NCBI RefSeq assembly: GCF_014204415.1
Contig: NZ_JACHLE010000005.1
Coordinates: 187,145 to 251,144 of the forward strand
From: Chryseobacterium defluvii
Lineage (GTDB): Bacteria; Bacteroidota; Bacteroidia; Flavobacteriales; Weeksellaceae
Reading direction: 5' to 3'
DNA length: 64,000 nucleotides
This document shows, one piece after another, positions 1-64,000 of this stretch. The position numbers were made by a program, and so were the translations under genes. Below the pieces are notes generated by a model that was given only the letters and a program-made list of their open reading frames with translations, had not been told where the DNA came from and made no database searches. Every line of letters begins with the position of its first letter. Position 1 is the stretch's first letter.

Positions 1-335
1 ATCTTACCTGTAACGGCTGCATCCAGTAATAACTGATATAACGATCTTGTAGGTGTAGAAAGTAAACCATCCGGATTATCATAGTAGAAAGGCTGGTTGA
101 TTTTATCATTCATGTCAATGATCTCCCACACAAACATACTCTTCAGAACGTCTTTCTCTTCAACAAACCCATACTCCAAAGGTTTAACCGTATTATCTAT
201 AATAGTATCTCCAACCTTCTGTTTTTTCTCATCTCTCATCCTTCTGAATTCTTCAGGGGATGAAGCATTCAGGATGGTCTGGGAAAACATGAATCCCGAA
301 ACTAATACTAAAAGACTGCTTATATATTTTTTCAT
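1..335 (-). CDS. gldN: Gliding motility / T9SS protein GldN (partial, C-terminus beyond window)
   Basis: Reading back from the ATG at 335 gives an open frame of 111 residues to the window edge. It starts with a signal peptide (MKKYISSLLVLVSGFMFSQ). It then contains the GldN-type segment with FVEEKDVLKSMFVWEIID and NQPFYYDNPDGLLSTPTRSL. GldN (PorN) is a periplasmic protein that forms, with the GldK lipoprotein, the ring of the type IX secretion system. It lies 24 bp downstream of gldM, in the conserved order gldK-L-M-N. Only the N-terminal third is present, so nothing can be said about the C-terminus. Confidence 0.93.
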   Translation of the reverse strand, partial: MKKYISSLLVLVSGFMFSQTILNASSPEEFRRMRDEKKQKVGDTIIDNTVKPLEYGFVEEKDVLKSMFVWEIIDMNDKINQPFYYDNPDGLLSTPTRSLYQLLLDAAVTGK

Positions 336-359
336 AATGTTATTTTAACTTATTAAACC

Positions 360-1952
360 TTATTGAACATTAATAACAACAGGAGTTATATTCTTAATTT
401 GCTGGTTACCTAAACCTGTAGCTGTAGCTTTGATATCAAATACATATACTACATCACCTGATCTTAAGTTTCTCATTAATCCGCCTGCTTCACTTAAGGT
501 ATTCCCTTTGATCAGCAATGCTGCCCTTCCAGGAACCTTAACCATGAACTGGTTAACTGTAAATGATACAGGGAAATCGAAATCCGGGATCGCCGCTTGT
601 ACCGTTTGGTTAGGTATTGATGTTGCCGGCATTCCCAATACATTCTGTCCTCTCATCTGTCCTTGTGGTGCAGGTACTCCTTTAATTCTATATTCAAATA
701 CCTGAGAAATTGTTTTACCTTTAGGATCTGTTCCTGATAATGTTAACTTAACTGTAGTCCCTGTAGTAGGAGTAACAATCCATTTTCCTGGCCCTGTACT
801 TCTTACAGATGCTCCCGGAGCGGATAATGACAGCTTAGAATTATCAGCACCTAAGATTGATCCTGTAACAGGGTTTTCAAGTCCTCTGTACATTACATTC
901 ATCTTATCTGCAGATAATATTAATCCTTGCTGAAGTTTCACTAACTGCGGACCTGCAATTACATTATAAGTATGCGTCCAAGGGAATGTCTGAGGTTTTC
1001 CTGAAGCATCAGTTAAGGTAATATTACCACTTAAGGTACGCTTTCCTTCACCGGTTCCGGAAATCGGGATAATACCTTTTCCGTTTTCTACTTTGCTAAC
1101 GCCGGTAATATTAATTTTATTACTATTGGAATAAGTCCCTAGCATTACTTTAACTTCAGCCTGCTGTCCTGCCTGAATATCCACAGGTCCTGAAACAATC
1201 GGTTCATAGCTGCTGAATTTGATGCTGGCATCCACTTTTTCCTGCAATAACATTGCTAAGGCATCAGACTGTACATTTCTGGCATCATTTTGGATGATCT
1301 CCAAGTTAGAGATAGCCCCAATCAAAGGCTGATGATAGAATTTATTCTGAAACCAGGTTTTTTCATTAGGTGATTTACCTTTAGGATATTCAGCGATCAG
1401 AGATTTGTTGGCTCTGTTCACCAAATCCTGTAATTGAGGATTTTTTCCAAAGGTAGTATTAATATAATCTCTTACAGCATCAATCTTAGCTTTCAGATCA
1501 TTTGCTCCTTTTGAAGGTGAATTTTCGTCTCCTTCTTTGAAGAAATATTCTGTTGCACCTTCATTATTGTTAAGTGCTGAGAAGTTCTCACTAACATCTA
1601 TAGGTTTTCCGGTCGCCGGATCTTTTTCTATAAACTCAGATTCTTTTTTCAGTTTATCTTTGATCTGTTCTGCATGAGAAACTAAATCATTGATCTTCTG
1701 CTTCAATATTTTATACTGTTCCCAAGGCTGAGCATAGGTATCCGGTACCTGTTGAGCCTTAGCCTCTAAGGTTTTCTCAAAAATATCCTCATTCTTCTTT
1801 TCTGTTAACAAACGGGTTTCTCTTAATGATACCGTAGAGTCATAATATGATCTGATGATTTCCGCATCAATATTTAGGGCCATCATAGCGATGAACACCA
1901 AATACATGAGGTTGATCATCTTCTGACGTGGAGTCTGTTTTCCTTGTGCCAT
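360..1952 (-). CDS. gldM: Gliding motility / T9SS motor protein GldM
   Basis: 530 residues, a normal length for GldM/PorM. The start MAQGKQTPRQKMINLMYLVF is typical. A single membrane helix lies at about residues 14-32, followed by a large periplasmic region with a coiled-coil front part and beta-rich later domains. GldM spans the inner membrane with GldL to make the proton-driven T9SS motor. Its periplasmic stalk reaches the GldKN ring. The gene sits 54 bp after gldL and 24 bp before gldN, which fits one transcript. No key segment is missing. Confidence 0.95.
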   Translation of the reverse strand: MAQGKQTPRQKMINLMYLVFIAMMALNIDAEIIRSYYDSTVSLRETRLLTEKKNEDIFEKTLEAKAQQVPDTYAQPWEQYKILKQKINDLVSHAEQIKDKLKKESEFIEKDPATGKPIDVSENFSALNNNEGATEYFFKEGDENSPSKGANDLKAKIDAVRDYINTTFGKNPQLQDLVNRANKSLIAEYPKGKSPNEKTWFQNKFYHQPLIGAISNLEIIQNDARNVQSDALAMLLQEKVDASIKFSSYEPIVSGPVDIQAGQQAEVKVMLGTYSNSNKINITGVSKVENGKGIIPISGTGEGKRTLSGNITLTDASGKPQTFPWTHTYNVIAGPQLVKLQQGLILSADKMNVMYRGLENPVTGSILGADNSKLSLSAPGASVRSTGPGKWIVTPTTGTTVKLTLSGTDPKGKTISQVFEYRIKGVPAPQGQMRGQNVLGMPATSIPNQTVQAAIPDFDFPVSFTVNQFMVKVPGRAALLIKGNTLSEAGGLMRNLRSGDVVYVFDIKATATGLGNQQIKNITPVVINVQ

Positions 1953-2006
1953 TCTCTTTTCTTTTGTTTTTGATTAAGTAGTTAAATTTTTAGAAATGGT
2001 TGGGAA

Positions 2007-2699
2007 TTAAGACTTCATTGCAGTTAACATACCGCCATAAACTCTGTTTAAGTTGTTCAAATTAGATGTTAAACCTAGCAACTCCTGATTGAATTTTTCA
2101 GATTGTTCAACAGACTTCTGCATATCTGCTACATATTTATTAGCAAATTCAGTCTGTTTTTTACCGTTTTCTATCTGCATTGTATATAAAGCATTCATGC
2201 TTTCCATGTGCTGAGCTGCTTTATTCAATTGATCGTTATATTTATGGGTAGATGCTGAAACATCAACAGTCTGATTAATCTGGTCAACAGAGCTTGAAAA
2301 CTTATCGATACCTGTTCTTAGTCTTTCAAACAACTGAACATCCAACTTTGCATCTGCAAGCATTTTATCTAATTTTCCTGCCAATGAATTTTCCAATTCA
2401 GCAAAATGATCAATATTATTTTTAGAAGAGACATTAGAATGTAATGGGTTTGGGTTTGCATGCTTATCTAATAGTTCAGGATAAACATTTTCCCATGCAT
2501 AAGATTCCTCTGATTTCGGAGGGTCAAAAGCAAAAATGATAAAGATAATAGCTTCAGTAATAAGTCCCACAGTAAGAGCAACGTTACCTGTAATAGGTCC
2601 CAGGTTAATGTGAGTAATTTTAAGCCAAGCTCCAAGAATTACAATTGCAGCACCGAACGAATAAAAGAAATTCATCCAAGCATCTTTAGTCTTAAACAT
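2007..2699 (-). CDS. gldL: Gliding motility / T9SS motor protein GldL
   Basis: 230 residues. Two N-terminal membrane helices (about residues 8-26 and 38-60) are followed by a cytoplasmic coiled-coil-rich tail. The first helix starts at FFYSFGAAIVILGAWLKI and the second ends in FAFDPPKSEESYAWENVYPE. GldL is the inner-membrane partner of GldM. Its helices carry the charged residue thought to couple proton flow to rotation. It lies between gldK (60 bp upstream) and gldM. The assignment rests on helix pattern, length and gene order. Confidence 0.95.
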   Translation of the reverse strand: MFKTKDAWMNFFYSFGAAIVILGAWLKITHINLGPITGNVALTVGLITEAIIFIIFAFDPPKSEESYAWENVYPELLDKHANPNPLHSNVSSKNNIDHFAELENSLAGKLDKMLADAKLDVQLFERLRTGIDKFSSSVDQINQTVDVSASTHKYNDQLNKAAQHMESMNALYTMQIENGKKQTEFANKYVADMQKSVEQSEKFNQELLGLTSNLNNLNRVYGGMLTAMKS

Positions 2700-2759
2700 A
2701 TATTTAGTTTTTTTTAATGTTAAATAAAATTGTTATTGAAAATAAATGGTCTGATCTGA

Positions 2760-4178
2760 TTATCTGTTAACTCTTTTTGGTTTAACAGCCGCTTCAGGGA
2801 TATCCTGTACCGTTCTAAATCCGATATAGCTTCTTGCAGAATCTTTTCTTTCCCAGTCTCTTGCTCCTGTCATAAGCATATAGCCTATATCTTTCCAAGA
2901 ACCACCCCTTACAGACTTTTTAGTATCTGTTTTGTCCTTAGTAGACGGATTTAATGTAGAAGAGAATCCATATGAAGAATTGTTATAAGCAGATTCTGTC
3001 CATTCAGAAACGTTTCCTGCCATATCAAATAATCCAAATCCGTTTTTCTTAAATTTCTTTACTGGAGCTGTATATGTATAAGTGCCCTTTTTATCGTCTT
3101 CCATATAATTACCTCTCTTAGGCTTGAAGTTTGCCAGGTAACATCCTCTGTCATCCATCAGGTAAGGACCTCCCCAAGGATAAGTAGCATTCTGCATACC
3201 TCCTCTTGCTGCATACTCCCATTCCATTTCTGTAGGAAGACGGAATTGCATTGGTCTTTGTTTTTTCTTTCTTAAGCTTTCGTTATAATCACTCTTAAGT
3301 TTTGATCTGAAGTTACAATAAGCTCTTGCCTGATCCCAGGTTACCCCAACAACAGGATAATCTTTATAAGCTTTATGCCAGAAATATTGTTCGAACAAAG
3401 GTTCATTATAAGCAAAATGGAAATCTTTTACCCACACTGTTGTATCAGGATAGATCGCAATGCTTTCACTCTTAAGATAGTTTACCCCTCTTTCGTTTTC
3501 AGCAAGTGCCGTCTCCATATCTCCCCACTGGTAAGTGTATTTCAATTTACTTACATCTAAAATCCTTTCGCTTCCCACTCTGGAAGATGCAGGTAAGTAC
3601 ATGGATTCCAAAACTTCTGCATATTCCACATCCGGATACTTGGAAGTATTCCAGTGTAAAGGGATTTTCCAGTCCAGTTTCTTATTTGGATCATAGCCAC
3701 CTTCTTCACGGCCACCCTGACCTTCTAAATATTCCTGATAAGGTGTTAAATTTTCTTCTTTTTTAGCAAGGTATGCATAATCTCCTATGCCTGTGCCCCT
3801 ACCTCCACCTTCTCCGCCTTCTCCGGCTGCTTCGGCAAGTAAAGTTCTCGCAATGGAATCTCTTACGTAATTGATAAATACCTTGTATTCCGCATTAGTA
3901 GTTTCCGCTTCATCCATAAAGAAGGAAGAAACAGTCACAGTTTTCAGTGATGTTTTCTCAGGACTGTTGGTAAGATCCTGATCTGCCAAACCTGCAATGA
4001 ATGAACCTCCAGGAATGCTAATCATACCATATGGCCTTTCCGCAACAAATGATTTTGTTTTTTCTCTTGGTATCAATTCTCCTTTTGTTCCTGGCTTCCC
4101 TACAGAAGAGTTACCACCACCTGAACAAGATACCGATGCTACCGACGCAGACAATAATAAAAGAAATATCCTTTTCAT
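2760..4178 (-). CDS. gldK: Gliding motility / T9SS lipoprotein GldK
   Basis: 472 residues. A lipoprotein signal has its lipobox cysteine at about residue 18 (SVSC). An FGE-sulfatase/SUMF1-type fold follows. Its motifs include PVVGVTWDQARAYC, RLPTEMEWEYAARGG, GLFDMAGNVSEWTES, VRGGSWKD and a closing IGFRTV. GldK (PorK) is the outer-membrane lipoprotein of the T9SS ring with GldN. A Gly/Glu-rich stretch near residues 118-130 looks like a flexible loop. The gene is first in the gldKLMN unit. No clear TAnnTTTG promoter was found in the 109 bp upstream. Confidence 0.95.
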   Translation of the reverse strand: MKRIFLLLLSASVASVSCSGGGNSSVGKPGTKGELIPREKTKSFVAERPYGMISIPGGSFIAGLADQDLTNSPEKTSLKTVTVSSFFMDEAETTNAEYKVFINYVRDSIARTLLAEAAGEGGEGGGRGTGIGDYAYLAKKEENLTPYQEYLEGQGGREEGGYDPNKKLDWKIPLHWNTSKYPDVEYAEVLESMYLPASSRVGSERILDVSKLKYTYQWGDMETALAENERGVNYLKSESIAIYPDTTVWVKDFHFAYNEPLFEQYFWHKAYKDYPVVGVTWDQARAYCNFRSKLKSDYNESLRKKKQRPMQFRLPTEMEWEYAARGGMQNATYPWGGPYLMDDRGCYLANFKPKRGNYMEDDKKGTYTYTAPVKKFKKNGFGLFDMAGNVSEWTESAYNNSSYGFSSTLNPSTKDKTDTKKSVRGGSWKDIGYMLMTGARDWERKDSARSYIGFRTVQDIPEAAVKPKRVNR

Positions 4179-4287
4179 GTTAATTTTTATAATTAAGCCG
4201 TAAATATATAATTTTTTTAAGAAACTTTTAAGATTTTTTTTGAAATAACGAAATAAATCTAAATTTATTTTATTAACAAGTTTTTTT

Positions 4288-6141
4288 TTATTCCACGGTT
4301 ACAGATTTTGCCAAGTTTCTCGGCTGATCTACGTTGGCTCCTCTATACACAGCAATGTAGTAAGCCAACAGCTGTAAAGGTACGGATGCAACAATAGGAG
4401 AGAAGCATTCTGAGGTCTCAGGAATTTCAATAACGTAATCTGCCATTGAGCTTACCTGCTGATCTCCTTTGTTTACCACGGCAATCACTTTTCCTTTTCT
4501 GGCTTTGATCTCCTGAACATTGCTTACAATTTTATCATAATGCCCTTTTTTAGGTGCGATAATCACAATAGGCATATTTTCATCAATCAGGGCAATAGGG
4601 CCATGCTTCATTTCTGCAGCCGGATATCCTTCTGCATGGATATAGGAAATTTCTTTCAGTTTTAAGGCTCCTTCCAATGCGGCAGGATAATTATATCCAC
4701 GGCCTAAATAAAGGAAATTGGTCGCATTCACGAAATCTTTTGCAATATTCTGAACCAGCTCATGGGTGGTTCCTAAAACTTCCTCTACTCTTTTAGGAAT
4801 AGCATCAAGCTCTGCAATAAGGCTCATAAATTCTGCATTCCCCAATGTTCCGTTATGTTTCCCTAATTTAAATGCGATCAGGGTAAGAATGGTCAGCTGA
4901 GCCGTAAATGCTTTTGTGGAAGCAACCCCTATTTCAGGACCGGCATGGGTGTATGAACCTGCGTCTGTGATCCTTGCAATAGAAGAATCTACCACATTGC
5001 ATATCCCGTATATGAATGCTCCTTTTTCTTTAGCTAATTTCAGGGCTGCCATGGTATCCGCAGTCTCTCCTGACTGAGAAATAGCAATAACAACATCTTT
5101 ATCCGTAATAATCGGGTTTCTGTATCTGAATTCTGAAGCATACTCTACTTCTACAGGAATCCTTGCATATTCTTCGATAAGATATTCCCCGATAAGACCT
5201 GCATGCCATGAGGTTCCGCAGGCAATAATGATGATCCTGTTTGCATTTTTAAACCGTTCTACATGATCCCAGATCCCGGCCATTTTAATGACTCCTTCGT
5301 CCACCAGAAGCCTTCCTCTCATGGTATCATGAATAGATTTTGGCTGTTCAAAGATTTCCTTCAGCATGAAATGCTCATACCCTCCTTTTTCTATTTGCTC
5401 AAGGCTTAATTTCAGTTCCTGAATTTCTGCCTCTATCTTAGAGTTATCATTAATGGTTCTTATATCTACTCCTTTTTCCAGTGAAATAGTAGCCATATGG
5501 CCCTCCTCCAGATAAATAGCCTCTTTTGTGAATTCTACGAACGGAGACGCATCAGATGCTATAAAATATTCTTTATCTCCAATTCCTATTGCTAAAGGAG
5601 AACCCAATCTTCCTACTACCAGTACTCCCGGATAATCTTCGTGCATCACTGTAATGGCATAAGCGCCATACACTTCATTAAGGGCGTATCTTACTGCTGT
5701 AGGGAAATCGGTTTCAGTGTTTATATCCGTAAAATACTGGATAAGGTTAACCAATACTTCCGTATCTGTTTCGGACTTGAAAGTATAGCCCTTCTCCGTA
5801 AGCATTGTTTTGATGGTGTCATAATTTTCGATGATCCCGTTGTGAACAATCGCTATTTTACCATTATTGGATACATGAGGATGGGAATTTCTGTCGCTTG
5901 GGACTCCGTGAGTAGCCCATCTTGTATGTCCCATTCCTATCTTGGCAGTCCCTTTAAGCTGTTCGGAGATATTGACAAGATCATCTACTTTACCTTTGGT
6001 TTTTTCAACCTCAAATTTATTGTTAGTACTTTCCAGAACAATTCCGGCACTGTCATATCCTCTATATTCTAATCTTCTAAGACCATTAATTACAATATCG
6101 TAAGCGTCTTGAAATCCTGTATATCCTACTATTCCGCACAT
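4288..6141 (-). CDS. glmS: Glutamine--fructose-6-phosphate aminotransferase (isomerizing)
   Basis: 617 residues, the usual length. The N-terminal glutaminase domain starts MCGIVGYTGF with the catalytic Cys as residue 2 before processing. It also carries GHTRWATHG and HNGIIENY. Two SIS sugar-isomerase domains follow, with CGTSWHAG, ISQSGETADT and STKAFTAQ. The protein ends with the invariant LAKSVTVE. The enzyme makes glucosamine-6-phosphate from fructose-6-phosphate and glutamine, the first step to UDP-GlcNAc. It lies 23 bp after the DUF4270 gene. I saw no glmS ribozyme in the short upstream gap. Confidence 0.98.
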   Translation of the reverse strand: MCGIVGYTGFQDAYDIVINGLRRLEYRGYDSAGIVLESTNNKFEVEKTKGKVDDLVNISEQLKGTAKIGMGHTRWATHGVPSDRNSHPHVSNNGKIAIVHNGIIENYDTIKTMLTEKGYTFKSETDTEVLVNLIQYFTDINTETDFPTAVRYALNEVYGAYAITVMHEDYPGVLVVGRLGSPLAIGIGDKEYFIASDASPFVEFTKEAIYLEEGHMATISLEKGVDIRTINDNSKIEAEIQELKLSLEQIEKGGYEHFMLKEIFEQPKSIHDTMRGRLLVDEGVIKMAGIWDHVERFKNANRIIIIACGTSWHAGLIGEYLIEEYARIPVEVEYASEFRYRNPIITDKDVVIAISQSGETADTMAALKLAKEKGAFIYGICNVVDSSIARITDAGSYTHAGPEIGVASTKAFTAQLTILTLIAFKLGKHNGTLGNAEFMSLIAELDAIPKRVEEVLGTTHELVQNIAKDFVNATNFLYLGRGYNYPAALEGALKLKEISYIHAEGYPAAEMKHGPIALIDENMPIVIIAPKKGHYDKIVSNVQEIKARKGKVIAVVNKGDQQVSSMADYVIEIPETSECFSPIVASVPLQLLAYYIAVYRGANVDQPRNLAKSVTVE

Positions 6142-6164
6142 ATATTATTATCTGTGTTTTAATT

Positions 6165-7727
6165 TTATTTTTTACCGTAAGTAACTATTAGTTGTATCTT
6201 TTTCACATTATTAGGATCAGAGCCTACAAAAACAGCTCTGTCTCTTGCAAAATTCCTTGATGTATACTGATATCCTACCAAAGCACCTGTCGTCGTCGTC
6301 AAGAAGCTACCCAAATCAATTTTAAAATATTTGTTGGCATAATTTTCACCTCCTTCTACAATATCTTTAACTGATTTTGTAACTGTAAACTCATATGAAG
6401 CCTGATCTTTGTCCAAATTATATAATTTATACATTGCAAAATTTATTGAGCCTGATAAATTGAGCAGGTCTGTTGTAAAATTAGTTGTTTCTTTACCGTT
6501 GCTGTCCTTATCTTTTTGTACAAAAGTAAAATCGACTGGCTTCGTATACTTATTCTTCCAGTTATCCAAGTCGGTATAAATTCTGATTTTGGCACTGATA
6601 ATAGCTACTTTTTCAGTCTGATATAATTGTCTAAGTTTATCGATTTCTTCTTTCTTATACTTAATCCCAATAGAAGGCCCCCCCATACCCTGTGCATATA
6701 ATTTCTGGTCTCCTGTATCGGTATTTCCTGAAACATAATTCAGGAATTGGGCCCCTGTTCTGTCATACTCGTAATGCCCAATATGTGCATTTCCTGATCC
6801 CAAAGGGAATGTATATTTTACCTGAGGTCTTGTAGTAACCCCGTTTTCTGTTTTGTCATATCTATAATACATCGTCAGCTCCAGATCATTAGGAGAAAAC
6901 TGGAATAGATATCCGTCATTTTCCACAACCGAGATCTTCAGACCTCTGAAATATCTGATGAAATTGGATACATCCTTAAGTTCCGGTTTCCCTTTCATAT
7001 TGATGATCTTAGACTTAAAAAAGCTGGAAGAAAGGGGAATTCTGATCCCTGCAGCAGATGAGAACAGAGAGCTGTTATCCGAATCCTTAGTGATCGTTAC
7101 TGCCGTAACATTCCCGTTAAATACTTTTGAGCCTAATTCCTGCCCAATGGTATAAGCTGTATTTGAATAAGCAACATCACTTGATCCGTTCAGGAACTCT
7201 GTAACTTCATGCACCTTAATGGTAAACTGAGGTACGGTACCTCCTATTTTTGCCTTTCCATATTTTTTGATCGGGTAAGAGTTCACTACTTTTTTAGCAG
7301 CTACATTACCATCAGGAAAAATATAGTTTTCGTCCGTAGTTGTGGTTACAGTATCCTGAGCATACTGAAAAGCAGTAGGTTTTATCGCCAGCACTACAGA
7401 ATCTACTTCTGCATTGGTTCCAAAATCAGGATCATAGGTAGACAATCTTAACTGAGTGAAATAGGAAGCTTTTTGCATTCCGAACTGCCCTTCATTGAAA
7501 GCTCCCAGAACACCTCCTCCTAATTTGGAAGCATCACTTCTGATGCTGTCCTTGTTATAAATATTATAAGCTATTACATCATAAGAAGTTTCATTACCTT
7601 GCGCAGCCCCATCCAAAAACAACTGTTCTCCCAAAGAATCCGGGTCCGGTTCGCAATTATAAAGCAGTACACTTCCAAAAATCGCCAGGAAAAGGATGGC
7701 GAAAGTTCTTTTAATAGTATAAGTCAT
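6165..7727 (-). CDS. DUF4270 family outer-membrane/surface lipoprotein
   Basis: 520 residues. The lipoprotein signal has its lipobox Cys at about residue 25 (LLYNC), then EPDPDSLGEQLF, which is typical of the DUF4270 start. The body is beta-rich with no catalytic motif that I recognise. The family is common in Flavobacteriia and its role is unknown. It sits between the glycogen-synthase-like gene (11 bp) and glmS (23 bp), so the three are probably co-transcribed. I infer an envelope role from the signal and the link to amino-sugar synthesis. Confidence 0.85.
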   Translation of the reverse strand: MTYTIKRTFAILFLAIFGSVLLYNCEPDPDSLGEQLFLDGAAQGNETSYDVIAYNIYNKDSIRSDASKLGGGVLGAFNEGQFGMQKASYFTQLRLSTYDPDFGTNAEVDSVVLAIKPTAFQYAQDTVTTTTDENYIFPDGNVAAKKVVNSYPIKKYGKAKIGGTVPQFTIKVHEVTEFLNGSSDVAYSNTAYTIGQELGSKVFNGNVTAVTITKDSDNSSLFSSAAGIRIPLSSSFFKSKIINMKGKPELKDVSNFIRYFRGLKISVVENDGYLFQFSPNDLELTMYYRYDKTENGVTTRPQVKYTFPLGSGNAHIGHYEYDRTGAQFLNYVSGNTDTGDQKLYAQGMGGPSIGIKYKKEEIDKLRQLYQTEKVAIISAKIRIYTDLDNWKNKYTKPVDFTFVQKDKDSNGKETTNFTTDLLNLSGSINFAMYKLYNLDKDQASYEFTVTKSVKDIVEGGENYANKYFKIDLGSFLTTTTGALVGYQYTSRNFARDRAVFVGSDPNNVKKIQLIVTYGKK

Positions 7728-7738
7728 TAAAGTGTTTT

Positions 7739-8509
7739 TTAATAAAGTTGGTTTATAGAATCTACATCAAGATATTCCGATTTCGGAGTGGTGATCTCAT
7801 TGAACGCTTTGTCCAGATCTCCGTTCAGGAATTCATCTCCTTTTACTACAGTATCCACATAGTTCATGCTTTCAATTACAAAGTTCTGAATACTCGGATT
7901 ATCTAACGCTTTTAATCCAGAAATATTATCAAACTGTAATTTATCACTTATGTTTTTATCAAGGGCAACATCTTTCTCATTATACAGGGAAAGCACTATT
8001 TTGGCATCCTTGAAATAGGTATCGGATTCGTAATATGTTTTAAGGTAAATAGGAACAAATGAAGACATCCATCCGTTCAGGTGGATCACATCCGGAACCC
8101 AGTTAAGTTTCTTGATGGTTTCAATGACTCCTCTGGCAAAGAAAATCGCTCTTTCGTCATTATCGTCGAAAGGCTTGCCTTCATCATCAAAATAGTATTG
8201 TTTTCTTTTAAAATATTCTTCGTTATCTATAAAGTAAACCTGAAGTCTTTCTCCCGGAAGAGAGGCTACTTTGATGATCAGAGGCTGATCCAGGTCATTA
8301 ATAATAATATTCATCCCGGAAAGGCGGATCACCTCATGAAGCTGGAATTTTCGCTCGCTTATTTGTCCAAATCTTGGCATAAAAACTCTTACATCATTGC
8401 CTTCATTGTGCATCTTAAGCGCCATTTTGTTTACCACTGCAGCCATATTGGTATCTTCCTGATAGGGATACATCTCTGTAGTAATGTACAGTATTTTTTG
8501 ATTCGGCAT
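7739..8509 (-). CDS. Glycogen/starch synthase N-terminal-domain-like protein
   Basis: 256 residues. It matches only the N-terminal half of GT5 glycogen synthases: KILYITTEMYPY at the start, then NDVRVFMPRFG, a YFIDN motif and VPDVIHLNGWMSSFVP. The C-terminal GT-B domain is absent. Full-length enzymes are about 470-500 residues. The KTGGLADV-type ADP-glucose loop is replaced by QEDTNMAAVV. Activity as a glycogen synthase is therefore doubtful. It is first in the unit with DUF4270 and glmS, divergent from panC. The function is unknown; a regulatory or glycan-binding role is only a guess. Confidence 0.75.
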   Translation of the reverse strand: MPNQKILYITTEMYPYQEDTNMAAVVNKMALKMHNEGNDVRVFMPRFGQISERKFQLHEVIRLSGMNIIINDLDQPLIIKVASLPGERLQVYFIDNEEYFKRKQYYFDDEGKPFDDNDERAIFFARGVIETIKKLNWVPDVIHLNGWMSSFVPIYLKTYYESDTYFKDAKIVLSLYNEKDVALDKNISDKLQFDNISGLKALDNPSIQNFVIESMNYVDTVVKGDEFLNGDLDKAFNEITTPKSEYLDVDSINQLY

Positions 8510-8547
8510 AAACTTCTATCTAATTTTTGTAAAAATGCTTTAATGTG

Positions 8548-8555
8548 CAAAATTA
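8548..8555 (-). promoter_or_regulatory. Putative -7 promoter element for the glycogen-synthase-like/DUF4270/glmS unit
   Basis: TAATTTTG on the minus strand fits the Bacteroidetes -7 consensus TAnnTTTG. It lies 38 bp upstream of the ATG at 8509. No -33 TTG is seen at the normal distance, so this is a weak call. Confidence 0.35.
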
Positions 8556-8651
8556 CAAAAAAACATCCAACATTATTTTAATTAACATTTTTTTACGATA
8601 ATTCCCATGCCCAAATTATCAAATGCACACCGTATTATATGATATTTTTAG

Positions 8652-8659
8652 TATTTTTG
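8652..8659 (+). promoter_or_regulatory. Putative -7 promoter element for panC
   Basis: TATTTTTG fits TAnnTTTG and lies 20 bp before the panC ATG at 8680. It would give a very short leader. No convincing -33 TTG was found. Confidence 0.4.
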
Positions 8660-8679
8660 AATTGCTATTAAAATAAACT

Positions 8680-9528
8680 ATGGAAGTTCTAAAAAATAAA
8701 AAAACGCTCCAAGACTTTGTTGAAAGACAGAAGGAAATGGGAAAAAAAATAGGTTTTGCCCCTACTATGGGTGCATTACACAAAGGACACCTGTCTCTTT
8801 ACGAAATGGCCAGAAAGGAAAACGATCTTGTCATTTCTTCCATTTTTGTAAATCCTACCCAGTTTAACAATGCTGAAGACCTGGAAAAGTATCCCCGTGA
8901 TGTAGACCGTGACATTCTGATCCTGAAAAACTCCGGATTGGTAGATGCTGTTTATATTCCCGAGGTCACCGATATTTATCCCGAGAAAACAGAAAGCAGG
9001 CATTATGATTTCGATGGCCTGGAAAACGAAATGGAAGGAAAATCCAGACCGGGGCATTTTGACGGTGTGGGAACAGTAGTAGAAGAGCTTTTCAGACAGG
9101 TAAAGCCGGATAGTGCTTATTTCGGGGAAAAAGACTTCCAACAGCTCGCTATCATCAAAAAACTGGTTGAAAAAACAAAACTTCCGGTAAAAATAGCAGG
9201 TGTCCCGATATACAGGGCAGAGAACGGACTGGCATTAAGTTCAAGAAACCAAAGGCTGCATGAGGACAGAAGAGAAGCTTCAAAGATTATTTATGAGACT
9301 TTAAAAAAAGTGAATGACTGGTTCAGGGTCATCACCATTCCTGAGATCAAAGACCGGGTTACGGATATTTTTGACCATCAGAAGGGTATGAAATTAGAAT
9401 ATTTCCTGATTGCCGACGAAGATACTTTAAAGGAAACAGATTTCTTTTATACAGGCAAGACCTATAGAGCCTTCATAGTAGTAATGGTGGATGGTGTAAG
9501 ATTAATCGACAATATGCATCTGGATTAA
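8680..9528 (+). CDS. panC: Pantothenate synthetase (pantoate--beta-alanine ligase)
   Basis: 282 residues, the normal length. It has PTMGALHKGHLSL (HIGH-type nucleotide site, about residues 28-40), SSIFVNPTQFN, GEKDFQQLAIIKKLV and the KMSKS-like SSRNQRL. The enzyme joins pantoate and beta-alanine using ATP in coenzyme A synthesis. It stands alone, divergent from the glycogen-synthase-like gene, and is closed by a strong hairpin. The ATG fits the upstream -7 box. Confidence 0.97.
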   Translation: MEVLKNKKTLQDFVERQKEMGKKIGFAPTMGALHKGHLSLYEMARKENDLVISSIFVNPTQFNNAEDLEKYPRDVDRDILILKNSGLVDAVYIPEVTDIYPEKTESRHYDFDGLENEMEGKSRPGHFDGVGTVVEELFRQVKPDSAYFGEKDFQQLAIIKKLVEKTKLPVKIAGVPIYRAENGLALSSRNQRLHEDRREASKIIYETLKKVNDWFRVITIPEIKDRVTDIFDHQKGMKLEYFLIADEDTLKETDFFYTGKTYRAFIVVMVDGVRLIDNMHLD

Positions 9529-9547
9529 ATTCCGGGTAAATAAAAAA

Positions 9548-9574
9548 TCAAAGGCTTCCTGAGGAAGCCTTTGA
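9548..9574 (+). terminator. Hairpin downstream of panC
   Basis: A 12-bp perfect stem (left arm TCAAAGGCTTCC, loop TGA) begins 19 bp after the panC stop. No U-tract follows, so it may act as a 3'-end stabilising hairpin. It could also end the tRNA transcript from the other strand. Confidence 0.6.
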
Positions 9575-9628
9575 AACACCAAATCACAAAATATTAATAT
9601 GAAAAAAATTTACTTTTCAGTAAACTCG

Positions 9629-9701
9629 TGACCTGGCTGGGATTCGAACCCAGGACCCATACATTAAAAGTGTATTGCTCTACCAGCTGAGCTACCAGGT
9701 C
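9629..9701 (-). tRNA. tRNA-Lys (anticodon TTT)
   Basis: A complete cloverleaf of 73 nt on the minus strand. The acceptor arms are GACCTGG/CCAGGTC with discriminator A. The D-loop contains AGCTCAGCTGGTAGAGC, the anticodon loop CTTTTAA and the T-arm GGTTCGAATCC. CCA is not encoded. It is identical to the copy at 9896-9968. Confidence 0.97.
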
Positions 9702-9776
9702 GGTCTCACAATTAATAATGATAAATATAAAATTATTTTTTAATTTATCACCATTTAATTATAATTTTTTCTGCAG

Positions 9777-9859
9777 TGCCTGCGACTGGACTCGAACCAG
9801 CACATCCTTAGGAAACCACCCCCTCAAGATGGCGTGTCTACCAATTTCACCACGCAGGC
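9777..9859 (-). tRNA. tRNA-Leu (anticodon GAG)
   Basis: A class II tRNA of 83 nt on the minus strand. The acceptor arms are GCCTGCG/CGCAGGC with discriminator A. The anticodon stem-loop is CCATC-TTGAGGG-GGTGG. A variable arm and the T-arm GGTTCGAGTCC are present. No encoded CCA. Confidence 0.95.
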
Positions 9860-9895
9860 AAAAAAAAACATAATTGCTTATGAATTTTTTGCTTG

Positions 9896-9968
9896 TGACC
9901 TGGCTGGGATTCGAACCCAGGACCCATACATTAAAAGTGTATTGCTCTACCAGCTGAGCTACCAGGTC
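9896..9968 (-). tRNA. tRNA-Lys (anticodon TTT), second identical copy
   Basis: Base-for-base the same as the tRNA-Lys at 9629-9701. It is first in the Lys-Leu-Lys cluster read from the promoter at about 10023-10051. CCA is not encoded. Confidence 0.97.
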
Positions 9969-10022
9969 GGCCACTTGTACAAACGGTTTTCATTGAAATA
10001 ATGTCCTCCGTTTTAAGTGGTG

Positions 10023-10051
10023 CAAAGATATGACTTTTTTTATTTTCTCAA
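10023..10051 (-). promoter_or_regulatory. Promoter of the tRNA cluster (-33 TTG, -7 TATCTTTG)
   Basis: On the minus strand, TTG at 10051-10049 is followed after 18 bp by TATCTTTG at 10030-10023. This is a good match to the flavobacterial TTG-n(~19)-TAnnTTTG promoter. It lies 54 bp upstream of the first tRNA-Lys. Confidence 0.55.
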
Positions 10052-10083
10052 AACTTTTTCGCAAATTTGTTTAAATTTTTATC

Positions 10084-10599
10084 ATGATAATTTCACTGGT
10101 CGGATATATGGGAAGTGGCAAATCACACATTTCCAAAATTTTAAGCGAAAAATTGAATTTTAAATTGATTGACCTTGATAAAGAGATTTCCAGAAGAAAC
10201 AAGCTAACCATCCCGGAAATTTTCGAAAAAAAGGGTGAAATCTACTTTAGAAAGCTGGAAAGGGAAACTTTGGAAGAAATCCTGGCAACCCAGGAAAATA
10301 TCATATTAAGCCTTGGCGGCGGAACTCCTGTCTATTATAATAATATGGAGATCATTAATCATAATTCCAAAAGTGTTTTTCTAAAGGCTTCCGTGAATAC
10401 GTTATCGGAAAGGCTTTCAAAGCAAAAGGAGAAAAGACCGCTAATTGCCAATATCCCGGATGAAAACCTTCCTGAATTTGTTGCCAAACATTTATTCGAA
10501 AGAAATATATTTTACAACAAGGCACAATTCAGTGTGAATACGGATCTGCGTACCCCTGAGGATATCGTGAACGAGATCATTGAAAAATTATATTTATAG
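10084..10599 (+). CDS. aroK: Shikimate kinase
   Basis: 171 residues, the usual length. It has the Walker A motif GYMGSGKS (about residues 7-14), the shikimate-binding LIDLDKEI, the central LSLGGGTPV and the lid region with KRPL. It phosphorylates shikimate at the 3-OH in aromatic amino acid synthesis. It is convergent with the S4 gene and overlaps it by 6 bp, so the two stop codons sit side by side (TTATAG). It stands alone. Confidence 0.96.
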   Translation: MIISLVGYMGSGKSHISKILSEKLNFKLIDLDKEISRRNKLTIPEIFEKKGEIYFRKLERETLEEILATQENIILSLGGGTPVYYNNMEIINHNSKSVFLKASVNTLSERLSKQKEKRPLIANIPDENLPEFVAKHLFERNIFYNKAQFSVNTDLRTPEDIVNEIIEKLYL

Positions 10600-11037
10600 G
10601 TCACCTTCCTTTTCATTCGCCTCATCATTTTCACCAAAAAAATCATCCCAATCCGTAAAATCCGATTCGATATCGTTCTCTACATAATCATCCATATCCC
10701 TTCTGTCTTTTTTGGTTGGTCTTCCTTCGCCTTTGTTCCTGTAATAGTCCTGGGACATCCTGCGTAATTTCAGTAGCTCATACTGTTCTTTATCCGTTAC
10801 ATCCCTGATATGAAGCGAAACCAGTTTGGCTCCTATCCTGCTTTTCGGGATCTGTATCACTTTAATTTTATAGTCGATCTGATTTTTACGGATCTTAATC
10901 ACATCGCCCTCCTTCACTTCCTTAGAAGATTTTACTACAGAATCCGCTATAGAAACTCTGTTCTTTTTAATCTCTTCAGATGCAATGCTTCTCGTCTTAT
11001 AAAAACGAATACTCCATAAAAATTTATCTATTCTCAT
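10594..11037 (-). CDS. S4-domain RNA-binding protein (Hsp15/ribosome-associated family)
   Basis: 147 residues. The N-terminal S4 fold starts MRIDKFLWSIRFYKTRSIAS, then NRVSIADSVVKSSKEVKEGD. A KRR-rich stretch (about residues 105-115) and a very acidic tail follow. Hsp15-like proteins bind 23S rRNA or stalled 50S subunits. The acidic C-terminus is longer than in E. coli Hsp15. The gene is divergent from the lipoprotein gene at 11093 and convergent with aroK. Confidence 0.85.
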   Translation of the reverse strand: MRIDKFLWSIRFYKTRSIASEEIKKNRVSIADSVVKSSKEVKEGDVIKIRKNQIDYKIKVIQIPKSRIGAKLVSLHIRDVTDKEQYELLKLRRMSQDYYRNKGEGRPTKKDRRDMDDYVENDIESDFTDWDDFFGENDEANEKEGDL

Positions 11038-11046
11038 ATTTTTTTA

Positions 11047-11054
11047 TACTTTTG
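11047..11054 (+). promoter_or_regulatory. Putative -7 element for the 11093 lipoprotein gene
   Basis: TACTTTTG fits TAnnTTTG and sits 38 bp before the ATG. The matching -33 region would fall inside the divergent S4 gene, where no clear TTG is seen. Confidence 0.4.
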
Positions 11055-11092
11055 CCGTTATATTATTTGTAAAGTAATTAAAGTTTTTTGAA

Positions 11093-11851
11093 ATGAAAAA
11101 AATATTTTTATATATCCTTGCAGGATCACTGTGTTTTTCTGCCTGTAAGAAAGATAATGACGAGGAAGAAGTATACCAGGAGCCTGAAGATGTGGCAGTA
11201 CAAAACGATTACGACAATCAGTCCATTCAGAAATTCATGAATGATAACTATCTGGATGCTCAGGGAAATATAAAAGCTTTCAGCAGTTCGGATACCTCTG
11301 ATGATAATGAAAAAAAATTGTCCCAGCTTAATCCGATAACCTTATCATCAGGTGTTATATATATTGTAAGACCGGGTGCACAGCCTGTGGATATTGACCC
11401 TACTACTCCGGGAACTCCCATAGCTGCTAAAGATGTGATCAGGGTAATGATGAAATCCAAAACCTACGTAGCGGCCAATACTAACGGAAATGTAGCGTTT
11501 GCTTCAAGTGTGGATTTTTTCAATACTATTGATGGTACAGGTTCTCCGGCTGTAGACCCTATGTACTATTATGTGAAGGAAAAAGTATTAACCAATGCTT
11601 CAACGGATGCCGCAAAGCAAAGAAGCTATTATGAGATAGAAGGTTTTCAGGAAGCTTTACAGAAATTCAAAGCTTTTAACCTTGACAATGGAGCTGCCTA
11701 TAATTTACAAGGGGTGATCATTGTACCATCCAGAGCGGCTTTCGCAAGAGATGCCCATTATAATTATACGGGTTATTCTTTCAGAAACAGAACTTTTGTA
11801 TTTAACTTCCAGGTGTATAAAACAGAAACAAGACCTGCAGACCAGTATTAA
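11093..11851 (+). CDS. Hypothetical lipoprotein
   Basis: 252 residues. A lipoprotein signal (MKKIFLYILAGSLCFSAC) has its lipobox Cys at about residue 18. An acidic linker (DNDEEEVYQEPEDV) and a globular region follow. Parts of it (a G-x-I-Y-x-V stretch, then late YYEIEGFQEALQKF) are reminiscent of lipid-anchored FKBP-like proteins of Bacteroidetes. I see no firm FKBP signature, so the fold is open. It is followed by a strong bidirectional terminator. Confidence 0.7.
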   Translation: MKKIFLYILAGSLCFSACKKDNDEEEVYQEPEDVAVQNDYDNQSIQKFMNDNYLDAQGNIKAFSSSDTSDDNEKKLSQLNPITLSSGVIYIVRPGAQPVDIDPTTPGTPIAAKDVIRVMMKSKTYVAANTNGNVAFASSVDFFNTIDGTGSPAVDPMYYYVKEKVLTNASTDAAKQRSYYEIEGFQEALQKFKAFNLDNGAAYNLQGVIIVPSRAAFARDAHYNYTGYSFRNRTFVFNFQVYKTETRPADQY

Positions 11852-11867
11852 ATCAAAAACAGATAAC

Positions 11868-11898
11868 AAAAAGCCGCTTCAAATGAAGCGGCTTTTTT
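11868..11898. terminator. Bidirectional intrinsic terminator
   Basis: A 13-bp perfect stem (left arm AAAAAGCCGCTTC) with an AAAT loop lies between two convergent genes (stops at 11851 and 11906). A-run and T-run flank it, so it can work on both strands. Confidence 0.9.
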
Positions 11899-11905
11899 AT
11901 GGTAG

Positions 11906-13423
11906 CTAGTATTTTGCCTGTTGTTTCACATTCCCTAAAATATCCGGGAAATACAGATCCGAAAGATGGTCGAATTCGTCTCCTCTCATAAACATGGTGG
12001 CATCCACTTCATCATAAGAGCTTCTTCCTGCTGCTGCAATCAATTCATTACAGGTATGAAGGGTATTTTTATGAAAATGATATACCCTTTCGCTTTTATC
12101 TGTTACATCAAGGCCTTTAATGAGCATTTTATCCTGAGTCGCCACTCCCGTAGGGCAGTTATTCGAATTACATCTTAAAGCCTGAATGCAGCCTAACGAA
12201 AACATAAACCCTCTTGCATTGTTGCACATATCTGCTCCCATGGCTATCGCCCGTAAGATATCGAGGCTTGTAAGAACCTTCCCGCTGGCTATCACTCTTA
12301 GTTTATCTCTTAAATTATAGTTTTTAAGAGTTCTGTTCACAAAGATGAGGGCCGGCTCCAAGGGCATTCCCACCCCGTCTGAAAATTCCGGCGGTGCTGC
12401 TCCGGTTCCTCCTTCTGCCCCATCAACGGTGATAAAATCCGGGTAGATCTTCAATACATTCATCTGGACACAGATATCTTCAAATTCTTTAGTATCGCCA
12501 ATACAAAGTTTAAATCCTACAGGTTTACCTCCGGAAAGTTCTCTAAGTTGCTGCACAAATCTTAATAATCCCACCGCATCTGAAAAAGAGGAATGTGATG
12601 GCGGTGAGATAATAGTCATTCCGGGGGTTACATGGCGGATCTTTGCAATCTCAGGGGTATTTTTCACACCCGGTAAAACACCTCCGTGCCCCGGTTTTGC
12701 TCCCTGCGATAATTTAATCTCTACCATTTTCACATTGGGAAGGGTAGCATATTTTGCAAACAATTCGGCATTAAATTTCCCTTCGTTATCTCTGCACCCG
12801 AAATATCCTGTTCCAATCTGCCAGCAAAGGTCACCACCTTCCATATGGTAAGGCGAGATCCCTCCTTCTCCGGTATTATGATAAAAATTTCCTTTTTTGG
12901 CTCCCCGGTTCAATGAGATCTGAGCCCTGTCACTCAACGATCCGAAACTCATAGCCGAAATATTGAATAAAGAAGCATGATAAGGCTGAGTGCACTGCTC
13001 TCCTCCTACCCATACTCTCGGAAGTTCTTCCATAGGTGATTTGGCATAAATGGAATGCTTGATCCCTTCATATTTTCTATGATTAACTTCCAGTTGGGTT
13101 CCGAAAGCTACTGTATCACTCAGGTTTTTGGAGCGTCTGTATACAGCGGAACGCTGGTTTCTTGGGAACGGCTTCCCGTCTGTTTCCCTTTCGATGAAAT
13201 ACTGCTGCATTTCCGGGGAAATGCTTTCAAAAAAGTACCTGAAATACCCCACCACCGGGAAGTTCCTTAAAATAGCATGCCTTGATTGTGTCACATTATA
13301 AATTCCAATTGCATAAATGATCGTAAGCAAAACAGGAATCCACCAATCCGCCCTGATCAAAAAAGCAATTGCCCAGGCAACCACCAAAATAATAGCTCCC
13401 CAAAATAAAAATTTATCTCTCAT
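11906..13423 (-). CDS. FMN-binding glutamate synthase family protein (GltB central/FMN-domain-like)
   Basis: 505 residues. Two membrane helices lie at the N-terminus (about residues 4-45). A glutamate-synthase FMN/TIM-barrel domain follows, with FNISAMSFGSLS, KGNFYHNTGEGG, GAKPGHGGVLPG, VDGAEGGTGAAP and the three cysteines for an iron-sulfur cluster in CIQALRCNSNNCPTG. It lacks the glutaminase and GXGXG domains of full GltB, so it is not the standard enzyme. The physiological electron partner is unknown. A TATCTTTG box precedes it at 13447-13440. Confidence 0.88.
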   Translation of the reverse strand: MRDKFLFWGAIILVVAWAIAFLIRADWWIPVLLTIIYAIGIYNVTQSRHAILRNFPVVGYFRYFFESISPEMQQYFIERETDGKPFPRNQRSAVYRRSKNLSDTVAFGTQLEVNHRKYEGIKHSIYAKSPMEELPRVWVGGEQCTQPYHASLFNISAMSFGSLSDRAQISLNRGAKKGNFYHNTGEGGISPYHMEGGDLCWQIGTGYFGCRDNEGKFNAELFAKYATLPNVKMVEIKLSQGAKPGHGGVLPGVKNTPEIAKIRHVTPGMTIISPPSHSSFSDAVGLLRFVQQLRELSGGKPVGFKLCIGDTKEFEDICVQMNVLKIYPDFITVDGAEGGTGAAPPEFSDGVGMPLEPALIFVNRTLKNYNLRDKLRVIASGKVLTSLDILRAIAMGADMCNNARGFMFSLGCIQALRCNSNNCPTGVATQDKMLIKGLDVTDKSERVYHFHKNTLHTCNELIAAAGRSSYDEVDATMFMRGDEFDHLSDLYFPDILGNVKQQAKY

Positions 13424-13439
13424 CTGTCATAATTTTTAT

Positions 13440-13447
13440 CAAAGATA
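13440..13447 (-). promoter_or_regulatory. Putative -7 element for the GltB-like gene
   Basis: TATCTTTG on the minus strand, 16 bp before the ATG at 13423. The nearest upstream TTG is 27 bp away, which is longer than usual. Confidence 0.4.
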
Positions 13448-13535
13448 GAAATTGCAGAGGATTTTAGGGTGGTTCAAGCCGTTAAAAATCCAACTGGCAT
13501 TTTATATTAAGTACTATATTTTTCTAAAACTTTTG

Positions 13536-13543
13536 TATATTTG
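13536..13543 (+). promoter_or_regulatory. Putative -7 element for the STING-like gene
   Basis: TATATTTG fits TAnnTTTG. It lies 39 bp before the ATG at 13583 and covers the in-frame TTG at 13541. This argues against that TTG as the start codon. Confidence 0.4.
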
Positions 13544-13582
13544 GTTACTTTACTAATCACCATTTTACAACAAATTAAATAT

Positions 13583-14134
13583 ATGATTGAACTTATTGGG
13601 TTTATAATGGGTGCAATATGTTTTCCTATAACTATTTTTGCATTTTATTTTCAAATTCGAGGTTTAAAGAGAATAAACAGACGATTTGCGAAAATTCTGG
13701 CATGGACATATTATCACAATTTTCTGAATAAGGTAATAGCATCAATAATTTCAGAACAAAATATAATAATTAATATTGACAGTGTAGAACACACTTTTGC
13801 ACTTGACAAAATTACTATTGAAATAAGAATTCCTTTATCAATAAAAACAACAGATGAAAGGAAAATTAAAAATCCAATTAACCTAAAAATCTCCGAGTAT
13901 AATTTTGTTTTAGATTTCAATTATAATAAAGAAGAAAATTCAATAACCATTATTGAATTTCCAAATATTTTTACAGCACTTACAAGGTTTTACAAAACAG
14001 AAGAAAAGAATGATGAGTCCATTGAAATATATAAAGAAGCAAAACTTTTTAAAGATTCATTAGAAAAATTAATAGATAAAGATTTTAAGAATGTTGCCTA
14101 TCCTAAGATAAAAATTTTACTTGTAGAAGATTAA
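13583..14134 (+). CDS. Membrane-anchored STING-like protein (prokaryotic STING, TM-STING type)
   Basis: 183 residues from the ATG at 13583. The in-frame TTG at 13541 sits in a -7 box. One hydrophobic helix spans about residues 4-25. The rest resembles the cyclic-dinucleotide-binding domain of STING: LAWTYYHNFL (39-48) against human LAWSYYIGYL, a strand ending IPL (83-85) against LPL, EFPNIFTAL (125-133) against EYATPLQTL, and EAKLFKDSLEKL (152-163) against EQAKLFCRTLEDIL. Order and spacing agree along the whole domain. Bacterial STINGs are CBASS effectors, fused to TIR or to membrane helices in Bacteroidetes. No CD-NTase gene adjoins it. The human comparison is from memory. The gene is very AT-rich, which suggests transfer. 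Confidence 0.72.
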   Translation: MIELIGFIMGAICFPITIFAFYFQIRGLKRINRRFAKILAWTYYHNFLNKVIASIISEQNIIINIDSVEHTFALDKITIEIRIPLSIKTTDERKIKNPINLKISEYNFVLDFNYNKEENSITIIEFPNIFTALTRFYKTEEKNDESIEIYKEAKLFKDSLEKLIDKDFKNVAYPKIKILLVED

Positions 14135-14250
14135 TCCTAACCATTAACACTGTATACAAACTTGAAATTTTTACTCCGAGGCCAACCCAAAAGCAAAATA
14201 ATAGAAACTTCTACACAATCACATAAAAAACATTAATCGCAATTAAACAA

Positions 14251-14499
14251 ATGGAACAAAAAGACTGGACAGAATTAAGCGACGAGGAATTATTGCAGGA
14301 ACAAAAAAAGGCGAAATCGAAAAATATAATCAATGGATTTCTTATTGGATTTTTGATAGGGGTTGCAGTATATAGCACAGTAAAAAACGGTATTGGATTT
14401 TTTACATTTTTCCCTTTGTTTTTTGCTTATCTTGCATTCAGCCACATCAAAAAAGACAAAACATTAGAAAAGGAATTAAAATCTCGTAATTTAAAGTAA
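14251..14499 (+). CDS. Small membrane protein, function unknown
   Basis: 82 residues. A charged N-terminus (WTELSDEELLQEQKKAKSK) is followed by two membrane helices (about 30-47 and 50-66) and a Lys-rich C-terminus. Small proteins of this build are common in Flavobacteriia and have no known role. It lies 116 bp after the STING-like gene and 3 bp before DUF3667. A link to the latter is likely; a link to STING is unproven. Confidence 0.7.
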   Translation: MEQKDWTELSDEELLQEQKKAKSKNIINGFLIGFLIGVAVYSTVKNGIGFFTFFPLFFAYLAFSHIKKDKTLEKELKSRNLK

Positions 14500-14502
14500 A
14501 GA

Positions 14503-15297
14503 ATGGCGGAAAATTGTCAGAATTGCAATGAAACAATTACAGCAAGTTTTTGTAGTCACTGCGGACAGAAAAAATATAAACGAATCGACAAAAAATATAT
14601 TTGGGATGAAATTCAATATACAATTCTTCATACCAACAAAGGTTTTTTGTATTCTGTAAAAAACATTCTCAAAAATCCGGGAAAAACAGCAAAAGAATAT
14701 ATTGACGGAAACAGGGTAAACCATTACAAACCTATTCTGCTTGTATTTGTTTTGAGTGGAATTGCTACTTTTATTTCCTACAAGATTCTGAACTTAAAAG
14801 AAGTGATGAGTGCATACTTTTCGCAGCAGCACCTCAACTCAAATTTTATGAACGATATGATGTCGCTCATGTCAAGCTACAATTCTATATTAATGCTTTT
14901 ACTTGTACCTTTTTTTGCTCTGACAACCAAAATTGCTTTTAGAAAATGGGGGCATAATTATTATGAACATGTGGTGATGAATGCTTACATTTTGTCATTT
15001 TACACATTGGTCAGTATTATTTTAGTGTATCCTATTATGTTTATTTTCAGGCATTCGCCTAATGCCTTTTTTACCATAACACAGCTTTCAGCTTTACTGA
15101 TCCCCCTAATACTGGTTTGGTTTTTCAGAGAATTTTATAAGGCTCGGTCATTGAAATCCATTATTTTTAGGGTAATAGGAGTTTTGGGATTGACTATTTT
15201 AGGATACTTGCTTTTATTAGTATTTGTTGGAGTGGCGGGTGCTGTTTTCTCCATACTGAAAGGTCCTGAATCATTGGAATACTTAAAATCAAAATAA
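14503..15297 (+). CDS. DUF3667 family membrane protein
   Basis: 264 residues. The N-terminal zinc-ribbon-like cysteines are CQNCNETITASFCSHCGQ (about residues 4-21). A DUF3667-type segment with HTNKGFLYSVKNILKNPGKTAKEYIDGNR follows, then about five membrane helices. The function is unknown. It starts 3 bp after the 82-residue membrane protein gene, so they are probably co-transcribed. Confidence 0.88.
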   Translation: MAENCQNCNETITASFCSHCGQKKYKRIDKKYIWDEIQYTILHTNKGFLYSVKNILKNPGKTAKEYIDGNRVNHYKPILLVFVLSGIATFISYKILNLKEVMSAYFSQQHLNSNFMNDMMSLMSSYNSILMLLLVPFFALTTKIAFRKWGHNYYEHVVMNAYILSFYTLVSIILVYPIMFIFRHSPNAFFTITQLSALLIPLILVWFFREFYKARSLKSIIFRVIGVLGLTILGYLLLLVFVGVAGAVFSILKGPESLEYLKSK

Positions 15298-15439
15298 GAA
15301 AAGTAAACCTGGCTCACAAAAAGTCGCTATAGGTAGGTGAAGTACGAATCTTCGATTGAATATTCGTAATAATCCGCCTTTTAGCTTCAATTTTCTGTGA
15401 AAAAACTTCTATATTTACCAGAAACCAATTACCAAAGTA

Positions 15440-16195
15440 ATGATACCATCTTTTTTAGCCGAATTTAAAAATGAACTTGAAAAGTTCAGGCTTGAATGCA
15501 TCAAGATAAAGGCAACACCAATCAGTAAAGACGAAAACTTAACATTTACCCAAAGTAAGTTTTTAGGAAAGCCTTATTTGCCGATCACATCAGAATACCC
15601 AAAAGATGAGCTGGGAAATCCTATGATACTTTTAGCACAAATCAACTTTGCGGAAATGCCTCAACTCGAAAATTATCCGACTGAAGGGATTTTACAATTT
15701 TTCATATCCCCTACGGAGTGGTATGATATGACCGACTATAAAATTCTTTTTCACTCAACCATAGAAAATGAATACCAGACAGATTTCTCTTTCTTAACGG
15801 AGAAACTGTATGAAGAAAGCCCGGTATATTGTGAGCATACATTGGCTTTTACAAAAGCCATTGATTATGGAGGATATGAAGATCTGAGGTTTGATATGAA
15901 CTTTAATGGTAAATATTATTATGATTTTCAAGAAGACCTGACGGACGAACAAAAAGAAGAAATGGATCATCTTCTTGACGGAACAGGACATAAGATTGGC
16001 GGATATGCCTATTTCACACAAGGGGATCCAAGGGACTACGAAAAAGATAAAGATGAAGAAATTTTACTGTTACAAATAGATACTGATGATGAAATTATGT
16101 TTGGTGATTCAGGTGTTGGAAATTTATTCATCAGCCTAAAAAGTTTAAAAGAAAAAGATTTTGGCCAGGCGTGGTTTAATTGGGATTGTTGCTAA
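15440..16195 (+). CDS. YwqG/DUF1963 family protein
   Basis: 251 residues. The hallmark segment is SKFLGKPYLPITSEYPKDELGNPM, then LAQINFAEMP, LQFFIS and GHKIGGYAYFTQGDPR. It ends with DSGVGNLFISLKSL and W-rich residues. This matches the DUF1963 (YwqG) family, cytosolic proteins of unknown role. The start fits the alignment and no signal peptide is present. It stands alone in an AT-rich accessory stretch. Confidence 0.88.
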   Translation: MIPSFLAEFKNELEKFRLECIKIKATPISKDENLTFTQSKFLGKPYLPITSEYPKDELGNPMILLAQINFAEMPQLENYPTEGILQFFISPTEWYDMTDYKILFHSTIENEYQTDFSFLTEKLYEESPVYCEHTLAFTKAIDYGGYEDLRFDMNFNGKYYYDFQEDLTDEQKEEMDHLLDGTGHKIGGYAYFTQGDPRDYEKDKDEEILLLQIDTDDEIMFGDSGVGNLFISLKSLKEKDFGQAWFNWDCC

Positions 16196-16343
16196 TAAGA
16201 AACTATTCCCTAATACAACACAAAATAAAGAATTGAAATTTAAATTAACAATTCTCTCCGGTTTTACCACCATTGCTTTCAATCCTGTATTTTATTTTTC
16301 ATTAAATTAGTTCCATTGTACTAAAATAAGCCCCAAAACTGAT

Positions 16344-16985
16344 ATGAAACTCTCCTCAAAAGCAGAAAATATCCTCAGCCGGATCGATAATAAAACCAAA
16401 CTAGGCGACTTGCGGACAATGGCAAAGGATATTAAAAAAGATCATGATCTGGCTATGGAACTATGGTCGACAGGAGAATTCCTACCCAGGCAATTAGCCA
16501 TATTAATTATGGACAACAAGGTGCTTTTACAAGACGTGATTGATAAGCTTGGCAAGGATATGCAGGCTCACTCTTTTGATGAACGGAATCAATTGATGGA
16601 TTGGTTAATGGCTAATCAGCTCACGAAAGATAAAAAGACCATTGCACTCATCGGATCATGGGAAAATAGCCCTTTCCCTCTTCAAAGACGGGTTTTCTGG
16701 TATTACCAGGGTAGATTAAGATGGGTTGGGCAGGCACCTCCCGACAATACCGCAAATCTGCTTTCTGCAATAGAAGCCCATATTATGAAGGAAGAGCCGG
16801 AGGTTCAATGGGCCATGAATTTTACTACCGGCTGGATTGGTGTTTATGATGAACAATATCGGACACGCTGTATTTCATTGGGCGAGAAAACGGGCCTTTA
16901 CAAAGATGAAATGGTCTCAAAAGGATGTACTCCCAGTTATTTGCCGGAATTTATTGCCATTGAAGTTGATAAACGAAAAAAATAA
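16344..16985 (+). CDS. DNA alkylation repair protein (AlkD-like)
   Basis: 213 residues, all-helical. It matches the AlkD/HEAT-repeat glycosylase family of Bacteroidetes: LGDLRTMAKDIKKDHDLAMELW, then LAILIMDN, MDWLMAN, SPFPLQRRVFWYYQGRLRW and VQWAMNFTTGWIGV. These enzymes remove alkylated purines. Whether this branch is catalytic cannot be told here. Neighbours are unrelated. Confidence 0.8.
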   Translation: MKLSSKAENILSRIDNKTKLGDLRTMAKDIKKDHDLAMELWSTGEFLPRQLAILIMDNKVLLQDVIDKLGKDMQAHSFDERNQLMDWLMANQLTKDKKTIALIGSWENSPFPLQRRVFWYYQGRLRWVGQAPPDNTANLLSAIEAHIMKEEPEVQWAMNFTTGWIGVYDEQYRTRCISLGEKTGLYKDEMVSKGCTPSYLPEFIAIEVDKRKK

Positions 16986-17019
16986 TTAAGCTACTTTACA
17001 CACTGTCAATCAAACCGTT

Positions 17020-17805
17020 ATGCATCACTTTATGAAACCATTATTAACATTAATAATTACATTTTTTTGCACAGCAACTGTTTACGCTGATTGTGCAGGA
17101 ACAGGACTTTGGATATTTCCAAGTAGAGAAACCATCAAGCAGAACTCTGTTTTCATCCTTGATGGTTATGCAGAAAGTCAAAACGTGATTTTAGGGCTTA
17201 ACAAGAAACATAACATTTATTTAAAAAGTGGTTCTAAAAAAATAAAACTGTTGGTTACTGAAATCTGTGTTGGAGAATTTTATTTGACTCAAGCCGTATT
17301 GAAACCGGAAACAAAACTGGAAGCAGGACTTGAATATACAATGTATATTGACAATTTACCTGAATACGAAGACTTCAATAAATACAATGCAGCAACCCAC
17401 AAATATGAGCCTGTAACCTATAAGGTAACTGCTGAAAATGATACTGAAAAACCACAAATTCCGGAAAAACCAAAAGAATTAAAAAAAACACTTGTTCATT
17501 ATGGTTGTGGCCCGTCTACTCATGTTGTTTTTAGTAACCCGGCAAAAGACAAATCAGACATAATTGTTAAGACAACAGTAAAGAATTTAAAAACAGGAAA
17601 AGAAACTACTTATTACATTGAACCTGATGGAAAGGAGATAAGAGTTGGACATGGGATGTGTTCAGGAGCATTTAAATTTGATGACAATAATAATTACGAA
17701 GTTGAATTTTCGTTTATGGACGCATCAGGCAACCTGAAAGTTTGGACCGGTGAAAGAATAAAATTCACTAAACCGACAAAAGAAACGAATCACGACAACG
17801 AATAG
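17020..17805 (+). CDS. Secreted protein of unknown function
   Basis: 261 residues from the ATG at 17020. The in-frame ATG at 17032 gives a cleaner signal peptide (MKPLLTLIITFFCTATVYA) and may be the true start. The mature part starts DCAGTGLWIFPS. It reads as two beta-sandwich-like modules joined by a Pro/Lys/Glu linker (EKPQIPEKPKELKK, about 147-160). The cysteines (mature Cys1, CVGEF, GCGPS, GMCSG) could form disulfides. I recognise no family. Confidence 0.7.
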   Translation: MHHFMKPLLTLIITFFCTATVYADCAGTGLWIFPSRETIKQNSVFILDGYAESQNVILGLNKKHNIYLKSGSKKIKLLVTEICVGEFYLTQAVLKPETKLEAGLEYTMYIDNLPEYEDFNKYNAATHKYEPVTYKVTAENDTEKPQIPEKPKELKKTLVHYGCGPSTHVVFSNPAKDKSDIIVKTTVKNLKTGKETTYYIEPDGKEIRVGHGMCSGAFKFDDNNNYEVEFSFMDASGNLKVWTGERIKFTKPTKETNHDNE

Positions 17806-17851
17806 AAAAGCTGCACTTTAAATTAAATTCGAATCGGAATTTTCAATTCAA

Positions 17852-19198
17852 CTATGCTCTTTCCAGAAAACTCTCAAAAGAATTCAATACGGAAATCGTA
17901 CCGTCAGCTTCTATTTTATCAAGTTTTAAGAATTCTATGGTATTGACAGAATTTTCATCAAAATCTTTCTGAACCCTTACATAGTTTTCCGTAAAGCCAA
18001 ACATTTTTCCGTCTTTATTTTCGTGTTCCCAAAGTACGGGAAGTGTCTTTCCTAACTGGGTCTGGTAGAATGCCATTTTCTTTTTCTCAGAAAGAATCCT
18101 CAGCATTTTGTTACGTTTTTTTCTTTCGGATACAGGAACTATTCCATCCATTTCAGCTGCTTCCGTATTTTCTCTCTCGGAATAGGTGAAAACGTGTAAA
18201 TAAGTAATTGGCAGCTCATTAAGGAAATTGTATGTTTCCAGGAATCTCTCTTCCGTTTCTCCCGGGAAGCCTACAATAACGTCAACACCAATAGCTGCAT
18301 CAGGCATCACTTCGTGGATCTTTTTTACCCTGTCATTATACAATTTTGTCAGGTAACGGCGCTTCATTTTTTTCAGCAGGTCGTCACTTCCGGACTGTAA
18401 AGGAATATGAAAATGCGGAACAAAGCTTCTGCTTTTGGAAACCAATTCAATACTTTCGTCTTTCAGGAGGTTGGGCTCAATGGAAGAAATACGTATCCTT
18501 TCAATACCGTTTACTTTATCCAATTCAGAGATCAGGTCTAAAAAGGTATGCTCATGCCTTTTATTTCCGAACTCTCCTTTTCCGTAATCTCCGATATTGA
18601 CTCCGGTAAGAACAATTTCCTTAATATCTTTTCCTGCTATCTCCGTAGCATTTTTTAATACATTTTCAATGGTATCCGAACGTGAAATCCCTCTTGCCAA
18701 TGGAATCGTACAATACGTACATTTATAGTCGCAACCATCCTGAACTTTCAGGAAAGCCCTGGTCCTGTCCCCTATTGAGTAGCTTCCGATAAAGAAATCG
18801 GTCTCTTCAATTTCGCAGGAATGAACAATCCCTTCACTTCCAGATTTTTCCAGATCATCAAGATAGCTCAGGATATTGAATTTTTCTTTAGCGCCAAGAA
18901 CAAGGTCTACACCTTCGATCTGTGAGATCTCTTCAGGTTTCAGCTGTGCATAGCATCCTACAATAACCACCAGACCTTCAGGATTGGCCTTCACGGCTCT
19001 TTTTACGTGAAGTTTGCATTCACGGTCTGCATTTTCAGTTACAGAGCAGGTATTGATCACATAAATATCCGCTTTATCATCAAAGTTTACCTTATCATAA
19101 CCGGCATCTGTCAATTGACGGGCAATAGTAGATGTTTCCGCAAAATTTAATTTGCAGCCAAGGGTATGAAATGCGGCAGTCCTGTGAAAATGAGCCAT
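17852..19198 (-). CDS. mtaB: tRNA N6-threonylcarbamoyladenosine(37)-C2 methylthiotransferase MtaB
   Basis: 448 residues. The N-terminal UPF0004 domain has TLGCKLNFAETS, NTCSVTENA and GCYAQLKPEEI, whose three cysteines hold the second iron-sulfur cluster. A radical-SAM core follows with QDGCDYKCTYCTIPLARG, LTGVNIGDYG and PHFHIPLQSGSD. It closes with a TRAM-like end. The enzyme adds methylthio to t6A37 in tRNAs reading ANN codons. TLGCKLN and IPLARG separate it from MiaB and RimO. A TATCTTTG box at 19231-19224 precedes it. Confidence 0.93.
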   Translation of the reverse strand: MAHFHRTAAFHTLGCKLNFAETSTIARQLTDAGYDKVNFDDKADIYVINTCSVTENADRECKLHVKRAVKANPEGLVVIVGCYAQLKPEEISQIEGVDLVLGAKEKFNILSYLDDLEKSGSEGIVHSCEIEETDFFIGSYSIGDRTRAFLKVQDGCDYKCTYCTIPLARGISRSDTIENVLKNATEIAGKDIKEIVLTGVNIGDYGKGEFGNKRHEHTFLDLISELDKVNGIERIRISSIEPNLLKDESIELVSKSRSFVPHFHIPLQSGSDDLLKKMKRRYLTKLYNDRVKKIHEVMPDAAIGVDVIVGFPGETEERFLETYNFLNELPITYLHVFTYSERENTEAAEMDGIVPVSERKKRNKMLRILSEKKKMAFYQTQLGKTLPVLWEHENKDGKMFGFTENYVRVQKDFDENSVNTIEFLKLDKIEADGTISVLNSFESFLERA

Positions 19199-19223
19199 GT
19201 ATTATCCTGAATTTTTCTGGGTG

Positions 19224-19231
19224 CAAAGATA
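19224..19231 (-). promoter_or_regulatory. Putative -7 element for mtaB
   Basis: TATCTTTG on the minus strand, 25 bp before the mtaB ATG. A TTG lies only 13 bp further upstream, too close for a normal -33 box. Confidence 0.35.
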
Positions 19232-19264
19232 GTGATTTTAATAACAATACTAAATCGATTGATT

Positions 19265-19858
19265 CTATTGCCTGTATTCATCCCTCACTTCAGGACTGTT
19301 CTGAAAACATACCGGCGAAGAATTTGAGCCTGTTTTTCCAGAAAATTTGTTTTCCATTGCGGAGTTGAATTTCCCTGATCTGTTTCTGGCTATAGAAAGT
19401 GTTTTCCAGTCATTATTTTTCATCATTTTAGCAATGTAAATAATCTGCCCTATATGATACGGATAATGAGCCAGCTGGCGAAGCACCGCGTCCATAACGG
19501 AATGAGCTTCATCCCTGATATAAATTATAGAATACATATTTTCATCATGGATCTGCTGCAAAGCATCAAAAAGACATTTCCAGCCTTTCTCCCAATAATC
19601 CAGTATCTCATGCCTTGTGGTGAATGTATTGATAAATTCCTCATCCCTGTTGCGCCAGGATTTCTCCCCATCCTCCGTTAAGAAGTTTGTCCATCTTGAC
19701 AGCATATTTCCGGCAATATGTTTTACAATAACGGCAATTGAATTACTTTCTTCATTATACTGCCAGAAGATCTGCTCATCGGAAAGCTGCTCAAAGGTTT
19801 TGTCTCCCAGAGATTTGTAATATTCGAAACGTTTGATAAACAGGTCTTTCATTTTCAT
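19265..19858 (-). CDS. DUF1572 / DinB-like four-helix protein
   Basis: 197 residues. It starts MKMKDLFIKRFEYYKSLGDKTFEQLSDEQI. Putative metal-binding histidines lie in VKHIAGNM and in HYPYHIGQIIYIAK, as in the DinB/YfiT superfamily. The last 30 residues (GKFNSAMENK onward) are low in structure. DUF1572 proteins are thought to be metal-binding and possibly thiol-dependent enzymes. The substrate is unknown. Confidence 0.82.
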   Translation of the reverse strand: MKMKDLFIKRFEYYKSLGDKTFEQLSDEQIFWQYNEESNSIAVIVKHIAGNMLSRWTNFLTEDGEKSWRNRDEEFINTFTTRHEILDYWEKGWKCLFDALQQIHDENMYSIIYIRDEAHSVMDAVLRQLAHYPYHIGQIIYIAKMMKNNDWKTLSIARNRSGKFNSAMENKFSGKTGSNSSPVCFQNSPEVRDEYRQ

Positions 19859-19931
19859 ATAGTTTTATTTCAAATGTAAAGATAAAATTGGGTTTATTTG
19901 AATTGAAAAATTCTATTTTGATTCTTTACAA

Positions 19932-20096
19932 TTGTCATTCTGAACGAAGCATAAGTACAGTCAGGAATCCATATAACCTTTTTATTAATATTAAACTTAA
20001 TCGTTGTAGAAATCATTTCTATTAAGATTTTTGCGGCCTTTGCGTTTAAAATAATTGAGATTCTTCACTACGCTTTCGCTTCGTTCAGAATGACAA
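19932..20096. repeat. 165-bp element bounded by 19-bp perfect inverted repeats
   Basis: TTGTCATTCTGAACGAAGC at 19932-19950 is the exact reverse complement of 20078-20096. The inside holds a 'gcggcctttgcgttta' stretch and no coding frame. Elements of this look are frequent between genes in Bacteroidetes genomes (from memory). They may be MITE-like or transcript-ending repeats. It fills the gap between two minus-strand genes. Confidence 0.75.
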
Positions 20097-20118
20097 GTAG
20101 ATGGCAGGGTTTTACGGA

Positions 20119-20916
20119 TCATTTTATGCTTGTAATATTCCCGCAAAGGTTTTCCAGATGAAAGATCTTGTGAAAAGGGCTTTTCACTTCGTTCAAATGT
20201 TCCTTATCCTGTATAAAGGTATATCGTGAGGCCAGGGAATTCATATCGGAAACAATCACCAGCCAGCATTCATCTACAGAAGTGTCATAATAAGGGAATT
20301 TTTCATTCTTTTTCTCTATCAGTTCCAGGATCTTCTCGGAGCAAAGCTCATCGAACAAATTCATACTATATTCATGGGTAATAAAGACATTCCTTCTGTG
20401 AAAGGATTTTCTGATGCTTTTTATACATCCGGACGGTTTATTTTTTTTGATACTTTTACAGATCGAAAGAATAATTTCCTGCTGGCTTTCCGGATGATCA
20501 AATCTAATATTGGAGTGGAATTCTAAAAAATAAACACCACGATATTTCGTAGTGTCTTCTTGTTCTAAAACTATTTCTGCCTGACGGAAAATTTTATTTA
20601 AGCAGCTTTCAACTTTCTTCATTTCTAAATGGTTGATCACTTCAGTAAGTTCTATTCCTATTTTTTTATTGTTGAACTGGGCAATAAAGTCGGGGCTTTC
20701 ACAGGTAAGGTTTTCAAATTTAACTTCAGGGAAATGATGCATAAAAGAATTGAGCAGCAGAATTTCAGATTTTTTCTTGTACTTCTCCCGGTCATGAAGC
20801 GGAGATTCATCTATGGTACGATGATACCTCTCTATGGGCTTTTTTTTCAAATGCCTGTTCAGGTAATATAAGCTTAGATTCTTGACCAAATCTTCATCTG
20901 AAAATACCTTTTTCAT
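20119..20916 (-). CDS. Hypothetical protein, possible PD-(D/E)XK nuclease-like fold
   Basis: 265 residues, Lys/Glu/His-rich, cytosolic. The stretch SPDFIAQFNNKKIGIELTEV (about 84-103) has the layout PD-x(12)-ExT. This resembles a restriction-endonuclease-like core in which the usual lysine is threonine. An upstream FMHHFPEVKFEN helix-strand and a downstream RGVYFLEFHSN strand fit such a fold. No partner methylase is present. I do not recognise the family, so nuclease activity is only a possibility. Confidence 0.6.
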   Translation of the reverse strand: MKKVFSDEDLVKNLSLYYLNRHLKKKPIERYHRTIDESPLHDREKYKKKSEILLLNSFMHHFPEVKFENLTCESPDFIAQFNNKKIGIELTEVINHLEMKKVESCLNKIFRQAEIVLEQEDTTKYRGVYFLEFHSNIRFDHPESQQEIILSICKSIKKNKPSGCIKSIRKSFHRRNVFITHEYSMNLFDELCSEKILELIEKKNEKFPYYDTSVDECWLVIVSDMNSLASRYTFIQDKEHLNEVKSPFHKIFHLENLCGNITSIK

Positions 20917-21078
20917 AACTTTTTTATTATGTTAAGTAACAAATAACTCGCACAAATTGCCTGTGAAGTTTTTGATAATCAAAAATTTACATTTAAAGGT
21001 AATCAAAAAAAACATTCGGTGCATATTTTTAAAAATAATTTATTAAATAATTAATGTAAAGTTTATTTTCATAATTAA

Positions 21079-21086
21079 TACCTTTG
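21079..21086 (+). promoter_or_regulatory. Putative -7 element for the phosphorylase-like gene
   Basis: TACCTTTG fits TAnnTTTG, 27 bp before the ATG at 21114. No TTG is seen at the -33 distance. Confidence 0.4.
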
Positions 21087-21113
21087 CCCCTTCAAATAAT
21101 AAAACTGTGATTT

Positions 21114-22778
21114 ATGGATTTTAAAAATTTTAAAATACCTTATAGCGTAGATCCACAATACTCTAAAAAAGTAGCTTATTTTTCTATGGAATTTGCGCTT
21201 GAGCAGGTATTAAAAATATATTCGGGGGGGTTAGGGTTTTTAGCAGGATCTCATATGAGAAGTGCTTATAACCTGAAACAGGACCTTATAGGAATAGGTA
21301 TTTTGTGGAAATTCGGGTATTATGATCAGGCAAGGAATCATGATCAGACCTTACAGCCTGTATGGACGAGAAAAATGTACAGCTTTCTTGAAGACACGGG
21401 AATAAAGTTTCAGATCGAGATTCACAGCGCCCCGGTTTGGGTAAAGGTGTGGTATCTGGATCCTGAAATTTTCAATACGGCTCCTATGTTTTTCCTTTCT
21501 ACGGATGTTCCGGAAAACGATCATATTTCAAAAACAATTTGCCATAAGCTTTATGATGCCAATGAATCTACCAAGCTGGCACAATATATCCTGTTAGGAA
21601 AAGGAGGGGCAAAACTGCTGGATGAAATGAATATCGAAAGGGATATCTATCACCTGAACGAAGCTCACGGCCTTCCTGCAGCATTCCATTTACTGAAAAA
21701 GTATAACGGGGATATTAACAAGGTAAAGGAAAAGTTGGTTTTCACTACCCATACTCCTGAAGAGGCAGGAAATGAGAAGCATAATTTAAGGCTATGCTAT
21801 GACATGTCTTATTTTTCCGGCTTCAGCATGGAAGAGGTAAAACGTATTGAAGGGGCAGATGATGACCGTTTCAATCATTCTCTTTGCGCCCTGAAAATGG
21901 CAAGAATTGCCAATGGGGTTTCCCAGCTTCACGGAGTGGTTTCCAGAACCATGTGGAGCAAATATCAGGGAATCTGTGAGATCACTTCTATTACCAATGC
22001 ACAGGAATTCAAATACTGGTCAGATAAACCTCTTTACAATGCTAAGGACGAAAATGATGAAACGGTCTTCGATTACCGAAAAAAGCATTTAAAAAAGAGA
22101 CTTTTCAAAATAGTTGCCGACCAGACCGGAAATTTATTCGATCCGAATGTTTTCACGATCGTCTGGGCAAGAAGGTTTGCCGGCTATAAGCGTGCCGATC
22201 TCCTTTTACATGATAAAGAAAGGTTCCACAGGCTATTGAACCATCCAAAATATCCGGTACAGATTATCTGGGCAGGAAAGCCTTATCCGATGGATTATTC
22301 TGCGATCTCCACTTTCAACACTTTAGTTGAAGAAAGTAAAAATCATAAAAACATGGCTGTTTTAACGGGCTATGAACTTTCTCTGAGTAAATCTCTGAAA
22401 CAGGGTTCAGACCTGTGGTTAAACAATCCAAGGGTTCCACGGGAAGCATCAGGTACTTCCGGTATGACGGCTGCGATGAACGGTTCTGTAAATCTTTCGA
22501 CCGATGACGGATGGATCCCTGAGTTTGCAAAACACGGCGAAAATTCTTTTGTAGTCCCTAAAGCTGATTATATGAACATGAGCATTTACGAGCAGGACAA
22601 TTATGATCTTAACAAATTATATGAGATCCTCGAGAACGAAATACTTCCTGCATACTACGACAATCCAAAAAAATGGAGAAAAATACAGTACACTGCCATG
22701 AATGATGTTAAAGACCAATTCAACAGTGACAGGATGGCGGATGGATATTATAACGTGCTTTATAATTATAAAAGATAG
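21114..22778 (+). CDS. Short alpha-glucan phosphorylase-like protein (GT35) lacking the PLP lysine
   Basis: 554 residues. Family marks include VAYFSMEFAL, YSGGLGFLAGSH, HLNEAHG, FTTHTP, WARRFAGYKRADLL and GSDLWLNNPRVPREASGTSGM. The phosphorylase signature is EAxGxxxMK, in which Lys carries pyridoxal phosphate. Here the residue is Thr (about residue 452, codon ACG at 22467-22469). The usual GKAHP segment is also changed to GKPYP. The length is shorter than classic GlgP (about 800). It may be a divergent family without phosphorylase chemistry. It stands alone. Confidence 0.82.
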   Translation: MDFKNFKIPYSVDPQYSKKVAYFSMEFALEQVLKIYSGGLGFLAGSHMRSAYNLKQDLIGIGILWKFGYYDQARNHDQTLQPVWTRKMYSFLEDTGIKFQIEIHSAPVWVKVWYLDPEIFNTAPMFFLSTDVPENDHISKTICHKLYDANESTKLAQYILLGKGGAKLLDEMNIERDIYHLNEAHGLPAAFHLLKKYNGDINKVKEKLVFTTHTPEEAGNEKHNLRLCYDMSYFSGFSMEEVKRIEGADDDRFNHSLCALKMARIANGVSQLHGVVSRTMWSKYQGICEITSITNAQEFKYWSDKPLYNAKDENDETVFDYRKKHLKKRLFKIVADQTGNLFDPNVFTIVWARRFAGYKRADLLLHDKERFHRLLNHPKYPVQIIWAGKPYPMDYSAISTFNTLVEESKNHKNMAVLTGYELSLSKSLKQGSDLWLNNPRVPREASGTSGMTAAMNGSVNLSTDDGWIPEFAKHGENSFVVPKADYMNMSIYEQDNYDLNKLYEILENEILPAYYDNPKKWRKIQYTAMNDVKDQFNSDRMADGYYNVLYNYKR

Positions 22779-22850
22779 TAGAAATCTTTTAAAAATTGTT
22801 TGATGTTGAGCCGATTTTACATCAAATGATCATATACTCTTATGAAAGTT

Positions 22851-22896
22851 TAGAAAAATTTTTCCCAAAGAATATTCTTTGGGAAAAATTTTTCTA
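22851..22896. terminator. 46-bp perfect palindrome downstream of the phosphorylase-like gene
   Basis: Both 23-base arms match exactly around the centre at 22873/22874. The core arm is TTTTTCCCAAAGAAT. In RNA this gives a long hairpin with a GGG/CCC step and T-rich flanks. It begins 73 bp after the stop and ends 144 bp before the next gene. A rho-independent terminator is likely. Confidence 0.65.
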
Positions 22897-23040
22897 TTAC
22901 CTATAAAGTTTTCAATATTTATATGAATATACAATAAAAGATGTTATATTTTTACAAAATCTAAGGTAGAAATATGCCCAGTGATCCGGAGGGTTTGTCC
23001 AAAGTCTTTAATGCCCGGCAATCTGGTAAATCATAATCAT

Positions 23041-24519
23041 ATGAGTATAAAATTAAGCAAATATTACTTTTTGATATTCTTTTTTTATACTATTTATATT
23101 TATAGTCAAAAAAAGGAAAAAGACCAGTTTAAATATTATATTACAAAAACACAGGACAGCTATCAGGATTATAAATATATCCAATCACTGAATTATGCTA
23201 CAAAAGCTCTTGAGATCGCCCAAAAGAGTTCAAGTTCTGAAATGCTCGCAGAGGCATATGTGGAGCTTTCATCTATCTATTCAAACCTTGGTTTATACAA
23301 AGAGAGCCTTTCCTATGCCGATAAGGCCCAAAAGGAAAAATTTACGCAATCAAAAACTATTTTTAAAATAAACCTGCATAATCGAAAAGGCTACATATAT
23401 ACTGGCTTAGGGCTTTATGAGTTTGCCAGAAAAGAATACGGAGAAATTATTAAATTAGTTCCAGACAATACTACGGATGCTTCATTTGTCCGGCAATTAT
23501 CAATGGCCTATGAGCTCATTGGCACATCATACGGTATGGAAAATAAATCCTACGATTCACTCTATAAATATTGCAACAAGTCGATCTCTATTCTAAAAAA
23601 ATGCCCGGAAAAGGATCTTTATGAAGAGCTTTCTCTTTCATATCTCCAAATATCCCAAGGTTTTGTGGAAGAAAAAAAATTTGATTCTGCATGGTCATAC
23701 ATTGACCAAAGTATAAAACTGATAAAAAAATATGATCCTCAATATCCTTTGTTCCAACATTATGAAGCTTTGGGAAGTTTTTATTATTTTAAGAAAGAAT
23801 ATAAAAAGTCTCTGACATATTACCTGACATCTCTGGAAATGCTCAAAACATATCCTCAGGATGAAGAATATTCTACTTACATTTATAAGGATATTGCAGA
23901 TAGTTATCATAACTTAGGACAAATAGAGAAAGAGAAAGAATATTTAAAAATATATGCTGAGAAAACTGAACTTCAATTGTCGGAAAATAAAAAGAATACG
24001 TCTTATGCTTTAAAATTAATTGTAGAAGAGGAACAAAAAGAAAAAAGAACTTCTACCCGCCACATGTATATTTTCCTGCTCTTGTTTATACCAATCATTA
24101 TACTTTTAGCATGGTACTATTTTAAGGAAAAAAGAAAAAGGAGAAAAATTGAATACGATTCTGAAAAGCTTTTACAGATAAAAGAGGAGGAAACCCAGAC
24201 TTTAAAGCAAAAAGTAAATGAATCTTTTGATGAAATTATTCAGTTAGCTAAAGAAAACCACCCTCATTTCTGGACAAGGTTCCAGGAAGTATATCCGGAG
24301 TTTCAAACTAAGTTGCTGGCCCATTGCCCCGAACTTAAAACCTCTGAACTTACTTTTTGTGCTTATGTTTATCTTGGCTTTACAACTAAAGAAATTGCCA
24401 CATACACATTTAAAGCAATTAAAACAATTGAGAATAACAGATACAATCTAAGAAAAAAACTAAATCTTGCACCTGAAGAAGATTTTCTGGTATGGCTGCA
24501 AAATCAACAATACATATAA
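23041..24519 (+). CDS. Membrane-anchored TPR protein with C-terminal LuxR-type HTH
   Basis: 492 residues from the ATG at 23041. An upstream in-frame GTG at 22981 gives no sensible signal peptide. An N-terminal signal (YYFLIFFFYTIYIYSQ) is followed by TPR-like helices (about 30-330), one membrane helix (about 340-362), a Lys/Glu coiled coil, and a C-terminal HTH with LTFCAYVYLGFTTKEIATYTF and KTIENNRYNLRKKL. The sensor half is probably periplasmic and the DNA-binding half cytosolic. It is a paralogue of the genes at 36177 and 37690. It likely controls nearby surface genes (inference). Confidence 0.85.
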   Translation: MSIKLSKYYFLIFFFYTIYIYSQKKEKDQFKYYITKTQDSYQDYKYIQSLNYATKALEIAQKSSSSEMLAEAYVELSSIYSNLGLYKESLSYADKAQKEKFTQSKTIFKINLHNRKGYIYTGLGLYEFARKEYGEIIKLVPDNTTDASFVRQLSMAYELIGTSYGMENKSYDSLYKYCNKSISILKKCPEKDLYEELSLSYLQISQGFVEEKKFDSAWSYIDQSIKLIKKYDPQYPLFQHYEALGSFYYFKKEYKKSLTYYLTSLEMLKTYPQDEEYSTYIYKDIADSYHNLGQIEKEKEYLKIYAEKTELQLSENKKNTSYALKLIVEEEQKEKRTSTRHMYIFLLLFIPIIILLAWYYFKEKRKRRKIEYDSEKLLQIKEEETQTLKQKVNESFDEIIQLAKENHPHFWTRFQEVYPEFQTKLLAHCPELKTSELTFCAYVYLGFTTKEIATYTFKAIKTIENNRYNLRKKLNLAPEEDFLVWLQNQQYI

Positions 24520-24544
24520 CTTTGAATACCAATGCATTACACAT

Positions 24545-24575
24545 TAAAGAGGGCTCGTTGAGGGGCTCTTTTTTT
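24545..24575 (+). terminator. Putative terminator after the TPR-HTH gene
   Basis: An imperfect stem (AAAGAG..CTC / GAG..CTCTTT) is followed by a run of seven T. It lies 26 bp after the stop at 24519. Confidence 0.5.
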
Positions 24576-24961
24576 GTTGCAAAAGAAATGTTTTTTTTGC
24601 TTTGCACAGTTTTCTGATAAGAATACAGTTAGTGAAAATTTTGTGCTGCACTTTAATTTGAATAATACTCTGATTATTAACGGGAGAAAATCAAAATTTG
24701 TTCTGTCATTAAGCTTATTATAATGAAGCAAATATATAATATACTTTATTTATTTTCAAAAAGTTTTCTACTGCATAGGAAGCCGGGCTATTCTTTTTTT
24801 ACTTCTTTATTTTCTTTATCCATCCACTATCACACTATAAAGTTATTTAGTGAGAGAAATACTATCTACAATCGTATTTTTTATAAAAATTTTAAAATAA
24901 GGTCTCCCCCTCCTGTTTAGGTATACAATTTACGTATCAAACAATCAATTTACTAACACTA
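24576..24961. other. Gap without a supported gene
   Basis: AT-rich stretch between the TPR-HTH gene and the secreted protein at 24962. It holds a 65-codon frame at 24723-24920 whose translation looks random. I see no convincing TAnnTTTG box. It should contain the promoter for the 24962 gene. Confidence 0.4.
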
Positions 24962-26203
24962 ATGATGAATAAAATAATGATAAATACTAATATTTTTTCC
25001 AAAATAAAAAATATGCTTATAGTCTGCTTAATAATGCAGCTATTCAGCATCCAGCTTTCTGCACAGAATGTATTGGAGTTTGCTAAAATAAACGGAGATG
25101 GAAATCCCACAGGTAACGGACCTATAGCCGAAACTACGATACAGTTTTTAAAAAATATAAATAACCCTTCAGGGAATACATTTGAAGCCTATACACCAGA
25201 AATCACTGCCACTTTCCAAATTACCAACCAACAGTTTACACATTCAGGAATACCAACCGGCCGGCCTGTTAATATAGGGTGGTCACAAGGGGCTAGCAGC
25301 AATATTTATGATAACCTTGACGATTTTGGCTTACCCCAGGCTTCATGGTTTACATCAGCCAATTCCACGCCAGGTACAGGTATTGATATAGTTGAGAACA
25401 GAGGAATAGCTTTAACTGCTGCTACACGACCTCTAAGATACGCAAACCTCCCTACCAATGGCCGTTACCATATGGCAAACCTTGTTATTACATTTAACAG
25501 GCCTGTTAAAGATCCTATCCTGCATATAGCAGGTATGGGCGGATATAGCTATGCCACAGTGGGAACGGAATTAGGATTTTCTGCAGAATTTGATTTGGAC
25601 AATTCAAATGTTCCGGTCACATTCACGAAATTGTCCGGTTCCAATGCATTATCGGTAAATACCAATCAAATATTAAATAATGCTTCAAGCATATATAATA
25701 CAGGAACAGACAGATGTGGTTCGGGTTCTGTTAAGGTAAGCGGTTCCGGAATTACGAGCCTTACATTAAAAGTATACATAAGAGGGGATGGTAGATCTCC
25801 ATTTCCAATGCTTTGGGACTATACCGGTAACCTTGGAGATAGTGTTAATTTGAGCATATCTTTATCAGAGGATTCCAGCCCCGGTTATTGTTACAGACCA
25901 GCTGCTACTACAGGTACTGTTTTAGACACAAAGCACGGCATTACCGCATTAGGAAGAGCAGGTGCCACTAATGATAACTGGCCGATGGTACGCAAGGGAG
26001 CATGGACTGCGCTAGAGGCTAAAACCAAAGGTTTTGTGATTAACAGAATTCCTTCTACAGCACAGGTAACAGCTATCGCAAACCCTGTAGAAGGGATGAT
26101 GGTATATGATGAAGAAGCAGCCTGTCTGAAAATTTATACCACAACAGACGGAGGCAGCACATTCGGCTGGAAGTGTTTTAATACACAAACATGCCCCGAA
26201 TAA
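24962..26203 (+). CDS. Large secreted protein of unknown function
   Basis: 413 residues. A signal peptide is visible (hydrophobic about 17-33, ending LSAQ). A long beta-rich body follows. The C-terminal module has GFVINRIPSTAQVTAIANPVEGMMVYDEEAACLKIY and ends WKCFNTQTCPE. That module (GMMVYD, then an item of 'cognate' text-like sequence) is common in flavobacterial surface proteins. No T9SS C-terminal domain is seen. The gene is followed at 34 bp by a smaller protein with the same GMMVYD module, so the two are probably one operon. Confidence 0.75.
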   Translation: MMNKIMINTNIFSKIKNMLIVCLIMQLFSIQLSAQNVLEFAKINGDGNPTGNGPIAETTIQFLKNINNPSGNTFEAYTPEITATFQITNQQFTHSGIPTGRPVNIGWSQGASSNIYDNLDDFGLPQASWFTSANSTPGTGIDIVENRGIALTAATRPLRYANLPTNGRYHMANLVITFNRPVKDPILHIAGMGGYSYATVGTELGFSAEFDLDNSNVPVTFTKLSGSNALSVNTNQILNNASSIYNTGTDRCGSGSVKVSGSGITSLTLKVYIRGDGRSPFPMLWDYTGNLGDSVNLSISLSEDSSPGYCYRPAATTGTVLDTKHGITALGRAGATNDNWPMVRKGAWTALEAKTKGFVINRIPSTAQVTAIANPVEGMMVYDEEAACLKIYTTTDGGSTFGWKCFNTQTCPE

Positions 26204-26237
26204 TTAGTTCTAACCAATTTAAAAAAACACATAAAAA

Positions 26238-26756
26238 ATGAAAAGAATATTTTTCATATTATTCGCTTTCGCAATAATTCACACTCATTCCCAAGTAGTG
26301 ATTGGAAATGATAACATAACCAGCATTTCTGTATCTTTAGAATTTGGAAATGATAACAGAGGCCTGCTGCTTCCGTGGGTAACATCTGCTTCTGCACTAA
26401 CGGGGGCCGTCAATGGAACTATCATCTTTGACACCAGTGACAAAAAAATTAAATATAAAAAAGCAGGCTCATGGTTTGACCTGAGTGTAAACAATACAGG
26501 AGAAGCAGATACGAACCTCCAGAATAATCTTATGGAAAACAGTACTGCAAGAGTTACCATAGGTAAAAACGGAGGTTCTGATACTACCCCGGGAATTCTT
26601 GTCCTCACAGATACCGATAAAGCCATGATATTGCCTAAAGTCGCGAGCCCGCACCTGAATATTATAAGCCCTAGTGCAGGAATGATGGTATATGATAACA
26701 GTGCGCATCAGCTCGCTGTATTCAATGGTTCTGTTTGGTCGTTTTGGAAGCCATGA
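26238..26756 (+). CDS. Small secreted protein with GMMVYD module
   Basis: 172 residues. A signal peptide (MKRIFFILFAFAIIHTHSQ) is followed by VVIGNDNITSISVSLEFGND and GLLLPWVTSASAL. The protein has two copies of a pattern in which a GLLLP or AMILPKV strand precedes a G-x-(I/M)-(I/V)-(F/Y)-D strand (GTIIFDTSDKKIKYKKAGSW and GMMVYDNSAHQLAVFNGSVW). This module is frequent in secreted proteins of Flavobacteriia. The role is unknown. It is followed by a strong terminator. Confidence 0.72.
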   Translation: MKRIFFILFAFAIIHTHSQVVIGNDNITSISVSLEFGNDNRGLLLPWVTSASALTGAVNGTIIFDTSDKKIKYKKAGSWFDLSVNNTGEADTNLQNNLMENSTARVTIGKNGGSDTTPGILVLTDTDKAMILPKVASPHLNIISPSAGMMVYDNSAHQLAVFNGSVWSFWKP

Positions 26757-26908
26757 CTACAGATATCATAATTGAAAATTATATTTTAATTAAAGTTAGA
26801 TAATAGATTTAAATGAATTTTTGATGATGTTGACAAGGATTGGAAACAGAATTACAATCTTTTTCGTCCTTGATCTTAAGGAGATAACTCTTTAGAGTTT
26901 ATTAACTT

Positions 26909-26942
26909 AAAATCCATACAAAATTACTTGTATGGATTTTTT
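26909..26942 (+). terminator. Intrinsic terminator after the 24962-26756 genes
   Basis: A 13-bp perfect stem (left arm AAAATCCATACAA, loop AATTAC) ends in a T-run. It lies 152 bp after the stop at 26756. Confidence 0.8.
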
Positions 26943-27099
26943 AATTGTTTTTTCACTTTTACTTACTAAAATTAATATCTCTCAAAAATGTTTTATTATC
27001 ATTACCTAGTACCACTTCACATATTTTGGAAATTTAGCACAGGTATATTTTTTTCATGTCCTGTCAATTAATCGCTTAATTAATTCAGGCATACAAAAA
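26943..27099. other. Rest of the 26757-27099 gap
   Basis: Between the terminator and the end of the 61-residue gene on the other strand I see no gene, repeat or promoter. AT-rich. Confidence 0.4.
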
Positions 27100-27285
27100 C
27101 TAGTTATTTTTCTTTTCAGGCACTTTCAAACCGGCTTCCCTGGCTTCGGAAATGCCAATGGCTATTGCCTGTTTTCTACTTTTCACTTTCTTTCCAGAAG
27201 AGGATTTTAACTTCCCTTCTTTGAACTCGTGCATTACTTTTCCTATTTTGTCCTGAGCTTTTTGTGAATATTTTGTTTTGCTCAT
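27100..27285 (-). CDS. DUF6496 family small basic protein
   Basis: 61 residues, rich in Lys. It starts MSKTKYSQKAQDKIGKVMHE and has KSRKQAIAIGISEAREAGLKVP near the end. This pattern (KAQxKIxxVMxEFK, then SRKQAIAIGxSEAR) marks the DUF6496 family. It is found widely in Bacteria, and its role is unknown. It follows the 157-residue gene by 11 bp on the same strand, probably co-transcribed. Confidence 0.85.
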   Translation of the reverse strand: MSKTKYSQKAQDKIGKVMHEFKEGKLKSSSGKKVKSRKQAIAIGISEAREAGLKVPEKKNN

Positions 27286-27296
27286 GATAAGATTTT

Positions 27297-27770
27297 TTAA
27301 GATTTGGGCAGGGATACCCCTAGTTCGTAAACTTTGGCATGCTTCAAATATTTTGAACGCTCTCTTGAAGTTACCGACTCAAAGTGGTCATTTTTAATCA
27401 CTACAATCGGGTCTTCTGCATTTTCGATCTCAAAATTGGCAAAATACCTTTCGTCCGGGCTATCCTGCCGCTCTCTTGATTTTATCTTTTGTAGTTCATC
27501 TGCATATTTTCTGAAGCCCGGATCAGATGAGTGAATAAATTTATATTCTTCACCCGCATCTACATAATAATGAAGCTCTTTTTCAATAAGACCGGCTTCC
27601 TGGGTTATCTGGGGATTATCATTACCATCTTTAAAGGCAACTTCCACCAATACTCCTCCCTTCTTTTGGGCACATTCTTCAGCATCCTTAAAACTCGCAA
27701 AACCTGTATAAATAATCTGATCATTTAAAACGTAACGGTTCAGTTTCTGGTTGTAAGCATTCGTTTCCAT
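27297..27770 (-). CDS. Hypothetical cytosolic protein
   Basis: 157 residues, charged, with no signal or membrane helix. It starts METNAYNQKLNRYVLNDQII and has FASFKDAEECAQKKGGVLVEV in the front half, a helix-turn-strand layout. I do not recognise the family. It lies 11 bp upstream of the DUF6496 gene. Such pairs of small stress-type proteins are seen in Bacteroidetes, but I infer nothing firm. Confidence 0.65.
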   Translation of the reverse strand: METNAYNQKLNRYVLNDQIIYTGFASFKDAEECAQKKGGVLVEVAFKDGNDNPQITQEAGLIEKELHYYVDAGEEYKFIHSSDPGFRKYADELQKIKSRERQDSPDERYFANFEIENAEDPIVVIKNDHFESVTSRERSKYLKHAKVYELGVSLPKS

Positions 27771-27882
27771 AATTATTATTTTAATTTGATTATAATATTA
27801 TGGATTCAATTTTTTTGCCAATTGCTTATTATGAGTAAAAATAATATCAAACAGGAAAATAACAGGCTGTTTCAAAGGGCCG

Positions 27883-28215
27883 TTATCCTAATAGCAGTCT
27901 TTTCCATTTTGTCACCGTATTCCTGCTCAGCTTAAAATGGTGGGCCAACTGAGTATTATTGAGATTGTTTTCTGCCTGATATTTTAGTATTTCCCGAATG
28001 GCGGAACGACTGTACGATTTATACCTTTGATTAAATTCCCTGTTGGTTTTTCCGAATATCAGAGAATTAAGTTTAATGATATCTAATGCCGACAGATCCT
28101 GCTTTTCAAGTAGCAGTTGGCATTTATCTTTCTTATCCGGATATTTTTTTATAATGATATCATGATAAATACGTTTGTAATCGGGAGATGCTGCTTTTTG
28201 TATCTGTATGCTCAT
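27883..28215 (-). CDS. Small helix-turn-helix protein
   Basis: 110 residues. The C-terminal third (AIREILKYQAENNLNNTQLAHHFKLSRNTVTKWKRLLLG) is a clear HTH of the transposase/Homeodomain-like type. The N-terminal part is helical and basic. No catalytic domain follows, so it is not a transposase by itself. It ends close to the 157-residue gene on the same strand but with a 112-bp gap. It could be a regulator of the nearby surface genes. Confidence 0.7.
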   Translation of the reverse strand: MSIQIQKAASPDYKRIYHDIIIKKYPDKKDKCQLLLEKQDLSALDIIKLNSLIFGKTNREFNQRYKSYSRSAIREILKYQAENNLNNTQLAHHFKLSRNTVTKWKRLLLG

Positions 28216-28502
28216 TGTATAAGTTATTTTAAAAATTTAATCTTTAAATAAAAATTAGAAAATATAGCCCGAATATTCCCGGACTATACCGGTTCATTTT
28301 TTTACTATAAAAATTATGGTATTTTATAGGCATAGGTTGTATTATTCTATTGACAAATGTAAAATGCAAATCTGAATATTACATTACTTCAATTACTCTT
28401 CATTCTCTGAAATCCCTATTTTAAAGGGTAATCTGCTTAATATGAAGTACAGATGCAGTAGAACTGAGGCTATAAAAGCACGCACCATCTATAAGCAGGA
28501 AA

Positions 28503-28931
28503 TTATTTTTTGTATTTGCTGGCCCATTTATACAAGGTAGTTTTAGGAATTTTGTATTCATCGATGATTTCCTGTTTGGTTTTTTCTCCATTTTCCAGTA
28601 ATTCTAAAATAAAATCAATCAATTCTTTGGTATAGATATTTTTCCTGAACTGAGGAATATGTATCTGATGATTTTGAGAAGCATCTGTACTTTTAATGTT
28701 TACCTGGGGTGAATATAAGATCAGATGCTGGGAATAAACCCTGAAAAAATCATATCCAAGTAGTTTACTCCACCGCAAAAGCAGAGCGGAATCCAGGCTT
28801 TCTGTATGGTACATTATTTTCACGTCTTCCTCTTTACATTTTAAAAAATTACAGATACGGGACATTCCTATTTCATATTCCGTAACTCTCTGCTTAATTA
28901 TAGAGCCTATGTGAATGTTCTTGAATTGCAT
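28503..28931 (-). CDS. Small helix-turn-helix protein
   Basis: 142 residues. The first half (IGSIIKQRVTEYEIGMSRICNFLKCKEEDVKIMY) looks like an XRE-type helical domain. The last third (ELIDFILELLENGEKTKQEIIDEYKIPKTTLYKWASKYKK) is a transposase-type HTH. No DDE catalytic part follows. It lies 31 bp after the 677-residue surface protein gene on the same strand and so could be at the end of that operon. I infer a regulatory role. Confidence 0.7.
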   Translation of the reverse strand: MQFKNIHIGSIIKQRVTEYEIGMSRICNFLKCKEEDVKIMYHTESLDSALLLRWSKLLGYDFFRVYSQHLILYSPQVNIKSTDASQNHQIHIPQFRKNIYTKELIDFILELLENGEKTKQEIIDEYKIPKTTLYKWASKYKK

Positions 28932-28962
28932 ATAAGAGTTTTTAAATTTATACCTTAGAATA

Positions 28963-30996
28963 TTATAGAGGCAGATAAGTTATGAATATGCTGGAACCTG
29001 GTGTTTCTCTATATTGGCCGTTACTTCTTGAAAGGACACTTTCAATGCTTATCTGTTCATTAGCATTAAGAATTACTGTTCTGGTAACATTAGTTGTACC
29101 TTCACCCTCTTTCCATCTTGAGCCTATCAGCTGAACAGCATCTCCCCCTACCGACAGCTTTAAAGTAACTCCTAAACGTGCATTCGCACCATCATCAGCA
29201 TTATTAATAGATGGAATATTACTAAATTTCCCCCATACCTCAATGGTATATATTCCTCCTTTCTTTACCCTGAATGTGTTAGAATCTACTCTTTCTATAT
29301 AATCAGTATTGATTTTTCTTGTATTTTGAATCGCCAAAGGCCTGCTTACATCGTCTGCATTTCTCAATACAGATTGCGTGCTTGTAGCATACAATGCAAA
29401 GGAAGGTAAATCCATATCAAATTTCTTCAATGTTCCGGAACTTGTGATCCCTAAATACCGGTCGGTATCTCCCAAATTACCACTGGGCACACTACGGAAT
29501 CTTGCATTACCGTCAACATCCAGCTTACTTAAAGGATCAGTAACTCCCACTCCTAAACGCCCCGAAACTATACCGCCACCACGAACATCCAGTTTAGCTT
29601 CTGGAGAAACGGTTCCAATACCAAAGTTTCCATTGGTATCTAGTGTGGCCCTATTTGTTCCAACCCCAAATATCAATGGCCCGGAAGAGGTATTGGTTCC
29701 AATAAACAATTCTGAACTGCCGGTAGACAATAATCTGGAAGCTCCTCCAGCCAGAAGCTCCATATCCAACGTACGATTTGAATTAACCAAAGCTCTCACC
29801 AAAGAACTGGAACTTCCTCTGGTAATCAGTCGGGTATATCCTGAGAGAGTTGCATTAACATCAAAGGCAATATGATTATTTGCATTTGTTTGGAACCATA
29901 ACATTCTATTATCGGTAGAAACAATCCTGTCTTCGGTCAGTGTTCCATCAGAATTGTAAATATTAACACTCTGCGGAAGGGTAACGGAGCTTGAAGGCAC
30001 TCCATTTACTCTAGTGATGAGAGTGTTTCCTGAAACGGTATTGCTTACACTATTAATGATGGGGGCTGTACGGGATATCCCGTTGACCGTAGAGGTCATG
30101 GTATTCCCTGAACTGCTCAGTACATTCGTTGTAGCCGCTGTGATAGCAGGAGACAGATTAATGGCTCCGCTTGCCACCCCATTCACGCTACTGGTCAAAC
30201 TGCTACCTGATAAGGAAAGGGTATTACTATTAATAATGGGAACGGTAGTGCCGGATACTCCGTTGACTGTGGTTGATAAGGTATTTCCGGAAACTGTATT
30301 ACCTACTGTCTTCACCGCTGTAGTGCTTGCTGCCACTCCGTTCACAGTGGAAGTAAGGGTATTGTTGCCCACTCCTCCGCTTATCAGTGTGTTAGTGGTA
30401 CCCGAGGTAATAAGAGAAGCCAAATTTACAGTAGATGCTACTCCGTTCACAGTGCTGGTTAGGTTATTCCCTGATAAGGAAAGTGCATTGCTGTTGACTA
30501 TGGGTGCGGAGGAGGATATTCCGTTCACCGTGGAGGTAGCCGTATTACCTGTACTGGTCAGTACATTGGTAATGGAGATGGTACCGGATGATGGAATAAA
30601 CGGCTTCCACGTACCTCCGTTGATGTCTCTCGATTTGTTATCATAATACCAGAAACCGGAGGTTAAGGTTCCTTCTGTTGTCCCTACTCCTGCTACTCCG
30701 CCTGTATTGGTATTGTATACGACAAATCCGTCATAATAGCTCGGGAAAGAGGTAGGAAGGCCTATCGGGGCTCCTCCGAAAGAAGTGAAAGTGGTAAGGT
30801 CTACTCTTGGGTATAATAAGCCTTTGCCTGTATTGGAAGAGCTATTGTAGGTAGCATTGGAGGAAGCATCTATAAAGGCTGAGCTGCCTGTGACTGCAAG
30901 ATTGGTGGTGCTGTTGGCAATCCTTATCTGGGAGTGGGCTGCACTACCCCATACGATTGCACCGATCATCATGATCTGTCTGATCTCTTTTTTCAT
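28963..30996 (-). CDS. Secreted repeat protein with VNG repeats and C-terminal jelly-roll module
   Basis: 677 residues. A signal peptide ends near AAHSQ (about residue 23). A module ending FWYYDNKSRDINGGTW comes first. Then seven copies of a T-S-x-VNG-(V/I) repeat (VNG at about 157, 183, 218, 244, 271, 304, 330). Next is a region with FGIGTVSPEAKLDVRGG and LGVGVTDPLSKLDVDG. The C-terminal segment GIYTIEVWGKF to IFITYLPL looks like a C1q/TNF-type jelly roll. Such layouts recall tail-fibre-like surface proteins. Ligand unknown. Confidence 0.78.
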   Translation of the reverse strand: MKKEIRQIMMIGAIVWGSAAHSQIRIANSTTNLAVTGSSAFIDASSNATYNSSSNTGKGLLYPRVDLTTFTSFGGAPIGLPTSFPSYYDGFVVYNTNTGGVAGVGTTEGTLTSGFWYYDNKSRDINGGTWKPFIPSSGTISITNVLTSTGNTATSTVNGISSSAPIVNSNALSLSGNNLTSTVNGVASTVNLASLITSGTTNTLISGGVGNNTLTSTVNGVAASTTAVKTVGNTVSGNTLSTTVNGVSGTTVPIINSNTLSLSGSSLTSSVNGVASGAINLSPAITAATTNVLSSSGNTMTSTVNGISRTAPIINSVSNTVSGNTLITRVNGVPSSSVTLPQSVNIYNSDGTLTEDRIVSTDNRMLWFQTNANNHIAFDVNATLSGYTRLITRGSSSSLVRALVNSNRTLDMELLAGGASRLLSTGSSELFIGTNTSSGPLIFGVGTNRATLDTNGNFGIGTVSPEAKLDVRGGGIVSGRLGVGVTDPLSKLDVDGNARFRSVPSGNLGDTDRYLGITSSGTLKKFDMDLPSFALYATSTQSVLRNADDVSRPLAIQNTRKINTDYIERVDSNTFRVKKGGIYTIEVWGKFSNIPSINNADDGANARLGVTLKLSVGGDAVQLIGSRWKEGEGTTNVTRTVILNANEQISIESVLSRSNGQYRETPGSSIFITYLPL
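29962..30564 (-). repeat. Protein-coding tandem repeat (seven VNG units)
   Basis: Within the 677-residue gene, the codons for VNG-containing units recur seven times with spacings of about 26, 35, 26, 27, 33 and 26 residues. Nucleotide similarity between units is visible ('actccgttcac' type blocks). Copy number could change by slippage or recombination. Confidence 0.7.
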
Positions 30997-31036
30997 CTTT
31001 TCTTAAATTTAATGTATTGTGTTCTTTTGTTATTAG

Positions 31037-31615
31037 TTAATAGCCTGATATAATGGACCATGGGGAGGTGGCATCACCGGTGTACATCAATATGTTGGAC
31101 TGCCCGCTGATCAGGTATTGGTTAGCTGTTTCTCTTGGAACAGGGGTGAGCAGAACATCTTCTGAACCAATAAGGGAAACATAGATCTTTTTGCCTACCG
31201 CTACTCCTGTGGTGGGAAGGGTGAGACGGGTTCCTACCGTGTTATTGGTGTACAGAATGATATCATCTGTAGGCAATGCGGTATAACTGCCATTCTGGTA
31301 GATAACATTAAGGGGCGGATTTGAAGCTGAGGATCCGCCGGCTCTTACCCATTTGGAACCGTCATTATAGTACAATCCGGGGGTAACATCTGAAACAGAT
31401 GCCGTATTATAGACCATCATCCCCGCTACATGTGCACTTAAGGGAGAAGGACTGGAGGTAGAGCTTAAAGCAATACGGGTATTGAGAATACCTTTGGTAT
31501 TGGATACCACATCCAAAGCAGCATCTGTATTGGGGGAAGAGGTATTGATTCCCACTTGAGCAAAGGAGAAGAATGAGACAAAAATAGTCCCAAGAAGAAT
31601 TAATCTTTTTTTCAT
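31037..31615 (-). CDS. Secreted surface protein (small)
   Basis: 192 residues. The signal peptide MKKRLILLGTIFVSFFSFAQ is followed by VGINTSSPNTDAALDVVSNT, the N-terminal module shared with its neighbours. Next come HVAGMMVYNTASVSDVTPGLYYNDGSKWV and a C-terminal beta region (ILYTNNTVGTRLTLPTTGVAVGKKIYV). No enzyme motif. It lies 40 bp before the 677-residue gene on the same strand. Probably cell-surface, role unknown. Confidence 0.75.
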   Translation of the reverse strand: MKKRLILLGTIFVSFFSFAQVGINTSSPNTDAALDVVSNTKGILNTRIALSSTSSPSPLSAHVAGMMVYNTASVSDVTPGLYYNDGSKWVRAGGSSASNPPLNVIYQNGSYTALPTDDIILYTNNTVGTRLTLPTTGVAVGKKIYVSLIGSEDVLLTPVPRETANQYLISGQSNILMYTGDATSPWSIISGY

Positions 31616-31752
31616 TGTGTATTTATGTTTTTAGAATTTATTTTATGCCATCATAAGACATTTTCCATAATTTTAAGTGATCTATTATTTAAACTTAATA
31701 TTATCATGGCCGGAAGAAAATTAAAATGACAGGGAACATTGAATTTTTATCT

Positions 31753-32664
31753 TTAAAGCTTGGTAACGATTAAATATCCGTAATTGTCACTACTATTGGG
31801 CTTATTCATATAACAATCCTGTGCAGCGTAGCTATCTCCTCCTACATAATTGATGAGTAAAGCAACCTTTTCATTCATAGAAGTACTTTGATATGCTACC
31901 ACCAGTTTTTGCGGATTAGCATAGGCATATCTGGAACTGCTCACTGATCCGGAAGCATTTCTCCTAGCAACAAGATAATCCCTGAAGATCGTATTGGTTG
32001 TGTATACTGAGCTTCCTGCATTTGCTGCTGCAAAAACAGTATTGAGTTCGATCTGCCCCGTATTTGACTGAGAGGTGGGAACACTGTCACACCGGGCTGT
32101 CTGATACATCTCAAAAAGATACACCCCCGGCTCAGGAATAATCAGATAGTTCAGATTACTAACAGCCCGCCCGTTAACCGTACCCGAAGGCTCAGAACCA
32201 AACCCAAAACCAACGGTATTTCCTCTAACATCCGTTCCGTTGATAAATGGTATACTGGTATAAGTATTGGTATTGGATAGGGAAAAATTGCCAAAACCTG
32301 TGGTCCTCTTATAATAAAAATATTTTATATCCGTAAGCTTTACTTTTGCAGCCCCTGAAGCATCAGCCCCTAACGGACTGTAAGGAGGAGATAATACCGG
32401 CAGATTCTGATGTTTCACATCCGTTTTTACATGAAACCTGTCAGTTGGACCAGATGCTCCTAAATTAATTCCCATATTTCCGTTATCCAGCATTTCCAAT
32501 AACTTCTGATTATCCGAGTTGTTAATTTCGAGAGCTTTGGTCGCAGAAGTATTTCCTTTAGAAACGATATCAAATGCAGCAGAGGGAACAGCCGTATTAA
32601 TACCCACCTGGCCTGATATGCTGGTACAAACCATAATAAAAAATATAAATATTACCTTTTTCAT
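31753..32664 (-). CDS. Secreted surface protein, paralogue of the next gene
   Basis: 303 residues. A signal peptide ends near SISGQ. The shared N-module VGINTAVPSAAFDIVSKGNT follows, then TKALEINNSDNQKLLEMLDN and GNMGINLG. The rest is a beta-rich C-terminal domain with GVYLFEMYQTA and VALLINYVGG. It aligns end to end with the 305-residue protein 11 bp upstream (32676-33593), so the two are a tandem duplication. The C-domain looks like a C1q/TNF-type jelly roll (inference). Confidence 0.75.
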   Translation of the reverse strand: MKKVIFIFFIMVCTSISGQVGINTAVPSAAFDIVSKGNTSATKALEINNSDNQKLLEMLDNGNMGINLGASGPTDRFHVKTDVKHQNLPVLSPPYSPLGADASGAAKVKLTDIKYFYYKRTTGFGNFSLSNTNTYTSIPFINGTDVRGNTVGFGFGSEPSGTVNGRAVSNLNYLIIPEPGVYLFEMYQTARCDSVPTSQSNTGQIELNTVFAAANAGSSVYTTNTIFRDYLVARRNASGSVSSSRYAYANPQKLVVAYQSTSMNEKVALLINYVGGDSYAAQDCYMNKPNSSDNYGYLIVTKL

Positions 32665-32675
32665 AATAGTTCAGA

Positions 32676-33593
32676 CTATAATTTAGAAATATTCATTGTT
32701 ACTTTATTACTAAGGCCCGGAGGAGTTGCGAATGAGCATACATTCGAAGGAAAAGTATCTCCAAAGCCGAAATTAACAAATAATGCTACTTTTTCATTGG
32801 CCGTTGTCGTTTCAAAAATTAGGAATACGGTGTGCGGCAATGCAAAATTATATGGGTTGGTTGCTAAGGTTCCCGAATCATTTCTTCGGGGTAATCCGTT
32901 ATATCGTACGACGGCTTGCCTTATATAATTGGTACTTCCTGCTGCTGCTTTAAAAAGAACGGTTCCAACTCCAAGTATGGTACCAGTGGTATCCGCAGGT
33001 GACCCGGAACATGAAGTATAATAATTCAGGTTTATTTTATATACACCCGGATTGGGAAACGATATATGCCTGACATTGGTATAAGAAAGCGTTGAAGCAT
33101 CCAATGTTGCAGAAGCATCTGTTCCGAATGTTGCGCCGATAGTATTGGTTACCGATTCAGCTAAAGTCAGTGGAATATTAGTATAATTATTAGTGTCAGA
33201 CAGAGGAAATGAGGAAGTTGCAGTAGTTGAAGCGAGCTCCATATATAAATATTTGGTAGGTTCGGGCACATATGTTCCTACTGTTCCGTCATCTTTTATG
33301 GCCATAGGGGTTATATTTCCAGAAACTACCGGGAGATTTTCATACCTGACGCTCCCGTTCGTATGGAATTTAGCCGTAGGATTGGGTACGTTAATACCTA
33401 CATTTCCATTATCTAAAATGGTAAAAATCTCCGTTCCCAAAGAATTGTTGATTTCCAAAGCTTTGGTTGAAGAAGTATTTCCTTTAGAAACTATATCTAA
33501 AGCTGCAGAAGGACTACTCTGGTTAATGCCCACTTGGGTAAATGCAAAGAAAGGTAACAAAACAGTAAAGAGAACAATTGTATTTTTTTTCAT
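32676..33593 (-). CDS. Secreted surface protein, paralogue of the previous gene
   Basis: 305 residues. A signal peptide (about 1-19, ending AFTQ) is followed by VGINQSSPSAALDIVSKGNT, TKALEINNS and GNVGINVPNPTAKFHTNG. The beta-rich C-domain has GVYKINLNYYTS and KVALFVNFGFGD. It is a duplicate of 31753-32664, with the front third most alike. It likely shares the transcript with the downstream copy (11 bp gap). Confidence 0.75.
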   Translation of the reverse strand: MKKNTIVLFTVLLPFFAFTQVGINQSSPSAALDIVSKGNTSSTKALEINNSLGTEIFTILDNGNVGINVPNPTAKFHTNGSVRYENLPVVSGNITPMAIKDDGTVGTYVPEPTKYLYMELASTTATSSFPLSDTNNYTNIPLTLAESVTNTIGATFGTDASATLDASTLSYTNVRHISFPNPGVYKINLNYYTSCSGSPADTTGTILGVGTVLFKAAAGSTNYIRQAVVRYNGLPRRNDSGTLATNPYNFALPHTVFLIFETTTANEKVALFVNFGFGDTFPSNVCSFATPPGLSNKVTMNISKL

Positions 33594-33662
33594 TTTTAAA
33601 CTATAATTATGTTTTGAAATATCATCCTTAAATTCCTGGCGGAATTTAGAATTTAATTTTTA

Positions 33663-34640
33663 TCAGGGGGTTGCCGATAGCTGTAACAAGGAAAAATTCC
33701 TGCTTTCAGATAAAGAGGCAGGCGAATTAATTTCTACGTTTGTTGTTGGTTTATTATATGCTGCCCAGTTCATGGTAAGATATATCTTATCACCAGTATT
33801 AAGGTGAACTATACAATTGACATTGATTGGGGAATTTCCCAGCGATGCCGTCTCATTGTCCAGATTTGCCCTATTTCCTCCAATAATGTCCGTAATTGCA
33901 GTACCATTCTTAGTAATATTAAGGTTAATACCCGTGAAAGCATTTGTACCGGAAACAGTACCACCACTTCCAAAATAAGCGTAACCTTCTATTTTATAAA
34001 TCCCGGATTCCTTTATTTCCCAGTAATCTCCTGCATCATTCCACACAGCAGAGCCTCCTTGATTAACAATGATATCTCCAACTGAAAAAGGTACTATCTG
34101 AGGAATACCGTTATTAAAATTTGTAAAAGCTGCTCCTGTATAAGTATGTGTATCCGAAGCTCCCAAAGCCGCTATGGTAGGAGTCGCTTTATTAATCAGA
34201 AGTGCTACTTCCCAAGTGGTTCCACTGGCAGTCCCTTTGCTGATTAACATGATATATCCTCCCGGTGTAAGAGATACATTGGAAACTCCCGCACCGGACT
34301 GATTATCTATAAGTTCAGATCCGCTGGCTGCTATAGTAAGATTAGCTGCACCTACATTCTTAATGTAATAAACCCTTCCCAATATATTTCCGGAAGCAGG
34401 AGCTGCCGCTATTGCCGCAGGTAAAGTAAATGTTCCTATTGCCGATCCTGTGTAAGCAGTATAAAAATCACCTGCCCCCAGCGCCGTGGATGTCGATACA
34501 TTTCTATATCGTCCTGCAATGGAACCACTTACTGTAAGGGTACTCCCCGGTAAAACTGTATTTATACCAACATTTCCTGTTTGAGCATATAAAAAACACG
34601 AAAATGTCACTAAAGCTGAAATAACAAATAAATTTTTCAT
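33663..34640 (-). CDS. Secreted protein with C1q-like C-terminal domain
   Basis: 325 residues. A signal peptide is followed by TGNVGINTVLPGSTLTVSG, then a middle region with IDNQSGAGVSNVSLTPGGYIMLIS. The C-terminal domain (about 210-325) has GIYKIEGYAYFGSGG, LNITKNGTAITDIIGG, LNTGDKIYLTMNW and SLLQLSA. Strand order and the 'GIYKIEGYAYF...LNITKNG...LNTGDKIYL' pattern resemble C1q/TNF-type jelly rolls. Partner unknown. It lies 93 bp after the frameshifted small frame. Confidence 0.75.
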   Translation of the reverse strand: MKNLFVISALVTFSCFLYAQTGNVGINTVLPGSTLTVSGSIAGRYRNVSTSTALGAGDFYTAYTGSAIGTFTLPAAIAAAPASGNILGRVYYIKNVGAANLTIAASGSELIDNQSGAGVSNVSLTPGGYIMLISKGTASGTTWEVALLINKATPTIAALGASDTHTYTGAAFTNFNNGIPQIVPFSVGDIIVNQGGSAVWNDAGDYWEIKESGIYKIEGYAYFGSGGTVSGTNAFTGINLNITKNGTAITDIIGGNRANLDNETASLGNSPINVNCIVHLNTGDKIYLTMNWAAYNKPTTNVEINSPASLSESRNFSLLQLSATP

Positions 34641-34733
34641 GGCCGTATAATTTTAAAGTTGATCCGGAATTTAGAATCGGTACAGCTCTATGAAGAGCTA
34701 TACCTATCTTTCATTACTTGTGTGTTTAGAATC

Positions 34734-34894
34734 TCATTTCTCCTTCTTCAATGCGTCAATTTCTTTTCTTAATTGTGCAATTTGCTGCTGCTGCTCTTTT
34801 ACTGCGTTCACCAGTATTTTGGTAAGAGCACTTTCGTCAAGTTCACATTTATCTTTTAGTCTACTTTTTTAGTATCATCTATAGTATTTACCAT
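34734..34894 (-). pseudogene. Small coiled-coil reading frame broken by a frameshift
   Basis: From the ATG at 34894 the frame reads MVNTIDDTKKVD and stops. A -1 shift at the six-A run (34870-34865) joins it to the open frame KSRLKDKCELDESALTK, then VKEQQQQIAQLRKEIDALKKEK, which ends at 34734. The whole would be about 54 residues. The tail is a typical coiled coil. The shift point TAAAAAA is not a canonical slippery heptamer, so a mutation or assembly error is more likely than programmed shifting. Confidence 0.55.
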
Positions 34895-34922
34895 ATTTTG
34901 TATGTTTTTTAAATAACCACGA

Positions 34923-35651
34923 TTAATTTAAACGTCTCAATGTTACTTGGGTTACTGGTCCTGATCCTGTAGTACCGGAGCTAAATGCTCTTACAGTAAC
35001 AAAACTGGTATTAGTAACCCTAAATGAATAGGTATGAGAAGCCAACATGGCTATAGAAGTAATAAGAGTATATGTTTGTAAATCTCCCGTATCGGCCATA
35101 AATTGGTCATTTACTCTAGCTACCCAAGCATTGGTTGTATTATCCCAAATACCTACTACAGGATTATCAAATTGGGTCGTACTCAGTTGTGCATTTATTG
35201 TAACCTGATAAGTCCCGTTAGCACCTACTGTGAAAGAATTGGTAGCAGCAGTACCAACATACCGATTCTGATTATCTATGATTTCATTATTAAGATTTCC
35301 TATTGCTTGTGGCGTAGAAGTACTTGTAGTTGTATAGTTGGCTGTCATCTGGACTGTTATTTCCTGAGCTACAGTAGGAGTTCCATTTACCAAAATCAAT
35401 GTACCTGAACCTGTATAGCTTGTCCATGAAGGGGCTACACCCGGACCATTTGATTGTAAAAATTGTCCTGCTGACCCTGCACTTCCTGCTGTTGATGCCG
35501 TTCCTCCTACATTGAATTCATTAGTCAACTGTACAGATCCATTAATATGTAAAGTTTTTTGAGGGACAGAAGTATTAATCCCTACATTACCAGTCTGAGC
35601 AAAAAAGACTCCGCAAGAAGCAAGTCCTAAAAGGGTAATAATTTTTTTCAT
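34923..35651 (-). CDS. Secreted surface protein, first of the cluster
   Basis: 242 residues. A signal peptide ends at VFFAQ. The module TGNVGINTSVPQKTLHINGS follows, then an Ala/Gly/Ser linker (GGTASTAGSAGSAGQFLQSNG) and SWTSYTGSGTLILVNGTP. The C-terminal beta region (GTYQVTINAQLS to VTQVTLRRLN) is like its neighbours' jelly-roll modules. It is the promoter-proximal gene of the run of surface genes, with the ACTGC array and a TAGATTTG box upstream. Confidence 0.78.
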   Translation of the reverse strand: MKKIITLLGLASCGVFFAQTGNVGINTSVPQKTLHINGSVQLTNEFNVGGTASTAGSAGSAGQFLQSNGPGVAPSWTSYTGSGTLILVNGTPTVAQEITVQMTANYTTTSTSTPQAIGNLNNEIIDNQNRYVGTAATNSFTVGANGTYQVTINAQLSTTQFDNPVVGIWDNTTNAWVARVNDQFMADTGDLQTYTLITSIAMLASHTYSFRVTNTSFVTVRAFSSGTTGSGPVTQVTLRRLN

Positions 35652-35749
35652 TTGAATTTTTTTAATCCTTAATTAGTGTTTACTTTATTTTGTGATCATC
35701 AGATATCCGGCAACAAAACCAAACATACTAACTGCTACAAAATCGGGAG

Positions 35750-35757
35750 CAAATCTA
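35750..35757 (-). promoter_or_regulatory. Putative -7 element for the surface-protein run
   Basis: TAGATTTG on the minus strand fits TAnnTTTG and lies 98 bp before the ATG at 35651. No -33 TTG sits at the normal distance. Instead the ACTGC site pair (35782-35797) covers that position, which suggests an activator-dependent promoter (inference). Confidence 0.4.
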
Positions 35758-35781
35758 ATGCGTAGAATTAAAAATACACTC

Positions 35782-35855
35782 ACTGCATATACACTGCAAA
35801 CACGCAATTAATTGAATTTCAACACACTGAACAAAAAACGCAGTATAAATGCAGT
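35782..35855. promoter_or_regulatory. Symmetric array of ACTGC/GCAGT sites
   Basis: ACTGC at 35782-35786 and 35793-35797 (start-to-start 11 bp) is mirrored by GCAGT at 35840-35844 and 35851-35855 (also 11 bp). The two pairs are 42 bp apart. Helical spacing and symmetry suggest a regulator binding as dimers on one face of the DNA. It lies upstream of the surface-gene run on the minus strand. Confidence 0.45.
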
Positions 35856-36093
35856 CATAAAATATGAAAGCTAATTGATAGTGTTTTTATGGCATCAGCG
35901 TACATATTTTTACTAATATAACTTGTTTATCAGAAAATCCGGGTTTTACCAACTTAATAGAACTTTAGGTTACGGAAGTAGGACTCCTATAATAAATTTC
36001 GGATCCGCTTGTCTGCAATATATATTCATTTATGAAACAAGAAATAATACCAAAAACTCCGCTATGATTAAATTATTCTTTTACAAAAAAATA
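35856..36093. other. Rest of the 35652-36176 gap
   Basis: AT-rich spacer between the surface-gene promoter region and the terminator of the TPR-HTH genes. A 62-codon plus-strand frame at 35923-36111 shows no signal, domain or homology that I recognise. I see no RNA gene. Confidence 0.4.
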
Positions 36094-36119
36094 AAAAACA
36101 CTCACTTATGAGTGTTTTT
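36094..36119. terminator. Bidirectional intrinsic terminator
   Basis: An 11-bp perfect stem (AAAAACACTCA) with a CTTA loop, flanked by A- and T-runs. It lies 58 bp after the end of the TPR-HTH gene at 36177 on the minus strand. Confidence 0.75.
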
Positions 36120-36176
36120 ATGGGTAAATTCTTATAAATATTGTCATTCATAAAATGATATTGGAAAGCCTTTTAA

Positions 36177-37616
36177 TTATAATGACAGTACCCAGCTATT
36201 AAAATCAGTGTCAGGTGGTAGATCCATCTTTTTACGGAGCCTGTATTTCTTTGATTCTACGGTGCGTATTGACATACCAGCGTATTGTGCGATCTCTTTA
36301 TTGGAGAATCCAAGCCTTATAAATGCACAGAATTTCAGGTCATTGTGAGTAAGACCGGGATATCGGAGGGTAAGATTATTATAAAAATCAGAATATGTTT
36401 CTTTAAACTTTGTCATCAATGAGGGATCTCCGTTTATGGCAAGCTGCACTACTTCTTCATATGTGGTATTTAATTTTCTCCTGAGAATATCCGTTTCTTT
36501 TTCTTTTTGATCAATCAATAAATTCTTCTTTTTCTGATTTCCTTTATAAATGTTAAGGAGTATCATAATCATTGCAGTACAGGCCAGAATAATACTTATC
36601 ACCATATTGTAAAGGTTCTTTTTATTTACCTTCTCATCTTCAGCCTGTTCGCTCAGTAGTTTTTCTATTGGCATATCAAGGATACTTTTTTCAATCCGGA
36701 CAATGCTGTCATTCAATGTGGAATATTTTATCAGGTATTTATTCTCATTCTGAACATCATTTAAATATCTGTACACTTCGGCAATAAGTTTATAAGCTTC
36801 CAGGTCTCTTCTTCTGTTACCCATTTTTTGTGTAATAGTCAGTGACTCCAAAAGATATTCCAACGCTTTTTTATATTCTTTTCTGGCTATGTATAATTCA
36901 CCGTATGCCCTTAATACATTAGCCTTTCCCTCCAGCGGGGCTTTTCTGGCCAATACGAGATCGTTTGCTTTATTAATATAATATTCTGCTGAATCTATAT
37001 TTTCTGCGCTCAGATGCCTTTCTGCTATAACTATATATAACATAGGCCTTGGAGACAACATGCATTTACGTTCATTACTGTATACGGAATCCATCATCCC
37101 CAGGTAACTGAAACTTGATCTTTTCCAGTCATAAACATTTTGCTTACGTCTTTCGCTTTCCTGCCTGTCTTTAATCTTATAGGCGAACTTCAGGGACCTA
37201 TCAAAGCTTTTAACAGCCTGCCGGTGCAGCCCTAAAAAATAATAATTTCTTCCATACACATCATATAGCCGGGCTTTTAGTTCATTGTCATTGAGCGCTT
37301 TAAGCTTTTCATCTGCTTTTTCAAGAATATGTAGACTTTCTTTATTCCTGTTTAATGCTAATAATGATCCGGCCAGATTAATATATCCCCTTATCTCACC
37401 CTTACTATAATTCAGCTTCTTAGAATAATTGATAAGCTTCTGCTCCAACAGGGTTACTCCTTTGTAATCTCCTATATTCATCAGCCGTTCATATTCTTTT
37501 TTTTGCAGGCTGTCTATTTCCGCAATGCTATATATTTGTGCATCCAGATTCGTGACAAAAATCAGACAGATAAAAAAGCATACTTTCTTTAAGGAACAAT
37601 GTAAATTTTTAACCAT
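36177..37616 (-). CDS. Membrane-anchored TPR protein with C-terminal LuxR-type HTH
   Basis: 479 residues. A signal peptide (about 1-26, ending NLDAQ) is followed by IYSIAEIDSLQKKEYERLMNI, TPR-like helices, one membrane helix (about 340-360) and a coiled coil. The C-terminal HTH has HNDLKFCAFIRLGFSNKEIAQYAG and SIRTVESKKYRLRKKM. It is a close tandem paralogue of the next gene upstream (73 bp). A periplasmic sensor with a cytosolic DNA-binding domain is likely. Targets are probably the nearby surface genes (inference). Confidence 0.86.
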   Translation of the reverse strand: MVKNLHCSLKKVCFFICLIFVTNLDAQIYSIAEIDSLQKKEYERLMNIGDYKGVTLLEQKLINYSKKLNYSKGEIRGYINLAGSLLALNRNKESLHILEKADEKLKALNDNELKARLYDVYGRNYYFLGLHRQAVKSFDRSLKFAYKIKDRQESERRKQNVYDWKRSSFSYLGMMDSVYSNERKCMLSPRPMLYIVIAERHLSAENIDSAEYYINKANDLVLARKAPLEGKANVLRAYGELYIARKEYKKALEYLLESLTITQKMGNRRRDLEAYKLIAEVYRYLNDVQNENKYLIKYSTLNDSIVRIEKSILDMPIEKLLSEQAEDEKVNKKNLYNMVISIILACTAMIMILLNIYKGNQKKKNLLIDQKEKETDILRRKLNTTYEEVVQLAINGDPSLMTKFKETYSDFYNNLTLRYPGLTHNDLKFCAFIRLGFSNKEIAQYAGMSIRTVESKKYRLRKKMDLPPDTDFNSWVLSL

Positions 37617-37689
37617 TACTATTAACTAAAGATTACCAATCAAATTTTACAAATAATTCAAAGATTGTGACAGAAAAAAATTTCGTACT

Positions 37690-39138
37690 CTAATGCTCTA
37701 ATGAGGACATCCAACTGCTAAAATCAATATCAGATTCTATCTTCATTTTTTTGCGTAACCGGTACTTTTTTGATTCCACTGTACGTATGGACATATTGCC
37801 ATATTGCGCAATTTCTTTATTAGAGAAATTTAGCTTCATCATTGCACAGAATCTTATATCGTTGGCAGTAAGCTGGGGATACTTATGAATGAGGTTATTA
37901 TAAAATTCAGGATAGGTCTCTTTAAATTTTGTAATAAACAACGGATCCCCATTCACTGCAAGCTGTACAACTTCCTCATATACTGTATCTAACTTTTTCT
38001 TCAGAGTATCCGTTTCTTTTTCTTTTTGATCAATGAGAATATCCTTTTCTTTCTGACTTCTTTTATAGATATTGAAAATGATTATAACTATTGCTACGCC
38101 CCCCAGTATAATCCCTATGATCATATAATAAAGATTATTTTTGCTTTTCTTCTCATTTTCGGCCTGCTCATTCAGTAATTTCTCTACAGGAATGCTTAAA
38201 ATTTCTTTTTCAACTTTATTAAGGCTGTCATTTAAGATCGTATACTTTCTTAAATATTCATTTTCCCCTTGTGCGTTATCTATTAACTTGTAGGTTTCAA
38301 AGATCAGCTTGTAAGCATCCCGATCCATCTTCTTGAATCCTGCTTTCCGGGAAATTGCTAATGATTCAAAAAAATATTGAAGTGCTTTTTCATATTCTTT
38401 TTTTTCAATATATAGTTTACCAAAAGACATTAATACAGAGGCTTTCTGTCTTACAGGGCATTTTTGGCATGAGGATAAAGCTTTGCCAAGATAATACTCC
38501 GCAGAATCCGGTTTTTTATCATACAGATTTCTCTCAGCAATTTCGGCATAAAGCTCAGGATTGGGTGATAGCTGCAAACTCTTGCGCTCCATTCTGAGCA
38601 CAGAGTCCATCATCTGCATTTTAACAAAATTCGTTCTTTTCCATGTATAGATAAGATACAGCCGTTTTTTTCTTTCTTCAGGATCTGAAATCTTTCCGAC
38701 AAACCGTATGGCCCTGTTCAATCTTTCATTGGATTGCCTTTTTAAGCCCAATGCTGAATAATTTTTACCATACACAATATTCAGCCTGGTTCTGAGATTA
38801 GCATCGTTGTAGCTATTCAATTTGCGTTCTGCCATTTCAAGAAAATACATACTTTCCTTGTTTCTGTTCAGAACAACCAATGAACTTGCTATATTCAGAT
38901 AGCCCGTGATCTCTCCCTTAGTATAATGAAGTTCTCCGGATTTCCGGATCAGTTCCTGTTCCTGTATTACTATTCCTTTAAAATCCCCAATATCCTGCAG
39001 CCTCGAAAACTCCTTTTTCTGAAGACTGTCGATCTCAGGGGTTGAGTACATACCTACCTGAGCAAAATAAAATGAGAACCCCGTAAAGAAGAAAAAACAG
39101 AATACCTTTTTAAAATTGTAATCCAGAACCATAATCAT
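37690..39138 (-). CDS. Membrane-anchored TPR protein with C-terminal LuxR-type HTH
   Basis: 482 residues from the ATG at 39138; an ATG at 39132 is equally possible. The in-frame TTG at 39153 lies in the -7 box and is rejected. It has the same build as 36177-37616: signal, IDSLQKKEFSRLQDIGDFKG, TPR helices, membrane helix near 345-365, coiled coil, and HTH with NDIRFCAMMKLNFSNKEIAQYG and SIRTVESKKYRLRKKM. The two genes form a tandem duplicate and probably one transcript. Confidence 0.85.
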   Translation of the reverse strand: MIMVLDYNFKKVFCFFFFTGFSFYFAQVGMYSTPEIDSLQKKEFSRLQDIGDFKGIVIQEQELIRKSGELHYTKGEITGYLNIASSLVVLNRNKESMYFLEMAERKLNSYNDANLRTRLNIVYGKNYSALGLKRQSNERLNRAIRFVGKISDPEERKKRLYLIYTWKRTNFVKMQMMDSVLRMERKSLQLSPNPELYAEIAERNLYDKKPDSAEYYLGKALSSCQKCPVRQKASVLMSFGKLYIEKKEYEKALQYFFESLAISRKAGFKKMDRDAYKLIFETYKLIDNAQGENEYLRKYTILNDSLNKVEKEILSIPVEKLLNEQAENEKKSKNNLYYMIIGIILGGVAIVIIIFNIYKRSQKEKDILIDQKEKETDTLKKKLDTVYEEVVQLAVNGDPLFITKFKETYPEFYNNLIHKYPQLTANDIRFCAMMKLNFSNKEIAQYGNMSIRTVESKKYRLRKKMKIESDIDFSSWMSSLEH

Positions 39139-39150
39139 CAAGTGTTTATA

Positions 39151-39179
39151 CAAAAGTAAAAAAAATCCGCATCATACAA
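39151..39179 (-). promoter_or_regulatory. Promoter of the two TPR-HTH genes (-33 TTG, -7 TACTTTTG)
   Basis: On the minus strand, TTG at 39179-39177 is followed after 18 bp by TACTTTTG at 39158-39151. A good match to the flavobacterial consensus. It places the start codon at 39138 or 39132. Confidence 0.5.
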
Positions 39180-39313
39180 TAATTAATTTGAATAAAAAAA
39201 ATAATTATTATACTTAAAAAAACGATTTTTGATTAAATTATTTAACAAATTCACAATTATTTGATATATTTTAATCAAAATATTAATTTCATATTTTATG
39301 CTTCACATAACAA

Positions 39314-39347
39314 TTGCATCCGTCTTTTTAAATATTTTATATCTTTG
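39314..39347 (+). promoter_or_regulatory. Promoter of the DPP IV-type peptidase gene
   Basis: TTG at 39314-39316 and TATCTTTG at 39340-39347 are 23 bp apart, at the long end of the flavobacterial range. The -7 box is 20 bp before the ATG at 39368. Confidence 0.5.
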
Positions 39348-39367
39348 AGATCTTTATAAATTGAGAA

Positions 39368-41497
39368 ATGAAAAAATTCCTATTCACTTTTACCATTGCT
39401 GCTGTTTTTCAAAGCTTAACAGCACAGGAAATTACTTTAGATAAAATATATTCGGGATATTACCGCGGAAAAGGCATTGCCGGGATTACTTCTATGAAAA
39501 ACGGTGAAAATTACCTGGTAATAGAACAGGGCGGAATTGCAAAATATTCTTATAAAACTTTCCAAAAAGAAGGAAATATTGTTGATGGACAGTTTGAAAG
39601 CTACGAGTTTTCTGATGATGAATCTAAAATCCTACTTCTGAAAGAGAGTGAGCCTGTTTACCGGCACTCTTTTTTAGGAAAATTTGACGTTAAGGATCTG
39701 AAAACAGGTAAAATAATCAATCTTAATGACGGAAAAGCCGTTCAGGAACCCAGATTTTCTCCAGATGCAACGAAAGTAGCTTTCATTGTCGATAACAATC
39801 TGTTTTATCAGGACCTGAATTCAGGAAAGATTAATCAGATCACTAATGACGGAAGAAAAAATTCTATCATCAACGGATTGGCAGACTGGGTATATGAAGA
39901 AGAATTCGGACATGCGCGACAATATGAATGGACAGAAAATTCCGATGCAATTGTTTTTGTAAAATCGGATGAAAGCGAAGTTCCTGAAGTGTATATTCCT
40001 GTTTACGGAAAATTGCTCTATCCTGCTGAAATGCGTTTCAAATATCCAAAAGCAGGAGAAAAAAATGCAATGGTTTCAGCACAGTTATACCGTCTGGATT
40101 TAGGGAAAACAATATCATTGGATTTAAGTTCTTTTAAAAATTATTATATCCCTAATGTCTTCCAGACAACAAAGCCTGATGAAATTGTTCTGATCACCTC
40201 TGAAAGAATACAGAATGCATCGGATGTCCTGAAAGTCAACACCAAAACAGGAGCGGTTCAGAAACTATTTACCGAAACTGATGACAAATGGGTAGATATG
40301 GACAGCCCTACTCTGGAATTCCTAGAAGATAATTCTTTCCTTTGGGCTTCTGAAAGAGATGGAAACCGCCATTTGTACTGGTATGACAAAGAAGGCAAGC
40401 TGAAAAAACAGGTTACCAAAGGAAATTGGGAAATAACCGACTATTATGGCTACAATCCAAAATCCAAAGAGATCTACGTTCAGACCACTGAAAAAGGGAG
40501 TATCAATAAGGTCGTTTCCAAGATCAATATTGAAAACGGGAAATCTCAGCTGATCTCCAATGCCGAGGGGAATAATTCCGCCAGCTTCAGCAAAAACTAT
40601 AACTACTTCATAGAAACATCATCTACAGCGGCTCAACCTTATAACTTTGTTTTAAAAGACAGTAATGGAAAAATCTTAAAAGAACTTCAGAATAATAACG
40701 ACCAGCTGAAAAAACTTCAGGCAGATAATTTTGCAGTGAAAGAATTCATCACAATTCCCAATGAGACTGGTGACCAGATGAATGCATGGATCATGAAGCC
40801 TAAAAACTTTGATCCCAATAAAAAGTATCCGCTATTCATGTTCCAATATTCAGGACCTGGTTCACAGCAGGTTTCAAACTCCTGGGATAACGGCAATGCA
40901 TTATGGTTCAACCATCTCGTTCAGAAGGGATATATCGTAGCCTGTGTAGACGGGCGCGGTACAGGCTATAAAGGAGCCAGATACAAGAAGGTAACCTATA
41001 TGAACCTGGGAAAATATGAGATTGAAGACCAGATTACCGCTGCAAAATGGTTAGGGAACCAGCCATATATCGATAAAAGCAGGATAGGGATCTTTGGATG
41101 GAGCTATGGCGGCTATATGGCGAGCCTGGCCATGACAAAAGGTGCCGATTTTTTCAAAGCAGGAATTGCCGTTGCTCCGGTAACCAACTGGAGGTTTTAT
41201 GACACGGTTTATACCGAAAGATTTATGAGAACACCACAGGAAAATACTGACGGCTATGATAAAAATTCACCGACAGAGTTTGCAGGCTTATTGAAAGGTA
41301 AATTCCTGATGATCCATGGAACTGCTGATGACAATGTACATTTCCAGAATTCTATGCAGTTCTCAGAAGCTCTGATCCAAAATAAAAAACAGTTTGAATT
41401 TATGGCTTACCCTGATAAAAACCATAGTATTTATGGTGGAAATACCAGACCTCAGTTATATCAAAAAATGACAGATTTTATTCTGGAAAATTTATAA
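39368..41497 (+). CDS. Dipeptidyl peptidase IV-type S9 peptidase
   Basis: 709 residues. A signal peptide (ending SLTAQ) is followed by a beta-propeller (about 25-480) with WVYEEEFGHARQYEW, the Glu-Glu motif that binds the substrate N-terminus in DPP IV. The alpha/beta-hydrolase domain has the catalytic Ser579 (GWSYGGY), Asp654 (TADDNVHF) and His686 (KNHSIYG). It cuts X-Pro dipeptides from peptides in the periplasm. The next genes are three POT peptide transporters, which fits a peptide-use cluster. Confidence 0.94.
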   Translation: MKKFLFTFTIAAVFQSLTAQEITLDKIYSGYYRGKGIAGITSMKNGENYLVIEQGGIAKYSYKTFQKEGNIVDGQFESYEFSDDESKILLLKESEPVYRHSFLGKFDVKDLKTGKIINLNDGKAVQEPRFSPDATKVAFIVDNNLFYQDLNSGKINQITNDGRKNSIINGLADWVYEEEFGHARQYEWTENSDAIVFVKSDESEVPEVYIPVYGKLLYPAEMRFKYPKAGEKNAMVSAQLYRLDLGKTISLDLSSFKNYYIPNVFQTTKPDEIVLITSERIQNASDVLKVNTKTGAVQKLFTETDDKWVDMDSPTLEFLEDNSFLWASERDGNRHLYWYDKEGKLKKQVTKGNWEITDYYGYNPKSKEIYVQTTEKGSINKVVSKINIENGKSQLISNAEGNNSASFSKNYNYFIETSSTAAQPYNFVLKDSNGKILKELQNNNDQLKKLQADNFAVKEFITIPNETGDQMNAWIMKPKNFDPNKKYPLFMFQYSGPGSQQVSNSWDNGNALWFNHLVQKGYIVACVDGRGTGYKGARYKKVTYMNLGKYEIEDQITAAKWLGNQPYIDKSRIGIFGWSYGGYMASLAMTKGADFFKAGIAVAPVTNWRFYDTVYTERFMRTPQENTDGYDKNSPTEFAGLLKGKFLMIHGTADDNVHFQNSMQFSEALIQNKKQFEFMAYPDKNHSIYGGNTRPQLYQKMTDFILENL

Positions 41498-41517
41498 TTT
41501 GAAATTAAAACTAATAT

Positions 41518-41552
41518 ATCCCTTGCATAGTCTCTACTGCAGGGGATTTTTA
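41518..41552 (+). terminator. Intrinsic terminator after the peptidase gene
   Basis: A 10-bp stem (ATCCCTTGCA against TGCAGGGGAT, one wobble) with a 10-base loop is followed by T-run. It lies 20 bp after the stop at 41497. Confidence 0.7.
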
Positions 41553-41614
41553 TATTCATTTTATTAATCATAAGTACAAGATATAATTTATTTTATGAAT
41601 TAAAATTAAAAACC

Positions 41615-41622
41615 TATTTTTG
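41615..41622 (+). promoter_or_regulatory. Putative -7 element for the first POT transporter
   Basis: TATTTTTG fits TAnnTTTG, 21 bp before the ATG at 41644. The upstream in-frame TTG at 41620 lies inside the box, which rules it out as a start. Confidence 0.45.
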
Positions 41623-41643
41623 GGAGATTTGAAATTTGAAAAT

Positions 41644-43299
41644 ATGAAGACTAAACATCCTAAAGGATTGCCTTACCTGTTTTTTACCGAGATGTGGGAA
41701 CGTTTCGGATACTATTTGATTCTCGGAATTTTTGTCCTTTATGTGATAGAACCCACGGGCATGAAAGGAGGCCTTGGCCTTCCGGATAAAACAGCCGATG
41801 ATATTTTCGGGACGTATATTGCCCTTACTTATCTCACTCCTTTTATCGGAGGATTTTTGGCAGACAGGGTTTTAGGTTATATCAAATCTATTTATTTAGG
41901 CGGTTTTTTAATGGCTGCCGGATATATTGGGATGGGTGTTTTCAAAGAACTTCCATTATTCTATACTTCTTTAGCATTAATTATAATCGGGAATGGTTTC
42001 TTTAAACCTACCATTTCTACCCTGTTAGGAAACCTTTATTCAGAAGAGCCTTATAAAGCCAACAAAGATTCCGGGTATAATATTTTCTATATGGGGATCA
42101 ACATCGGAGCTTTCATATGCAATATCATCGCAGCTTTCATGCGTAATAAATTCGGTTGGGGAGAAGCATTCATCACTGCCGGAGTCGGGATGCTGATAGG
42201 ACTTGTTATTTTCACGATCGGTAGAAAGCATTACATTCACGCTGCACAGATGAAACCTGTACAGGAAGGTGATACCAAGCTTTCTGAGATTTTGATGAAA
42301 GTTTTCTTACCTGCAATCATTGCCGGGGCAATCGGCTGGTTTATCCCGGGTAATATTATAGGAAGTGATAATACGGATGCCTTCATTTTTGCATGTATTC
42401 CGGTTATTTATTTCTATGTTTCTCTTTATTTCAAAGCCAAACCCGATGAAAAAGCATCTATCGGTGCTTTACTTTCCATTTTTTTGGTCAGCATGTTTTT
42501 CTGGGCGGTTTTCAAGCAAAACGGAACAGCTTTAACAAGATGGGCCAATTATTATACGGACAGAAGTGTTCCCGCAGCCTTAGAAAAACCTTTGGAAAGT
42601 ATTTATATGGTAGACGGAAAAGGCTATGGGGATAAAGAAGTTCCTGTTTATGATGATCAATATCAATCTCAGAAGGATAAAGATGGAAAAACCATTAAAA
42701 CTATGGGAAAAGATATCTATTTTAGAAATCTTTCTCCTGAACAGCGCTCGGAATTAGAGAAAAACCCTGAAAAAGAGGTTTATTTATACAATACTGAATT
42801 GTTCCAGTCCATCAATCCATTTTGGGTGATCGCCCTGACGCCGGTTGTAGTAGGTTTTTGGGCTTTGTTAAGAAGAAAAGGAAAAGAACCTCTAACGCCT
42901 ACAAAAATTGTTTTAGGATTATTCATTTCAGGAATATCCTGTTTAGTAATGGTTCTGGCGGTAATGGCCGGTGATAACGGTGCTGTAAAAGTATCTCCGT
43001 GGTGGCTGGTGGCCAGTTATGGAGTGATCACAATCGGAGAACTATGCCTTTCTCCAATGGGACTTTCTTTTGTTTCAAAGCTTTCTCCGGCAAGAATTAC
43101 AGCTCTGATGATGGGAGGATTTTTCCTTGCTAACTCTGTAGGGAATAAGCTTTCCGGTATTCTGGCAAGTACATGGTACAGCTATGATAATAAAATGAAC
43201 TACTTCCTTGTGAATTTTGCCTTGTTGATCTTTGCTACCTTTTTAGGCCTTTCCATGCTTAAGAGGCTGAATAAGATCATGAAGGAAAAAGGACATTGA
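41644..43299 (+). CDS. POT family proton-dependent peptide transporter
   Basis: 551 residues from the ATG at 41644. It has the PTR2 motifs FFTEMWERFGYYLIL (helix 1, ExxERFxYY) and LTYLTPFIGGFLADR, plus GNGFFKPTIST and GELCLSPMGLSFVSKLSP. It has 12-14 membrane helices and a charged insert at about 310-370. POT proteins bring in di- and tripeptides with protons. It is first of three POT genes, with an intrinsic terminator after it. Confidence 0.94.
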   Translation: MKTKHPKGLPYLFFTEMWERFGYYLILGIFVLYVIEPTGMKGGLGLPDKTADDIFGTYIALTYLTPFIGGFLADRVLGYIKSIYLGGFLMAAGYIGMGVFKELPLFYTSLALIIIGNGFFKPTISTLLGNLYSEEPYKANKDSGYNIFYMGINIGAFICNIIAAFMRNKFGWGEAFITAGVGMLIGLVIFTIGRKHYIHAAQMKPVQEGDTKLSEILMKVFLPAIIAGAIGWFIPGNIIGSDNTDAFIFACIPVIYFYVSLYFKAKPDEKASIGALLSIFLVSMFFWAVFKQNGTALTRWANYYTDRSVPAALEKPLESIYMVDGKGYGDKEVPVYDDQYQSQKDKDGKTIKTMGKDIYFRNLSPEQRSELEKNPEKEVYLYNTELFQSINPFWVIALTPVVVGFWALLRRKGKEPLTPTKIVLGLFISGISCLVMVLAVMAGDNGAVKVSPWWLVASYGVITIGELCLSPMGLSFVSKLSPARITALMMGGFFLANSVGNKLSGILASTWYSYDNKMNYFLVNFALLIFATFLGLSMLKRLNKIMKEKGH

Positions 43300-43324
43300 T
43301 TTATTTTTTCAATACAAAATATTA

Positions 43325-43352
43325 AGCTGTAGAAAGATTCTACAGCTTTTTT
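43325..43352 (+). terminator. Intrinsic terminator after the first POT gene
   Basis: A 10-bp perfect stem (AGCTGTAGAA, loop AGA) is followed by six T's. It lies 25 bp after the stop at 43299. Confidence 0.85.
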
Positions 43353-43373
43353 ATTTAAAATAAAATTAAAACC

Positions 43374-43403
43374 TTGTAAAAAACTCAAAAAAAACTATAT
43401 TTG
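43374..43403 (+). promoter_or_regulatory. Promoter of the second POT transporter (-33 TTG, -7 TATATTTG)
   Basis: TTG at 43374-43376 and TATATTTG at 43396-43403 are 19 bp apart, a textbook flavobacterial promoter. The ATG follows 28 bp later. It sits just after the terminator, so this gene is transcribed on its own. Confidence 0.6.
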
Positions 43404-43431
43404 CTAGTCTTAACAAAAATTAACAATAAAT

Positions 43432-45144
43432 ATGGATACAGTTCAGCAAAAAGGACACCCGAAAGGTTTGTGGGTTCTTTTCAGCACAGAGATGTGGGAG
43501 CGTTTCAACTTTTATGGAATGAGGGCTATTCTCAGTCTATTTATGGTTCACGCTTTAATGTTAGGTGAATCAAATGCTTCTATCATTTATGGTGGATTTC
43601 TTGCATTATGTTACCTTACTCCCTTATTAGGTGGTTTTATTTCGGATAGATTTCTAGGTAACAGATACTGTATTATTTTAGGAGGTAGTTTAATGGCTAT
43701 TGGCCAATTATTATTATTCTATAGTGCAAGTACCTTTGATGGTAATCTTGATTTATCAAAGAGTGTATTTTGGCTAGGACTTCTTGTAATTATATTTGGA
43801 AACGGATTTTTCAAACCAAATATTTCTTCAATGGTTGGAAGTCTTTATCCACCTAGTGAGAAAACAAAATTAGACTCTGCATTTACTATATTTTATATGG
43901 GAATTAACATCGGAGCATTATTGAGTCAGTATTTTGTTCCTATGATTGCAGACGTTGTAGTTGATGGTAAACAAGACCCTTATGTTTTTAAATGGGGATA
44001 CCTTCTTGCCGCAATAGCAATGATTTTGGGTACTCTTATATTCTTTTTCCTAAAAAATAAATATGTGGTAACGCCGGAAGGAAGACCTATCGGCGGATTG
44101 CCAAAACATAACACAAGTGCAGATTTCGAAGAAGGAGAAACTCAGACTGCCAAGTTTTCAGGAGCGTCTTTGGGTATTACCGGTTTAATATTTGTTGCAC
44201 TGTTTTTTGTATTCAGATATATATTGGTAGGTGAATTCGGATTCAGTTCTGTAGAAATGGGACAATTGATTAAAGGAATTATTTATCCTTTCATCTATTC
44301 TGCCGGTATCTCCTTGGCATTCCTCATTATGAGCTCTGCAGAAAATAAGGTGGAGAGACAAAGAATCTGGGTAATTTATATCGTATCATTTTTCATCATT
44401 TTTTTCTGGGCAGCATTTGAACAAGCAGGTTCTTCATTGACTTTCATTGCATCGAATCAGACCGACAGAACATTCTTATTCGGTTGGCAAATGCCGGCTT
44501 CAATGGTACAAATCTTCAATGGTTTATTTGTAGTTATATTAGCTGTCCCATTCAGTTTGATGTGGGATAATCTTAGAGCCAAAGGAAAAGAACCTATTTC
44601 TCCCTTTAAACAAGCTTTAGGTTTAGCGCTTATTGCCCTTTCATATTTTATTATAGCCTACAATGTAAAGGACTTAGGAAATAGTGGCTTACTTGCTATC
44701 AAATGGCTCATTCTTCTTTATTTTATCCAGACCTGTGGTGAGCTTTGCTTATCTCCGATCGGTTTATCCTTGGTGGGTAAACTGGCTCCAAAAAGGTTTG
44801 CTTCATTATTGTATGGTGTATTCTTTATTTCCAATGCAGCAGGCTATGCCTTAGCTGGTACTTTAGGTTCAATCCTACCGGCAACGGGTGATAAGTTCAA
44901 AAAAGCCCAGGAAATTGGAGTAAACTTACAAGATGTCTTAGATAAAAAAGTAACCTTAAATCCTGATCAGGTTGCAGCATTTGAAAAAGCTCAGTTACCA
45001 TTACAAAACCCTACCTTTGCCGGATTTGAAATTCACAATTTATTCGAATTCTTTATGGTATTCGTTGTTTTGTGTGGTATTGCAGCAGTAATTTTAGCAT
45101 TAATTTCTCCGGTCCTGAAGAGAATGATGCATGGCGTAAAGTAA
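43432..45144 (+). CDS. POT family proton-dependent peptide transporter
   Basis: 570 residues. It has FSTEMWERFNFYGMRAIL, LCYLTPLLGGFISDRFLG, GNGFFKPNISSMVGSLYP and GELCLSPIGLSLVGKLAP. It has 12-14 membrane helices. It differs from the first and third copies by a soluble insert near 490-530 (QEIGVNLQDVLDKKVTLNPDQ). A terminator follows, then the DUF1016 gene. Confidence 0.94.
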   Translation: MDTVQQKGHPKGLWVLFSTEMWERFNFYGMRAILSLFMVHALMLGESNASIIYGGFLALCYLTPLLGGFISDRFLGNRYCIILGGSLMAIGQLLLFYSASTFDGNLDLSKSVFWLGLLVIIFGNGFFKPNISSMVGSLYPPSEKTKLDSAFTIFYMGINIGALLSQYFVPMIADVVVDGKQDPYVFKWGYLLAAIAMILGTLIFFFLKNKYVVTPEGRPIGGLPKHNTSADFEEGETQTAKFSGASLGITGLIFVALFFVFRYILVGEFGFSSVEMGQLIKGIIYPFIYSAGISLAFLIMSSAENKVERQRIWVIYIVSFFIIFFWAAFEQAGSSLTFIASNQTDRTFLFGWQMPASMVQIFNGLFVVILAVPFSLMWDNLRAKGKEPISPFKQALGLALIALSYFIIAYNVKDLGNSGLLAIKWLILLYFIQTCGELCLSPIGLSLVGKLAPKRFASLLYGVFFISNAAGYALAGTLGSILPATGDKFKKAQEIGVNLQDVLDKKVTLNPDQVAAFEKAQLPLQNPTFAGFEIHNLFEFFMVFVVLCGIAAVILALISPVLKRMMHGVK

Positions 45145-45161
45145 TTCTATCAAAATATGGT

Positions 45162-45192
45162 AAAAACCTCTGCAAAGTCAGAGGTTTTTTTT
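45162..45192 (+). terminator. Intrinsic terminator after the second POT gene
   Basis: An 11-bp perfect stem (AAAAACCTCTG, loop CAAAGT) is followed by a T-run. It starts 18 bp after the stop at 45144 and ends just before the DUF1016 start. Confidence 0.85.
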
Positions 45193-45203
45193 ATTTTCGT
45201 GTG

Positions 45204-46193
45204 ATGGAAGTTTCTGAAGATTCTTTATTTCAGTCCGTAAAGGAAATCATTAAACAGTCGCGCGAGAAAGTTTTTCGCATAGCGAACTCCACTTTATTGC
45301 TTACCTATTGGCAGATCGGACAACTCATTGTAGAAGATGAGCAAAATGGAAAAGAACGGGCTGCTTATGGGAAATATACTTTAAGGAATCTTTCAGAAAA
45401 ATTGACTTTAGAATTTGGAAAAGGTTTTGATTATACCAATCTCTCCAATATGCGCAGGTTTTATCTCGCTTTTCCAATTGTTGACGCATTGCGTCAACAA
45501 TTGACATGGACTCATTACAGATTATTGTTAAAAGTAGATGATAAGAAAAAAATTGAATATTATATCAATGAATCTATCCAGAATAACTGGAATTCCAGAG
45601 ACCTAAAAAGACAAATCAGCTCTCTTGCTTATGAGAGAGTTTTGGAACATAAAAAATCTCCATCGGAAAATATCCACAGTGTTCTGAAAGACCCTTATAT
45701 TTTTGAATTTTTGGGATTAAAACAAAGTGAGAAAATTTCTGAGAAAGATATTGAATCTGCCATTATTGACCATATCCAAAAATTTCTGCTTGAATTTGGA
45801 AAAGGGTTTGCCTTTGTTGCTAGACAGCAGCATATTTCTACAGATACTTCAGATTTTTATATAGACCTGGTCTTTTATAATTATATCTTAAAATGTTTTG
45901 TAATCATCGACCTGAAAACCGGAGAACTTTCTCATCAGGATATCGGACAGATTGATATGTATGTAAGAATGTATGACGATTTGAAGCGAAATGACGGAGA
46001 TAACCCAACAATAGGAATTTTATTGTGTACTGAAAAAGATGAAACCGTTGTAAAGTACTCTGTACTCAATGACAAAAATAATCTTTTTGCAAGTAAATAT
46101 TTATTATATCTTCCTAAAGAAGAAGAATTAAAACAAATTATTGATCAGGACAGAATTCGTTTTGAATTAGATCGCGACAACAATTTAACTTAA
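45204..46193 (+). CDS. DUF1016 / YhcG-type PD-(D/E)XK nuclease
   Basis: 329 residues from the ATG at 45204. Any longer frame would overlap the transporter gene and the terminator. The N-terminal DUF1016 helix domain has LLTYWQIGQLIVEDEQNG and NLSNMRRFYLAFPIVDALRQ, then LTWTHYRLLLKV. The C-terminal nuclease core has YIDLVFYN and FVIIDLKTGEL, then IGQIDMYVRMYDD. These give the D-(x)n-DxK catalytic set. Family members are solitary nucleases or accessory nucleases of restriction systems. It lies between two POT genes without a methylase. A 29-bp palindrome lies inside it at 45475-45503. Confidence 0.9.
   Translation: MEVSEDSLFQSVKEIIKQSREKVFRIANSTLLLTYWQIGQLIVEDEQNGKERAAYGKYTLRNLSEKLTLEFGKGFDYTNLSNMRRFYLAFPIVDALRQQLTWTHYRLLLKVDDKKKIEYYINESIQNNWNSRDLKRQISSLAYERVLEHKKSPSENIHSVLKDPYIFEFLGLKQSEKISEKDIESAIIDHIQKFLLEFGKGFAFVARQQHISTDTSDFYIDLVFYNYILKCFVIIDLKTGELSHQDIGQIDMYVRMYDDLKRNDGDNPTIGILLCTEKDETVVKYSVLNDKNNLFASKYLLYLPKEEELKQIIDQDRIRFELDRDNNLT
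45475..45503. repeat. 29-bp perfect palindrome inside the DUF1016 gene
   Basis: CAATTGTTGACGCA, one T, then the exact reverse complement of the first arm. It codes for part of IVDALRQQLT and sits at the link to the LTWTHYR segment. A palindrome of this length in a coding region is unusual. Confidence 0.9.
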
Positions 46194-46209
46194 ACCAAAT
46201 TAAATAATT

Positions 46210-47721
46210 ATGAGCTTAACTCTGGAAGAGATACAAAACTTCAAAGGAAAATATCCCAAGCAGATATGGAGCCTTTTTTTCTCTGAAATGTGGGAACGTT
46301 TCTGTTTCTACGGAATGCGTGGAATGCTGGTATTCTTTATGATCTCCCAATTGAATTTCCATGAAAAGGAAGCCAACCTCCAGTATGGGGCTACGCAGGC
46401 TTTCGTATATGCATTCACTTTTATAGGGGGTCTTTTTGCCGATAAGATACTGGGATTCAGAAAATCTCTTTTTTGGGGTGGACTTTTAATGATCGTCGGA
46501 AGTTTGATCCTGGCTGCCGATCCCCACAAATTCTTCTTTTTGGGAATTGCCTTCACGGTCGTGGGAACAGGCTTCTTCAAACCCAATATCTCATCAATGG
46601 TCGGGCAATTGTATAAGCCGAACGATTCAAGAGCAGATGCCGGTTTTTCACTTTTCTATGCCGGGATCAACCTTGGTGCATTACTGGGAGGATATTTATG
46701 CATTGCCATCGGAAAAGGTGAGCTTCTGGAAAATTCCATTCCGGAGAATATGAGATGGAACATTGCCTTCGGGCTTGCGGCCATAGTAATGGTCATCAGT
46801 CTGATCAATTTTGTTTTCACTCAGAAAAGCCTTGGAACCATAGGTTTGCAACCGGGACATCCTTTAGCTGAAATAAAATCGGCTCCCATGCCAAAATGGA
46901 AGGAATACGGAGTATATGTACTATCACTCATTTTTGTTCCGATCATTATGACCATGGTTGCCAAAACGGAATATACTGATTATTTTATGTGGACCATCGG
47001 ACCACTGACTTTGATCTATTTATTTTATGAAATGGGCAAAGTAACTCCTTCAGAGCGTAAAAAGCTTTGGGCAGCTTTGGTATTCATTTTATTTTCTATC
47101 CTGTTCTGGGGAATTTATGAGCAAAGTGGAGGTTCTTTAAGTATTTTCGCTGCCAAGAACCTGAATAATGATCTTCTTGGGCTTGATCCCAATGGCGTTA
47201 ATAATTCAGGAGGAGCATTTTTCATCATCTTCTTAGCTCCGCTTATAGGACTTCTCTGGATCTGGATGAATAGTAAAAAAATAGAACCCAATACCCTTAT
47301 TAAGTTCGGGCTTGGTTTTATATTCCTCGGTGCAGGGTATTATGTTTTATTTGCCACAAGATTGTTTGCCAATGCTGCAGGGATCACTTCATTGAATTTC
47401 TTTACTTTGGCTTTACTGGTTATTACCTTAGGCGAGCTGTGTCTTTCTCCTATCGGATTATCGATCATGACCAAACTTTCCACAAAAAACCTTCAGGGAA
47501 TGATGATGGGAATGTGGTTTCTGGCATCTGCTTACGGACAGTATGTAGCCGGGATCATCGGGGCAAATATGGCTACTGCCAAAGAAGGCTCAACCAATTA
47601 TGATGCATTGATGACTTATACCGAAGGGTATAAACAACTGGGATTATATGCCGTGATTGCAGGTGTGGTATTAATTTTGATATCACCGTATGTAAAAAAA
47701 TTAATGCAAGATGTAAAATAA
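46210..47721 (+). CDS. POT family proton-dependent peptide transporter
   Basis: 503 residues. It has FSEMWERFCFYGMRGMLVFF, YAFTFIGGLFADKILGF, GTGFFKPNISSMVGQLY and GELCLSPIGLSIMTKLS. It has 12-14 membrane helices. It is the shortest of the three POT copies and starts 16 bp after the DUF1016 stop, so these two share a transcript. Confidence 0.93.
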   Translation: MSLTLEEIQNFKGKYPKQIWSLFFSEMWERFCFYGMRGMLVFFMISQLNFHEKEANLQYGATQAFVYAFTFIGGLFADKILGFRKSLFWGGLLMIVGSLILAADPHKFFFLGIAFTVVGTGFFKPNISSMVGQLYKPNDSRADAGFSLFYAGINLGALLGGYLCIAIGKGELLENSIPENMRWNIAFGLAAIVMVISLINFVFTQKSLGTIGLQPGHPLAEIKSAPMPKWKEYGVYVLSLIFVPIIMTMVAKTEYTDYFMWTIGPLTLIYLFYEMGKVTPSERKKLWAALVFILFSILFWGIYEQSGGSLSIFAAKNLNNDLLGLDPNGVNNSGGAFFIIFLAPLIGLLWIWMNSKKIEPNTLIKFGLGFIFLGAGYYVLFATRLFANAAGITSLNFFTLALLVITLGELCLSPIGLSIMTKLSTKNLQGMMMGMWFLASAYGQYVAGIIGANMATAKEGSTNYDALMTYTEGYKQLGLYAVIAGVVLILISPYVKKLMQDVK

Positions 47722-47723
47722 TC

Positions 47724-47748
47724 ATAAGCAAATTATGCTTATTTTTAT
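47724..47748 (+). terminator. Putative terminator after the third POT gene
   Basis: A 7-bp stem (ATAAGCA, loop AATTA, TGCTTAT) is followed by TTTTATT. It is weak and the next gene starts 17 bp later. Confidence 0.45.
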
Positions 47749-47764
47749 TAGTAACTAAAATTCT

Positions 47765-48298
47765 ATGAAAAAATTCCTAAGCATAATTGGCCTGTTATTA
47801 ATAAGTTTAAGTTTTGCACAGGTTCAATGGATGACCATTGAAGAGGCATTAAAAGCGCAAAAAAACAATCCCAAAAAGATCCTTATTGATTTTTATGCAG
47901 ATTGGTGTGGCCCATGCAAAACAATGGATAAAAATACTTACGGGCATCCTATAATTGCTGAAATCCTGAACGGGAATTATTATCCGGTAAAGTTTAACGC
48001 AGAAGAAAAAAGCAGCATTGAAATTTTTGGAAGAACATTTTCTAATACCAATACTGAACAAAAAAGAGGAAGAAATTCTTTACATGAATTTACCCAATAT
48101 ATGAATGTAGGGGCAGTTCCAAGTACCGTTTTCCTGGATGAAAACGGAGGGCCTATCACAATTCTTCAGGGAGAATTATCTGCAAAGGAGCTGGAACCCT
48201 ATCTGGAACTGATATCGAAAGATCTGTACAAAAAGATTAAAACCCGGGAAGAATGGGAAGTTTACCAGAAGAAATTTAAATCTAAGATCAAAGAATAA
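47765..48298 (+). CDS. Secreted thioredoxin-fold protein
   Basis: 177 residues. A signal peptide (MKKFLSIIGLLLISLSFAQ) is followed by a thioredoxin fold with the active-site WCGPC in DFYADWCGPCKTMDK and a cis-Pro region in GAVPSTVFLDE. The cysteine pair implies a redox role in the periplasm, probably as a reductase or folding helper. A hairpin follows. It is close to the POT gene (43 bp) but likely with its own context. Confidence 0.9.
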   Translation: MKKFLSIIGLLLISLSFAQVQWMTIEEALKAQKNNPKKILIDFYADWCGPCKTMDKNTYGHPIIAEILNGNYYPVKFNAEEKSSIEIFGRTFSNTNTEQKRGRNSLHEFTQYMNVGAVPSTVFLDENGGPITILQGELSAKELEPYLELISKDLYKKIKTREEWEVYQKKFKSKIKE

Positions 48299-48302
48299 AA
48301 AC

Positions 48303-48335
48303 AAAAAGACTTTCAACTCAATTGAAGGTCTTTTT
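48303..48335 (+). terminator. Intrinsic terminator after the thioredoxin-like gene
   Basis: A 14-bp stem with one wobble pair (left arm AAAAAGACTTTCAA) is followed by six T's, starting 5 bp after the stop. Confidence 0.85.
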
Positions 48336-48584
48336 TATTGAAGCTATTTAAATTTTTATTCTTGAAATATTAAGATATAATAAGTTGTTAAGAGTACTAA
48401 AATAAGCTTCGCTTTAAGCTTAAAAATCAGAATGATTAATCTTTTAATGATCCTTTATTTCTTAAATCCTCCTTAATGCTTTAAAAATACAAGATACTTT
48501 TTGATAAGTTTAAACAGTCTCCATGGTAAAATGTCCTGATAAATTTTAAATTCTATTCTATTTTTCCGAAATTAGAGCTTTCTT

Positions 48585-49133
48585 ATGAAGGACGTTTTAA
48601 AAAAATATCTAACCATTTTTCTGGTTGCCTTTTGTTCCTGCCTGTTCGCCGGCGCATACGGAATTTTTCATGATCAGATCACCTATACTATTTCACCTGA
48701 ATATTATACAAAATTTAAATTCATTCAGTTCGGTATTGATGAAGAATATTTCAGTACTAGGGTGAAAGTTGCTATTGTAGGATTTCTGGCGACCTGGTGG
48801 TTCGGCATGTTTCTCGGGGTTATTTTAGGTATTTTCGGATTACGTCATCAAAATTGGCGGGCTATGTTTAAGACTTCCCTACAATCAATTCTTATTGCCA
48901 TCCTGATTGCCTTTGTCGTTGGGATCATTGGATTATTATACGGCTGGTTCATACTATCGGGTCAGCCAAAGTCTGAATTTTCCCATTGGTATATTCCGGA
49001 TCATATTGTTGATTTTAAAAGTTTTATATCCGTTGGGTCCATGCATAATTTCAGCTACCTTGGCGGTGTTATCGGATTAATATTTGGTATTATCTATTCT
49101 TATAAAAAATCTTCTGTTGCTTTAATCCGATGA
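48585..49133 (+). CDS. Four-helix membrane protein, function unknown
   Basis: 182 residues with about four membrane helices (near 10-30, 62-85, 95-125, 150-170). No motif I recognise. Its stop overlaps the recG ATG by 4 bp (ATGA), so the two are translationally coupled. It has no visible link to DNA repair. Confidence 0.7.
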   Translation: MKDVLKKYLTIFLVAFCSCLFAGAYGIFHDQITYTISPEYYTKFKFIQFGIDEEYFSTRVKVAIVGFLATWWFGMFLGVILGIFGLRHQNWRAMFKTSLQSILIAILIAFVVGIIGLLYGWFILSGQPKSEFSHWYIPDHIVDFKSFISVGSMHNFSYLGGVIGLIFGIIYSYKKSSVALIR

Positions 49134-51214
49134 CTTTAGAAACCTCTATAGAATACGTCAAGGGAATCGGCCCTGAAAAAGCCAAGCTCATTAAGAATGT
49201 GTTGGGAATCTCTACGGTTGAAGATCTTCTTAATTTCTACCCTATCCGTTATCTGGATAAAAATAAGGTATATAAAGTAGCACAGCTTCAGGAAAGCAAT
49301 CTGGATGTTCAGTTAAAAGGAAAAATAACCCAGGTTCAGGAAATCCAGACCGGGAGAACAAAAAGGCTTACGGCTAAATTCAGTGATGATACCGGGACAA
49401 TGGATCTGGTATGGTTCCAGTATTCCAAATGGATGAAGGAGCAACTTCCCCTTAACCGGGAAATTTATATTTTCGGGAAGATCAATCTTTTTAACAAGCA
49501 GTTCTCTATGCCTCATCCGGAGATAGAAATTGAAGAAAAAAAGGAAAATGACAATCGTTTGAGGCCTATTTATCCAAGCTCGGAAAAACTGACAAAACGA
49601 GGTCTGAATCAGAAATTCTTTCAGACTATTTTAAGGAATATCTGTAAAGAAATTCCCAACCTTATTCAGGAAAACCTGCCGGATTACCTGATAAAAGCAT
49701 TCAAATTCCTTTCCCGGAAAAATACCTATTTAAATATCCATTTTCCAAAAAATACGGAATATTATGAAAAGGCAGATCAAAGATTAAAATTTGAAGAATC
49801 TTTCTTTTTCCAGTTGGGATATGGTTTAAAAAAACTTCATCATAAAACCCAGTCATTCGGGAACCCTTTTCCGATTGTCGGGGATTATTTCACTCATTTT
49901 TATGAGCACCACCTTCCTTTTGAACTGACGAATGCGCAGAAGAGAGTGCTAAAGGAAATACGCCAGGATATGAAGAAGCCTATTCAGATGAACAGACTTT
50001 TGCAGGGCGATGTGGGCTCCGGAAAAACAATGGTCGCTTTACTCACCATGCTGATCGCAATGGATAACGGCTTTCAAAGCTGTATGATGGCGCCTACCGA
50101 AATCCTTGCCCAACAGCATTATAACGGGATAAAAGACCTGTTAAAAGATACTGATATTAAAGTCCGGCTTTTAACCGGATCATCAAAGGCTTCGGAAAGA
50201 AAAATCATCCATGAAGAGCTTGAGAGCGGGGAACTTTCTATTTTGGTAGGAACACATGCCATACTGGAGGATAAGGTCCGTTTTAAAAAGCTTGGATTAG
50301 CCATTATAGATGAGCAGCACAGGTTTGGGGTGGCACAGAGGGCCAAACTTTGGGCTAAGAACAAAATTCCGCCCCATATTCTGGTCATGACAGCTACTCC
50401 TATTCCCAGAACTCTGGCGATGAGCTTCTATTCGGATCTGGATGTTTCCGTTATCGATGAAATGCCCATTGGAAGAAAGCCGATCATTACAGCTCACAGA
50501 CGGGAAAAAGACAGGGTTTTTGTTTACAATTTCTGCCGCGATGAGATCAAAAAAGGACGGCAGGTCTATTTTGTCTATCCGTTAATTGAAGAATCCGAAA
50601 CGCTGGACTATAAAAATCTAATGGAAGGGCTTGACCATGTGATGCAATCCTTCTCCGATTACAATGTAACGATGCTCCACGGAAGAATGAAACCCGATGA
50701 AAAGGATACCGCAATGAATTATTTTGCTTCCGGAAAAGCGGAGATCATGGTAGCCACCACAGTAATAGAGGTAGGAGTAAATGTTCCCAATGCTTCGGTA
50801 ATGGTGATCGAAAGTGCTGAAAGATTCGGATTGTCACAGCTTCACCAGCTGCGCGGACGTGTAGGAAGAGGCGCTGAACAAAGCTACTGCATCCTAATGA
50901 CCTCAGATAAACTCTCAACGGAGAGCCGAACCCGTATTAAAACCATGACTGAAACCAATGACGGATTTAAAATTTCGGAGGTTGATATGCAGCTGCGCGG
51001 GCCGGGCGATATCCTGGGAACCCAGCAAAGCGGCGTGGTAGATTTTAAAAGACTGGATCTGGTACAGGACTCCGCCATCATAAAGACCACAAAAAATGCT
51101 ATAGAAAAAATTCTGGAAACAGATCCCATGTTAAGCAGAGCAGAAAATCTGATCATCAAAAATTATTATATAAAATACTATAAAGGGAAAAACAAATGGG
51201 GTAAAATCTCATAA
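49130..51214 (+). CDS. recG: ATP-dependent DNA helicase RecG
   Basis: 694 residues, the usual length. The N-terminal wedge domain opens SIEYVKGIGPEKAKL and includes the OB fold. Helicase motifs follow: NRLLQGDVGSGKTMVAL (Walker A), MMAPTEILAQQHY, IIDEQHRFGVAQR (DExH), MTATPIPRTLAM, MLHGRMKPDEKD and LHQLRGRVGRG. The enzyme reverses stalled forks and acts on Holliday junctions. Its ATG overlaps the membrane protein gene upstream. No gene is downstream within 600 bp. Confidence 0.97.
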   Translation: MTLETSIEYVKGIGPEKAKLIKNVLGISTVEDLLNFYPIRYLDKNKVYKVAQLQESNLDVQLKGKITQVQEIQTGRTKRLTAKFSDDTGTMDLVWFQYSKWMKEQLPLNREIYIFGKINLFNKQFSMPHPEIEIEEKKENDNRLRPIYPSSEKLTKRGLNQKFFQTILRNICKEIPNLIQENLPDYLIKAFKFLSRKNTYLNIHFPKNTEYYEKADQRLKFEESFFFQLGYGLKKLHHKTQSFGNPFPIVGDYFTHFYEHHLPFELTNAQKRVLKEIRQDMKKPIQMNRLLQGDVGSGKTMVALLTMLIAMDNGFQSCMMAPTEILAQQHYNGIKDLLKDTDIKVRLLTGSSKASERKIIHEELESGELSILVGTHAILEDKVRFKKLGLAIIDEQHRFGVAQRAKLWAKNKIPPHILVMTATPIPRTLAMSFYSDLDVSVIDEMPIGRKPIITAHRREKDRVFVYNFCRDEIKKGRQVYFVYPLIEESETLDYKNLMEGLDHVMQSFSDYNVTMLHGRMKPDEKDTAMNYFASGKAEIMVATTVIEVGVNVPNASVMVIESAERFGLSQLHQLRGRVGRGAEQSYCILMTSDKLSTESRTRIKTMTETNDGFKISEVDMQLRGPGDILGTQQSGVVDFKRLDLVQDSAIIKTTKNAIEKILETDPMLSRAENLIIKNYYIKYYKGKNKWGKIS

Positions 51215-51810
51215 AAAACCGCAAAAAGATAAATCTTTCCGCGGCCCCTTATAAAACTGTTATTTAAGAAGAAATTACTTTTGACCTGTTTTACTTATTA
51301 AAAAATCCTGCAGCTAATATTTTGTGAAATGGTTTTGAAAATATTTATATTATTATTTGAAAAGGCGTTATAAGCTGCAGTATTATGGATAAAAAAAACA
51401 AAATGAATTATGTTCCCAACTTGCTTATTATAAAAACTAACTGATGTGGTTAAAGGAAATAAAAATGAAACGAATCGTCCTTTAACCTTATGAGTTTTCA
51501 TGATTGTACCGTTTTGTTTAAAGATCTTCTACGCTTTTTAATTGGAAAATGATATAATTCATTTTGTTTAAACTAACATTGTGATTTATATTTATTTTTA
51601 GCTTTCTTAATTAAAATGATCTGCTCTGCTTATTTATTATTTTACAGATAGGTCTGTATTGCTGTTTTACGTCTACAAAATTGATAATATAGGGATTAAA
51701 ACCTTTTATATGATTACATTCAATCTTTATAAAATTTTCACCTTTATGTGAATATTATGCGATAAATACTATTCTTTTTCTTTGAAAATCATGTATTTTT
51801 TTCTTATCTC
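51215..51810. other. Intergenic stretch, no supported gene
   Basis: AT-rich, 596 bp. It has an imperfect inverted repeat just after recG (51224-51249, CCGC..GCGG ends) that could end transcripts. A 67-codon minus-strand frame at 51298-51501 lacks a signal, domain or coding bias that I can see. The AraC-receiver transcript would end into it. Confidence 0.4.
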
Positions 51811-52257
51811 TCACACCTTCATGATGAAATTATCCTTATTCAGTCCGGATGTGTAATATTGCCAGTTCACGGTAATAATTTCTGTCAGGATTCTTTTCAG
51901 GGCAGCATATTCATCAGGCTTTTTCATACAGATATTGGCCCCTTTTACAAAAACCTCCTCCACTTCGTCTTCGGACAGATGTTCCGAATAAATAACATTC
52001 ACCATACTGTTGAGCCTGAAGTCCGCTTTTATATCCTCCAGACATTTCAGACTGTCTCTTCCGGGAATATGATAATTCATAAATAAAATATCCGGAATCA
52101 GAGCTTCCTCACTGTTCAAGTATTCCATCAGATGTTCCCCATTATGAAAAGTCTGAATCTTAACCCCTATCTTCAGATCTTTACATATGTTTTTAAAAAA
52201 TATCAGATTGCCTTCATCATAATCCGTCACTATAACATTAAGATATTCTTTATTCAT
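51811..52257 (-). CDS. Receiver-domain protein with Asn at the phospho-acceptor position
   Basis: 148 residues, one receiver fold. The acidic pair is in VTDYDEGN (about 11-17). The beta-3 motif DILFMNYHIPGRD has Asn61 where Asp is expected (compare the usual FLDLNMPG). Ser is in VIYSEHL and Lys in NICMKKP. No output domain is present. It overlaps the AraC-type gene by 8 bp on the same strand, so they are one operon. With Asn it may be a phosphorylation-independent binding partner (inference). Confidence 0.85.
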   Translation of the reverse strand: MNKEYLNVIVTDYDEGNLIFFKNICKDLKIGVKIQTFHNGEHLMEYLNSEEALIPDILFMNYHIPGRDSLKCLEDIKADFRLNSMVNVIYSEHLSEDEVEEVFVKGANICMKKPDEYAALKRILTEIITVNWQYYTSGLNKDNFIMKV

Positions 52258-52831
52258 AAAGCATTTGAGAATTAAGTACCAGGCTTTGTGCCTTTCTTCT
52301 TTTGGTTACGATCTTCTGGTACTGGGAAGGGGTAATACCTGTTGTATTTTTAAATTGCGTACTCAGATGGGCAACACTGGAATAATTAAGTTTATCTGCA
52401 ATTTCCGTCAGGCTTTGCTTATTGCTGATTATTAATTCCTTGGCATACTCTATTTTTTGCAGGATAATGAAATTTTCTATGGAAGTATGGGTAATTTCCG
52501 AAAACAGGTTAGACAGGTATCCATAGCTGTGATTGAGTTTTTCAGCAATATAAATAGAGGCCTTCACAGGAATAATATCATCAGAGAAAACCAATTCTAC
52601 GATTGCATCTTTGATCTTCTGCACCAAAGTTGTTTTCTGGTTTTCTATGATTTCAATGCCATAATCTTCAAGGTTTTTCTTGAAAACATTATGCTGCTCC
52701 TGGGTAAATGACTCATAAAACTCCACTTCCCCAAAGTTCAGCAGCCGGTATTTCAAGCCCTGTTCTTTTAGTTTCTCATCCAATACTTTCTTACAGAGAG
52801 CATTGAAATCAAATTTTACGTACATTTTCAT
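52250..52831 (-). CDS. AraC-family regulator
   Basis: 193 residues. The C-terminal two-HTH AraC domain (about 90-180) has YLSNLFSEITHTSIENFIIL, AKELIISNKQSLTEIADKLN and SSVAHLSTQFKNTTGITPSQY. The short N-terminal region (KFDFNALCKKVLDEKLKEQG) is not a typical cupin. It overlaps the receiver gene by 8 bp. An inverted repeat (52869-52888) lies 38 bp upstream and could be its own site. Confidence 0.88.
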   Translation of the reverse strand: MKMYVKFDFNALCKKVLDEKLKEQGLKYRLLNFGEVEFYESFTQEQHNVFKKNLEDYGIEIIENQKTTLVQKIKDAIVELVFSDDIIPVKASIYIAEKLNHSYGYLSNLFSEITHTSIENFIILQKIEYAKELIISNKQSLTEIADKLNYSSVAHLSTQFKNTTGITPSQYQKIVTKRRKAQSLVLNSQMLYE

Positions 52832-52868
52832 CCTAGTATAAGTGTGTTAAATTTTTAGTAAATATAGT

Positions 52869-52888
52869 ACTTTATTTCAAAATAAAGT
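52869..52888. promoter_or_regulatory. Inverted repeat upstream of the AraC-type gene
   Basis: ACTTTATTT, CA, AAATAAAGT: 9-bp arms, 38 bp upstream of the ATG at 52831. It could be a binding site for a dimer. AT-rich repeats arise easily by chance. Confidence 0.3.
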
Positions 52889-53127
52889 GAAATAGAAAAA
52901 CTTTTTTAATAAAATCTTATAAACGCAAAAAACTCCTGCATTATTGAATACAGGAATTTAAACACTAAGGATGAAAAAAAATATACTGATAAAAAGCTAA
53001 AATAGCTTAAAACCAAGCATATGAATGTATTTTATTGAATGTGATTTGGTTCTGATACAAAGTTGCAACAAAAACAAACATCACTTGTTATAGAATTATA
53101 ATGAAATGTTACAGAATTTTAAGTCAT

Positions 53128-53631
53128 TTATTTGTGAAATATAAATTCCATTAAATAATCGTCCATAAAAAAATTATTCCCTATGTGGAAAATGCCTTCA
53201 TCATATATCTTATAGCCTTGGGATTCGTAGAATTTTTTTGCAGAGTTATGCTTATTGACATTCAGAATGATCCTTCCTTCTCCCCTTTCCTTTACTTTTT
53301 GCTTCAAAAACTCCAAAGCGCCTTTACCGAATCCTTTTCCTTTACTTTCGGGAACTAAATAAATACGATGGAGCTTTGTGGTTCCTTCCTCATACCCATG
53401 CTCATATCCGATAAAACCTTCGAATGAATTATTATTTTCATCAAGAATCAGATAATAATGAAATTCCGGGTTTTGCAAATGGGCAGAAATCTCCTCCTCA
53501 GAATACATTGTACCCAGCATATATTCTAATTGCTCATTGGAAAGTATCTCCGCATAGGTGTTTTCCCATGATTTTCTCGCCAGATCCTGAATCAGGGCGA
53601 TATCTTTTTCTGCTGCCTTAATTAGCTCCAT
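53128..53631 (-). CDS. GNAT family N-acetyltransferase
   Basis: 167 residues from the ATG at 53631 (MELIKAAEKDIALIQDLARK). The longer frame to 53673 adds 14 residues with no family match. The acetyl-CoA motif is LVPESKGKGFGKGALEFL (about 94-111), then the late GNAT strand with NKHNSAKKFYESQGY. The substrate is unknown. Confidence 0.88.
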   Translation of the reverse strand: MELIKAAEKDIALIQDLARKSWENTYAEILSNEQLEYMLGTMYSEEEISAHLQNPEFHYYLILDENNNSFEGFIGYEHGYEEGTTKLHRIYLVPESKGKGFGKGALEFLKQKVKERGEGRIILNVNKHNSAKKFYESQGYKIYDEGIFHIGNNFFMDDYLMEFIFHK

Positions 53632-53754
53632 AATTTTCCGAATTAAAAAAGTGAAAAGCGGAAAGCTCTTCACTATGTATTACATATGAATATAAATTCT
53701 CCATTGAGAATGACAAAATAATAAAATTAAACTTTTTTCTTATTGAATATTCAT

Positions 53755-54627
53755 TTAAATATTGCCCATCTCAGCTTTTATTTTAGCATACAATCCTTCT
53801 GATGCAGGAGTAAGGGGAAGTCTCAGATAATTCTTAACAATTCCTTTTTCTGCCAAAACTGCTTTAATTCCGCATGGGTTACCTTCAGCAAAGATAAGCC
53901 TTGTAATTTCTACAAGCTTATTGTGAATTTCATATGCCTCTTTCACTTTTCCCTCAAATGCCAGCTGAACCATTGCAGAAAATTCTTTAGGATAAGCCTG
54001 CCCGATCACAGAGATCACCCCATCACCTCCTGCAAGTGTTACCGGCAATGTAAATTCATCATCTCCGGAAACCAAAGAAAATCCGGCCGGTTTCTTTCTT
54101 AAAATATCAAAATACTGAAGAATGTTCGGAGCAGCTTCTTTGATCAAGAATAAATTCGGGAATTCTTTTGCGAGACGCAGAGTAGTTTCCGCTTCGATAT
54201 TCTGGCCCGTTCTGGACGGTACATTATAAATAATGATATTCTTACCTGTAGATGCCAATACTTTATAATGCTGGTAAAGCCCTTCCTGGTTTGGCTTATT
54301 ATAATAAGGGGATACGGAGAGTATTGCTTCAAAGGCAGACAGATCAGTTTCTTCAATCTGTTTTTTTACTTCAAGGGTATTATTTCCTCCAATACCCAGC
54401 ACCAAAGGAAGGCGTTTATTATTCACCTTAATGATATGATCTGTTACCTGCTGTTTCTCTTCTGAAGAAAGCGTTGCTGCTTCGGCTGTAGTTCCCAATA
54501 CCACCAAATAACTGGTTCCGTTCTCAATATTATATTCAACAAGCTTTGTAAGGCTGTCAAAATCAACGGATAGATCTTCATTAAAGGGTGTTACCAAAGC
54601 TACACCTACTCCTTTTAAAATGCTCAT
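53755..54627 (-). CDS. dapA: 4-hydroxy-tetrahydrodipicolinate synthase
   Basis: 290 residues. It has GVGVALVTPFNEDLS, GTTAEAATLSSEEK (the T-T pair), YNVPSRTG with the catalytic Tyr, and FLIKEAAPN with the Schiff-base Lys. The enzyme condenses pyruvate and aspartate semialdehyde in lysine and diaminopimelate synthesis. The GTTGES motif reads GTTAEA here, a small departure. A TAAATTTG box lies at 54654-54647. Confidence 0.95.
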   Translation of the reverse strand: MSILKGVGVALVTPFNEDLSVDFDSLTKLVEYNIENGTSYLVVLGTTAEAATLSSEEKQQVTDHIIKVNNKRLPLVLGIGGNNTLEVKKQIEETDLSAFEAILSVSPYYNKPNQEGLYQHYKVLASTGKNIIIYNVPSRTGQNIEAETTLRLAKEFPNLFLIKEAAPNILQYFDILRKKPAGFSLVSGDDEFTLPVTLAGGDGVISVIGQAYPKEFSAMVQLAFEGKVKEAYEIHNKLVEITRLIFAEGNPCGIKAVLAEKGIVKNYLRLPLTPASEGLYAKIKAEMGNI

Positions 54628-54646
54628 ATTTCTGAAATATTTTTGC

Positions 54647-54654
54647 CAAATTTA
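54647..54654 (-). promoter_or_regulatory. Putative -7 element for dapA
   Basis: TAAATTTG on the minus strand, 19 bp before the dapA ATG at 54627. Confidence 0.4.
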
Positions 54655-54709
54655 ATCATTTAGACCAAGAAATTTGTAATAAATAATAATGTTTTATTAT
54701 ACATATAAT

Positions 54710-54717
54710 TATATTTG
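54710..54717 (+). promoter_or_regulatory. Putative -7 element for the 5'-nucleotidase/porZ/recO operon
   Basis: TATATTTG fits TAnnTTTG, 18 bp before the ATG at 54736. It covers the in-frame TTG at 54715, which argues against that start. Confidence 0.45.
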
Positions 54718-54735
54718 CATATACTAAAAGAAATT

Positions 54736-55491
54736 ATGAAAAATAAATTCTTGTTATTAGGAATTGCCCTGGTTTCACTTACGGCTTGTAAAACGACTTC
54801 TTTACAGGTTGCCAATGTGCAGACGCAGAAAAATATTTCTATTAATAAAGAGCTGAAAAATGATGAGGAATTTGTAAAAATCATTGAACCTTACAAACAG
54901 AAACTGGATCAGGAGATGAACCAGAAAATATCCCATACCAGTACGGATCTTACAAAACAGGGGGATAACAGCAATCTGGGAAATCTTTTAGCAGATTATA
55001 CTTTTGAGGGAGCCGGCGAATGGGCAAAAAGCAATCTTAAACGAGATGTTGACGCCGCATTAATCAATATCGGAGGGATCCGTACGATTATTGGAAAAGG
55101 AGATATCTCTTTGAGAAATGTGTATGAAGTAATGCCTTTCGAAAATGAAGTGATCATTGTAAAGATGAAAGGAACTGATCTTCAGGGCCTGTTTGATTAT
55201 TATGCAAAAAATCAGGTGAACAACCCTGTTTCCCGCTTATATATTGAAACAAACAACGGACAGGTTTCCAAATCTTTAATCAACGGAAAAGCTGTAGTTC
55301 CCGATAAGGACTATTATATTGCCACATCTGATTATCTGGCTTTGGGAGGTGATAATATGAAATTCTTCTCCAAAGGTGAATTAATCCCTACCGGGATCAA
55401 GTTACGGGACCTTTTCATCAACTATTTTAAGAAAAATCCGGAAGTGGTTCCCAATACGAACATTCGTTTAAATTTTATCGGTAAGAAGTAA
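54736..55491 (+). CDS. Lipoprotein with 5'-nucleotidase C-terminal domain
   Basis: 251 residues from the ATG at 54736. The lipoprotein signal is MKNKFLLLGIALVSLTAC, with the lipobox Cys at 18. The body matches the C-terminal (substrate-binding) domain of UshA-type nucleotidases: NLLADYTFEGAGEW, NIGGIRTIIGKGDISLRNVYEVMPFENEV (opening and strand motif) and IATSDYLALGGDN. In UshA this domain follows the metallophosphatase domain; here it is its own gene placed before it. It overlaps the next ATG by 1 bp (TAATG). Confidence 0.88.
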   Translation: MKNKFLLLGIALVSLTACKTTSLQVANVQTQKNISINKELKNDEEFVKIIEPYKQKLDQEMNQKISHTSTDLTKQGDNSNLGNLLADYTFEGAGEWAKSNLKRDVDAALINIGGIRTIIGKGDISLRNVYEVMPFENEVIIVKMKGTDLQGLFDYYAKNQVNNPVSRLYIETNNGQVSKSLINGKAVVPDKDYYIATSDYLALGGDNMKFFSKGELIPTGIKLRDLFINYFKKNPEVVPNTNIRLNFIGKK

Positions 55492-56441
55492 TGGATAGAA
55501 AAAGTTTTTTAAAAGTAATGAGTGGCGGAACTTTAGCGATGGCTTTAGCTCCGAATATGCTGATGGCAGAAGATTTAAAATTCAATAATCTTTCATCTGT
55601 CCATAAGCTTACCATTCTTCATACCAATGACCAGCACAGCAGGATAGAGCCTTTTGATGAAAGCTATACCAAAAACCCAAATCAGGGAGGTTTTGCAAGA
55701 AGAGCTACCCTGATCCAGCAGATCAGAAACCAGGAAAATAATGTTCTGCTTTTAGATTCCGGGGATATCTTCCAGGGAACTCCTTATTTTAATTTTTTTG
55801 GTGGTGAGCTTGAGTTTAAATTAATGTCCATGATGAAATATGATGCCTCAACTATGGGTAATCATGATTTTGATAATGGACTGGAAGGATTTTTAAAAGC
55901 TTTACCCAATGCAAAATTTCCTTTTATCTGCTCCAATTACGATTTTAAGAATACTATTTTAGACGGGCAAACCTCTCCGTATAAGATTTTCAATAAAAAC
56001 GGGATCAAAGTAGGAATTTTCGGAGTGGGTATACAACTGGACGGGCTGGTGGGAAAAAGGCAGTACCAGGAAACCGTTTACTCGGATCCTGTGGATGTAG
56101 CCCAGCACTATTCCAATTTTTTGAAGAATGAACAAAAATGTGACCTTGTGATCTGCCTGTCACATATAGGATACGATTACAAGGATGAGCCCAATAGAAT
56201 GAGTGACAAGATATTAGCTGCAAAGACAGAAAACATCGATCTTATTTTGGGCGGCCATACCCATACTTTCCTGTCGGAGCCTCAGACTTTTAAGAACAGG
56301 CAGGGCAGGAATGTTCTTGTGAACCAGGTAGGATGGGCCGGGCTTCTTCTCGGCAGATTAGATTTTTATTTTGACTCCAACAAAAATGTACAACATATTT
56401 CCTGGAATAACCAGGCAATAGACAGCAGTATAATAGCATAA
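55491..56441 (+). CDS. 5'-nucleotidase/metallophosphatase
   Basis: 316 residues. The N-terminal signal resembles a Tat type with DRKSFLK (only one Arg, so RK rather than RR) and a hydrophobic stretch. The calcineurin-type phosphatase domain has LTILHTNDQHSRI, DSGDIFQGTPYF, MGNHDFDNG and ILGGHTHTF, the metal-binding set. It probably acts in the periplasm on nucleotides together with the product of the gene before it. It lies in a tight operon with porZ (1-bp gap). Confidence 0.9.
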   Translation: MDRKSFLKVMSGGTLAMALAPNMLMAEDLKFNNLSSVHKLTILHTNDQHSRIEPFDESYTKNPNQGGFARRATLIQQIRNQENNVLLLDSGDIFQGTPYFNFFGGELEFKLMSMMKYDASTMGNHDFDNGLEGFLKALPNAKFPFICSNYDFKNTILDGQTSPYKIFNKNGIKVGIFGVGIQLDGLVGKRQYQETVYSDPVDVAQHYSNFLKNEQKCDLVICLSHIGYDYKDEPNRMSDKILAAKTENIDLILGGHTHTFLSEPQTFKNRQGRNVLVNQVGWAGLLLGRLDFYFDSNKNVQHISWNNQAIDSSIIA

Positions 56442-56442
56442 T

Positions 56443-58713
56443 ATGAAAAAATTCTCTATAATTTCTCTAGGTATTTTAACATCCCTGCAATGGGTAAATG
56501 CACAGGTTATTTCTTCAAGGAAATGGACGGACCTGTTTTCCTATAATAATGTCCTTGCCATGAAGGAAGACAACGGCAGAATTGTTGCCGCTACGGAAAA
56601 CGGGATATTTTATTATACCATTTCAACAGGTGAAATCACCAAGCTGTCTAAAGCCAATGGCTTACATGATGTAAAAATATCTGCTTTTGATTATAATCCG
56701 CAGACCAAAATAGGGCTTGTAGGTTACTACAACGGATCAATGGATGTAATTACTCCGGAAGGTGTTACTTATATCGTGGATATTCCTATTGCTACAGGTT
56801 ATAATGCAAGCAAAAAGATCAATCATATCTCTATTACCGGCGATAAAGCCGTTGTATCCGTAGGCTATGGCGTTTCCATTTTTGATCTGAAAAAGAAAGA
56901 ATTCGGAGATTCGGCATTTTTTATGACGGGAGGTGTATATGCGGCCAGTAATGAGGCCACCATCATGGGGAACAAAGTTTATTCGGTGACCGATACAGGC
57001 TTTAAAAGCCATGAAATGAATACCACTTTTCCCGTCTATTCTACATGGACCACCGAAATGCCAGGAACTTTCAAGCATATAGACTCTGAATCTGTCCTCA
57101 CGTTTTCATCGGCTACAGCAGCCTATTTTTATAACAATGGTACAGCTACTCCACTGCCCCAAACCTATATCGGTGTTCGTGATGTAGTAGTTAATACCAA
57201 TAATATAATTGTTACGGATCAAAACAGAATTTATACTTATAATACCAACGGAGTCGGCAACAGTACTGTAAGTCTCGGAGAAGAGTGCAATACGGCGACT
57301 ACCATTAACGGAAAAGTATATGGCGGGACTATTTTGTCGGGTATAAAGGATGAGAGCAATAATACCTTTAAGCCGGATGGCCCTTATTTTAATTATTCTT
57401 ATAAAATCAATCTATACGATAATAACCAGTTATATGTTTCCAGCGGAGGAAGGGAAGGAAGATTTAATCAGCCTCTGGCTAATGCAAAAAGACCGGGCTT
57501 CTATTACTTTGACGGTATGCAGTGGATCTACCCTTCCTATTTTATTAACAATCCCGGCAAAGTATTCAATGTACTGGATGTAGTGGCCAATCCAAGTGAT
57601 AACAGTGAGGTATTTTTTACCAATTATACATTTTCACCCGAGCATGGTATCCATAAAATGAAATACAATGCCAGTACCAAAGATTTTGATTTTGTCAATT
57701 ATTATGACTTGGGAACCCCCAGCGTTTACTATTCCCGCCCGGTAGGTCTTACATATGATGATAAGAACAATCTGTTTGCGTCTATTTCTTTTGTACAAAG
57801 TGGTACGGCAGGAATAGCAGTATATGACAGAGCCACCGATAATTTTTTGGTTAAAAATACCAATTTCAGTACCGCAGTACAAAAACTTATCTTTCATGAA
57901 AACATGTTCTGGGTTCCTCTGCCAAGAACAAGCAGCTTTTTAGCTTACGATTTTAAAAATACTCCTAACAATATTTCTGATGATACGGTGTACACTTTAA
58001 GTATGTCCAATGGCTTTGCAGGAAATTCCAACGGAACATTATCCGTAGCTCTGGATAAGGCAGGTGATGCCTGGATCGGGACCGACAGCGGATTGAGAAT
58101 ACTAACCAATGCAGTATCTGCTATAAAGGGCCCTGATGCTGAAGTAACCCCTATCGTTATTGAGCAAAACGGCCTTGGGGAAGAATTATTCAGAGACTCC
58201 CAGATCCTGCAGATTGAAGTGGATGCCGGAGACCATAAATGGGTTTCCGTAGACGGAGGCGGTGTTTATTACTTATCGTCGGATGGCCAGCAGACCATAA
58301 AGCATTTTACAAAAGAAAACTCTCCCCTGCCTACCAATAGTATTACAGACATCAAAGTAGACAGGAAAACAGGAAAGGTATATTTCGTTTCCTATGACGG
58401 GATTGTAACCTATCAGGGGGATGTTGCCGATGTAACGTCTAACTTCGGGAATGTCCTGGTATACCCGAATCCTGTGGTTTATTCCAATTTCAAAGGAAAG
58501 GTCACAATCAGAGGTTTGGCGGAAAAAACAAATATCAGAATTGCGGATGCTGCGGGTAATGTGGTGCATTCTGCAGTGGCCAGAGGCGGATATTATGAAT
58601 GGGACCTTAATAACCAGAGAGGGAAAAGAGTGGCTTCAGGTATCTATTTTCTTTTAATGACCAATGAAGACGGATCTGACAAAGCTACTGCTAAAATAGC
58701 TGTGGTCAATTAA
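56443..58713 (+). CDS. porZ: T9SS-associated propeller protein PorZ
   Basis: 756 residues. A signal peptide (ending NAQ) is followed by two beta-propeller regions with repeats such as NNVLAMKEDNGRIVAATENGIFYY and GDAWIGTDSGLRIL. The C-terminal T9SS domain starts NVLVYPNPVVYSNFKGKVTI and ends with WDLNNQRGKRVASGIYFLLM, then KIAVVN. PorZ is part of the T9SS attachment complex that delivers A-LPS to cargo in Porphyromonas. Its stop overlaps the recO ATG by 1 bp. Confidence 0.93.
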   Translation: MKKFSIISLGILTSLQWVNAQVISSRKWTDLFSYNNVLAMKEDNGRIVAATENGIFYYTISTGEITKLSKANGLHDVKISAFDYNPQTKIGLVGYYNGSMDVITPEGVTYIVDIPIATGYNASKKINHISITGDKAVVSVGYGVSIFDLKKKEFGDSAFFMTGGVYAASNEATIMGNKVYSVTDTGFKSHEMNTTFPVYSTWTTEMPGTFKHIDSESVLTFSSATAAYFYNNGTATPLPQTYIGVRDVVVNTNNIIVTDQNRIYTYNTNGVGNSTVSLGEECNTATTINGKVYGGTILSGIKDESNNTFKPDGPYFNYSYKINLYDNNQLYVSSGGREGRFNQPLANAKRPGFYYFDGMQWIYPSYFINNPGKVFNVLDVVANPSDNSEVFFTNYTFSPEHGIHKMKYNASTKDFDFVNYYDLGTPSVYYSRPVGLTYDDKNNLFASISFVQSGTAGIAVYDRATDNFLVKNTNFSTAVQKLIFHENMFWVPLPRTSSFLAYDFKNTPNNISDDTVYTLSMSNGFAGNSNGTLSVALDKAGDAWIGTDSGLRILTNAVSAIKGPDAEVTPIVIEQNGLGEELFRDSQILQIEVDAGDHKWVSVDGGGVYYLSSDGQQTIKHFTKENSPLPTNSITDIKVDRKTGKVYFVSYDGIVTYQGDVADVTSNFGNVLVYPNPVVYSNFKGKVTIRGLAEKTNIRIADAAGNVVHSAVARGGYYEWDLNNQRGKRVASGIYFLLMTNEDGSDKATAKIAVVN

Positions 58714-59399
58714 TGAACTCTCAAAAAGGCTTTTTACTTTCATTCATCAAATACGGGGAGAATGATGCGGTTCTGCATTGTTTTACGGAAGAAGACGGCT
58801 TTCAGACTTATTTCCTAAAAGGGGTATATTCTAAAAGGAATAAGAAAAAGGCATTGCTTTTACCTCTGAACCAACTTGGCTTTTCCATCAGTCCGGCTAA
58901 AGGGAGCGGCATACAGTCTGTTTCCGGATTTGAACTTATAAAAAACAACGATATTTATACGGATATTAAAGCCAATACCGTAATTTTTTTTATTTCGGAT
59001 TTTCTGAATCAGATCTTAAGGCATGAAAATAAAAATCCCGGAATCTTTCTGGGAATTGAAGAGTTCATTAATGAGTTGGGCCGGCAGAACTATCAATCCC
59101 ATTTAATTTTTTTAATTAAAATATTAAAAATACAAGGCGTTGCTCCTTTGATCAATGGCGGGAAATATTTAGATCCTGAAACAGGCGTTTTTTCCCAGAG
59201 CCTGACCCACCAGTTATTCGGTGAAGATATTTCAAGGGTCTGGAAGGATATTATTTCATCCGAAGTTCCTTACCGGATCAAAATTCATCAGGCATTAAGA
59301 AGAGATTTCCTTGACAGCCTTTTGGTGTATTATCATTATCATATCACAGATTTCAGGGTCCCTGCATCTCTAGAGGTGATCCAGCAGATCTTTGAATAA
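58713..59399 (+). CDS. recO: DNA repair protein RecO
   Basis: 228 residues. The N-terminal OB fold has FLLSFIKYGENDAVLHCFTEEDG and FLKGVYSKRNKKKALLLPLN. The helical C-terminal part has no zinc cysteine pair, as is common in Bacteroidetes. RecO helps load RecA and anneal strands in RecFOR repair. Its ATG overlaps the porZ stop (TAATG), as in many Flavobacteriia. Confidence 0.92.
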   Translation: MNSQKGFLLSFIKYGENDAVLHCFTEEDGFQTYFLKGVYSKRNKKKALLLPLNQLGFSISPAKGSGIQSVSGFELIKNNDIYTDIKANTVIFFISDFLNQILRHENKNPGIFLGIEEFINELGRQNYQSHLIFLIKILKIQGVAPLINGGKYLDPETGVFSQSLTHQLFGEDISRVWKDIISSEVPYRIKIHQALRRDFLDSLLVYYHYHITDFRVPASLEVIQQIFE

Positions 59400-59550
59400 A
59401 AAGTGAAAGAGCAAAACTGCAGATTTTCTTTGAGTTATTTTACTTCATCCGGCATCCGGGTTTCGGACTTAACTATTTCTTTTTTGAAAAATATGGGCAG
59501 CAGGATTTTTGTGATAAAGCTAAATCAGAAGATGTAAAATTAAAACTTTC

Positions 59551-60030
59551 TTAAAGTTTCATCGATAATAAATGCTGGAAACTATCTTTCCATACCCTTG
59601 TTTTTCCATGATCCTGATACCCTGCTTTCAGATACAGACGGTAAGCAGATGTATTTTTAAAATTTACAGCCAAAACCACCTCTTCCGTCTGCCTGTCCGG
59701 GAAGTAAGCTTTCAGAAAACCGGGGATCTGCCTCATAGCTTCCGTTCCTATTCCTTTTCCCTGAAAATGAGGGTTTACAGACAGCGACCGTACCAAAGCA
59801 CTTTTAGAATTATCTGTAAGTTCCAGCTTATCATCCCCGAAGTCCAGCACAAAAAATCCTGCGGGGACATTCTCATACAATATGGTTATGGGAAATGCAA
59901 GACCGTCACTTCTTTCATAGATTTTTTCCAGAGCAAATTGCGACAGAGCTGTAAAAGAGCTTTGAACCTCATCCAAAGTATAGCTCAAAGAGGGTAAATC
60001 TTCCGGGCGGTACAAACGAAGGCTGGTCAT
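59551..60030 (-). CDS. GNAT family N-acetyltransferase
   Basis: 159 residues from the ATG at 60030. The longer frame to 60054 overlaps the DUF1684 stop. It has MTSLRLYRPEDLPSL, GFFVLDFGDDK, RSLSVNPHFQGKGIGTEAM (acetyl-CoA loop) and VNFKNTSAYRLYLKAGYQDHG. The substrate is unknown. It lies 1 bp after the DUF1684 gene, so they are one operon. Confidence 0.88.
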   Translation of the reverse strand: MTSLRLYRPEDLPSLSYTLDEVQSSFTALSQFALEKIYERSDGLAFPITILYENVPAGFFVLDFGDDKLELTDNSKSALVRSLSVNPHFQGKGIGTEAMRQIPGFLKAYFPDRQTEEVVLAVNFKNTSAYRLYLKAGYQDHGKTRVWKDSFQHLLSMKL

Positions 60031-60031
60031 A

Positions 60032-60649
60032 TTAATGGTGGTAAATATCTTCATACATTACTCCTGCACGGATCTCCACGGGCAGTTTGTTTTCCTCAGG
60101 AACAATCGGGCAGCTGTAATCATACGCATTGTAAGCACAATAAGGCTGGTAGGATTTATTAAAGTCCAGAATGATCGTATTTCCTTTAGGAATAGTGAGA
60201 TCTATATATTTTCCTCCGCCATAGGTTTCTTTTCCGTTGGTTAAGTCGCGAAAAGGCAGGAAAAGGTAGTCTTTATATTTTTCCTGCTTTATCAGATCCA
60301 GGCTTTGATAGAGAGTAAGCGTATAAGATTTTCCGTCCAGTGTAAAGGTAGCCTTGCCATATTCTTTATATGATTTTGTCCTGCCGGAGGAAGTCGGGAT
60401 CTCAAAGGGCTTGGCTCTTTTTGTTTTGGTAAGCTTTGCCGTAACCCTGTATTTCATCCCAAAAGGAAAAAACGGATGCTTCTTAAAATTGGTAAAATCA
60501 TCTCCGCGTAACGGGGTTTCTTCAGGATTGAGGTATTCGGCATTAAGTTTTTCCTGAAATTCCTTGACTTCCATGACTTCTATGGACACATATCTTTGGG
60601 AAAAAGCAAACAATGGAAGGAGCAGGAATATGATGATATATTTTTTCAT
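60032..60649 (-). CDS. DUF1684 family secreted protein
   Basis: 205 residues. A signal peptide ends near FAFSQ. It then has EFQEKLNAEYLNPEETPLRG, KKHPFFPFG, YGGGKYIDL and a late CAYNAYDYSCPIVPEENKLPVEIRAG, the hallmark of DUF1684. The cysteine pair may form a disulfide. It is upstream of the GNAT gene by 1 bp. Role unknown. Confidence 0.9.
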   Translation of the reverse strand: MKKYIIIFLLLPLFAFSQRYVSIEVMEVKEFQEKLNAEYLNPEETPLRGDDFTNFKKHPFFPFGMKYRVTAKLTKTKRAKPFEIPTSSGRTKSYKEYGKATFTLDGKSYTLTLYQSLDLIKQEKYKDYLFLPFRDLTNGKETYGGGKYIDLTIPKGNTIILDFNKSYQPYCAYNAYDYSCPIVPEENKLPVEIRAGVMYEDIYHH

Positions 60650-60723
60650 AAACTTATTTTTTACAAATTATTACAGTTTTTTCACTTCGTTAAATATCCG
60701 GATTTTTCTCAAACCTGTTTCCA

Positions 60724-61125
60724 TCAGTATGATTCTGAGATTTTCACCCTGTAAACGTCTGATGAATTTCTTTTGATCGATTCCACAAAAAACCCTCCTT
60801 CTTCTGGAATAACTTCTCTCAGATCGAAACTTTTGCAGTCTTTGGGAAGACCGGAAAATATCAGGGTAAACCAAAAATCCTTCATGAAGGGAACCGGTGT
60901 CCAGTAAGGGAATATGGAAATATTTTCCGCATGTATGAGTTCACTTTTATGCTCTGACTGATTATCAAAAAGATAAGTTGAATGCCAGATCCTAATCAGG
61001 TTCCCCAAAAAAGGGGATGCAGGGAAACAACAATGCACAATGACCTGCTTTTCCTCTTCTGTTTTTGTCTGAAGAGATTCCAGGATTTCCTTAGCAATCT
61101 TAGGCTTTGTTATTGTTTCTGCCAC
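60724..61125 (-). CDS. Hypothetical protein
   Basis: 133 residues, cytosolic. It has CCFPASPFLGNLIRIWHSTYL (about 32-52) and IFPYWTPVPF. No family that I recognise. It lies between mqo and DUF1684 on the same strand with gaps of about 75 bp each side. Confidence 0.65.
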   Translation of the reverse strand: MAETITKPKIAKEILESLQTKTEEEKQVIVHCCFPASPFLGNLIRIWHSTYLFDNQSEHKSELIHAENISIFPYWTPVPFMKDFWFTLIFSGLPKDCKSFDLREVIPEEGGFFVESIKRNSSDVYRVKISESY

Positions 61126-61200
61126 AGTTTTTTACAGATAATGAGATAGGCAATGAGCAATTTTAAATCATTTTTGCAATTACCATTGATATGATTCATG

Positions 61201-62706
61201 TTAATATTCCAGTTCCAGTTTTTCTTTCGTGTAATTTCTTACTTTTTCGGTGAGTTCGGAATTGCCTGCTAATTTTTGTCCATAGGAAGGAACCATTTCC
61301 AGCAATTTGTCTTTCCATTCTCCGTGAAGCTTTTCCGAAAAACATTTTTCAAGAACATTCAGCATGGCATATACTGCAGTGGAAGCTCCGGGAGAAGCTC
61401 CCAATAAGGAGGCGATCGTTCCTCTTTTATTGACTACGACCTCGGTCCCGAATTCCAGTTTACCGCCTTCTTTTTCATCTTTTTTAATGATCTGTACTCT
61501 CTGTCCTGCCACTTTCAGCTCCCAGTCTTCTTCTTTGGCATCTTTGATGAACTCTCTCAGGTGCTGCATCCTTTGCGCTTTGCTCATAGCCACCTGCTGG
61601 ATCAGGTATTTCGTTAAAGGAATATTATGCCACCATGCCCCGAATAAGGATCTTAGATTTTTAGTATTCACACTTTCAGGCAGATCCAGATAGCTTCCTT
61701 CTTTCAGGAATTTGGTTGAAAATCCCGCAAACGGACCAAAAAGGAGTGCTTTCTCACCATCAATGATCCTCAGATCCAGATGGGGAACTGACATAGGCGG
61801 AGCATCTACAGTCGCCTGTGTGTATACTTTTGCCTGATGTTTTTCCACAAGCTCCTGATTATGGGTCACCAGCCATTGTCCGGATACCGGGAAACCTCCA
61901 TAGCCTTCACTTTCTTTAATATCGGAGCTGTCGAGTAACGGCAACGCATATCCTCCGGCCCCAATGAAAACAAAATCTGCCACCACTTCCTGCTTATGGC
62001 TGTGTATCCTGTCTTTTACTTTCATTTCCCACTTTCCGTCTTCACGGGGATCTACATCTTTTACCTCATGGTACAGGAAAACCTCCACATTAGAGTCTTC
62101 AAGCAAATGCCTTCCCATTTTTCTGGTCAGGGTCCCGAAGTTCACATCTGTTCCCATATCCATCTTTGTGGCAGCCATTATCTCTGATTTGTTCCTTTTG
62201 CTCATTACCAGAGGAATCCATTCTCTCAGCTTCTCATGATCTGCAGAGAACTCCATTCCTGAGAATAGAACAGATTGTGTCATTTTCTCATAACGCCTTT
62301 TCAGGTATTCAGCATCTTTTTCGCCAAACACCAGGCTCATATGGGGGCAGGAATTAATGAAATCTTTTGGTTCCTGTATGTATCCTTTGGAGATGAGATA
62401 AGCCCAGAACTGTTTTGAGATCTCAAACTGTTCGGCAATGCTTTCCGCTTTGGAGATATCTATAGTTCCGTCCGGTTTTTCAGGGGTATAATTAAGTTCA
62501 CAAAAAGCTGAATGCCCGGTTCCCGCATTATTCCATGCTGCCGTACTTTCTTTAGCAAACCTGCCCAATCTTTCGAAAATAGCGATCTCGAGGTTGGGAT
62601 CAAACTCATGAAGTAAGGTTGCTAAAGTGGCACTCATAATTCCGCCACCTATCAGTACAACGTCATATTTCGGTTTTGGCGTTCTGCTCGTAAGTGAATG
62701 TGACAT
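61201..62706 (-). CDS. mqo: Malate:quinone oxidoreductase
   Basis: 501 residues, the usual length. It opens with the FAD-binding KYDVVLIGGGIMSATLATLL and then has FERLGRFAKESTAAWNNAGTGHS, FGPFAGFSTKFLKEGSYLDL and LGASPGASTAVYAMLNVLEKCF. It oxidises malate to oxaloacetate at the membrane and passes electrons to quinone, in place of or next to the NAD enzyme. It stands alone with about 190 bp upstream that holds no gene. Confidence 0.96.
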   Translation of the reverse strand: MSHSLTSRTPKPKYDVVLIGGGIMSATLATLLHEFDPNLEIAIFERLGRFAKESTAAWNNAGTGHSAFCELNYTPEKPDGTIDISKAESIAEQFEISKQFWAYLISKGYIQEPKDFINSCPHMSLVFGEKDAEYLKRRYEKMTQSVLFSGMEFSADHEKLREWIPLVMSKRNKSEIMAATKMDMGTDVNFGTLTRKMGRHLLEDSNVEVFLYHEVKDVDPREDGKWEMKVKDRIHSHKQEVVADFVFIGAGGYALPLLDSSDIKESEGYGGFPVSGQWLVTHNQELVEKHQAKVYTQATVDAPPMSVPHLDLRIIDGEKALLFGPFAGFSTKFLKEGSYLDLPESVNTKNLRSLFGAWWHNIPLTKYLIQQVAMSKAQRMQHLREFIKDAKEEDWELKVAGQRVQIIKKDEKEGGKLEFGTEVVVNKRGTIASLLGASPGASTAVYAMLNVLEKCFSEKLHGEWKDKLLEMVPSYGQKLAGNSELTEKVRNYTKEKLELEY

Positions 62707-62895
62707 AGTTTAAAATTTACCACGAATTTCGGGAAAAGTTTTAAGACTGGGAATGTGTTTAACGATTTTAACGTACGATTCAGTAATGAAATTTTTAGTT
62801 TTTAATCATTGCTGAGCATATTAATCCCTGTTCTTTTTTCATTTATCATTTGCTGCGAAATGCAAAAAAGTGGTGTCTGCTTTAAGTCAGCAGGT

Positions 62896-63168
62896 TTAAA
62901 ACTGTTTATTCAAATTGTGGTATTCAATTTTTGCCATATAAGGGAAATAGGGCAATATCTCTATGAGTTCTTTTGCCTTGGCTTCGTCAATATCCTGAAA
63001 TATTAATACCGCGTCTTTTTTGGTCACAGAAATGAAAAAGCTCTCCAAAATATTGTCCTGTTTCCATTGACTGACAAACTCCATTTCTTTCTTTGGCAAG
63101 TCAGGATTAGTTTTTATTGTTTCTATTCCGTTGTCCGAAAGAGTTATCAAAACCATTATTCTATTCAT
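62896..63168 (-). CDS. Small alpha/beta-barrel-like protein (YciI/muconolactone-isomerase type)
   Basis: 90 residues. It starts MNRIMVLITLSDNGIETI and has FVSQWKQDNILESFFISVTK and KDAVLIFQDIDEAKAKELIE. The strand-helix order fits a dimeric ferredoxin-like barrel. The function is unknown. The catalytic residues of YciI are not visible. Confidence 0.7.
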   Translation of the reverse strand: MNRIMVLITLSDNGIETIKTNPDLPKKEMEFVSQWKQDNILESFFISVTKKDAVLIFQDIDEAKAKELIEILPYFPYMAKIEYHNLNKQF

Positions 63169-63226
63169 CTTTATATTTTTTAAGTGATTTTTAAAATTAA
63201 AACTGAGGGCATCTTTGTATAGATCT

Positions 63227-64000
63227 CTAATTCAGTTTTGCCGTAAGCTTTTTAAACTGTTTCTCTGCATTTTTTCCTTCATAAAGAATACTATAGATGG
63301 TATCAATAATCGGAAGCTTAAGTTTTTTTTGTTTCGCGGTTTGATAGATGGAGTCCGCAGCATAGTATCCTTCAGCCACCATATTCATGGACTGAATAGC
63401 CGATTTTACAGTATATCCTTTCCCGATAAGGTTTCCTAAGCTTCTGTTTCTTGAGAATAGTGAGTATGCTGTTACTAATAAGTCACCCAGATAGGCACTT
63501 TCGTTCACATCTCTGGGGGCTTCATAAATGGCTTCCAGGAAAGTTTCCATTTCACGGATCGCATTGGAGACAAATACTGCGGTAAAGTTATCTCCATAGC
63601 CCAGTCCGCTTGCAATCCCTGCTCCTATCGCAAAGATATTCTTAAGGATCGCACTGTATTCATTCCCTAAAATATCTTTGCTGGAATGGACCTTAATAAA
63701 ATCCGAACTGAAAATACTCTCCAGTTTTTCGGAAATTTCATCTTCCACGGTTGCAATGGTAAGGTAGGAAAGTCTTTCCATCGCTACCTCTTCAGCATGA
63801 CATGGCCCCGCAATTACAGCCTGGCTTCTGAATCCGATCTGGAATTCATCTCTCAGATAATGGGCTACCACATCATTCACTTTCGGAATGATCCCTTTAA
63901 TGGCTGAAACAAAGATCTTTTCTTTATAATCACATTTCATTTTGTCCAGAGTGTCGGACAGATAGATAGACGGAGTTGCCAAAACCACAATATCACAGAC
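63227..64000 (-). CDS. gpsA: Glycerol-3-phosphate dehydrogenase [NAD(P)+] (partial, N-terminus beyond window)
   Basis: The frame is open to the window end (about 257 residues). It carries CDIVVLATPSIYLSDTL, AVIAGPCHAEEVA and NEYSAILKNIFAIGAGIASGL, then YGDNFTAVFVSNAIREMETF with the catalytic Lys in LKN. A GDLLVTAYSLFSRNRSLG motif follows. The NAD-binding GxGxxG is outside. The enzyme makes sn-glycerol-3-phosphate for phospholipids. The usual P-S-x-H-A-E motif is PCHAEE here. Confidence 0.95.
   Translation of the reverse strand, partial: VCDIVVLATPSIYLSDTLDKMKCDYKEKIFVSAIKGIIPKVNDVVAHYLRDEFQIGFRSQAVIAGPCHAEEVAMERLSYLTIATVEDEISEKLESIFSSDFIKVHSSKDILGNEYSAILKNIFAIGAGIASGLGYGDNFTAVFVSNAIREMETFLEAIYEAPRDVNESAYLGDLLVTAYSLFSRNRSLGNLIGKGYTVKSAIQSMNMVAEGYYAADSIYQTAKQKKLKLPIIDTIYSILYEGKNAEKQFKKLTAKLN

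Follow-up and report, generated by a model that had tools for sequence, protein, structure and literature searches.

The window analysed here, a stretch of 64,000 nucleotides from Chryseobacterium defluvii, encodes a GT35-like protein of 554 residues in which the lysine that binds pyridoxal phosphate (PLP) in glucan phosphorylases is replaced by threonine. Replacement of this lysine by Thr, Ser or Ala is a trait of one Bacteroidota clade, which is almost certainly conserved and functional. In our reading, which we hold with about even confidence and which builds on sequence comparison, the clade is a monophyletic GT35-type branch that retains the GT-B site and most likely acts in glycogen metabolism as an active α-glucan glucosyl-transferring enzyme to which no PLP is covalently bound. 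The use of PLP by glycogen phosphorylase is a textbook curiosity, since a cofactor of amino-acid chemistry serves there through its phosphate alone. A natural clade that lacks the anchor but keeps the other catalytic residues makes the role of PLP, and of its predecessor, directly testable. No report of a GT35 protein lacking this lysine was found in the open-access literature searched, most subscription papers being outside the scope of that search.

The gene and its cofactor-lysine column

The open reading frame, 21114–22778 on the forward strand, starts with ATG and is intact. The translation includes REASGTSGMTAAMNG and WAGKPYPMDY. The block EASGTSGMT (residues 444–452, 22443–22469), the counterpart of EASGT..MK in PLP phosphorylases, aligns without a gap to EASGT(G/S)NMK of MalP and GlgP. 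Thr452, with the codon ACG at 22467–22469, thereby falls in the column of K646, which PMC11046441 gives as the PLP lysine of Escherichia coli MalP. ACG is found at the same place in the source assembly, which is the same source and hence no independent read. The threonine described in the first-pass annotation is borne out by the reading frame, by the translation and by the relatives. That annotation had also considered a shifted alignment with another lysine at the PLP site, but no lysine was found from residue 430 to residue 472, and together with the gap-free block this means that a shifted lysine cannot substitute at the PLP column.

How general the replacement is

We compared 108 proteins of the clade, all from Bacteroidota and 51–95% identical to the window protein (105 open reading frames from Bacteroidota loci, the window protein and two plasmid-borne genes, from Pontibacter and Runella), with 30 other TIGR02094 proteins that are 28–36% identical to it, 15 from Bacteroidota and 15 plasmid-borne. 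The column holds Thr in 96, Ser in 11 and Ala in one of the 108, and Lys in none, while Lys is found in all 30 others. Among the 105 Bacteroidota reading frames the block ends in MT in 93 (EASGTSGMT), in MS in 11 and in MA in one; the 15 other Bacteroidota members all have Lys, and in the plasmid-borne proteins Lys was read by the motif pattern in 14 and by full alignment in the one from Arthrobacter. The best 80 of 170 relative-encoding stretches (79 named Chryseobacterium and one Weeksellaceae) gave Thr 70, Ser 9, Ala 1 and Lys 0, written in eight codons that include all four ACN, and 27 more distant relatives have Thr or Ser.

In a phylum sample of 198 Bacteroidota genomes, 24 carry 26 genes of the lysine-less type, with 52–100% identity. 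A DNA pattern scan of 395 Bacteroidota genomes (171 genera) located the block at 44 places, spread over 40 genomes of 26 genera; by their letters 41 have Thr and three have Ser, and all are within the window's own class. The backwards control gave none among the matches listed. The pattern requires EASGTSGM[T/S/A]A-type codons, and other lysine-less forms would escape it. Outside Bacteroidota the sample consisted of plasmid records only, 399 with a match, 17 of which were read at the lysine column.

The first-pass annotation had suggested that the whole short family might have dropped the PLP lysine, and had proposed an alignment of short phosphorylase-like proteins. The suggestion stands for the Bacteroidota clade but does not extend to short proteins as a whole. 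In plasmid records of Chlamydiota, Alpha- and Gammaproteobacteria and Cyanobacteria, ten TIGR02094 members with 544–619 residues keep the lysine (Simkania, Criblamydia, Microvirga, Aulosira, Pseudorhizobium, Ancylobacter, Methylophaga pinxianii, Indioceanicola, Chroococcidiopsis and Roseomonas), and so does a Bacteroidota family member of 614 residues, counted over the whole open frame (locus L184). These proteins resemble the window protein in size and domain make-up but differ from it in the lysine at the PLP column. As all 11 short relatives examined retain it, shortness as the cause of the loss is ruled out, and the short family in question narrows to the Bacteroidota clade.

Residues switched and residues kept

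Three positions change together with the lysine. Residues 388–392 (22275–22289) read GKPYP where Lys-bearing TIGR02094 proteins mostly have GKAHP, as had been noted from the window alone, and Lys429 (22398–22400) is invariant in the clade. P390, Y391 and K429 are each found in 108/108 lysine-less and 0/30 Lys-bearing proteins; the latter have Ala (29) or Ser (1) at position 390, His (29) or Pro (1) at 391, and Val (21), Thr (6), Ile (2) or Phe (1) at 429. Position 421 is Glu in 108/108 of the clade, as compared to Asp in 22, Asn in seven and Glu in one of the Lys-bearing set. The residue before GKPYP is Ala in 92 and Ser in 16 of the clade proteins, and a pattern demanding Ala before GK matched 64 of the 80 Chryseobacterium-type proteins (best 80 of 170 loci); since the variation is Ser for Ala in front of GK, the GKPYP motif itself holds.

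The other family marks are intact, as the first-pass annotation had stated. In RRFAGYKR (residues 353–360, 22170–22193), Arg354 and Lys359, which correspond to MalP R535 and K540 and represent the phosphate-binding pair of GT-B enzymes, are invariant in 108/108 and 30/30. The same is true of His213 (21750–21752; MalP H346 and, presumably, rabbit H377), and of E26, G39, L40, E183, N295, Y358, Y420, E444, G447, T448, S449 and G450. N295 and W302 (21996–22019; MalP N450 and W457) are each present in 108/108 of the clade. His185 (21666–21668; MalP H310), W302, K389 and S446 are found in 108/108 of the clade and 29/30 of the Lys-bearing set, and position 353 is Arg in 107 clade members and Lys in one. 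Thus the GT-B catalytic residues H213, N295, R354, K359 and E444 are complete in all 108 proteins.

At least 95% conservation was seen at 147 of the 554 positions in an alignment of 36 clade members. When the window gene was paired with nine Chryseobacterium-type genes, dN/dS was 0.014–0.031 in the five pairs that could be estimated, where dS was high (1.7–2.9), and dS was saturated in the other four. The lysine-less gene is under strong purifying selection; neither relaxed selection nor frame damage, the marks of a pseudogene, was seen. The invariance of the other GT-B catalytic residues examined and a dN/dS of about 0.02 imply that the gene is not decaying. An AlphaFold2 model made from 46 close sequences was poor (mean pLDDT 43.3).

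Family assignment

The window protein scored 430.3 bits against TIGR02094 (cut-off 191.7) and 64.1 bits against Pfam PF00343, Phosphorylase (cut-off 27). It fell below the cut-offs of TIGR02093, the classical phosphorylases (51.8 against 552.9 bits), and of TIGR02095, GlgA (38.1 against 328.45 bits), and so it does not class as a GT5 synthase. Neither does it class as a PLP-dependent glucan phosphorylase (EC 2.4.1.1) by the PLP lysine, which is found in 0/108 of the clade. One cannot conclude from the sequence that the protein is no phosphorylase, and a putative loss of phosphorolysis is a question separate from that of the lysine.

The best match in the PDB was 9l6i (E 4e-68), a TIGR02094 α-glucan family phosphorylase (solved as 9l6i and 20yr; 852–872 residues). 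It belongs to the same profile family and has the same GT-B residues, but keeps the PLP lysine at the aligned column (EASGTSGEK) where the window protein has Thr together with GKPYP. TIGR02094 scores were 404.9–436.5 bits in six lysine-less proteins as compared to 475.6–573.1 in five short Lys-bearing ones. The columns of R535, K540, H346, N450 and E638 of MalP are common to E. coli MalP/GlgP (TIGR02093) and the clade, whereas K646 has no equivalent in it.

There are also similarities to the ADP-glucose-dependent GT5 synthase GlgA, which like the GT3 enzymes works without PLP. R-x4-K, E-x-x-G, N-x6-W and a Tyr (GlgA Y355) align with the clade, but GT5 has EPCGL and [GS]R where the clade has EASGTSG and the basic pair RR. 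Y420 aligns with GlgA Y355 and W302 also has a GT5 counterpart, and therefore these two residues need not signify PLP. R353 aligns with MalP K534, which we take to be a contact of the PLP phosphate; Gly or Ser is found there in 12 aligned GT5 synthases, so at this place the clade is phosphorylase-like and not synthase-like. A drift of the sequence towards GlgA found no support, as the TIGR02095 scores of five of six lysine-less proteins (23.4–45.8 bits, none listed for the sixth) overlap those of five Lys-bearing ones (22.1–41.2 bits). In a global hhalign comparison of the Lys-bearing profile with GlgA, the match spanned 50 columns only and carried no meaning.

Two lysine-less genes carry the public annotation glgP, α-glucan family phosphorylase, and all six lysine-less proteins scanned exceed the cut-off of TIGR02094, a model of that name. 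As a consequence, many Bacteroidota may be represented in metabolic models with a phosphorylase that they perhaps lack.

Genome context and the link to glycogen

The genome of C. defluvii has glgB, glgA and glgC consecutively and several GH13 genes, two of them above α-amylase cut-offs, and a search of it found no other PF00343 or TIGR02094 gene. The window itself contains, at 7739–8509 on the reverse strand, a protein of 256 residues that corresponds solely to the N-terminal region of a GT5 glycogen synthase (it matches positions 2–167 of TIGR02095 and 5–226 of NF010698), the full glgA being elsewhere in the genome. Retention of a GlgA-GT5 fragment in Bacteroidetes is described in PMC11046441.

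In a class sample of 129 genomes, 13 had a lysine-less gene and 10 a Lys-bearing TIGR02094 gene, with the motif read in all 23. A Lys-bearing GT35 gene beside a lysine-less one was found in 0/24 genomes of the phylum sample and 0/13 of the class sample, although the mutual exclusion in the class sample is not significant alone (p 0.60). Genes for glgC or a GT3 synthase were found in 11/13 genomes with a lysine-less gene and 12/116 without (Fisher p 3e-8), and in 5/10 with and 18/119 without a Lys-bearing gene (p 0.016), and glgB in 7/13 with and 12/116 without a lysine-less gene (p 0.0005); these p-values are too small, since the thresholds were our own choice and the species are not independent. 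We accepted glgC matches with E below 1e-120, which gave 13 genomes (11 above the curated cut-off), and GT3 matches with E up to 1e-40, which gave 10 genomes (five lysine-less ones with a full-length gene and five Lys-bearing ones with a partial gene). A GlgA reading frame was present in 10/10 fetched glgC regions. Two of the 13 genomes with the lysine-less gene, G076 and G111, had neither glgC nor GT3 at these thresholds, which speaks against a link. At the genome level, the lysine-less gene goes with glycogen synthesis. Seven genomes with glgC (G002, G021, G025, G241, G273, G302 and G308) gave no GT35 gene with or without the lysine. They too count against the link, and their hosts may make glycogen while lacking any phosphorylase-like gene.

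A conserved operon was not found, as no neighbour family was common to more than four of 20 distant loci. Ten neighbours scanned against Pfam were mostly unrelated; the one α-glucan enzyme was the product of a GH13 cyclomaltodextrinase-like gene, which is transcribed divergently to the lysine-less gene of locus L125. Within Chryseobacterium the position of the locus is conserved. A divergent gene of 265 residues (20119–20916, reverse strand) lies nearby in the window, and its homologue in 21/21 sampled Chryseobacterium-type loci, window included, and in 0/20 distant loci.

Plasmid-borne TIGR02094 genes from several phyla (L227, L229, L230, L233–L236 and L243) adjoin genes for DUF1622, DUF2934 or CBS-domain proteins, for type II GAPDH, phosphoketolase or phosphoglucomutase, or for metal efflux. 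Some of these neighbours, DUF1622 and type II GAPDH, are found beside short Lys-bearing genes and also beside the lysine-less Pontibacter copy. These neighbourhoods are perhaps a mobile stress and carbon island. On a Runella plasmid (L228) a gene annotated as 'pyridoxamine 5'-phosphate oxidase family' (9642–10082) starts 31 bases past the end of the lysine-less gene, in this one case.

Proposed function

According to PMC11046441, PLP phosphorylases carry PLP on a lysine in their C-terminal domain, and the acid-base role towards the substrate phosphate falls to the 5'-phosphate of the cofactor. The same account proposes that PLP may have taken the place of a nucleoside monophosphate, in a proto-GT35 that depended on NDP-sugars. 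From the composition of the column, we infer that covalent PLP has been lost in the clade. The anion- and glucose-binding residues are kept, the anchor residue is small and the GKAHP loop has been re-made, which is why we propose a transferase that is probably active without covalent PLP. It is conceivable that R353, R354, K359 and the EASGTS loop would still hold two phosphate groups beside the glucosyl C1, one of which in a PLP phosphorylase is the 5'-phosphate of the cofactor. The place of this second phosphate, and the space freed by the change from Lys to Thr, Ser or Ala, could then be taken by a diffusible nucleotide diphosphate, either NDP-glucose acting as the donor or NDP acting as the acceptor, in the manner of the GT5 and GT3 glycogen synthases. 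The emptied PLP site most likely takes up some diffusible ligand that bears phosphate, for which a nucleotide is a tentative suggestion. Extended to the whole GT35 branch it would describe a B6-free glycogen phosphorylase, either a reversal from phosphorylase to nucleotide-sugar enzyme or, in the boldest version, a survivor of a PLP-free proto-GT35 ancestral to all glycogen phosphorylases, and we are rather doubtful of this bolder form.

The strongest rival is that the protein is still a glucan phosphorylase, in which PLP, or pyridoxine or pyridoxamine phosphate, sits in the site with no Schiff base or is anchored by a different lysine. Its 5'-phosphate would serve as acid-base as usual, and the enzyme would fill the breakdown step in genomes that make glycogen. 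We consider this rival unlikely on the whole. Residues that surround the cofactor are kept (R353 in 107/108; W302, Y420, T448 and S449 in 108/108), and a phosphorylase with a reduced Schiff base stays active, the imine being dispensable. Furthermore, the 24 and 13 genomes showed no Lys-bearing GT35 gene, while 11 of the 13 have glycogen markers. As most genomes with the gene already have markers of glycogen synthase, a second synthase would be redundant and a phosphorylase would be the missing step, and this speaks for PLP held non-covalently and against a nucleotide. The composition of the column points the other way, since Lys is absent from 108 proteins although AAR is one base from ACR, only small residues replace it, and the linked changes at 390, 391 and 429 look like a re-made pocket. 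As for another lysine as the anchor, there is none from 430 to 472, and K429, nine residues past Y420, would presumably lie at the opposite end of that helix.

It has also to be considered that the protein is catalytically dead and serves in glucan binding or regulation. The stem on which the cofactor anchor was lost is long, with 1.91 changes per column in a 64-row tree, as is usual when a protein takes on a new function, and the gene mostly stands alone, outside any glycogen operon. A pseudoenzyme, however, will usually have lost several of its catalytic residues, while here every other catalytic position examined is invariant in 108/108 and dN/dS is about 0.02, which makes this explanation improbable.

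Origin of the lysine-less clade

In the 64-row tree the 32 clade members form one side of a branch with an SH-aLRT support of 100. When the tree is rooted with MalP/GlgP, the clade groups with the long Lys-bearing TIGR02094 proteins (support 88) and is hence nested in TIGR02094. Two GT5 GlgA sequences as outgroup instead placed the root on the lysine-less stem (SH-aLRT 84 and 92), but here long branches may meet. That rooting is what would be expected if a branch of GT35 older than PLP survives, in which the lysine was never present, with the PLP phosphorylases as a later development. When 12 GT5 and four GT3 sequences served as outgroups, the clade again fell inside TIGR02094 in the best tree, with a TIGR02094 branch support of only 23, and a tree uniting all Lys-bearing GT35 proteins is just 0.58 log-units worse (p-AU 0.504). 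The conserved columns lean to nesting: 19 unite the clade and TIGR02094 against MalP/GlgP and four unite TIGR02094 and MalP/GlgP against the clade, and of the columns polarised by GT5 two speak for nesting and none for a relic. The confinement of the lysine-less block to the window's class in the 395 scanned Bacteroidota genomes also argues against an ancient branch. Taken together, a surviving pre-PLP branch appears very improbable, and a secondary loss of the lysine within TIGR02094 is favoured by the sequence comparisons.

Decay of this single gene or a base-call error, which the first-pass annotation had raised as ACG is one base from AAG, is refuted by the eight codons in the best 80 of 170 loci, by the relatives, close and distant, that lack Lys at this column, and by the low dN/dS in five of nine pairs.

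Other features of the window

Two further regions of the window were observed. Between 41620 and 47721 there are three large look-alike reading frames for transporters, presumably POT-type, with the motif EMWERF, and between the second and the third lies a reading frame of a different type (45072–46193). On the reverse strand, 28963–30996 encodes a protein of 677 residues with many degenerate copies of an (S/N)TVNGV-type repeat, and it adjoins a run of smaller reading frames (31037–35651) whose starts resemble secretion signals.
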